From NCBI GenBank assembly GCA_025360185.1, contig JANYCR010000193.1, positions 1 through 33,315 on the forward strand: DNA of 33,315 nucleotides, written 5' to 3'. The notes under the pieces are model-generated. The model searched no databases. It was not told the DNA's origin and worked only from the letters and a program-made list of their open reading frames with translations. The stretch's first letter is position 1. Every line of letters starts with the position of its first letter. Shown here piece by piece: positions 1-33,315 of the stretch. The DNA is from Leptospiraceae bacterium. Its GTDB lineage: Bacteria; Spirochaetota; Leptospiria; Leptospirales; Leptospiraceae. Both the position numbers and the translations under genes were made by a program.

Positions 1-1
1 C

Positions 2-1846
2 AGTATGATTCTATTAGATTTTTCTAATCAGAATATCAATCTTGATTTCGCATACGGTGCATTTTCCGCTAAGAGATCTGAGAATGCTAATGATTCTAAG
101 TTAAATATTAAATCCGGCGAAAAAACAATTGAGCTTAAAAACTCCGATGTCAAACTCACTAAGACTGATGATAAGAATTTGAATTTGACTGTGGATAAAG
201 GCAACGCTACTATTAAAACAAAGCAGGGTGATCAAGTCATTCTGAAGGATCAACTTGTAACTGTTAAAGAAGAAAAAGTAGAAATTCAGACTAATCCTGT
301 TAAGCTTACAAATCCTGTAGATAAAGCAATTTTTCTTGCAGGCAATAACTTAGTAGCCGTTAATTTTTCTTGGGAATCACAAAAGAAAATAGACTCTGTA
401 ACAAATCTTGAAATTTCGGAAGACTATAAATTCGCAAAGAAAATAAAAAAATTTCCTGTTACTAAAGAAAGTAATGTTGAATTAAAACTTCCGAGTTCCA
501 CCTATTACTGGAGAGTTGTAACGAATAATAAAAAAAATTCCAATGAAATAAGTGAAGTTAGAAAACTTTCATTAATTAATGAAGAGCCTATTAAATTGTT
601 TTCTCCAGCGAATAAGACAAAGTTTGCTTATGCCAATTCGCTACCAATTATTACTTTTTCTTGGAATAAGAGTGAGTATGCGTCTTCTTACAAATTAGAA
701 ATTGCTAAAGATAATGAGTTTAAGGACATTGTAAAGTCTCAGGATTCGCAAATAAATCGATTTGCCTTAGATTCTTTAACTGATGGAAAATACTTTGCAA
801 GGGTAAGTTCAAAATTCGTAACATCAAATGCATCTCCACAAGTTTCTGAAACGATAATTTTTTCGATAGAAAAGAAAGTAGATTTAGATCCAGTTGAAAT
901 TATTACTCCCGATACGGCAACGACGACGATAACAGCTATCGAAAAAGAAAAATTTGTTTTAAATTGGAAGGGATCTTCCGAATACAGCTCATACGAAGTG
1001 CAGATTTCAGATGATAAGTCTTTTCATAATATTTTAGGAAATGAAAAAGTAACTAAAAACTTCCTAGTTCCAAATAAGTATCTAAAGAAAAATTCTTATT
1101 TTTGGAGAGTTCGCGGAATTACCAAAGATGGAAAAAATTCTAACTTCTCTACTTCTAAGTTTGAAATAAAAGAGCTTGCTAGTCTTGAAATACTTTCACC
1201 GAAGGATAATGCTGAGTTTGCGGTAAAGTTTACTGATAGCATTGAGTTTAAATGGAATAAGACAGATATTTATGGAACTTATAAATTGGAGGTTTCCGAT
1301 AAACCTGATTTTAAAAATATACTAAGATCAGAGTCTACTACATCATTTAGTGTTAGTCTAAATGGTTTTAACTCCGGTGCCTATTTTGTAAAGTTAAGTT
1401 TGGTGAATACAGAAACAAATGAAGAGATTCTTAAGAGTAAGCCCATAAGTTTTAAGATTCCAATGTTATTAGTTGAGCCTATTTTAAAAAGCCCTAGACG
1501 ATCGGAAGTTGTAGATATGTCGGATATAGATTTTTTAAATTTCACTTGGGATCCGATACCGAATGCTATTTCATATAAAATAGAAGTTTTTCAAAAGGTG
1601 GATAATGGTGATAAGCTTATACTGGCTGAAGATGTAAATACGAATCAATATAGCGTAAAGGATCTGAATATTTTGGATGAGGGAAAATTCAAATGGCAAA
1701 TTAAAGCAAAGATTCGTTCCTCCGAGGGAAAAGATTATTTTTCTCCGATTGGGATTGAGTTTTTTTCCATTACATTGAAATTAGCCCCGACCACTGCACC
1801 GGAAATTATTTCTTCTCGTAAGCAACATACAGATAAAAAATTTTAG
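2..1846 (+). CDS. FecR-like / Fn3-repeat envelope protein, 5' truncated by window edge
   Basis: The frame is open to the left edge, and the first Met (position 5) reads like the inside of a FecR-type domain, so the true start lies upstream. Roughly the first 90 residues have the short alternating beta pattern and VxLKDQLVTV-type strands of a FecR domain. After that come about five Fn3-like modules of 85-100 residues. Each has an FSW/LNW/FKW/FTW strand, then SYKLEIA or SYEVQIS, then YYWRV, YFWRV or FKWQI. In Leptospira such FecR/Fn3 proteins are exported envelope proteins; a periplasmic or cell-surface place is inferred here because the signal peptide is not in view. The gene is followed at once by a gene that begins with the same module, which suggests a shared transcript and related function. 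The exact role is unknown. Confidence 0.75.
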   Translation, partial: SMILLDFSNQNINLDFAYGAFSAKRSENANDSKLNIKSGEKTIELKNSDVKLTKTDDKNLNLTVDKGNATIKTKQGDQVILKDQLVTVKEEKVEIQTNPVKLTNPVDKAIFLAGNNLVAVNFSWESQKKIDSVTNLEISEDYKFAKKIKKFPVTKESNVELKLPSSTYYWRVVTNNKKNSNEISEVRKLSLINEEPIKLFSPANKTKFAYANSLPIITFSWNKSEYASSYKLEIAKDNEFKDIVKSQDSQINRFALDSLTDGKYFARVSSKFVTSNASPQVSETIIFSIEKKVDLDPVEIITPDTATTTITAIEKEKFVLNWKGSSEYSSYEVQISDDKSFHNILGNEKVTKNFLVPNKYLKKNSYFWRVRGITKDGKNSNFSTSKFEIKELASLEILSPKDNAEFAVKFTDSIEFKWNKTDIYGTYKLEVSDKPDFKNILRSESTTSFSVSLNGFNSGAYFVKLSLVNTETNEEILKSKPISFKIPMLLVEPILKSPRRSEVVDMSDIDFLNFTWDPIPNAISYKIEVFQKVDNGDKLILAEDVNTNQYSVKDLNILDEGKFKWQIKAKIRSSEGKDYFSPIGIEFFSITLKLAPTTAPEIISSRKQHTDKKF

Positions 1847-1857
1847 TGAGGCTAGCT

Positions 1858-3015
1858 TTGAAACAAATAAAATTTATCATCATCCTTCTGTTTTCATTCT
1901 TAATGGTTAACGGTATTTATCCACAGAAATCTGATACAACCTCATCTAAAACAATCATCCAATGGAAGTCAGTAGAAAATGCAGCCAGTTATAAATTAGA
2001 AATTAGACCGGAAAGTGATAAACAGATACAGCTTAATCTAAAAGAAAATGAAGCTCTACTAGATTTGAAACCAGGAAAATATGAATACAGAGTAGGGGCG
2101 TTGAATAAATTTAAAAAAGTAAAGCATTGGAGCAAATGGTTACCATTAGAAGTTATTTATTCAGAACCGCCGGTTATCAATGAGGATTCTAAGTATACAT
2201 TTTCTCCTTCTGAGAAAGAGCAAGAGATTGTAGTTAAAGGAAAATATTTTTTAGAAGAGATTGAAGTAGAGTTGGAAACAAGTTCAGAGAAAGTTCCAAT
2301 TAAAAATTTTCGAAGAATTTCGGATACTGAATTAAGATTTTCTATAAATTTTGAATCAATTTCTAAGCTCAGTGATATAGGGATAATATTGAAAAACCCC
2401 TTAAATAAAGTAATAAAGAAAAATTCTTTTATTGTGTTTGAAGAAAAATCTAAACCGAAAGATGCAGAGGTAGCACTTAAAGAAGAAAGAGGCGATGGTA
2501 AAGCAGAAGCAAAAGATTCCAAAGAAGTAACGGAAGTAAAATCTTACCCTGCGGAAGTTTTACCACCCTTATGGCGCTCTAGTTTAATTCCAGGATGGGG
2601 ACAATATTACAAAGCTGAAAAAACAAAGGCATATATTTTTGGTGGATCTGTTGTATTCTTTTTGAGCAGTTATTTTTTCTTTGAAAGTTCCAAGGATTAT
2701 TCTGTTTCTCGTTCAGAAAGGTACTCCAATTTACTTTTTGTGCTCCCAGGTGATAAATACATATTACCCGCAGCCTTGTATCTTCGTAATGAGTCTATAC
2801 GTTCTAGAAACGAGGCTCAGGATAATCTACAAAAGCAAGAAGCCGTTCTTGGAGTTGCGGCTGCTATTTATATATATAATATTGCTGATATTTTATGGAA
2901 TAAAAAACCAGCCGAAAAAATAATGGATGCAAATGAAAAGACTTCTGGAATTTTCCTAAATGTTGGAAACCAAGGAAGGGGAAGTTTTCAGTTTGGTTTT
3001 TCTTATCAGTTTTAA
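1858..3015 (+). CDS. Exported Fn3-like / DUF5683-like membrane protein
   Basis: A GTG at 1846 overlaps the stop of the upstream gene but has no ribosome site. The TTG at 1858 has GAGG five bases upstream and gives a clean signal peptide (KQIKFIIILLFSFLMVNG), so it is the preferred start. After the signal comes one Fn3-like module (IQWKSVENAASYKLEI ... YEYRV) like those of the upstream protein. A beta-rich IPT/TIG-like stretch and a charged linker follow. The C-terminal part is DUF5683-like: LWRSSLIPGWGQYYK, then a hydrophobic hairpin and a second membrane segment (VLGVAAAIYIYNIADILW). The RSxLIPGxGQxY motif is typical of that family, whose function is unknown. The protein probably sits in the envelope with its upstream partner. 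It converges on moeA, and the two stop codons abut exactly at 3015/3016. Confidence 0.75.
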   Translation: MKQIKFIIILLFSFLMVNGIYPQKSDTTSSKTIIQWKSVENAASYKLEIRPESDKQIQLNLKENEALLDLKPGKYEYRVGALNKFKKVKHWSKWLPLEVIYSEPPVINEDSKYTFSPSEKEQEIVVKGKYFLEEIEVELETSSEKVPIKNFRRISDTELRFSINFESISKLSDIGIILKNPLNKVIKKNSFIVFEEKSKPKDAEVALKEERGDGKAEAKDSKEVTEVKSYPAEVLPPLWRSSLIPGWGQYYKAEKTKAYIFGGSVVFFLSSYFFFESSKDYSVSRSERYSNLLFVLPGDKYILPAALYLRNESIRSRNEAQDNLQKQEAVLGVAAAIYIYNIADILWNKKPAEKIMDANEKTSGIFLNVGNQGRGSFQFGFSYQF

Positions 3016-4215
3016 TTACCAGAATAGGAATTGTGTTTGGCTGTTTTGCGGTAATTCAGGTTTATCTGCAGGGTGAATCGCGATTCCTTCTGATTCTAAA
3101 CTATTAATAAAATCTCCACTTCCATTTGATTCAATTTCTTGAAGATAAGATTGATTATCCTGATTGATAATTTTCACTCTAAAGTATTCCTCAAAATCAT
3201 GCATCTTTGTTCTTGTTTTTAAAATCGGAAAGAAATAATTTTTTTGAGCTGGCAAACGCAATAGTTTTCGAATACAGGGCTCAACAAAAATTTTGAATGT
3301 AATCCTTGCCGATACTGGATTTCCCGGTAGCCCAAAAAATAATGCATCGTCTTTTCTCCCAAACCAAATGGGTTTTCCGGGACGAATCATTACCTTATGA
3401 AAGATTTCTTGGACTCCAAGGCTTTTTAGGGTTGATGGAATAAAGTCTGCTTCCCCGGCTGATACTCCGCCTGTTATAATACAAATATCTGAATTCATAC
3501 ATTCAGATATTTTTTCTGCCAGCATTTGTGGGTTATCGGGTATTAACCACGATTTGTGAATTTTCGCATTAAATTTTTTCAACATTGCACGAATAGTAAC
3601 CGAATTCGACTCCCTAATTTGATGGGATAAAACGGGGGCACCGACTGGCAAAATTTCATTTCCTGTAGAAATTAAACTTACTAGTGGAGGGGCTAATACA
3701 TATAAATCACTATACCCTAATGAAGCAGCAATTGTCAGAAAAGAATCATCAATAAAGGTCCCCTGCTGCCCTAAAAGTTTTCCCTGCTCGGCATCTTCTC
3801 CTTGCCTGGCAATATTCATCCATTTTTTAAATTTATTACTTTGAATTGTTACTATGTTCTCTTTATTATTAGAGTCTTCTTTTTTGATTACTACATCAAA
3901 ACATTCAGGAACTGGTGCGCCAGTCATTATTTTTACTGTTGAATTCGTTTTGATTTTCTCCGGCTGTGTCCAGTTATCCCCCGCAAATATTTCTCCAATC
4001 AGGTTAAATTTATTTTCTTTTTCTAAATCTTCGAGCCGAAGCGCATAACCGTCCATTGTCGCTCTCGGAAATGGAGGATAATCCCTATCAGTCACTACCC
4101 TTTCTGCGAGGGTAAAACTTTGAGCATCCAATAATTTTTTTCGTAAGTGCTGTATTTTTTGAGGAGTGTTTTCTAAAACTAAACCAAGCGCTTGGTTGAC
4201 CGTTAGCATTTTCAT
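3016..4215 (-). CDS. moeA: Molybdopterin molybdenumtransferase MoeA
   Basis: MoeA inserts molybdate into adenylylated molybdopterin, the last step of molybdenum cofactor synthesis in the cytoplasm. The family motifs appear in order: PPFPRATMDGYA near residue 47, TGAPVP...DVVIKKED near 97-112, STGNEI near 183, IITGGVSAGEADF near 246, MIRPGKPIWFG near 275, and FFGLPGNPVSAR near 292. At 399 residues the length is normal, including the C-terminal domain IV. The start is open between two Mets two codons apart (4215 and 4209). The AGGA upstream is only three bases from the first and nine from the second, so 4209 may be the real start. It lies 16 bases after the STAS-like gene and may be co-transcribed with the signalling genes, with no obvious functional link. 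No other Moco genes are in view. Confidence 0.93.
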   Translation of the reverse strand: MKMLTVNQALGLVLENTPQKIQHLRKKLLDAQSFTLAERVVTDRDYPPFPRATMDGYALRLEDLEKENKFNLIGEIFAGDNWTQPEKIKTNSTVKIMTGAPVPECFDVVIKKEDSNNKENIVTIQSNKFKKWMNIARQGEDAEQGKLLGQQGTFIDDSFLTIAASLGYSDLYVLAPPLVSLISTGNEILPVGAPVLSHQIRESNSVTIRAMLKKFNAKIHKSWLIPDNPQMLAEKISECMNSDICIITGGVSAGEADFIPSTLKSLGVQEIFHKVMIRPGKPIWFGRKDDALFFGLPGNPVSARITFKIFVEPCIRKLLRLPAQKNYFFPILKTRTKMHDFEEYFRVKIINQDNQSYLQEIESNGSGDFINSLESEGIAIHPADKPELPQNSQTQFLFW

Positions 4216-4231
4216 TAATCCTAATTGAGAC

Positions 4232-4585
4232 TCATGCTGGATTTACTTCTATATTAAATCCTTTTCCTATTCCTGATAGAAGCCTGAATGAAGTCTTTTG
4301 CCAATTTGAATCTTTATTATAAAGAATAGTAGCTTCTATTTTTTTTTCGCTCAAAGCTTTCATCCATCCTATAATTGCTGGCACTGAGGAAGAGTTCATT
4401 GCTTTTAACTTTGTAAAGTCTATAAAAATCTTTTTGTTCTTAGCATTAGCAATTACCTCTAAATAATAAGGCTCTAGAGTATTGATGAGCTCTTTATTAT
4501 CACTCGTTCCTTGCCATAAGAAAACAAATGCATCGCTTTTTTCTTCTGCTGTAATTTGTAAATTTCCAAACTCAAATGATTTCAT
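4232..4585 (-). CDS. STAS-like anti-sigma-factor-antagonist-type regulator (slr1659-like)
   Basis: A 117-residue soluble protein. It has an early beta pair (FEFGNLQITAEEKSDAFVFLWQG), a KKIFIDFTKLKAMNSSSVPAIIGWMKAL segment and a late strand/helix, as in STAS (SpoIIAA-like) folds. The serine run at AMNSSSVPAI sits where SpoIIAA-type proteins carry the phosphorylated serine, so phospho-switching is plausible but not proven. Its start overlaps the stop of the HATPase gene by four bases (ATGA), which indicates translational coupling. I recall a two-gene regulator pair, slr1658/slr1659, with the same sizes and order next to SpoIIE-type phosphatases; assignment to it is by memory and context. The expected role is to bind the HATPase partner in one phosphorylation state, with the PP2C domain of the large upstream protein resetting it. 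Confidence 0.65.
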   Translation of the reverse strand: MKSFEFGNLQITAEEKSDAFVFLWQGTSDNKELINTLEPYYLEVIANAKNKKIFIDFTKLKAMNSSSVPAIIGWMKALSEKKIEATILYNKDSNWQKTSFRLLSGIGKGFNIEVNPA

Positions 4586-5085
4586 GATTCATCCTTTATT
4601 TCCCTTGTTGCTAAAACAATTAATTTTTTACCGGATATTTCGTAATTAATTTTGAAGCCCGTTTCGTAGGCTATTCGATATAAGCCCAAATGACTTTTTC
4701 CAGATTTAGGATTTTTTGCAATTTCTTTCAGCCTTTCCATATATAAGCCTTCCAAGTCAGTAGTATTTAAAATTGCATTTAATAAATTTAAAAAACTTTG
4801 TATAGACTCATTAGATTCTATTCCATTCGAAACTAAAACTTTAATTTCATTTTCGTCGTAAGTAATTTCAAGCGAAACATCTGTAGCATCTTCGGTAGAA
4901 ACTCCGTATTTGATCGCGTTTTCAAATAATTCCATAGCAACTGTTTCCATTGCTTCTATGACATCTTCTGTAAAATTCTTTTTCGCAATAAGCGATTTTA
5001 TTTTCTGGCGTATATCAGAAACAGTATTCCATACAGGCTTTGCACTAAATTTTAAGTAAAATTTTATATCCATTTTTTTTGCCAT
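4582..5085 (-). CDS. Anti-sigma-factor-like HATPase regulator (slr1658-like)
   Basis: A 167-residue protein with a GHKL ATP-binding fold. The N-box is MELFENAIKYG near residues 51-62. A variant G-box region is SGKSHLGLYRIAYETG, followed by the final strands YEISGKKLIVLATRE. This is the arrangement of SpoIIAB/RsbW-type serine kinases and their relatives, without a histidine-phosphorylation domain. The gene lies 14 bases after the multidomain kinase/phosphatase and overlaps the STAS-like gene by four bases, so the three are very likely one operon. The inferred job is to phosphorylate or sequester the STAS-like partner and so pass on the output of the large sensor. No sigma factor gene is in the window, so the final target is unknown. 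Confidence 0.72.
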   Translation of the reverse strand: MAKKMDIKFYLKFSAKPVWNTVSDIRQKIKSLIAKKNFTEDVIEAMETVAMELFENAIKYGVSTEDATDVSLEITYDENEIKVLVSNGIESNESIQSFLNLLNAILNTTDLEGLYMERLKEIAKNPKSGKSHLGLYRIAYETGFKINYEISGKKLIVLATREIKDES

Positions 5086-5099
5086 TGGTGTATCCCAGA

Positions 5100-8000
5100 T
5101 TAGCTCTTCTTAAAAATCATAAATGTAATGTCATCTTCTGTCGTGTATTTTTTTAAGGAATATAAAATTTTTTCTTTAATCATTTCCACTGACTCTTCTC
5201 CAACTTCGCTCAATAATTTAGAAAGTCCAGTCACTTCAAACATTTCATTTGATGTATTGGTGGCTTCGGTAATTCCGTCGGTAAATAGTAATAGAATATC
5301 ACCTGATTCCATTTTTATGCTATCTAGTTGGTATTCGTTATATAATTCGAAATATCCAAGCCAGCTACCATTTGTTTCTATAATTTTAACTTCTTTATTC
5401 TTTGCGGAGTATAAAAGTAAATCCTGGTGCATACCTGAATAATAAATCTGGCCATCGGCTTCTTTTAAAAATAGGGTTAGAGTCATATATTTGTTCAGGT
5501 TCATTTTTTTTATATTTGATGATATTACAAAGTTAACCCTTTTTAATAATTCCGCTGGATTATTTGCATCCACAGAATTTAAAATTGTATGAATTGCAGT
5601 TTGAGTCATCATCATAATTAATCCAGCCGTTACCCCGTGTCCACTTACATCCCCAATGACAAACCACTCTTTGCCGCCAGCATGAATCACATCATAATAA
5701 TCTCCACCTACCAATTCAGCGGTATGCATATAGGTAGCCACTTCGAAACCAGTTAATACGGGCTTCTTTGGAAGTAGGGAAGTCTGAATATCCTTTGCAA
5801 TTTCCATTTCGGTAGTCACACGGGTTTTTTCCTTGGTCACATTTTCTAGATTAGAATAGAGTGTTGCATTTTCGATTGATATGGCTGCTTGCGAAGAAAG
5901 CATTTTTAGAACTTCAATTCTATCTTTTGTAAAAGCACCGGTGATTAAATTATTTTCTAAATAAACGATGCCGATTAATTTCCCCTGGTTCAAAAGTGGG
6001 ATACATAAAACAGATTTTGGATTATTCTTAGTAATGTAAGCATCTTTAAATTTCTCTTCTTTTGATAAATTTTCAATAACAAGATTTTGTTTAGTTCGAC
6101 TGACAAAGTTAACAACAGAAGAGGATAATAAAGAGTAATCTTCATTGAATGTTCTATTGGAAAAATCAAAAACTTTTGATTTAGAATCCCAGGCTGCTAC
6201 AACTGATAGCTGTGCCTTTTCATCTAAAAGCAATATTCCTTTTTCCGCTCCAGCATTCTCGACTAAAATTTTCATCAGAGCAGTAAGTAATTTATCTAAA
6301 ATAATTTCTCCAGAAATAATTTGCGAAGCTTTCATTATGGAAACAAAATCGAGAGAAAGATTTGCCTCCATTCGATTTGTGGTAGTCGTTGTCATTCCTG
6401 ATAGAATTGTTCCACCTTGAAAATAATTTTCACCCGTATCTTTTATGGAAAGAATTTGGGCAGGAAAATTTTGCTGTAAATTTTCTAACTTTCGATTGGC
6501 ACCCCATACCGAATAAGAATAATATGCTTTCTGCAAATATATTTGCGCAAACTCTTTTTTATTATGACTGAGCCAAAATCTAAATGCTAGTTCATTCGAA
6601 ATTGCTTCATCTTGAATAAAGCCGTTTTTTTGAGCAAGCTCAATTGCATAATCATAATGATCAGATGCTTCCAGACGCTTTCCTAAGACTCTGCATTTTT
6701 CAGCTTCGACTAACGTAAAGCGATGCAGATGATTCATCGGGGCATATTTAGACCAGTGCAGGAGTTGCTTTTGATTTTCCTCAACTCGATCAAATATTTT
6801 TTGAGCATCTGGAGGAATATTGCCATTAGTCACAAATTCTTTTTCTGATAAATTCGTTAGAGCAATTAATGAATCATAAAAATATAAGATTGCCTCAGCT
6901 ATAGTCCCGCTACCTGCAACTAAATATTCTCTAATTTTAATAGCAGATTTTTCGGCAAGAGTAAGATCGCCTAGAATAAAATGTAAACTCAGACTATGTA
7001 AATAATAATAGAATAATCTAGTTCTATCTCCAGATGCATTAGCTTCTTCTAATATTGAGGTATCGTTTAGGAAAAATTCTGGATTGGTAGATAACTCTAA
7101 TTCTTTTGCGCTAAGTAAGGAAAGTGTAGTTTCTAAAAAGATATTACAATAATTAGCCCCGGTCAACTGATTTAAATTTTGTAAAGTATCCCGGTAGGAA
7201 GTTATTTTTATTCGAAGTTGTTTTAGAGGCTCACCGCTCCAAAAAGAATTTAGGCAAATGGCATATCCGGTGTAGCCTATGATTTCAAGAGCACCGGTTT
7301 CTAAGCCTAATTGAAATCCTGATTGAAGAAGTGGTATTGTCTCTTTCAGGTGGGTTGTCCTGTGAAGTAAAAAAATACCAATACCGGTAAGCGTTCCTGA
7401 ACGGAAAGGTTTTGATTCTGGCTCCATGGCTAGCTTGTGTGCAAGTTTACGAAATGCATCGCTTAGCAAGACATCTTGCATTAAATTGCAAAGTAAAATT
7501 CCATAATTGGTATATCCAAAAGTTGAAATTGGACTATTCCCAAATCGGATAGAAAGATTTACAAGTAAAATGATTAGTAAAGGAAAAAGGGGAGAACCCG
7601 CGTTATACGCTGTAGGTATGAGAGATGCCCCGATATTTAGGATAGCTAATTTTTCTGGATCAGTCATTTTAGGAAGATTAAATAAATCTTCCGGTTTTTT
7701 CTCACCCAAGAGAGAGCTAATTTCATTTATCCCCTTGATGAAATCATCAGGAGTAGGATTTTTAGGAAACTCAGCTCCTAATTTTTCAAGAATTAATTGT
7801 CCTGTTTGAATAGCATCTTGAAATTTATTCTGAGAAGCTAGTGATTGAATTTTTACAAAATAAACATCAACTTGATCTAAGGCGGTCATTGCATTCTTGG
7901 TGATTGCGTCTATACAATGATTTAAAAAATCAAATTCACCGATAAGAGATGCGGATTCAGTAGCCAAATTATATAATTCTAAAGTTAATTTATAATTTTG

Positions 8001-10349
8001 CGTCCATGCTTTTTCGCCTAATAGTAGAATACCGGTTTTAGCATATTCCATTGTCGCCTGATAAGCAGTAGCCCCTCTAGCTTTTTTGGAGGCAATTAGA
8101 TTTAAAAGAACAAGATTTACTTTTTCTGAGTCATTTTCTAAAAAGGAAATTCCATAGTTTAATTGATTCACGATTGTAAATATTTTTTCTTCTCGTGCTT
8201 CTTTTGAAATTCTATCTTCTAAAATTTTTCCAATTTGGTAATGAGTCTTCAATCTTTTTTCTTCTGGAATTAGAGAATAGGCAGCTTGTTGTATTCGATC
8301 GTGTGCAAATTTGAAATCTTGCGTTTTACGTTCATTATCCTCTTCTGAATTATTTAAAGAAATTACTTCCTGAATGAAGCCTAATGAAAATAATAAATTT
8401 TCTGAAATAGCAGGATTTAATTCTTTCAGAGTATTTTCTACGGGAGTTTGGGCAACGAGGCTAAGTGTATTTAGTGTAAATTGATTTCCGATACAAGCGG
8501 CTAATTGCAATAATCTTTGGCACTCTGGATCTAATTTTTGAATTTTGTTAGCCATTAGCTCTACCACATTATCAGTAAACCCTGTGGTCTTAATTTTTTC
8601 TATATCCCATGTCCATTTTTGTCTTACAGTATCAAAGTCTAGCAATCGCTCGGAGTAAAGAGATTTCAAAAACTCTCTCATAAAAAAAGGATTACCGCCG
8701 GTTTTTGTGTATACTAATTCTGCAAGCGGGCGAATATTTATCGTTTCTGTTTTTAGGGTATCAGCTATTATCCTCTCAATGGTATCCAGGCTTAAAGGAG
8801 AGAGCGAGATATAATTTATAGTAGCCCCTGTTTCTTGAATTTCTTCTAGAGTAGTGAATAAGGGATGTAACCGGGATACTTCGTTATCACGATAAGCAGC
8901 AATTAGTAGAAGACCGATTGTATTCGATCGCATTAATAACCCTAATAAATTTAACGATGCTCCATCTGCCCATTGTAGATCATCTAAAAAAATTACGAGA
9001 GGATGTTCAGGTCTAGTAAACAGTTTAATAAATCTCTCGAATACTAAATTAAATCTATTTTGTGATTCATTGATTGTTAATTCAGGAACCGATTGTTGCT
9101 TACCTATGATTAGCTCTAAGTCAGGAATTGCGTCTACGATTACTTGGGCATTATCCCCTAGAGCAGACTGAATTTTATTTCGCCAACTATCAAGTTGAAT
9201 TTGCGTTTCTCCTAATAGCTGCTTTGTTAGGTCTTGAAAAATATTTAAAAAAGCATGGTAGGGAATATTGCGGTTATACTGATCGAATTTTCCAGAAATA
9301 AAATATCCCCTTTTTTCTGTAATCGGTTTGTAAATTTCTGCGACTAATGATGATTTTCCGACGCCTGAATAACCTGTTAGGACGAGCATTGTAGTTTTCC
9401 CAGAAGAAATACTTTCGAAAGCAGAAAGTAAAGTTTCGATTTCTTTTTCTCTGCCATATAGTTTTTGTGGAATTTGAAATTTATCTGAAATATCTTTTAA
9501 GGCGAGAGATGAAAAACTTTCATTATAATCGGTAATACCTGAACTTAAAACTTCCAAGTCATAATGGAGTCCAAATCCGCTCACATAGCGCTCTTCCGCA
9601 TTTTTTAAAATTAATTTCATTACTAGATCAGAAAGTGGAATCGGAATCGAGGAATCTAGTTCATGTGGAGGAACAGGTTGTATTGCAATATGAGAATGAA
9701 CTAATTCCATCGGATCTCTAAAGTCAAATGGTAATTTGCCGGTCAGAAATTCATAAAAAGTAATACCTAAAGAATAAAAATCAGTTCGATAATCTATGGA
9801 TCTGTTCATTCTTCCTGTTTGCTCTGGAGAAATATAATTGAGTGTCCCTTCGAGGACATTAGGACTTTCTAATATACTATTTTCTCGGGTAAAAGTGGTG
9901 GAAATTCCAAAGTCAATTAGTCTTAGGCTTCCAGTCTTAGCATTGAAAATAAAATTGGATGGATTTATATCTTTGTGAATAACATTATTCTTATGGACAT
10001 CTAGAATAGCTTTTGCCATTAGAATTGCTATTTTGAAAAATTGGGATAATTCTACTTTGCCTCTAAAGTATTCTTTCAGGGATATACCACCAATATCCTC
10101 TAAAATAATTCCATGATGATTTTCTTGCTGCTCAAAGGAATATGCATTTATGACGTAGTTTGATTTTATTTTTGAGAGGATTTGAAATTCTGTTTCTAGT
10201 CTCGAAATTAAATCTGGATAGGGAAATTCAGTTTTAAGTATTTTTAAAATTACTTTCTTTCCATTTTCTGCATGAGTGGCTCTATAAATTCCCGTGTATT
10301 TAGTTTCTTGCAGTTTTTCTTCTATCTTGTATTTTCCAAATTCTTGCAT
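5100..10349 (-). CDS. Trifunctional Ser/Thr kinase / AAA-type ATPase / GAF / SpoIIE-type PP2C phosphatase
   Basis: A 1749-residue cytoplasmic signalling protein with four blocks. Residues 1-270 are a Ser/Thr kinase: K36 in VILKILK, H125-K-D127 in HKDINPSN, D146-F-G, and SPEQTGR near 174. Residues 295-700 are an ATPase with P-loop GYSGVGKS (326-333) and a Walker B-like VIFLDDLQWADG. A long helical TPR-like middle follows. Near 1330-1480 lies a GAF domain (LLTALMKILVENAGAEKGILLL ... SSQAAISIEN). The last ~210 residues are a SpoIIE/PP2C phosphatase (GGDYYDVI, VIGDVSGHG, LLFTDGITEA, DDITF). Proteins of this layout are known; many relatives end in a histidine kinase instead. It heads an operon with HATPase and STAS-like genes, which fits the PP2C domain acting on the phosphorylated STAS protein. 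The GAF ligand is unknown. Confidence 0.9.
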   Translation of the reverse strand: MQEFGKYKIEEKLQETKYTGIYRATHAENGKKVILKILKTEFPYPDLISRLETEFQILSKIKSNYVINAYSFEQQENHHGIILEDIGGISLKEYFRGKVELSQFFKIAILMAKAILDVHKNNVIHKDINPSNFIFNAKTGSLRLIDFGISTTFTRENSILESPNVLEGTLNYISPEQTGRMNRSIDYRTDFYSLGITFYEFLTGKLPFDFRDPMELVHSHIAIQPVPPHELDSSIPIPLSDLVMKLILKNAEERYVSGFGLHYDLEVLSSGITDYNESFSSLALKDISDKFQIPQKLYGREKEIETLLSAFESISSGKTTMLVLTGYSGVGKSSLVAEIYKPITEKRGYFISGKFDQYNRNIPYHAFLNIFQDLTKQLLGETQIQLDSWRNKIQSALGDNAQVIVDAIPDLELIIGKQQSVPELTINESQNRFNLVFERFIKLFTRPEHPLVIFLDDLQWADGASLNLLGLLMRSNTIGLLLIAAYRDNEVSRLHPLFTTLEEIQETGATINYISLSPLSLDTIERIIADTLKTETINIRPLAELVYTKTGGNPFFMREFLKSLYSERLLDFDTVRQKWTWDIEKIKTTGFTDNVVELMANKIQKLDPECQRLLQLAACIGNQFTLNTLSLVAQTPVENTLKELNPAISENLLFSLGFIQEVISLNNSEEDNERKTQDFKFAHDRIQQAAYSLIPEEKRLKTHYQIGKILEDRISKEAREEKIFTIVNQLNYGISFLENDSEKVNLVLLNLIASKKARGATAYQATMEYAKTGILLLGEKAWTQNYKLTLELYNLATESASLIGEFDFLNHCIDAITKNAMTALDQVDVYFVKIQSLASQNKFQDAIQTGQLILEKLGAEFPKNPTPDDFIKGINEISSLLGEKKPEDLFNLPKMTDPEKLAILNIGASLIPTAYNAGSPLFPLLIILLVNLSIRFGNSPISTFGYTNYGILLCNLMQDVLLSDAFRKLAHKLAMEPESKPFRSGTLTGIGIFLLHRTTHLKETIPLLQSGFQLGLETGALEIIGYTGYAICLNSFWSGEPLKQLRIKITSYRDTLQNLNQLTGANYCNIFLETTLSLLSAKELELSTNPEFFLNDTSILEEANASGDRTRLFYYYLHSLSLHFILGDLTLAEKSAIKIREYLVAGSGTIAEAILYFYDSLIALTNLSEKEFVTNGNIPPDAQKIFDRVEENQKQLLHWSKYAPMNHLHRFTLVEAEKCRVLGKRLEASDHYDYAIELAQKNGFIQDEAISNELAFRFWLSHNKKEFAQIYLQKAYYSYSVWGANRKLENLQQNFPAQILSIKDTGENYFQGGTILSGMTTTTTNRMEANLSLDFVSIMKASQIISGEIILDKLLTALMKILVENAGAEKGILLLDEKAQLSVVAAWDSKSKVFDFSNRTFNEDYSLLSSSVVNFVSRTKQNLVIENLSKEEKFKDAYITKNNPKSVLCIPLLNQGKLIGIVYLENNLITGAFTKDRIEVLKMLSSQAAISIENATLYSNLENVTKEKTRVTTEMEIAKDIQTSLLPKKPVLTGFEVATYMHTAELVGGDYYDVIHAGGKEWFVIGDVSGHGVTAGLIMMMTQTAIHTILNSVDANNPAELLKRVNFVISSNIKKMNLNKYMTLTLFLKEADGQIYYSGMHQDLLLYSAKNKEVKIIETNGSWLGYFELYNEYQLDSIKMESGDILLLFTDGITEATNTSNEMFEVTGLSKLLSEVGEESVEMIKEKILYSLKKYTTEDDITFMIFKKS

Positions 10350-10377
10350 TACGCGCCTTTATTGATTGTTTTTACAA

Positions 10378-10406
10378 AATATGAAAGAAGGAAAAAAATA
10401 AGACAA
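10378..10406 (-). promoter_or_regulatory. Candidate sigma70-type promoter for the kinase/HATPase/STAS operon
   Basis: On the minus strand, TTGTCT (complement of 10401-10406) and CATATT (complement of 10378-10383) are separated by 17 bases. Each matches the sigma70 consensus at four of six positions. The -10 box is about 28 bases upstream of the ATG at 10349. The 170-bp gap 10350-10519 is otherwise very AT-rich and shows no gene. AT-rich DNA produces such matches by chance, so this is tentative. Confidence 0.3.
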
Positions 10407-10519
10407 GCAATTTTCATTTAACAGAAGAAAAACACTTATTCATAGAGAAACTCGAAAAATATTAGCATAGAAAAAGCATAAAATGAACTTGAATTCCTGT
10501 CTAGAGGAGTTAATGGTAT

Positions 10520-11638
10520 TTAATCAATGTTTACTAGTTCAGTACCTTTGTAATAGAATGCAAGGATATCTCTATAGTCGTAGCTTTTTTCTGCCATACC
10601 TTTGCTTCCCCATTGACTCATGCCTACACCGTGACCGAAGCCCTGTCCTTTTATACGAAAAATTTCTTCTTCCAATTGAATTTCAAATAGGAGGGAGCGC
10701 ATAACAGTTTGTCCAACGGCTCGTCTGAATTCGACTGCGTTCATAGAAACGGTTTTATCTTTTCCTTCTATTTCCATAGTCTTAGCACGACCGGAGGGAG
10801 TGGACTCGGAAATTTTTATTCCTTTAATTTCTTCCAGATCTAAAGATTTTAATTTGTCTTGCATCTGGTTACGGCTAAGAAAGATTTTCCACTCAAAGTT
10901 TTCTGCGGCTCTACAATGAGGAGAATCAACAGCTACTAGATAGGTTAATCCTGTATAGCCCCAGACATGCTCCGGTGATTCTGTTTTGCCACCACTATTG
11001 CTATGATAAAAAGTTCTGGCAGGTTTATTTTGATAGATTAAAATTTCTCCTGCTGTATCCCTGACTGCCTGGTTAGAGCGAACGGTTTCTCGCTTGATTC
11101 CTCCATAGACTTGCGACTGGGTTGTGGATTCTAGATGGTATATGCTATTAGGAGGGGATAATATGGAATCAACCGCATATGTTCTTGCGGCAACCGCTTG
11201 CGACTTGAGAGCTTCCATATGCCAACTAGAAGGCATTTCTGCGGGAACCACTCCCATGAGATAATCTTCCATAGGAACTTTATTTACGAATACAAATTTT
11301 CCAGTAGCTGGCTCAGGAACTACTTCCAATTCACCGCGGTAGGGCATTTCTCTAATAGTAAATTGATTTGTATCAAATGTAAATTTCAATTTTTCTTTTG
11401 TATCGGCTGGTTGGAAAGTATAATTATAATCTAAGTCGAGTTTACTACCAGTTAGCTGCAAATGAATTTTTCCTTTTGATTTAATTTCTAGCGGAGAATC
11501 AAATTTTCCCAGGTTCACTTTAATGGTTTTTAATAAGTCTTTATCAATGGGCTTCCATGATTTTTGGAAGAAGGAAGTGCAAGAATAATTTAATAAAAGG
11601 AATGCAATAAAAAAGAGTGAGTAAATATATTTAGTCAT
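10520..11638 (-). CDS. SpoIID/LytB-domain lipoprotein, probable peptidoglycan lytic enzyme
   Basis: A 372-residue protein with a lipoprotein signal ending LLLNYSC (Cys20), so it is probably anchored in the envelope. The SpoIID domain is clear. It has MEDYLMGVVPAEMPSSWHMEALKSQAVAARTYA near 125-157, HSNSGGKTESPEHVWG near 213-228, PYLVAVDSPHC-like TYLVAVDSPHC, and GQGFGHGVGMSQWGSKGMA near the end. In Bacillus SpoIID, this domain cleaves glycan strands lacking stem peptides as a lytic transglycosylase. The glutamate in VVPAEMP corresponds to the catalytic residue of that family. Spirochaetes do not sporulate, so the role here is more likely general wall remodelling or septum work. The upstream region carries a strong palindrome (11643-11723). 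Confidence 0.88.
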   Translation of the reverse strand: MTKYIYSLFFIAFLLLNYSCTSFFQKSWKPIDKDLLKTIKVNLGKFDSPLEIKSKGKIHLQLTGSKLDLDYNYTFQPADTKEKLKFTFDTNQFTIREMPYRGELEVVPEPATGKFVFVNKVPMEDYLMGVVPAEMPSSWHMEALKSQAVAARTYAVDSILSPPNSIYHLESTTQSQVYGGIKRETVRSNQAVRDTAGEILIYQNKPARTFYHSNSGGKTESPEHVWGYTGLTYLVAVDSPHCRAAENFEWKIFLSRNQMQDKLKSLDLEEIKGIKISESTPSGRAKTMEIEGKDKTVSMNAVEFRRAVGQTVMRSLLFEIQLEEEIFRIKGQGFGHGVGMSQWGSKGMAEKSYDYRDILAFYYKGTELVNID

Positions 11639-12127
11639 AGGCTGTTGTTAATTATGAATTTTTAATTTTGAATTAACTCACCTAACGGTGGGTTCTTTAT
11701 TCAAAATTTATAATTCAACAATCTTAATTAATTATATTATCGGGAACTTGTCAAGGGTAATTTAATTTTTGGTTTTCGATAAGCTTCCTATAAGAAGACG
11801 ATATACTAAAGATAGGTTAGCAATGGGTTCAGAGATATACACGGGATAACTTCAAATTGCCCCTCTCACCCATATTTGTAGTAATAGAGAACCCACTCCT
11901 AGTCTATGTTATATGTATCGTTATCTTATCGGATGGTAAAAGAAATTTTAAATCCCCTAATTATTTAAATGTTGTTTAATTCTTTCTATATAGTCCCTTT
12001 GCGAAAGGGGATGGCTTTTGTGTGAAAAAATACTACAAATAGAGTAGTGGTTTGCACTAATTTTTCCTTGTCAAAAATGGAATGTATGCTTAGCGTCTTA
12101 AATTGAAATTTCCCGAAGGACAGACCC
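11639..12127. other. 489-bp gene-free region with several inverted repeats
   Basis: No convincing gene is seen. The region lies between the divergent starts of the SpoIID-like lipoprotein and the nSTAND receptor, so promoters for both must be here. It holds the 11643-11723 palindrome and a 6-bp stem with a GCG loop at 11995-12009. A 10-bp inverted pair (ATTTGTAGTA at 11874-11883, TACTACAAAT at 12031-12040) is also present, with short GGGTTC/GAACCC repeats. The nSTAND gene has AAGGA seven bases before its ATG. The pattern could be remnants of a small mobile element or regulatory sites. Confidence 0.5.
11643..11723. repeat. ~80-bp imperfect palindrome
   Basis: The core is CACC-TAAC-GGTG (11679-11690). 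It extends to an 8-pair stem AACTCACC/GGTGGGTT with one G-T pair. After a short interruption the arms continue as AATTTTGAAT (left) and ATTCAAAATT (right), then as looser AT-rich complementarity out to about 11643 and 11723. It could be a bidirectional terminator, a cruciform-forming repeat or a degenerate mobile palindrome. Only one copy is visible. Confidence 0.5.
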
Positions 12128-15100
12128 ATGAGCCAAATTAAGAACATTGAAAAAATTCCAGAAGAAGTAAGAGAGCTTACAGAGTTAGGACTTGGGGAGG
12201 CTTTGAAAAAAGGCAGTCTGGGGAAAATGAAGATTAACTTCATCCAGATTGAAAACTCACTTTCTGGAGGAAAGACCGGTGCAGTCGTATTTGTAGCGCG
12301 ATATGGAGTGAAAGATAAAACAACGTTTGTTCGCGTATTAAAAATTGCTGCAAAAGAAATATGTGAATCAGAGAACGAAGGCTACGTTAAAACCCGTGAG
12401 ACGTTACTTGATATATTCAGTCAGGTGGAGTATTATACAGAAGATGAATTTGTGTCCGATAAAAATGATTACGGCATCCTTCTCTACCAAGACGTAGGCA
12501 CGGTAGCGGCAAGTGACTTAAAAGGAATCGCAAAGTATTTCACAAATAAAATCCTTAAAGCGGATAATGAGCATAAACCAGAAATCAAAGAAGAGACTGA
12601 AAAATTTTCTCGTGAACTGTCGCTTCTCATGCAGAAAGAAGTATTCCTCGGATTAAAGAAAGGTCTTTATGGAAATGTAAAAAGAAAAGATGTAAACTTA
12701 TCTGACTATTACGGAAAGAAACTCATTTCAGACAAAGTCAAACTGGGATTAGCCGAACTAAAAATAATTGAACCAACACTTCCCGATCGCGCGACGATTT
12801 TAGAATATTTTAATATCAATGCAACCTATCATGAAGTAAATTATGTGCATGGAGATTTGAATCCTGAAAATGTTCTCGTGTGGGAAAACGAAAGAGGCTT
12901 TCTTAGTTGTAAGCTCATTGACTTCGGGGAAGTGATTCCCAAGAAGAAAGATAATTTCACTCCACTCTTCTGGGATTACTCACGATTACTCGGTGAAATG
13001 ATTTTAAATTTTGTGGAAGAGATGATGAATCAACCGACCGATAGAGAGGACGCGCGCCGCGCGTCTCTACGCGATGAAAATGGACGTCCTTCTGATAATT
13101 CAAATCCATTTTCCCAAAAAGAACAAATCAATCAAATCCTAAACGATTTCTATTTAGTAGTAGAAGCCTTCTTTAAAAATGATCCATCTAAATTAGAAAA
13201 CGCAAATCCAAAGATTGAGTATATCTCTAGAATTTATTTATCAACACTGTTTGATTTTATAAACGAAGCCAAAAGCGGATTAAAAGATTTACGTAGAGCA
13301 GAGGTGATGCAGGATTATTTTTATTGTCAGATATTATTCTTTTTGTTCTTTGCGAAGTTTCAAAGAGAAAATCCTTACAAGAGGCTATTCGGTGTTAAGT
13401 TTGCTTTGAAGTTGTATGAGTTTGCAAATTCGGGCGAAGCGGGTTTACAGAGTTTAATTCTTTCGCTCGAAAAATTCTATTTTGAGTTTTCGTCCTCACA
13501 GGCTAAGAACAAACAGCCGCAGATTGGTCCGACTATAGGCGCAAGATCTCCTTTTATGGGCTTATCGTATTTTCAAGAGAAGGACAAAGAATTCTTTTTT
13601 GGTCGGGAGAAGTTTACAGAAGAACTCTTAAAAGCAATCGAAGAAAAACCAATCGTAGCACTTGCAGGAGCATCCGGTAGCGGCAAATCATCAGTAGTCC
13701 ATGCAGGTGTAATTCCAAAATTACGAGAACAGGGTTATTTGATTTTTAAATTTCGCCCAGGGGTTAATCCTTATATGGCGGCAATGAACGCCCTCCGTAA
13801 TACGAATACGAATACCATTGAACTACATACGGACGCGCGGCGCGCATCCTCTGAAGCGGTTGGACGATCCTCTGAATCGTCAGAATTAGGACGTTCGCAA
13901 TTAGAAGTAGGACGTGCGGCGCACGTCCCTACGGGGATTGATTTAATAGAATTAATTCGTAATATCCTGAAATCCAATCCTGGCAAACGCCTATTTTTAT
14001 TGGGTGATCAATTCGAAGAATTGTTTACCCTTTGCACGGATGCTAGACAACGAGAAGACTTGGGTTCGGCGTTAATTGATGCGGCTAAGGAATTTAAAGA
14101 TCGGTTTCGTTTTTTCATAACCATTCGATCCGACTTCTGGACTAAGCTTTTAGAGGATGCAGGATTCTCTTCTGTCGTTGGTGATTCTGGTGAGCATAAA
14201 GCTTTAGGTGAAAGATTCTTCTTGAGTCCGATGACTATAGAAGAACTCCGTTCTACAATTGAGAAACCTCTCGCAGTATCTAAGCTATTCATTCAAGACG
14301 GGCTAACAGACCTTATCCTAACATCAGTTTCTAGGGATTCGGGAAGTTTACCGTTGCTAGAATTTTGTCTACAGGAACTTTGGAAGAAACAAGTAGATTT
14401 GACTCTCACTTATAATGCTTATAAGGAAATTGGAGAAGTTAAAGGTGCGTTAGCCTCCTATGCAGACGAAGTTTTTTCTAAATTAATTAACAAAGACAAA
14501 GAGCTTTCAAATAAGATTTTTATTCAATTAGTTCAACCAGGAGAAGGGACTGAAGATACAAGAAGACTTGCAATCAAAAAAGATTTTTCACATATAGGAG
14601 ATTCAGATAAAATATGGAATTTAATTCAAAGACTCGCTAATGATCGTCTTATTGTTACCGGCATACAAGCCGAAACCAACGAAGAGACTGTGGAAGTTGT
14701 TCATGAAGCATTGATTCGAGAATGGGGAATTTTGAAAGATTGGATGGAAGAGGATCGTAAATTTCGAATTTGGCAAGAAGAACTACGTCGAGAATTAAAA
14801 AAATGGGAAAGCAATAACAAATCAGAAATCAATTTACTGAAAGGCTTAATGCTCATAGAATCGGAAGACTGGCTAGATAAAAATAATTCTGATATTAACA
14901 AACAAGAACAAGAATTTATTTCTTTGAGTGCTCAATCGAGAGAAAAAGAATTAGAAAAAAAACAAAAGGCTAATTCAATTTCAACGCGATTTCAATTAAT
15001 TTTCGCAGGCATGGCTCTTATATTATTAGGGATAATTGGTGTAACAGGTTTTACTTATTATAAGAACTCTATAGCAATTCTTTCTTTGACAGAAGATTTA

Positions 15101-16120
15101 ATTGATCAAATCAATAACCGCGTCATCCAAAAGACAACGAGTTATCTATTCACCGCCGTCGATATGACAGAGCTATCCTCCAAAGTTGCAGGTGAAGGTG
15201 CCAATTCGATTTTAGAGAACCAGGGACTGAACTCCCTCATGATTAATATTTTAATCCTTCACCCACAACTCACCATGTTTAACATTGGAAATGAGCGCGG
15301 TGACTTTCTAATGCAAAGACGATGGACAGATGCAACTATCGCCACAAAAACAATTGATAGATCGAAGAAAGACAAAGACCCAAAGGTCACCTGGAAGTAC
15401 CGAGACCAAAGTGGAAAGATCATTAAAGAAGAAATTGTAAAAGAAGACTATGATCCAAGAAAACGTCCCTGGTATATAGGAGCCAAAGAAAAAGAAGGAC
15501 TCTTTTGGAGTGATGTATATATTTTTAATACTGGAAAAATTCCCGGCATAACAGCATCTGCTCCCGTTCATGATGCAAGTGGAAACCTAATGGGAATTTT
15601 TGGATTGGATATTCCTTTAATTGAAATTTCCAATTTCTTGGAAGATTTACGTAAAGAAATCCAAGATAAAAAGTTTGGAAAGACAGCGATTGCGTTTATT
15701 GTAAACACAAAGGGAGACCTTGTGGCTTATCCCGATATAACACAGCCTATGATTAAAGAGCCAGATGGAAATTTTCGTTCTAGAAAAATTACCGAGTTAG
15801 AAGTAAACCCACCTATTGTTCAAGATTCCTATAAATATTTTTCGGAAACTAAAGATACAAAATTTACTTTTGAGACTGGCGGCAAAAGATACATTGCCTC
15901 TTATAAAAAATTCCCAGATACTTTCGAGAAGGATTGGACAGTCGGTCTTGTTGTTCCGGAAGATGATTATATTGGGGCGATCAAAGAAACAAACGATTTA
16001 TTACTAACGGTTACAGTCATTACGATGTTCATTTTCGGTATATTGGTTTTTATTCTAAATTCTTTGCAAAAAACATTGACTGGATTAATTGTTACGAAGG
16101 GTAAGAATCAGAAGGTGTGA
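12128..16120 (+). CDS. Membrane-anchored Cache-sensor nSTAND NTPase with N-terminal kinase-like domain
   Basis: A 1330-residue protein; AAGGA lies seven bases before the ATG. Residues ~1-300 form a kinase/phosphotransferase-like domain: RVLKIAAKEI for the lysine strand, then H241-G-D243-LNPEN248 and I-D265-F-G. Residues ~470-900 are an nSTAND1-like NTPase: SPFMGLSYFQ...FFFGRE entry motif, P-loop GASGSGKS (514-521), and Walker B-like LFLLGDQFEELF (D627). A coiled stretch then leads to a membrane segment near 955-980. A periplasmic dCache-type sensor of about 300 residues follows (RPWYIGAKEKEGLFWSDVY, GLDIPLIEI), then a second membrane segment near 1300. The inferred logic is that an outside ligand is sensed by Cache, and the NTPase and kinase-like effector act inside. 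Two palindromic REP elements lie in-frame (near residues 308-315 and 568-602). Substrate and biological role are unknown. Confidence 0.85.
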   Translation: MSQIKNIEKIPEEVRELTELGLGEALKKGSLGKMKINFIQIENSLSGGKTGAVVFVARYGVKDKTTFVRVLKIAAKEICESENEGYVKTRETLLDIFSQVEYYTEDEFVSDKNDYGILLYQDVGTVAASDLKGIAKYFTNKILKADNEHKPEIKEETEKFSRELSLLMQKEVFLGLKKGLYGNVKRKDVNLSDYYGKKLISDKVKLGLAELKIIEPTLPDRATILEYFNINATYHEVNYVHGDLNPENVLVWENERGFLSCKLIDFGEVIPKKKDNFTPLFWDYSRLLGEMILNFVEEMMNQPTDREDARRASLRDENGRPSDNSNPFSQKEQINQILNDFYLVVEAFFKNDPSKLENANPKIEYISRIYLSTLFDFINEAKSGLKDLRRAEVMQDYFYCQILFFLFFAKFQRENPYKRLFGVKFALKLYEFANSGEAGLQSLILSLEKFYFEFSSSQAKNKQPQIGPTIGARSPFMGLSYFQEKDKEFFFGREKFTEELLKAIEEKPIVALAGASGSGKSSVVHAGVIPKLREQGYLIFKFRPGVNPYMAAMNALRNTNTNTIELHTDARRASSEAVGRSSESSELGRSQLEVGRAAHVPTGIDLIELIRNILKSNPGKRLFLLGDQFEELFTLCTDARQREDLGSALIDAAKEFKDRFRFFITIRSDFWTKLLEDAGFSSVVGDSGEHKALGERFFLSPMTIEELRSTIEKPLAVSKLFIQDGLTDLILTSVSRDSGSLPLLEFCLQELWKKQVDLTLTYNAYKEIGEVKGALASYADEVFSKLINKDKELSNKIFIQLVQPGEGTEDTRRLAIKKDFSHIGDSDKIWNLIQRLANDRLIVTGIQAETNEETVEVVHEALIREWGILKDWMEEDRKFRIWQEELRRELKKWESNNKSEINLLKGLMLIESEDWLDKNNSDINKQEQEFISLSAQSREKELEKKQKANSISTRFQLIFAGMALILLGIIGVTGFTYYKNSIAILSLTEDLIDQINNRVIQKTTSYLFTAVDMTELSSKVAGEGANSILENQGLNSLMINILILHPQLTMFNIGNERGDFLMQRRWTDATIATKTIDRSKKDKDPKVTWKYRDQSGKIIKEEIVKEDYDPRKRPWYIGAKEKEGLFWSDVYIFNTGKIPGITASAPVHDASGNLMGIFGLDIPLIEISNFLEDLRKEIQDKKFGKTAIAFIVNTKGDLVAYPDITQPMIKEPDGNFRSRKITELEVNPPIVQDSYKYFSETKDTKFTFETGGKRYIASYKKFPDTFEKDWTVGLVVPEDDYIGAIKETNDLLLTVTVITMFIFGILVFILNSLQKTLTGLIVTKGKNQKV
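13048..13070 (-). repeat. REP element A, in-frame inside the nSTAND receptor gene
   Basis: GGACGCGC-GCC-GCGCGTCT forms an 8-pair stem (one G-T) with a three-base loop. It is followed by CTAC, the complement of the GTAG head found on the other copies. It is read as DARRASLR. It lies between the kinase-like and NTPase domains, in a linker. A partial copy with GGACGTCC follows at about 13082. Confidence 0.8.
13831..13932 (-). repeat. REP cluster B, in-frame inside the NTPase domain coding region
   Basis: Four GGACG-headed units start at 13831, 13862, 13889 and 13910. The last is a full element (13910-13932): GGACGTGC-GGC-GCACGTCC, a perfect 8-pair stem, followed by CTAC. The first (13831-13849) has a 7-of-8 stem but no CTAC. 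The second is a six-pair hairpin GACGAT/ATCGTC. The cluster adds about 34 serine/arginine/glycine-rich residues between the P-loop and Walker B. The full element is read as GRAAHVPTG, a different frame from element A. Confidence 0.8.
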
Positions 16121-16367
16121 CTTAGCCACAAAAGAAAATCCTACTCCCGAAGAATTAAAAGAAGCCTTGGAGTATTCGAAGAAAGCGAACGATCTAAATG
16201 AGGATAACGCGAGTTACCTCAACACCCTCGCTGAAGTCTATTTAAAGTTAGGCGATAAATCAAACGCGAAGAAATTTAATGATATGGCGAAGAAGATTGA
16301 GGCGGAGGAGAAGAAGGATGCGGAGTTAATGAAGGGGATTTCGGAGAGAGAGGGGAAGTTGAAGTAA
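16121..16367 (+). pseudogene. TPR protein C-terminal fragment
   Basis: The open frame starts at a TTG at 16089, inside the nSTAND gene, and has no plausible start or ribosome site after it. The translation from about 16119 (DLATKENPTPEELKEALEYSKKANDLNEDNASYLN, given in part) resembles the last TPR unit of a longer protein: LATxxNPT..., then YLNTLAEVYLKLGDKSNAKKF. It ends in a charged helix. It may be the 3' remnant of a lost gene. Alternatively it may be the old C-terminus of the nSTAND receptor, separated by a frameshift just before 16120, since it is in a different frame and follows directly. Expression is doubtful. Confidence 0.5.
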
Positions 16368-16391
16368 TACGCAACGGTTAATGAAGAATTA

Positions 16392-16418
16392 CCCCGTAGG
16401 GACATCCGGCGGGACGTT
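16392..16418 (+). repeat. REP element C, upstream of the RAYT gene (degenerate)
   Basis: CCCC-GTAG (16396-16399) is followed by GGACATCC-GGC-GGGACGTT. The head and loop match the other copies, but the stem has mismatches and an extra G. It is in the same orientation as elements D and F. Confidence 0.65.
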
Positions 16419-16474
16419 CTCAAATAGGATAACGTTGTGAATAACGTCCTAGATTACGTTGACGTTATTTGTTT

Positions 16475-16506
16475 TATAGATGACGTGATTTGTCGTATAG
16501 AGGACG
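16475..16506 (+). repeat. 32-bp direct repeat, copy 1
   Basis: This 32-bp unit (TATAGATGACG ... TAGAGGACG) recurs at 16955-16986 with three differences. This copy lies just before the likely RAYT start and supplies the apparent N-terminal extension of the open frame; the second copy is inside the gene next to element E. Confidence 0.75.
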
Positions 16507-16517
16507 CAATTTTAAAA

Positions 16518-17222
16518 ATGGATTATTACAAACCAAAATTTTATAATAGAAAATCGCCGAGATTGCAAGGATATGATTATTCTAGCGCGGGATATTATTT
16601 TGTTACTGTTGTTACAAAAGACAGAGAACATTTATTTGGCAAAATTTCTGATTCTAAAATGGTTTTAAATGATCTCGGCAAAATAGTCCAAGAAGAATGG
16701 TTACGATCCTTTGAAATCCGAAAAGAATTATTCTGTGAGGAATATATCATTATGCCCAATCACATTCACGCCATTATTATACACGTAGGGACGTCCGGCG
16801 GGCGTCCTAAATTAGGCGGAGGTTCTGAAATTCCAAACGACAACGAAAATCCAAACGATAACGAAATTCCAAACGACAACGAAATTCCAAACGACAACGA
16901 AATTCCAAACGATAACGAAATTCCAAACGATAACGGAAAACAGGACGTAGCCGGTATAGAGGACGTGATTTATCGTATTGAGGACGTTCGCCGAACGTCC
17001 CTACGGGGCGGAAATAATAAAAATTATTTGCCGAAATCTATATCTTCATTTTTTGCAGGATTCAAATCTGTTGTTACAAAACGCTACAATGAATTGCAGC
17101 AAACTTCTGGTTTAACTGTTTGGCAATCTCGTTACCATGACCATATCATTCGCGATGAAAAAGAATTTTATTATATTAAGGCATACATTCAAAAAAATCC
17201 CCAAAATTGGCAAGACGATTAG
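16518..17222 (+). CDS. REP-associated tyrosine transposase (RAYT, Y1/HUH family)
   Basis: RAYTs are single-strand HUH nucleases thought to move REP palindromes. The frame opens at a GTG (16437), but the first 27 codons come from repeat DNA. The ATG at 16518 starts MDYYKPKFYNRKSPRLQGYDY, where family members begin. Seen next are SAGYYFVTVVTKDREHLFG and the HUH motif MPNHIHAIII near residue 84. C-terminally come FFAGFKSVVTKRYNEL and VWQSRYHDHIIRDEKEFYYIKAYIQKNP, which carries the likely catalytic tyrosine. Between the halves, residues ~88-165 are repeat-encoded: REP D, six copies of (I/N)PNDN(E/G), a 32-bp repeat and REP E. This linker varies among RAYTs, so activity may survive. REPs C and F flank the gene. 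No ribosome site is evident. Confidence 0.85.
   Translation: MDYYKPKFYNRKSPRLQGYDYSSAGYYFVTVVTKDREHLFGKISDSKMVLNDLGKIVQEEWLRSFEIRKELFCEEYIIMPNHIHAIIIHVGTSGGRPKLGGGSEIPNDNENPNDNEIPNDNEIPNDNEIPNDNEIPNDNGKQDVAGIEDVIYRIEDVRRTSLRGGNNKNYLPKSISSFFAGFKSVVTKRYNELQQTSGLTVWQSRYHDHIIRDEKEFYYIKAYIQKNPQNWQDD
16785..16807 (+). repeat. REP element D, in-frame inside the RAYT gene
   Basis: GTAG followed by GGACGTCC-GGC-GGGCGTCC, an 8-pair stem with one G-T pair. It is read as VGTSGGRP and is followed by a CTAAATTAGGCGG tail like that of element F. It sits directly after the HUH motif coding region, in + orientation. Confidence 0.82.
16830..16937 (+). repeat. 18-bp tandem repeat, six copies, coding (I/N)PNDN(E/G)
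   Basis: Six head-to-tail 18-bp units based on ATTCCAAACGACAACGAA, with silent GAC/GAT variation and one ATT-to-AAT change. Because the unit is a multiple of three, the frame is kept. It lies between REP elements D and E in the RAYT linker and probably varies in copy number between strains. Confidence 0.95.
16955..16986 (+). repeat. 32-bp direct repeat, copy 2
   Basis: Matches 16475-16506 at 29 of 32 positions. Its last five bases are the first five of REP element E (GGACG), so the unit may be part of a larger composite element. Confidence 0.75.
16982..17004 (-). repeat. REP element E, in-frame inside the RAYT gene
   Basis: GGACGTTC-GCC-GAACGTCC, a perfect 8-pair stem, followed by CTAC and GGGG. 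It is read as DVRRTSLRG, the same frame as element A in the nSTAND gene. It is inverted relative to elements C, D and F. Confidence 0.85.
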
Positions 17223-17230
17223 AACGATTA

Positions 17231-17285
17231 CCCCCGTAGGGACGTGCGGCGGCACCTCCTCAATTAGGCGGCACGTCCTCTATTC
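17231..17285 (+). repeat. REP element F with duplicated right arm, downstream of RAYT
   Basis: CCCCC-GTAG (17236-17239), then GGACGTGC, loop GGCG, GCACCTCC with one stem mismatch. The right arm plus tail is tandemly duplicated: 17248-17266 and 17267-17285 agree at 16 of 19 positions. It follows the RAYT stop by nine bases and may form a strong RNA hairpin ending that transcript. Confidence 0.8.
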
Positions 17286-17372
17286 TATTTTGTGTCCAAA
17301 AAAAACACCATTTTTTCATTTCCAAAATGTCGATAACAATTAAGATACCATTTACAGGTTGCGAAACGGAAT

Positions 17373-17807
17373 ATGGATACACAAAACCTACCACTACAAG
17401 AAGTAGTAATCATAATCATCGAAAAAGGAAATAAATTTCTATTTCAAAAAAATCCAAAATGGCATGATCTTTCTTTTATAGGTGGGAAAGTAGATCCTCC
17501 CGACAAGACTCCGCTTGATGCTGCCTATCGGGAATGCGGGGAAGAATTGAATATTAAGAGAGATATTGATTATACTCTTGAACCACTAGAGCCGTATTTG
17601 ATTCAAGAAGAGAAACTCAGTAAGCGCACTGGTAAGGTTACACTCTATAAGTTTCATATTTTTAAAATGATCATGAAGCGAGATCTCACAAAACAATTTG
17701 AGACAGAAGAAAATGTCTGGTTAGAAAAAAAAGATATTAATAATCCACCCTCAGACGTACATCTAAGCGAAATTGTTCAGACTGTATTTCCAATTCTAGA
17801 CTTATAA
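17373..17807 (+). CDS. Nudix hydrolase-like protein
   Basis: A 144-residue protein with a Nudix fold. It opens with the strand VVIIIIEKGNKFLFQKNP, then SFIGGKVDPPDKTPLDAAYRECGEELNI. In the Nudix box GX5EX7REUXEEXGU the core RECGEEL (residues 53-59) is intact. The first glutamate is an aspartate, spacing is one residue longer, and the late glycine is an asparagine. Catalysis on a nucleoside-diphosphate-linked substrate is therefore plausible but not certain. The fold is completed by LYKFHIFKMIMKRDL and the helix near the end. The gene lies 150 bases after the RAYT gene and 48 bases before the membrane protein gene. The substrate cannot be told from the sequence. Confidence 0.78.
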   Translation: MDTQNLPLQEVVIIIIEKGNKFLFQKNPKWHDLSFIGGKVDPPDKTPLDAAYRECGEELNIKRDIDYTLEPLEPYLIQEEKLSKRTGKVTLYKFHIFKMIMKRDLTKQFETEENVWLEKKDINNPPSDVHLSEIVQTVFPILDL

Positions 17808-17855
17808 TTATTTATCGCATAATACATATATACCACTACTAAGGCGGGCATAGTC

Positions 17856-19145
17856 ATGACGGATGAAAAAGATAAAGCAATTTCCAAAGAAGATTTTCTA
17901 CAAAAAGTCAAAGACCTATTTGCCTCCATTTTCTTTAGCAGTAAAAAAGACAAAGACTCCAAAGATAATTATATGGATGTATATAAGAAGCAATCCACTG
18001 AAAAAACCGTTCGTGGAACTCAACTCATGCTTCAGTATGTTGCAAATAAAGGATTAAAAATTTCTCCTGATATTATAAATGTTCTTACATTCACCAAGGA
18101 AAAAGTCGAGCGCTCTAAAAAACTCACTCCTAAAGAAGAGGCAAAGTTCTGGATCGCATACTCCGAGTTATCCAATCAAATCCAACCTGTTACTGTTAAA
18201 AGCTTGAAATGTATTCGAGAAGAGTTTGGAGTCTATACAGGAATTTTTAGAAAGAAAAAAAAGATTTCTTACGCTGAGCGTGTGCAGGGATTCTATCGAA
18301 AGACTGGCATTGGAGTTTTAGTTCTTGTTTTACTCACACAGGTTTTTTGGCTCTGGCAAAATCATATTCTAAAAGAAGCTAATACGAATAATGCGAAACT
18401 AAAAACTACTTTACAGAATCTTCACAATCTCCGAACTGATGAAAACGAAAAGAGATATAGTCTTGAAATTGAAAAAATGGAATTATCCCAAAAGCTTAGT
18501 ATCCAAAAAAAGAATTTAGAAAGTTATACTAGCATTAAACAATTTTTTTGTTATCCTCTATATCCACTTAGTTTTATTTACGAAATTAAATTTTGCAATG
18601 TAAAAGAGAATTCTAATAAAGATACCATAAATAACAATGCGAAATCAATCACGGAAATCGCTTCTGCAAAGGAAATAAAAGAGGACTCCAAAAAGACAAA
18701 TGAAATTAATCTAGAGAAAGAAAAAATAGAATTCAAGAATCTCTTCGATGAGGAATATATGAATAATCTCCAAGAGTTAACGTTTTCTGTTCAAATTCTA
18801 ACTCTCTATTTACTTCCTCTCGCCTACGGCTTGTTAGGCTCATGCACTTATATTTTAAGGGTAATTGCTTATGAAATAGATAAGCAAATCTATGTTCGAG
18901 AGCATGATATACAGTATGCGCTCAGGACATTGCTCGGAACATTTGCAGGCTTTGTAATTGGTTGGTTTATTTCGAGTGACGCTGATATAGGATTAGGGTT
19001 TTCTCCCGCAAAGCTTTCTCCTTTTGCAATTGCTTTTCTTGCTGGCTATAGCGTTGAATTACTATTTACCGTCCTTGATAAAATTGTATCTGTATACTCT
19101 GGCGCAGAAAAAAAGAAGCAAGAAGAAGCGGAAGTTAAAGAATAA
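17856..19145 (+). CDS. Membrane protein of unknown function
   Basis: AAGGCGGG lies seven bases before the ATG. The 429 residues begin with a charged, soluble helical part of about 150 residues. A membrane segment follows (TGIGVLVLVLLTQVFWLW, near 151-168). A coiled-coil stretch (KLKTTLQNLHNLRTDENEKRY) and a hydrophilic loop lead to three further hydrophobic segments. These are LTLYLLPLAYGLLGSCTYIL, TLLGTFAGFVIGWFIS and SPFAIAFLAGYSVELLFTVL. The tail is lysine/glutamate-rich. The C-terminal block with FLAGYSVELLF is a pattern I have seen in uncharacterised bacterial membrane proteins, but I cannot name a family. It stands in the accessory region after the nSTAND receptor, RAYT and Nudix genes. 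Function unknown. Confidence 0.7.
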   Translation: MTDEKDKAISKEDFLQKVKDLFASIFFSSKKDKDSKDNYMDVYKKQSTEKTVRGTQLMLQYVANKGLKISPDIINVLTFTKEKVERSKKLTPKEEAKFWIAYSELSNQIQPVTVKSLKCIREEFGVYTGIFRKKKKISYAERVQGFYRKTGIGVLVLVLLTQVFWLWQNHILKEANTNNAKLKTTLQNLHNLRTDENEKRYSLEIEKMELSQKLSIQKKNLESYTSIKQFFCYPLYPLSFIYEIKFCNVKENSNKDTINNNAKSITEIASAKEIKEDSKKTNEINLEKEKIEFKNLFDEEYMNNLQELTFSVQILTLYLLPLAYGLLGSCTYILRVIAYEIDKQIYVREHDIQYALRTLLGTFAGFVIGWFISSDADIGLGFSPAKLSPFAIAFLAGYSVELLFTVLDKIVSVYSGAEKKKQEEAEVKE

Positions 19146-19162
19146 ACCTTTCATATAAATCC

Positions 19163-19191
19163 TTGACGGTAATGTCATCCATTTTTACAAC
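19163..19191 (+). promoter_or_regulatory. Candidate sigma70-type promoter for the alpha/beta hydrolase gene
   Basis: TTGACG (five of six) and TACAAC (four of six) are separated by 17 bases, 61 bases upstream of the ATG at 19252. This is one of the better promoter matches in the window. Confidence 0.45.
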
Positions 19192-19251
19192 AGTTTTAGA
19201 GAGATAGATAATTTATTACTAAGCTATCAGAATTAAGGACTAAGAGGGAAT

Positions 19252-20106
19252 ATGGCATTTACAAATAAACAGAGCACTTTTCAATCAGGAACAGACAAAT
19301 CTAATATTTTTTATCAATCGTGGACAAAGCCTAAAGCAAAACGAGTTTTAATTATTCAGCATGGGTTTGGAGAGCACAGCGATAGATATGGAAATATAAT
19401 AGAAAAATTGAAGGATGATGATTTTAATATCTATGCTCTCGATTCCCGTGGACATGGTAGATCAGATGGAAAGCGCGGACACGTTGACCAATTTCAATAC
19501 TATATTGATGACCTTACAGAATTAATTTATATTGCTCGTGAAGAGCAGAAGCTAAACAAAGTCACCCTCCTCGGACATTCTCTCGGTGGAGTAATCGCTC
19601 TTCAATACGCTGTAGAAGGTTTTAACCAAGATAACCTCGACGGACTCATTTTAAGTTCTCCAGGACTCAAGGTTAAAATGGATTTTGAAAAAGAAGTAAA
19701 AAAAATCGTCGGTGAGTTCTTAGCCGCTATCCTTCCAGATACAACGATAGACGCTAACTTAGATCTAAATTATCTTTCGCATGATAAATCTGTAATTGAA
19801 GCTTATAAGAATGATAAATTAACTCATGGAAAGGTTTCTTTTCAAATGGCATCTAATCTATTTAATCTTTCTAAAGTACTATATGAGAAAGCAAATCATA
19901 TCCATGTCCCAACTCTTATCATCCACGGAGAAGAAGACGGGATTATTGATGTAAACGGTAGCCGCGATTTATTTCGTTATCTTACTTACGAGAAGAAGTT
20001 TATCAAGACTTACCCTGGTCTTTATCATGAACTTATGAACGAACTTCCTAAAGATCGCGAAATTGTATTAAATGATATTAAAGATTTTTTACATTCAATT
20101 GTATAA
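19252..20106 (+). CDS. Alpha/beta hydrolase, monoacylglycerol-lipase-like
   Basis: A 284-residue serine hydrolase of the Hydrolase_4/monoacylglycerol lipase type. It has the oxyanion-side motif IIQHGFGEHSDRY (near 34-46) and DSRGHGRSDGKRGHV, typical of this group. The nucleophile is S110 in GHSLGG, the acid D229 in HGEEDGIID, and the base H259 in LYHELMNE. No signal peptide is seen, so it is probably cytoplasmic or membrane-peripheral. AGAGGG lies four bases before the ATG. The likely job is cleaving monoglycerides or lysophospholipids; the substrate is not shown. It appears monocistronic, with a promoter candidate upstream and the repeat-rich region 20107-20342 downstream. Confidence 0.88.
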   Translation: MAFTNKQSTFQSGTDKSNIFYQSWTKPKAKRVLIIQHGFGEHSDRYGNIIEKLKDDDFNIYALDSRGHGRSDGKRGHVDQFQYYIDDLTELIYIAREEQKLNKVTLLGHSLGGVIALQYAVEGFNQDNLDGLILSSPGLKVKMDFEKEVKKIVGEFLAAILPDTTIDANLDLNYLSHDKSVIEAYKNDKLTHGKVSFQMASNLFNLSKVLYEKANHIHVPTLIIHGEEDGIIDVNGSRDLFRYLTYEKKFIKTYPGLYHELMNELPKDREIVLNDIKDFLHSIV

Positions 20107-20342
20107 TCGTTATTTTGCGCATTTAATTTGATATGATTGTCACCCCCATTATGTTCCTACCCAAGGAGAAAAGCTAGTGCTATTGAGTTTCGTTTTCTAT
20201 CGGGGATCTCTACATATTGAGATTCCCGATTTCGCTTGGCGGTCGTGTGAGCAAAGTTCCACCCATTTGCTTGGTCGCAAATCCAACGCCTACGCCAGGG
20301 TGGAATTTCGGGAATGACACCACGCTAGTGGGCTAATGCTTA
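20107..20342. repeat. Palindrome-rich intergenic element between convergent genes
   Basis: This gap has several inverted repeats. ATCGGGGATCTC (20199-20210) and GAGATTCCCGAT (20219-20230) form a 12-pair hairpin with one G-T and an eight-base loop. TTCCACCC (20257-20264) and GGGTGGAA (20298-20305) enclose ATTTGC/GCAAAT (20265-20282). GCTAGTG occurs near both ends. It is GC-richer than the genes around it and resembles a dispersed repeat or MITE-like remnant. The first hairpin could also end transcription from both sides. Confidence 0.6.
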
Positions 20343-22412
20343 TTAACTCATTTTTTTGGCTAGGAATCTTTTTAGTTTGATGGCAGGGATGTAAGTTGGA
20401 TCTAAGTTTAGAATTTTTTGGATTACATCGACAGCCTTATCAGGGTAATTTTCTTTCGTAAAAGTCTTTGCCAGATTATAAAGTGCTGGAAGATTTCCAC
20501 TTCTAAGCGAAATTGATTTTTGTAGTTCTAACTCAGCACGTCCATAATTTTCCAATTTATAAAAACAATATCCAAGAATTAAGTGAGAGTCTGCGTTGTA
20601 TGTCTTTAGGCTATTGTATTCGTCTAGATATTTAATTGCTTCTGTGTAATTGCGAATCTTCGCATAGCATTTTCCTAAGAGTAAGAGTATGCCCAAGTCA
20701 TTGGGTAAAATGCTATTAGCCTTCATTAGATGCTCTGCGGCTACTTCATAGTTTTCGTTGTTAAAATTTTTTTCTGCTTCTAGTTGGTGTTTGTCGAAGG
20801 CTTCCATATTTAGACTAAGCCCTATTCCTAGCAGAGTAATATCATCGCCTTGGTCTGTTCCGCGGCAATAGTGGTTGAAGCTTTTCATAATAAAATCAAC
20901 CGAAGATTTTACATCCATGTCTGCGGATTCTAATATATATTTGATTAAATTTTCTTGTTGAAATTGTTCACCATCATCGTTTTGACCTTCGATCAAACCA
21001 TCTGTGAATACGAATAGTTTGTCGCCAGGTTCTAGCTTGATTTTATAATCTCTGAAATGTTCTCTTGCATCATCAAACATTCCTAAAAATGTTCCTTCTC
21101 CATCAAGTATGATAATTTCTTTAGTCTTGCTCTTCATTAGAATTGGTCTAGGGTGACCCGCGATGGAATAAGTCATTTCGTAATCGGAATCGAAGATTCC
21201 ATAGAAGCAAGTAAGATAACCTTGCTGTTTTACAAGATCAAGTAATTCGCTATTTGCATTTCCTAAAATTTCAGACGGGCTATCTAATTTATAATTTGTA
21301 AAAAGTAATTTAGAAATCGCCGTAATAAAAGCGGCTGGAACTCCGTGACCTGATACATCACTTACTAAGACTCCAAGACGATTTGATCCGAAGTTAAAAT
21401 AATCATAATAATCCCCACTTACTTCCTGCATCGGCATGAAGCTAACGGCAAACTGTAATCCTTTCCAATCAGGAATTCTCTGGGGGATAATACCGCGTTG
21501 TATGTTACGCGCAATTTTTAAGTCTTTCGTAATTGATTTTTGCTTTATCATCAATTCATTTCTAAGACTTTTTAAAACTTCGACTGCTGCTTCCAAGTCT
21601 CGATTTTCAATGTATAATTCTTTTGATTTACTAAATATATCATTAAGATCAATGTAAGAATACTGCCCCTTATCCGCTTCATTTATAGAGGAGATTACAA
21701 ATGTTTTTGATTCAAATGCTGGCGAGATTTTGTTGATATTTGTTTTTCCGACTTTGATTTTACATTCTGCCCAGGATATTTCTATGATTGTTTTTTTAGA
21801 ATTGAATTTAGTAATCTTGGATTCTGCAAAAAAATGCGAGTTAATAGCGCTTAAGTTCGTTTCGATAAGAGTTGTTTTGCATTCAGAAACTTGAAATAAA
21901 ATCGCAGCCCCATGTAGAATACCTGAAAGAAAAATTAAATCATATGAATGTTCGTTTACTTTTTTATCAAAATTAAATTCAAACTTGATTGAGTTAGTAG
22001 AATAATGAATTGCTTTAACATTCACATAGCGCAGGTAATGATCTATTAGTAAAGGGAGTCTGGAAATTAATTCTTCAAACTCAACTTGCACATCATCGGA
22101 AGGAAGTATTTCAAAACTATCTGAAAGAAAAAAATCTTTTCCCATGTTAAAGAATGCTTCACCAAGAGGAAACGTCTCTTCAATCTTATTTAGGATTTTT
22201 TGTTCTAAAGAATAAGATACCCAAAAATTGCTATCCTTCAAAATTCGAGATAAAGTCATCGGATCAATTAAGCCTTGAAGCACAGTCTCTTTAGAAGGAT
22301 CTTCGTTATAATCTAGATATATTCGTATAACTTTATTAAGCCGCCTTGCTGTGACATCCGGTGTTACATACAAGCCGAGTGATAAAGAATCTGTTTTTTG
22401 AGTTTCTGACAT
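20343..22412 (-). CDS. SpoIIE-type PP2C phosphatase with C-terminal TPR
   Basis: A 689-residue soluble regulator. The first ~250 residues are an unclassified sensor-like region, with ILNKIEETFPLGEAFFNMGKDF and a following mixed fold. A helical linker with the usual SpoIIE lead-in comes next (LKIARNIQRGIIPQRIP, near 290). The phosphatase is at ~310-515: VSGDYYDYF, LVSDVSGHGVPAAF, YSIAGHPRPILM, LFVFTDGLIEGQ and DQGDDITLLG, with the metal-binding aspartates present. Residues ~530-689 are about four TPR units (FNNENYEVAAEHLMKAN, YAKIRNYTEAIKYLDEYN, and so on) for partner binding. It probably dephosphorylates a STAS-type protein, but no partner gene is adjacent. The gene is divergent from the GT-C-like gene and ends at the palindromic region. 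Confidence 0.88.
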   Translation of the reverse strand: MSETQKTDSLSLGLYVTPDVTARRLNKVIRIYLDYNEDPSKETVLQGLIDPMTLSRILKDSNFWVSYSLEQKILNKIEETFPLGEAFFNMGKDFFLSDSFEILPSDDVQVEFEELISRLPLLIDHYLRYVNVKAIHYSTNSIKFEFNFDKKVNEHSYDLIFLSGILHGAAILFQVSECKTTLIETNLSAINSHFFAESKITKFNSKKTIIEISWAECKIKVGKTNINKISPAFESKTFVISSINEADKGQYSYIDLNDIFSKSKELYIENRDLEAAVEVLKSLRNELMIKQKSITKDLKIARNIQRGIIPQRIPDWKGLQFAVSFMPMQEVSGDYYDYFNFGSNRLGVLVSDVSGHGVPAAFITAISKLLFTNYKLDSPSEILGNANSELLDLVKQQGYLTCFYGIFDSDYEMTYSIAGHPRPILMKSKTKEIIILDGEGTFLGMFDDAREHFRDYKIKLEPGDKLFVFTDGLIEGQNDDGEQFQQENLIKYILESADMDVKSSVDFIMKSFNHYCRGTDQGDDITLLGIGLSLNMEAFDKHQLEAEKNFNNENYEVAAEHLMKANSILPNDLGILLLLGKCYAKIRNYTEAIKYLDEYNSLKTYNADSHLILGYCFYKLENYGRAELELQKSISLRSGNLPALYNLAKTFTKENYPDKAVDVIQKILNLDPTYIPAIKLKRFLAKKMS

Positions 22413-22495
22413 GTTTACAATACATCGTAAATTATAGAAAAAACTTTTTCAATTAAAAATAGTTATATTGAAAATTTTAATTGGATTTTCAAGAA

Positions 22496-24433
22496 ATGCC
22501 TCTGGTAAGAAAATGCATTATGCTTAGAAAAAATCTTTTTCCCTTTATTTCTTTAGTTTTAATACAAATTCCATTCATTTTATTTAGCTTATATTTTTTA
22601 TTACAAGAATTTCGAGCCATTTGCCCAAACCAAGATTTTTTGAGCTGGGATGCTGATCTGAGGTTTATTAAAACTTTGCGAATGATGGACTATATACGAA
22701 GTTTAGATTTTTTTTCTTTCTTATTTCAGATTCTTGATTCACCAACTTGGCCTATTTTACGCAATCTAGTACAGATTTTAGTATTTATGCTCATTGGTGC
22801 ATCTACCTATGCAGATGTTTTGATTACTTTTATAACATTTATAATTCTAATTGGACTTATTTTACACATATTGTATTATTTAACAGACAAGCATTGGTCG
22901 GTTGGGCTTCTTTTTATTCCGATCTGGACTATGCTTTTTCTTTCTCCACCAATTCTCGTCTATACTTTCTCGGCAATGCTTGAGATACAAGGCGCTTTAT
23001 TTTTTCTGGCAAGTATATACTATTCGGTATTGTTTTACCGAGAGCCAAGCTCAAATCCAAACAGATGGATTCTTATTAAATTTTCTCTCAGCGTATTTGC
23101 CCTTTTTCAGACAAAATATCCTTATGGATATTTATTTTTACTAGGGACATTGGCAATTCATGCTACACTCTATTTCGAAGAGGTCATTCTCTTTTTTACT
23201 CGCTACATTGCTTATTTGACTTATGAAATAAAAAAGCAATACCGTCTACTAGCGATTATTCTCCTAGTGTTTATGTATGTCCTGATTCCTGAATCGATTC
23301 TAAAAGGAAAATCAAAGACATATATAAAATATATCATAATTCTCTTAGCTTCATTTGATTTTTACCTTTACTTATTCAGGCAAACACGCGAGTTATCTAA
23401 TTTAAAATTTCAGCGGCTAACGAATATTTTTCAGTGGGTTATATTACCTATTGTAGTTTTTGTTCTAATTCATCCGGATCGGTTTTCTAGTTCTAGTAGC
23501 ACTCTTGCTCATGTCCAATCAGAAGGACATATGGTAGGCGAGGTTGTAGAAAAAAATCTAGATTATTATCTTGTTTTTCTAAAAGCAATTACAAACCATT
23601 CTTTCTTTCCTGAATGGATAGGAATAATACTATTAGCCACTATGTTTATTTCTGTCGTATACGGATATTTTATTTATTACAAAGAAAACAAATTGGAAAA
23701 TTATTTTTTATTTTCTGTATTTTCAGTTGCCACTATTTTGATTCTTACTTTTTTTACTCCAAATCACCAGGCGCGTCATATTTATCACCTATTACCCGCT
23801 CTAGCAGTTGGAGTCATGCTTTTCCTAAATGAATTTCGTTTACGTTACCAAGCAGTGTTTTACTGTGTTTTTATTTTACTTTGCCTAATGATACTTATCC
23901 CCTTTTATTCTAAATTCAATTCTAAGTTTTCAGGGGAAAATGTTTGTTATACGGGAAAGAATAAGGATGATTTTTTTACTCCGAGAGAAGTGGAAAGACT
24001 TTTTAAAAATCTATCTGAGAATACTATCTTTTTTAATTTCCTAAATCCAAATCATGTGAATAAAGCTGATACCGAACTCGTTCTTACTAAGATTGCTTTT
24101 GAAAATAAAAAAAAGATTTTGATTAACCCCAAGAATTTTAAATCTAATCCCAGGGACGAAGGGTATAATGAAGTATACCTCGTTGCTGATACTTGTGAAA
24201 AGGAATATCTTCCTGAAACATGGTTTAAGAATTTGCATCCTGCTGTGAAATTAAAAAAGCTAGAAGATCCGAAGCTATCTATTACCTATGAAGTAGCGAC
24301 TAAGGGCAAACCATTTATACTTGCACCACCTTATCCTGCAAAGAATTTGCTAGATAGAAAGATTTACAAAGATCCAAAGTTTTCTACGGGAAATGGTTGT
24401 TTACAGACGATTCGATTTACAATTTTACCTTGA
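22496..24433 (+). CDS. Multi-pass membrane protein, GT-C glycosyltransferase-like
   Basis: About 645 residues with ten or more hydrophobic segments, then a soluble C-terminal part of ~170 residues. After the first membrane segment comes SWDADLRFIKTLRMMDYIR, an acidic loop placed as in GT-C (ArnT/PMT-like) glycosyltransferases. The TM layout and the late FFTPNHQARHIYHLLPALAVG fit the same class. This is a resemblance, not a motif-level identification. The start is unclear: the frame opens at a TTG (22481), with ATGs at 22496 and 22520. The third, MLRKNLFPFISLVL, also looks like a natural start. It overlaps the convergent channel gene by nine bases at the stops. An envelope-sugar role is inferred. 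Confidence 0.6.
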   Translation: MPLVRKCIMLRKNLFPFISLVLIQIPFILFSLYFLLQEFRAICPNQDFLSWDADLRFIKTLRMMDYIRSLDFFSFLFQILDSPTWPILRNLVQILVFMLIGASTYADVLITFITFIILIGLILHILYYLTDKHWSVGLLFIPIWTMLFLSPPILVYTFSAMLEIQGALFFLASIYYSVLFYREPSSNPNRWILIKFSLSVFALFQTKYPYGYLFLLGTLAIHATLYFEEVILFFTRYIAYLTYEIKKQYRLLAIILLVFMYVLIPESILKGKSKTYIKYIIILLASFDFYLYLFRQTRELSNLKFQRLTNIFQWVILPIVVFVLIHPDRFSSSSSTLAHVQSEGHMVGEVVEKNLDYYLVFLKAITNHSFFPEWIGIILLATMFISVVYGYFIYYKENKLENYFLFSVFSVATILILTFFTPNHQARHIYHLLPALAVGVMLFLNEFRLRYQAVFYCVFILLCLMILIPFYSKFNSKFSGENVCYTGKNKDDFFTPREVERLFKNLSENTIFFNFLNPNHVNKADTELVLTKIAFENKKKILINPKNFKSNPRDEGYNEVYLVADTCEKEYLPETWFKNLHPAVKLKKLEDPKLSITYEVATKGKPFILAPPYPAKNLLDRKIYKDPKFSTGNGCLQTIRFTILP

Positions 24434-25747
24434 TTTATTATGGTGTTCCCGTTCCTTGATGAGCTTATCTATATGAGCGGCAAAGTCCGGATAATGGAGA
24501 ATAATCGACATAAATGTATCTTTATCTAGATAATAAAGATCACAATAATCGAGTGCGCGGATACTAGCCGTGCGAGGCGTATCCATAAAAAGAGCAATTT
24601 CACCAAAGAAACTACCTTCGGATAACACACCGTAGCTGGTGATTCCATCTTCTGCTAAAATTTCAACTTGTCCCTTGCTGATAAAATAGAGATGATGTCC
24701 AGTATCACCTTTTTTAAAAATATAATCGCCTCTCATATAAACAACGGGCACAAGGTTTAAAATGATTTTAGAAATTAGATCATCGCTTGCACTTTTTAAG
24801 ATTGGAACTTTTCTAACTAGATCACTGTTTAGATAAATGCTTACTTTCATTCGTAGAGAAGGGGGTAGCTCACGCAGGATTTGATTTTCATCGTACCCTT
24901 TTCTATTCTTCCAGATATAATCGTAATAATCCAAAATAGCTTTTTGCATTTCGGCTGGAATTTTTTTATATTTCATGAACGTGTTGATCTTTTGAATTTT
25001 ATCTACAAATTGTGTTCGAATGATATCGGAATTTGCTAGTATTGTAGCGATATTAGCCACAAGGTAACCATAAGCACCTGCACCTACTAGCATGATACAC
25101 ATTGTATAAATAGTTTGAACGTTAGTTACGGGGGTTATATCTCCGTAGCCGATAGTCGTGAGAGTTGTGACAGACCAGTAGATGGCTCGAATGTATCTAG
25201 TCAATGTATCGGGGTCTGTCACAGCGCCAGCGCTGCCATCAATTATTATCCAACCACATGCAGTCCAGTGTGCGAAGATACTAATCCAATAAATCAAAAA
25301 ACCCAAGCGCATAAAGCTAGTGCTATCAAATTCATGCATTCCCCAGGTTCTTTTGAAGTGGATACTGCTTGTTAGCTTTATGATTCGCAAGAATCTGAAT
25401 ACGCATAGAAATAGTAAATCTTTAGAGACGATTCCATATTCAATGAATAGTTCGAGGGGGAGAATTGAAAGTATATCTAGGATAAACCAACTTCCTAAAT
25501 ATCTTTTAGCGATACTTAACGGATCTGTGATTTGAATTTCATTTTTAAAATAAGCAGTTCTGAAATTAAGAAGTAAATCTACAAAAAAAGCGACAGATAT
25601 AAAAATCTCAAAGAAAAAGAAAAATCCTGTCTGGGTATACGGAAACAAAATCCAAAAAGGAATATCGACCGAGCAGTAAGTCGCTAAGAGAAATATAAAC
25701 AAATCCCAAAAGCGCTTAAATTTATTTTCAACTGAAAAAACTTTCAT
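24425..25747 (-). CDS. Cyclic-nucleotide-gated potassium channel (SthK-like)
   Basis: A 440-residue six-transmembrane channel. S1-S4 span about residues 15-135, and the S4-like helix FRFLRIIKL has few charges. The pore loop has the potassium filter TTIGYGD (197-203). S6 is MCIMLVGAGAYGYLVANIATIL. A helical C-linker follows (FMKYKKIPAEMQKAILDYYDY), then a cyclic-nucleotide-binding domain at ~310-430 with EGSFFGEIALFMDTPRTASIRA. The glutamate and the arginine-threonine pair of the phosphate-binding cassette are intact, so cAMP or cGMP binding is expected. This is the layout of the spirochaete channel SthK. It is two bases after coaB, likely in the rluD-type/coaB/channel operon. Confidence 0.92.
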   Translation of the reverse strand: MKVFSVENKFKRFWDLFIFLLATYCSVDIPFWILFPYTQTGFFFFFEIFISVAFFVDLLLNFRTAYFKNEIQITDPLSIAKRYLGSWFILDILSILPLELFIEYGIVSKDLLFLCVFRFLRIIKLTSSIHFKRTWGMHEFDSTSFMRLGFLIYWISIFAHWTACGWIIIDGSAGAVTDPDTLTRYIRAIYWSVTTLTTIGYGDITPVTNVQTIYTMCIMLVGAGAYGYLVANIATILANSDIIRTQFVDKIQKINTFMKYKKIPAEMQKAILDYYDYIWKNRKGYDENQILRELPPSLRMKVSIYLNSDLVRKVPILKSASDDLISKIILNLVPVVYMRGDYIFKKGDTGHHLYFISKGQVEILAEDGITSYGVLSEGSFFGEIALFMDTPRTASIRALDYCDLYYLDKDTFMSIILHYPDFAAHIDKLIKEREHHNKSR

Positions 25748-25749
25748 AG

Positions 25750-26424
25750 TTAAGCGTGCTCTTTTAAAAAATCACTGATTCCTTTTGCTAAAATTTCTTT
25801 TGGTTGATTGTTTATTTCTTTTATCATTCCATCTTTAGAAAAAATTCGAATACTCGAATCTACTTCTCCAAATCCAGTATTCGATTTACCAACGTAATTT
25901 CCAATGATAAATTTTAAACCCTTGCGCTCTAATTTACCAAGTGCGTGCTCTTCTAATTTTTCTGTCTCAGCGGCAAATCCTATTAATACGCTAGAGTCAT
26001 ATTTTTTATCTTTCAAACTTGCATTTAGTGCCATTAGTATATCTGGATTTTTTTCAAGCTCTATCATGAGTCCAACGGTTGTTTCTTTTTTGATTTTATT
26101 TTCGGCTATCATGATTGGTCGAAAGTCTGCCGGAGCGGCAGCCATGATGACTAACGTATCATTTTCTAATTCAGCAACGATGGCGTCTCTTAATGCAATT
26201 GTAGTTTCCGCATAAACGTTCTTTGCTCCTTCTACGTTTGCATATTTATCAGAAACATTTCCGTGAACATAAACTACATTTGGAATCCAAGATAGAATTT
26301 CTTTTGCTATATGAAATCCCATTTTACCCGAAGACGCATTTGAAATATAGCGAACTGGATCTATCCATTCTCTGGTTGGTCCTGAAGAAATAATTGCTTT
26401 TTTAAATCGGGTGTTAGCTTTCAT
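25750..26424 (-). CDS. coaB: Phosphopantothenate-cysteine ligase domain protein (CoaB)
   Basis: A 224-residue stand-alone CoaB-type domain. CoaB joins cysteine to 4'-phosphopantothenate using a nucleotide triphosphate in coenzyme A synthesis. The motifs are AIISSGPTREWIDPVRYISNASSGKMG (near 9-35), VIMAAAPADFRP, NKIKKE, ELEKNPDIL and GFAAETEKL. The usual bifunctional CoaBC has a ~180-residue CoaC decarboxylase in front, which is absent here. CoaC must be encoded elsewhere or replaced. The usual ANDV loop reads IIGNYVG, so nucleotide contacts may differ slightly. It is six bases after the pseudouridine synthase gene and two before the channel gene. Confidence 0.85.
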   Translation of the reverse strand: MKANTRFKKAIISSGPTREWIDPVRYISNASSGKMGFHIAKEILSWIPNVVYVHGNVSDKYANVEGAKNVYAETTIALRDAIVAELENDTLVIMAAAPADFRPIMIAENKIKKETTVGLMIELEKNPDILMALNASLKDKKYDSSVLIGFAAETEKLEEHALGKLERKGLKFIIGNYVGKSNTGFGEVDSSIRIFSKDGMIKEINNQPKEILAKGISDFLKEHA

Positions 26425-26430
26425 ACTTTT

Positions 26431-27366
26431 CTACCTAAACTCAGCCTCTGCTTCGAAGCGTGTAAACCTCTCAGGAAAGGGAAGTGTAAATTCGATCGTC
26501 CTACGTTTGAAAGGATGTTTGAACTTAATAGATTGAGAAAAAAGTAAAAGCCCATAGGAAGAGAATTCATTTCCAGTGCGCGAATACAGCATATCACCCA
26601 CAACGGGACAACCCATGTTTTGAAAGTGGACACGGATTTGATGCGTGCGTCCTGTTTCGATTTTGATTTCGGCAAGAGAAAAATTTCGGCTCTTGCGAGA
26701 AGAAATGGATTTGATTATTTTGTAAGTGGTGATTGCTTTACGTCCGTCTTTACGAACGCACATTTTGAGTCGCTCTGTCGGATGACGTCCAAGGGGTAAT
26801 TCTATTCTACCCTCTGGAAGCTGTGGAGTTTGTACAAGCCACGCATAATAGGTCTTTTCCACTTCTCTTTTCTGAAACATGCTAGAGAGTTTTATATGTG
26901 CCTTATCGGTCTTTGCGATAATCATAAGACCTGATGTTGGCTTATCTAGTCTATGAACTATGCCGGGACGAATTTCTCCGCCTATTTGGGAAAGATTTTT
27001 GAAGTAGTAGAGGAGTCCGTTAACAAGACTTGGTGAATCATCTCCGGGACCACCGTGGGAGGCTATGCCGGGTGGTTTGTTGATAATTACAAATTCCTCT
27101 TCTTCATAGATGATCTCGATTGGCATTTCTATCGGATCTAAGTTTAGTTTAGGCTTGGGTGGAATTGTGATTTCGAAAATTTCCCCTGACTTTACTCTAA
27201 AATTTGGCTTTAGCTTTGATTTTGGGTTTGAGGTACATAGAATATGTCCGTTTTTGATCCACTTTTGGATGGAGGTTCTGGATATATCGTCTCCTGTGGA
27301 TTGTGCGAGGAATTGGTCTAGGCGGAAGTCGTTTTGGTCTTCCTGAACGTTTGCGGTTATTATCAT
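26431..27366 (-). CDS. RluA/RluD-family pseudouridine synthase
   Basis: A 311-residue RNA-modifying enzyme. An N-terminal S4 RNA-binding domain occupies ~10-70 (RLDQFLAQSTG...SRTSIQKWIKNGHI). The catalytic domain has IINKPPGIASHGG, then GIVHRLDKPTSGL with catalytic D141, and later KTYYAWLV, LGRHPTERLKM, ETGRTHQIRVHFQNMGCPVVGD. This places it in the RluA/RluD group that converts uridine to pseudouridine in 23S rRNA; which position is not decided by sequence. It opens the operon with coaB and the channel gene and is divergent from the Loa22-like lipoprotein gene. Confidence 0.92.
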   Translation of the reverse strand: MIITANVQEDQNDFRLDQFLAQSTGDDISRTSIQKWIKNGHILCTSNPKSKLKPNFRVKSGEIFEITIPPKPKLNLDPIEMPIEIIYEEEEFVIINKPPGIASHGGPGDDSPSLVNGLLYYFKNLSQIGGEIRPGIVHRLDKPTSGLMIIAKTDKAHIKLSSMFQKREVEKTYYAWLVQTPQLPEGRIELPLGRHPTERLKMCVRKDGRKAITTYKIIKSISSRKSRNFSLAEIKIETGRTHQIRVHFQNMGCPVVGDMLYSRTGNEFSSYGLLLFSQSIKFKHPFKRRTIEFTLPFPERFTRFEAEAEFR

Positions 27367-27375
27367 GAAATTTCG

Positions 27376-27403
27376 TTTACAGTATTAAAAATGGTTTTAA
27401 AAT
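27376..27403 (+). promoter_or_regulatory. Candidate promoter for the Loa22-like lipoprotein
   Basis: TTTACA (five of six) and TAAAAT (five of six) are separated by 16 bases, 62 bases before the ATG at 27466. The region is so AT-rich that other -10 choices exist. An AAAGGAAG ribosome site follows near 27449-27456. Confidence 0.4.
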
Positions 27404-27465
27404 AAAATATATATTTCTATTGTGGTAATATTCAAAATTCATTATTAGAAAGGAAGCATTTATTT

Positions 27466-28191
27466 ATGAATAGACAATTTATTAAAACTGCCCTGGTAAT
27501 TGGGATTGTATCTACTTCGTTAGCATTTTGTGGTTCTAATGACAAGAAAGCATCTCCTGATCCTTCTAAAGACACTAAGCCTGTTGAAGATAGCAAAGCT
27601 ACTGACAGATCAGCTACTGAAGAGCCAAAAGACGTTAAACCTGTTGATACCAAAGATGCTAAAGATGCAACTTCTGGAAAACGTGATTTAACTAATCCTG
27701 GTGCTGAGTTATTTGCTCAATTGAACGAATCTCTTAAATCTGCTCGTTACCCTGATGGCAAGGCTATTGAAGGGTTTGCCTACAAAAAGTGGGAAATCCC
27801 TAATAAGAAAGATTTTATTAAGTGGATAAAAGAATCTGGAGCTGTATTAAAGAAAGGTCTAGATGAACTTCCTGCTATTTATACATTAGAAATCGCAGGT
27901 CACACAGATACAGTTGGTCCAGAAACTCCAGAAGGTGCAAAGAAAGGAAATATGTTCTACTCTGAGCAAAGAGCAAAAGAAGTAAAACAAGCTCTTGTAA
28001 AACTCGGATTTCCTGAAAAAAGAATCTCTACTAAAGCAATGGGATCTTCTAATCCTATTCCTGGCATTGCAGGAGAAAGTGCTCAAAACAGACGTGTGAC
28101 TTTTCAATTCCTAATGAGCGAGCCTGAAATGATGAAAGATTCTTCTTCTGATAGCTCTGCTCCAAAAACTGATAAGGATATGTCTAAGTAA
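27466..28191 (+). CDS. OmpA-like lipoprotein, Loa22-like
   Basis: A 241-residue outer-membrane lipoprotein. The signal peptide ends STSLAFC, giving lipidation at Cys22; the lipobox LAFC is loose, as is common in spirochaetes. A low-complexity lysine/aspartate linker (~25-75) leads to an OmpA peptidoglycan-binding domain. Its parts are YTLEIAGHTDTVGPETPEG, MFYSEQRAKEVKQALVKLGFPEKRI and QNRRVTFQF. The aspartate of GHTD and the arginine of NRRV fit the usual diaminopimelate-binding pair. Loa22 of pathogenic Leptospira has this order, but the name is by resemblance. The C-terminus has a further acidic/serine tail. A strong promoter candidate and ribosome site suggest high expression. Confidence 0.88.
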   Translation: MNRQFIKTALVIGIVSTSLAFCGSNDKKASPDPSKDTKPVEDSKATDRSATEEPKDVKPVDTKDAKDATSGKRDLTNPGAELFAQLNESLKSARYPDGKAIEGFAYKKWEIPNKKDFIKWIKESGAVLKKGLDELPAIYTLEIAGHTDTVGPETPEGAKKGNMFYSEQRAKEVKQALVKLGFPEKRISTKAMGSSNPIPGIAGESAQNRRVTFQFLMSEPEMMKDSSSDSSAPKTDKDMSK

Positions 28192-28217
28192 TTGTATTTC
28201 TGTTACTTATAAATCCC

Positions 28218-28257
28218 TTCGACTCCGCTCAGGGATCGATCCTTGAGTGAAGTCGAA
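28218..28257. repeat. Abutting 20-bp inverted repeat (terminator- or REP-like)
   Basis: TTCGACTCCGCTCAGGGATC is followed directly by GATCCTTGAGTGAAGTCGAA. The two arms are complementary at 17 of 20 positions, with the remaining pairs compatible with wobble or mismatch. It lies 27 bases after the lipoprotein stop. It may end that transcript, or be a dispersed palindromic repeat of the CTTCGACT type seen in many genomes. Confidence 0.7.
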
Positions 28258-28273
28258 CGATAGTTATTAATCC

Positions 28274-28621
28274 ATGAAAATCTACGAATACAAAGGCTGT
28301 TCTACTTGTAGGAATGCGCTTAAATTTTTAGATTCAAAAAAAGTCCTGTATTCAAAAATTCCTATCCGAGAAACACCCCCCTCTATCGCAGAGCTAAAAA
28401 AAGCTTTGAAATTCCTAAACGGAGATAGTAACAAATTATTCAATACATCTGGTCAGGATTATAAAGCCTTAAACCTAAAAGAAAAATTAGGGGCTATGAC
28501 GGATGATGATAAGCTTAAGTTGTTAAATTCTAATGGGAATCTTGTAAAAAGACCTTTTGTGATTACTAATGATTTTGTGCTAGTCGGCTTTAAAGAAGAC
28601 GATTGGAAAAAAGTGTTTTAG
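28274..28621 (+). CDS. ArsC/Spx-family thioredoxin-fold protein
   Basis: A 115-residue thioredoxin-fold protein starting MKIYEYKGCSTCRNALKFL, with C9-S-T-C12. The rest follows the ArsC/Spx/YffB family: IPIRETPPSIAELKKAL, LFNTSGQDYKALNLKEK, and LVKRPFVITNDFVLVGFKEDDW with the arginine of the RP motif. The two-cysteine CxxC is more typical of Spx/YffB-like members than of classic arsenate reductase, which uses one N-terminal cysteine. Thiol-disulphide chemistry is likely; arsenate reduction is not established. It lies alone downstream of the inverted repeat and converges with the YrdC-like gene nine bases on. Confidence 0.82.
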   Translation: MKIYEYKGCSTCRNALKFLDSKKVLYSKIPIRETPPSIAELKKALKFLNGDSNKLFNTSGQDYKALNLKEKLGAMTDDDKLKLLNSNGNLVKRPFVITNDFVLVGFKEDDWKKVF

Positions 28622-28630
28622 ACTGACATA

Positions 28631-29239
28631 TTAGATTCTTTCGAATCCTTTTCCTTCTCTTAGAACTTCCATTTCATCGCTCGTAAAATCGAGAATCGTA
28701 GATGTTTCCACCTTTGCAATTCCCCCATCAATAATTGCATCCACCTGATTTCCAAATAAATCTTCTAGATCATTTATATCTGTGAGATATTCATCCCCAG
28801 TAAAAACGGAGGTGCAAGTAAGTGTTCCTTCATGGACTTTTAATAATTCTTGTAGAAAAATACTTTCAGGAATACGAATTCCTATTGTCTTAGCCTTTGG
28901 ATTTACTACTGCCCATCGGGGTATATTTCGATTAGCCCTTAAAATAAAAGTAAAAGGTCCCGGTGTAATTCGTTTCATTAATTTGAATGCTTCATTCGGA
29001 AGAGTCTCTACATATTCAGACGCAGTAGAAATATCTGGACAGAGTATAGAAAGAGGTTTATTTTTATCTGAATGCTTTAATTCGTGTAACTTTTCGATTC
29101 CTTTTTTTGATCTGGAGTCTGCTATGATTGCGTAAACTGTATCCGTTGGAAAAATGTATACAGCCCCATTTTTTAAATTCTCCGAAATGGTTTTTAGCGT
29201 TCTAATTTCTGGGTTCTTTGGGTGTAGATTAAGTATCAT
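28631..29239 (-). CDS. YrdC/YciO/Sua5-family protein (threonylcarbamoyl-AMP synthase-like)
   Basis: The frame reaches a Met at 29263, but the Met at 29239 has GAAG nine bases upstream and starts MILNLHPKNPEI, as YciO-type proteins do. It is therefore preferred. The ~202-residue protein has GAVYIFPTDTVYAIIADSRSKKGIEKL, KHSDKNKPLSIL, MKRITPGPFTFILRAN, KTIGIRIPES and TSTILDF. TsaC/Sua5 members make threonylcarbamoyl-AMP for the t6A37 tRNA modification, using a KxR...SxN signature. Here the motif region reads KHSDKNKPLSI, closer to YciO paralogues, whose role is less certain. It is the last gene of a three-gene minus-strand group. Confidence 0.85.
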   Translation of the reverse strand: MILNLHPKNPEIRTLKTISENLKNGAVYIFPTDTVYAIIADSRSKKGIEKLHELKHSDKNKPLSILCPDISTASEYVETLPNEAFKLMKRITPGPFTFILRANRNIPRWAVVNPKAKTIGIRIPESIFLQELLKVHEGTLTCTSVFTGDEYLTDINDLEDLFGNQVDAIIDGGIAKVETSTILDFTSDEMEVLREGKGFERI

Positions 29240-29265
29240 TGCTATTGTCTTCGAATAAAACATCG

Positions 29266-29520
29266 CTATTTACGCTCAAGTTCTAACTTAAGGTCTAAGG
29301 GGTTACATGCTGTATGGCGTCCCTTGTAGCTATCGAGCATTTTATTATAATCGATCACCCCGTCATCATTAAATAAATCTCTACGAATATAATGCTCTCC
29401 ATTCTCGTAGTAGTTCCCGATCGTATCGCAGTCGTTGATATCGATATTGGTTTTTTTCTTATTACAATTAATTTGCATAAGAATAAAGCCAAATAAGAGG
29501 TAAAAGGCAAACGCTCGCAT
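29266..29520 (-). CDS. Small lipoprotein of unknown function
   Basis: An 84-residue protein with a signal ending FILMQINC, giving Cys19 for lipidation. The mature part has KKKTNIDINDCDTIGNYYENGEHYIRRDLFNDDGVIDYNKMLDSYKGRHTAC (seen in pieces) with two further cysteines. The DGVIDYNKM stretch resembles the start of an EF-hand-like or dockerin-like loop, but it is too short to claim. The ATG follows the stop of the interrupted gene by one base, so it is probably translationally coupled to it. Function unknown. Confidence 0.7.
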   Translation of the reverse strand: MRAFAFYLLFGFILMQINCNKKKTNIDINDCDTIGNYYENGEHYIRRDLFNDDGVIDYNKMLDSYKGRHTACNPLDLKLELERK

Positions 29521-29521
29521 A

Positions 29522-30517
29522 TTATTTTTTTGCTGGCTCTGGTGCTGGAGCCGGTGTAGTCTTTGCGTCCTTTACTTCTTTTGCATCTTTCTTAGGCTCG
29601 CTATTTGTTTTATCAACTTCTTTGTTTGTGTTTAGTTCACCGTATTTATTAGTAAGTCCTTTTTTAATTTGCTCTCTTTCTTTTTCTCTTTCTTTCTCTC
29701 GGACTGCAAATACTTGACCTAAAGAGTCATCATATTCTTTTAAATTCTCTTTGGGAATATAGTCATCATCTAGTAAAAGATTCTTACTGACTTTTTCTGC
29801 TAGTTTCAGATTTTTATTTTTATGTTTATTGATTGTGTAATAAATTTTAAATAAACTTTGCAATGCATTTTTTTGTTCGTAGAGGGCTTCGATATGATTC
29901 GACTTTGCAGTTAATATCTGTGCAGAAGTTGTAAATTCATTTGCAATAACAAGTTGTTTCTCAAGAACCGGATAAATATTATCGTCTGTGTCAGAATTTA
30001 CTTTTAAGTCAACAAGTTGAAAGGAGGCATCTGCTTAGAGCTTATTATAAGTATCCGCATATTTTTTTGAGAAGGCTTGCGCTTCAGTATTTAGATCAAT
30101 ATAGTTCTGCTCGAAAATTCTTCTGGAAGTAATATAATTTTTTTCTTGGAACTTGATACTTGCATCTACATAGTTTTTCATGATCGTGCTAAACTTAGGC
30201 TCTGCATCGTAATTCAAAAAGGAGCTTTTGAGTTTTTTCAAATGCCTCAAATTATTTCTTTTATAATCCGCAGAAACAATCTGTGGATCCACAGTAACAG
30301 TTCCTGTCTCCATCTTGAGAGGCTTACTTTCGTCTTTTTTCTCAGTTGGTGCTTTGGCTGGATCTGTTGCACTGGGTGCATTCTTCACATCTTTTACACT
30401 AACTTGACCGAATGAAGAAAGCGTGAAGCAGAAAAAACAAGGAATCAATGTGAGCGCACTCAATCGAAATGGATTATGGGATTTTATAAATGTAAAGAAT
30501 GGAGTATGCATTTTCAT
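29522..30517 (-). pseudogene. Exported coiled-coil protein gene interrupted by one in-frame TAA
   Basis: Two open frames (30517 to 30035, and 29863 to 29522) are in the same frame. The 57 codons between them (30034-29864) have no stop, so a single TAA at 30035-30037 splits a 331-codon gene. The first part has a signal peptide (SALTLIPCFFCFTLSSFGQ), a PA/K-rich linker and YKRNNLRHLKKLKSSFLNY. After the TAA come ADASFQLVDLKV, a helical part (VREKEREKEREQ) and a proline/alanine/lysine tail. The join (YADTYNKL-stop-ADASFQL) lies inside a helix, so one sense codon such as CAA, GAA or AAA is the likely ancestor. It may be a real nonsense mutation, a sequencing error or readthrough. Family not recognised. 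Confidence 0.8.
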
Positions 30518-30564
30518 AGTATACTTATTATCGACATTTTTATACTTTACGTAAGAGTGGACGG

Positions 30565-31122
30565 ATGTTAATTTTAAAGTCTGCGTCCCCTAGAAGACAG
30601 CAAATCTTAAAAGATCTAAAATTGAACTTTCAAGTGAGTCCTGCCCACGTAAATGAAGACTTGCAAGCTGAGGAGCCTCCCCTTTCTTATTTAAAAAGAG
30701 TTACTCTGGCAAAGCTTGAAATAGATAAGGCTGAAATGGAAAAAGTCTATATTTCGTCTGATACGATTGTCGTTTTAGAAAATGAAATTTTAGGAAAGCC
30801 AGCAGATTTTTATGAGGGTGCCAAAATTCTAACTAGGTTATCCGGAAAATCACACTCCGTTTATTCAGGGCTTGCAATTCTTAACCAAGGTAATACTATT
30901 TTTGACTACGATGAAACAACGGTAGAATTCAAGGCTTGGGATAAAAAAGAGATAGAGCAGTATTTGAATGAATATCGACCTTATGATAAAGCGGGGTCTT
31001 ATGGTATTCAGGACGAAAATGGACCTGTCTTAAAGTTTAAAGGATCATATTCAAATGTGCTGGGCTTTCCAATTAGAAAGTTTTATCAGCACTTCTTTAT
31101 GTGGAAGGAGTTTTTAAGCTAA
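30565..31122 (+). CDS. maf: Maf-family nucleotide pyrophosphatase
   Basis: A 185-residue cytoplasmic protein with all Maf motifs: LKSASPRRQQIL at the N-terminus, YISSDTIVVLE near 65, LGKPAD, LTRLSGKSHSVYSGLAI, and the C-terminal PYDKAGSYGIQDENG. Maf proteins hydrolyse non-canonical or pyrimidine nucleoside triphosphates to the monophosphates. The SGKSHSVYSG and DKAGSYGIQ patterns fit the dTTP/UTP-acting branch. It is divergent from the interrupted exported-protein gene, and its 3' end overlaps the small unknown gene by nine bases, tail to tail. Confidence 0.93.
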   Translation: MLILKSASPRRQQILKDLKLNFQVSPAHVNEDLQAEEPPLSYLKRVTLAKLEIDKAEMEKVYISSDTIVVLENEILGKPADFYEGAKILTRLSGKSHSVYSGLAILNQGNTIFDYDETTVEFKAWDKKEIEQYLNEYRPYDKAGSYGIQDENGPVLKFKGSYSNVLGFPIRKFYQHFFMWKEFLS

Positions 31123-31341
31123 AAGATCTAATATCGCACCACGCTCTACAGGCACTTTGGTTTTGTCTGATCCTTGACCACGACCATTTTTAAATTCTTT
31201 AAATGAAGATTGGTTAAAATAGTTGTCGTTAGAATAAACCTTGTTTACTTGTTCAATAGGAGCATAAGTATAGATTGGTCGGATGTAAGCCAGTGGCTCA
31301 GAAACTAGTGATATTTTTTGAGTTCCTTCTCCAAAATTCAT
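31114..31341 (-). CDS. Small protein of unknown function
   Basis: A 75-residue protein with an excellent ribosome site, AGAGGT seven bases before the ATG, so it is probably real. No membrane segment or signal is seen. It has two aromatic stretches (AYIRPIYTYAPIEQ; SNDNYFNQSSFKEF) and ends PVERGAILDLLA, which looks like a conserved peptide. It overlaps maf by nine bases at the stop and is divergent from holA. Function and family are unrecognised. Confidence 0.6.
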   Translation of the reverse strand: MNFGEGTQKISLVSEPLAYIRPIYTYAPIEQVNKVYSNDNYFNQSSFKEFKNGRGQGSDKTKVPVERGAILDLLA

Positions 31342-31384
31342 AATGATTACCTCTTTTACTTATCGGAATTAGTGTACCAGAAAT

Positions 31385-32494
31385 ATGGCAGAAAAACAAG
31401 CAAAAAAAAAAGAAATTGCGGAATTTAAGAATTTTCCCGAATTCCTGGCACAATACCAGGCAAAGAAGTTATTACCGCAAATATTTATTTATGTTTCAAC
31501 TGACTCTTTCGAATTTGATCTAGTCACTGAAACCTATCGTGCCGAATTGACTTCTTCCGGCGAACCACTAGAAGTAGTCGTATACGTTGCAGAGTCAGGT
31601 GATTTTGAGAAGCTTTTTTCAGAAATGTTTAACTTTAGTATGTTCTCTAGCCAGAAGCTATTAATCATTCGATCTGGATCTGATTTCTTTAAGTCAATTC
31701 TTACGGCAGGAAAAAAGGAAATGTATGATTCTTTTCGTCGTAATATTACTAACCTAGCTGAAAAAGTATTCGTTTTATTGCACTATGATTCTAAAGATAT
31801 TCCAGCCAAGCTTTCTAATCTTTTTGAAAATCGTTTTGCTCTCCTTAAAAGTCGCAATTTCTATGCCGACGAAAGACGTCCGGCACTAGAAGGAATTCTT
31901 CGCACAGAGAAAATCCAGTTGGAGGACGCTGCACGAGATGAGTTTTTGCATCGAATTCAGCCAAATACGGGTTCTTATATTAAGGCGGTCAGAAAATTAA
32001 AGCTGATGCTCGGTAAGAAAGATTTTACTCTAGCCGATGTTGAGGAGGTATTATTCAATCGAGCCGAATTCAATCCATTTCAGTTAGTGGACTTACTTTT
32101 TAGTAATAGCAAATATGAATTTTTCCGAGAATTCTCTAAGTTTAAGCCGGGACCCGAAAGTGCTTTTGTATATCTTTCTCTTTTAACGGCATTACTCAAT
32201 AGAGCAGATGAGGTTAGAAAGGCAAAAATTCTATTAAAGCGATTTAGGGATGAGAATGATACTGAGTTCTTTAAATACCTCGGGATGAGTTCCTATTCAG
32301 ATGGTAGGAAAAGATTTGTAAAAGGGCGACTTCGGCGCGAGACTAGGCTCTTTACGAAACAAGCTTTGGATTTTCTGTATTCGCTAGTTCTTGACCTCAA
32401 TATAAAAGCAAAATCAAGTGCTATTAAGGATGAGGGAAACTTTTATATCACAAGAGAATTTGATAAATTGTTCGCAATTCTATCATCGAGTTGA
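31385..32494 (+). CDS. holA: DNA polymerase III delta subunit (HolA-like)
   Basis: A 369-residue protein fitting the clamp-loader delta subunit, which opens the beta sliding clamp. Seen are LPQIFIYVSTDSFEFDLVTETYR for the first strand/helix, FSMFSSQKLLIIRS (near 90-105), and FVLLHYDSKDIPAKL for the next strand. The long helical C-terminal collar has AEFNPFQLVDLLFSN and LLNRADEVRKAKILLKRFRD. No Walker motif is present, as expected for delta. Family sequence identity is always low, so the name rests on the pattern FSxxxLIIxR ... NPFQLVDxLF and length. It lies 43 bases downstream of the divergent small gene's start. Confidence 0.78.
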   Translation: MAEKQAKKKEIAEFKNFPEFLAQYQAKKLLPQIFIYVSTDSFEFDLVTETYRAELTSSGEPLEVVVYVAESGDFEKLFSEMFNFSMFSSQKLLIIRSGSDFFKSILTAGKKEMYDSFRRNITNLAEKVFVLLHYDSKDIPAKLSNLFENRFALLKSRNFYADERRPALEGILRTEKIQLEDAARDEFLHRIQPNTGSYIKAVRKLKLMLGKKDFTLADVEEVLFNRAEFNPFQLVDLLFSNSKYEFFREFSKFKPGPESAFVYLSLLTALLNRADEVRKAKILLKRFRDENDTEFFKYLGMSSYSDGRKRFVKGRLRRETRLFTKQALDFLYSLVLDLNIKAKSSAIKDEGNFYITREFDKLFAILSSS

Positions 32495-32588
32495 CAATAT
32501 TTCTACCTAGATTTACTATGTCACTTCATCCCTTCGGGAAATTCTTTTTGTTTCATAAAAATACAGCTTTATAGCCGAAATTATAAGT

Positions 32589-32846
32589 ATGGAGAAGAAA
32601 TTGATACAAGAGTTAGAACCTTTGTCTGAAAATCGCTATACCCCTTATTCAAAAATCAGTTTTTCCAATTCAGATTTATTTACGATGCATAGAATTATTT
32701 TAAATTGTGCGGATAGTTTTACTGAATACCTAAACAAAACAAAGGAACCAATTCGATTTACGGATAATGTAGTTCCACTTAAAAAAGAATTTCTCAAATT
32801 CACTACTTTGCCGGAAAGTTTTCAGACTCTTTTCGGAGAAATGTAA
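32589..32846 (+). CDS. Small hypothetical protein
   Basis: An 85-residue soluble protein (EKKLIQELEPLSENRYTPYSK at its start, then SDLFTMHRIILNCADSFTEYL). It has no signal or membrane segment and no recognised motif. It starts 94 bases after holA and ends 28 bases before the HAD-like gene, all in one direction, so they may share a transcript. The start ATG has no strong ribosome site (AAGTATGG context). Function unknown. Confidence 0.55.
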   Translation: MEKKLIQELEPLSENRYTPYSKISFSNSDLFTMHRIILNCADSFTEYLNKTKEPIRFTDNVVPLKKEFLKFTTLPESFQTLFGEM

Positions 32847-32874
32847 GCGGTTATTCTTCATTCACCACAGGGTA

Positions 32875-33294
32875 ATGAAAAAAAAAATCCTCTACGTAGA
32901 TTTAGATGGGGTGCTTGCAGATTATGAATTTGCTAAACAAAACACATCAGAAGAGGAGCGTAAGCAAAAAGGTTTTTTTGAAAATCTTCCTCCACTAGAA
33001 GGCGCAATTGAAGCCTTCAAAAAATTATCTGAGAAATACGAAACGTATTTTTTATCGACTGCTCCTTGGACGAATGTATATGCTCCCTCCGAAAAAAGAA
33101 TTTGGGTTGAAAAACATCTTGGCGAATATGCTTTCAAAAAATTAATTCTAACGCATAATAAGGGTTTGCTCAGAGGAGATTATTTAATTGACGATCGAAC
33201 TCTTAATGGAGTAGAAGATTTTCAAGGAGAACATATCCATTTTGGCTCTGAAAAATTTAAGACATGGAAAGATGTTTTAGATTATCTACTATGA
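32875..33294 (+). CDS. HAD-family 5'(3')-deoxyribonucleotidase-like protein
   Basis: A 139-residue HAD protein starting KKKILYVDLDGVLADYEFA, with the catalytic D9-L-D11 pair. It continues with PPLEGAIEAFKKLSEKYETYFLSTAPW (motif II serine/threonine region), VEKHLGEYAFKKLILTHNKGLLRGDYLIDDRTLNGVEDF (motif IV ...DYLIDD), and a final helix. This matches the compact NT5C/5' nucleotidase type that dephosphorylates deoxyribonucleoside monophosphates; phosphatase activity on other substrates is possible. The stop overlaps the ATG of the next frame (ATGA at 33291-33294), so a coupled gene follows. Confidence 0.85.
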   Translation: MKKKILYVDLDGVLADYEFAKQNTSEEERKQKGFFENLPPLEGAIEAFKKLSEKYETYFLSTAPWTNVYAPSEKRIWVEKHLGEYAFKKLILTHNKGLLRGDYLIDDRTLNGVEDFQGEHIHFGSEKFKTWKDVLDYLL

Positions 33295-33315
33295 TAGAAA
33301 AACTGATAGAATTTT
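33291..33315 (+). CDS. Possible start of a next gene, cut by the window edge
   Basis: An ATG at 33291 overlaps the upstream stop as ATGA and opens eight codons (MIEKLIEF) to the window end. The four-base overlap is a common coupling arrangement. Nothing can be said about its product. Confidence 0.35.

Follow-up and report, generated by a model that had tools for sequence, protein, structure and literature searches.

A subclass 2.4-like RAYT gene with in-frame GTAG hairpins, and a local REP family shared with its nSTAND1 neighbour, in a Leptospiraceae bacterium

The window analyzed here is a 33,315-nucleotide stretch of a Leptospiraceae assembly (GCA_025360185.1, contig JANYCR010000193.1). It carries an nSTAND1 NTPase gene followed by a RAYT transposase gene, with REP hairpins inside both and on either side of the latter. 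The features are as follows (window positions).

12128-16120, plus strand: gene for an nSTAND1 NTPase with a dCache domain, 1330 aa (Pfam PF20703, 2e-100; PF02743, 3e-17), two loops of which carry REPs
13048-13070, minus strand: REP A, in frame in the nSTAND1-dCache gene, read D-A-R-R-A-S-L-R, the same frame as E
13831-13849, plus strand: REP B1, in frame in the nSTAND1-dCache gene, with the same arms and a decayed GTAG
13907-13932, no strand assigned: REP B2, in frame in the nSTAND1-dCache gene, with GTAG on both sides (a "double foot")
16396-16419, plus strand: REP C, 5' flank of the RAYT gene, imperfect (4-nt loop, one A.C mismatch)
16437-17222, plus strand: RAYT (TnpA-REP) open frame, probable start ATG 16518, 234 aa, with HUH motif MPNHIH and the catalytic Tyr in KAYIQKNP
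16785-16807, plus strand: REP D, the first in-frame REP of the RAYT linker, translated as V-G-T-S-G-G-R-P
16827-16935, plus strand: 18-bp tandem repeat between D and E, 6.1 copies, encoding (E-I-P-N-D-N)n
16955-16986, plus strand: 32-nt segment next to E that matches 16475-16506 in the RAYT 5' leader at 91% identity
16982-17004, minus strand: REP E, the second in-frame REP of the RAYT linker, translated as D-V-R-R-T-S-L-R and opposite in orientation to D
17236-17259, plus strand: REP F, 3' flank of the RAYT gene, imperfect (4-nt loop, one C.C mismatch), with a 19-bp near-duplication after it

A short TPR-like ORF (16089-16367), possibly a gene remnant, overlaps the end of the nSTAND1-dCache gene.

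Translation of the RAYT frame is uninterrupted, with both the HUH and the Tyr motif present, and the start is most likely ATG 16518 because relatives start near an RxSxRLxxYDYS stretch. Among 55 aligned sequences, H82, H84, and Y223 are invariant and W202 is nearly so, the HUH, WQ, and Tyr columns being invariant or almost so throughout. A broken RAYT is ruled out by the open frame and the retained catalytic residues. The protein matches NCBIfam NF047646 (REP_Tyr_transpos) in two stretches (E = 3e-16, 59.5 bits), which is below the 80-bit cut-off, a naming criterion rather than a biological one; Pfam, Y1_Tnp included, gave no match at 1e-3. We attribute these missed cut-offs to an insert of ~80 residues, because a profile (A1) built with the window RAYT among its members gives the protein 220 bits. 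In the AlphaFold model, the core has a pLDDT above 90, while a linker of ~80 residues, which separates the strand at 82-89 from the helix at 175-194, is predicted to be disordered (about 35-51 over residues ~100-170), and the best PDB match to the fold is 4er8, TnpA-REP bound to a REP hairpin. HUH and Tyr lie 144 aa apart, versus 82 to 84 aa in two paralogues from the same genome. The window protein is an HUH/Tyr RAYT with intact active-site residues; the sub-cut-off profile match, the conserved motifs, and the fold bear out the first-pass annotation, which had named it a RAYT, and the predicted disorder and extra length agree with its description of the linker as variable.

REPs D and E both occupy the interval from the HUH to the Tyr motif, in frame, and C and F flank the gene, as that annotation had placed them. 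D reads GTAG-GGACGTCC-GGC-GGGCGTCC, with one T.G wobble, and E reads GTAG-GGACGTTC-GGC-GAACGTCC, with perfect pairing. The anatomy first proposed for every complete copy (GTAG, an 8-nt arm, a 3-nt loop, an 8-nt arm) holds for these two but not for C and F, the latter each having a loop of 4 nt and a single mismatched pair. The RAYT gene is nonetheless flanked by GT[AG]G hairpins in the manner of a REPtron, by way of these two imperfect copies. C and F share one orientation, a 37-nt stretch around C (16392-16428) is 84% identical to 17232-17268 around F, and the 3' arm of F sits within the 19-bp near-duplication. D and E form inverted repeats of 29 nt (86% complementary) that bracket the 18-bp array, for which Tandem Repeats Finder reports 94% matches and zero indels. 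Excision or expansion altering the RAYT protein, another suggestion of the first reading, is plausible by way of this array.

Identification of the hairpins as GTAG-tagged REPs has held up. The window contains 4 strict GTAG hairpins, whereas 300 dinucleotide shuffles averaged 0.33 and never exceeded 3. Across five copies, 95% of the cells in the stem alignment show pairing, which is lost when the partner columns are slid. Two of the eight stem pairs change on both sides (G-C, C-G, and U-A at position 7; C-G, U-A, and U.G at position 6), so that the covariation noted earlier is confirmed as pairing kept while arm sequence shifts, in a small sample of five copies.

Copies A, B1, and B2 were absent from the first list of elements. 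In nSTAND1 homologues from the same genome and a congener, the loops that bear REPs in the window gene are short, without insert, or filled by other palindromes. The second loop of one homologue (L138) holds the palindrome GTAGGGGACGGTCGCGACCGTCCCCTAC, and the first loop of another (L143) holds GGAGAAGGCGAGAAATCGATTTCTCGCCTTCTCC; a further loop carries palindromes in both (in L143, GTAGAGACAGGTCTCAGACCTGTCTCTAC) but lacks them in the window gene. These loops hold different palindromes across homologues and are therefore insertion-tolerant sites used by several families. L138 and L143, the nSTAND1 genes of genomes G007 and G000, carry several unrelated perfect palindromes in frame in these same loops, one of which is 46 nt long (GACTCTATCGTAAGGACTTGATTAATCAAGTCCTTACGATAGAGTC) and has no GTAG tag.

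The arm family of the window comprises seven copies, all within 4.2 kb (13048-17259). With up to 2 mismatches allowed, no copy was found elsewhere in the 5.83-Mb assembly (623 contigs, hence fragmented, with 7% contamination), nor, save for one weak and probably chance match, in seven further genomes from the taxonomic family. The many genome-wide copies that characterize a high-copy REP family are thus not seen for these arms. Double-foot palindromes of other families are nevertheless present in members of the genus, in numbers of up to about 50. On a G000 contig (G000:C241:994-1017 and 2214-2241), GTAG hairpins of another family (GTAGGGACAGGTCGCGACCTGTCC) lie within DNA methyltransferase-like ORFs, in frame, or next to them, and read as the peptide VGTGRDLSLR/Q. 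Plasmid and phage collections yielded partial, distant matches only, and a literature search found no mention of the peptide VGAGFKPA. The first-pass annotation had held that absence of other copies in the genome would speak against its interpretation. Outside the 4.2 kb, such absence is literally what we found, yet the REP reading stands because the neighbouring gene has three more in-frame copies and because the layout recurs, with other arms, in 71 of 92 related genes.

That survey covered 92 genes: 79 came from named genome records of many phyla, and the other 13, among them the window gene, from the window's taxonomic family. Searching genome contigs with the single window protein found no relatives; a profile search found them. 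A GTAG hairpin lies in the HUH-Tyr interval of the 71 genes, versus 0.05 of 92 expected from shuffled linkers, and about a quarter of the related RAYTs are without one. Hairpins lie N-terminal of HUH in 12 of the 92, C-terminal of Tyr in none, and outside the gene within 1 kb in 30. The best Y1_Tnp loci of the phylum are IS200-like in appearance, and 0 of 20 HUH-like ORFs surrounding them had an internal hairpin. At 12 of 22 loci, an internal arm is identical to that of one of the gene's own flanking REPs, the corresponding figure for other loci being 3.6%; arms differ at 1.4 of 8 positions within one linker versus 3.7 between loci. Forward hairpins use phases 0 and 1 (50 and 22 cases, respectively), and the phase that would make the GTAG a TAG stop is never used. 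Two individual RAYTs show further features: L034 (G007:C199) has double-foot REPs both before HUH and in the linker, and the C-terminal tail of the RAYT L027 (G005:C191), AGITGVRAGSEPAPTSTK, seems repeat-derived, yet no hairpin there passed the scan.

In a quick tree built from core columns, many branches of which are weak, the window RAYT groups with RAYTs of Bacteroidota and Fibrobacterota (SH-aLRT 98) and apart from those of its own genome. This grouping suggests a horizontal origin, and the window RAYT was probably acquired in that way.

Taken together, the RAYT fold, the in-frame REPs, the arms common to the inside and outside of the gene, and the recurring layout among relatives make it very probable, in our judgment, that the window holds a subclass 2.4-like RAYT whose cognate REPs accumulate locally and in frame in disordered loops. 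The shared arms, the recurrent layout, and the linker model also make self-insertion into a tolerant linker, as first suggested, the best-supported reading. Judging by its family, the window RAYT most likely recognizes and moves these hairpins. It would most likely recognize the GTAG and hairpin in single-stranded DNA and would move or copy the hairpin over a short distance, the movement being, we infer, mostly local. Insertions that kept the frame and fell in disordered loops would survive, and hairpins would consequently collect in the RAYT linker, the gene flanks, and two nSTAND1 loops. Alternatively, gene conversion or slippage instead of transposition could have filled the linker. The absence of its arms from the rest of the genome could also mean that the arm family is young or dead rather than locally acting, and the assembly is fragmented. 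Extending the local-accumulation reading to the whole clade, one might suppose that these RAYTs spread hairpins mainly in cis, over a few kb and in frame, and that enzyme and target travel as one self-sufficient ORF that seeds peptide segments in neighbouring genes after horizontal transfer; we regard this extension as speculative and rather unlikely.

A different explanation is that the internal hairpins are kept for regulation, the RAYT binding them in DNA or mRNA to damp its own expression, in which case they would be selected and not merely tolerated. Internal REPs are indeed more regular than flanking ones in the clade (71 versus 30 of 92), and 88 distinct paired hairpins occur across related RAYTs. 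However, the hairpin scan required pairing, so this diversity alone does not show that pairing is under selection. Moreover, hairpin presence changes at least 19 times and phase at least 13 times on the quick, weakly supported tree, a quarter or so of the relatives do without, and the nSTAND1 neighbour, which encodes no transposase, carries the same hairpins. We therefore consider regulation an improbable reason for their presence. Less probable by far is that the hairpins encode a useful peptide module and are palindromic only incidentally. E, A, and B1 do share a frame and the peptide D-[AV]-R-R-[AT]-S, but D and B2 give unrelated peptides, relatives use two forward phases and many different hairpins, the AlphaFold model shows no structure in the RAYT linker, and two-sided changes maintain the pairing; the two phases and the differing peptides led us to reject an explanation at the peptide level. 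Chance low-complexity or GC-rich hairpins in a variable linker, which the unrelated 18-bp array might bring to mind, are contradicted by both sets of shuffles and by internal arms that match the gene's own flanks, leaving this explanation next to no probability.

Local, in-frame accumulation of REPs beside a RAYT bears on a wider problem, in that neither the way REPs spread nor the part of RAYTs in moving them has yet been settled. With copies in the transposase and in the next gene, a family limited to 4.2 kb offers a clean case for comparing occupied and empty sites. It also illustrates how protein loops gain in-frame segments from palindromic DNA, where nSTAND1 genes of the genus hold several unrelated palindromes.

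Rickettsia palindromic elements (RPEs) are not known to be related in sequence to the window hairpins. Both are in-frame palindromes, and in the window a RAYT sits alongside. To our knowledge, the E. coli TnpA-REP is without the long linker insertion, unlike the window RAYT. Its substrate is nevertheless a GTAG hairpin, and its structure (PDB 4er8) is the one closest to our model. The E. coli REPs are described as imperfect palindromes with a bulge, and the enzyme is described as processing single-stranded REP in vitro (PMC8266576). Palindromes tagged with GTAG, some of them wholly inside ORFs that they do not break, have been reported (BMC Genomics 2013, PMC3733652), as have, in work cited there, RPEs in frame in many ORFs; the intragenic cases stressed in that account are genes of DNA synthesis and repair, whereas the hosts in the window are the RAYT itself and an nSTAND1 gene. 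A RAYT with in-frame target hairpins is already described and not new: according to Quentin et al. 2018 (PMC6006769), REPs in frame between HUH and Tyr are what sets TnpA-REP subclass 2.4 apart. By that described feature and its variable linker, the window RAYT is subclass 2.4-like. A private 4.2-kb REP family with copies in a neighbouring gene was not encountered in the parts of PMC6006769 and PMC3733652 that treat these elements, and it is this family, together with a neighbour gene whose homologues bear other palindromes at the same loops, that makes the locus of interest. As far as the account of subclass 2.4 in PMC6006769 goes, the window shares with it the HUH-Tyr core, the flanking GTAG hairpins, the REPs in frame in the HUH-Tyr interval, a linker whose length and sequence vary, double-foot REPs, and a distribution scattered over many phyla, including Bacteroidetes and Cyanobacteria; it differs in that its arms are confined to 4.2 kb and also lie in frame in the adjacent nSTAND1 gene, and in that D and E bracket an 18-bp tandem array.
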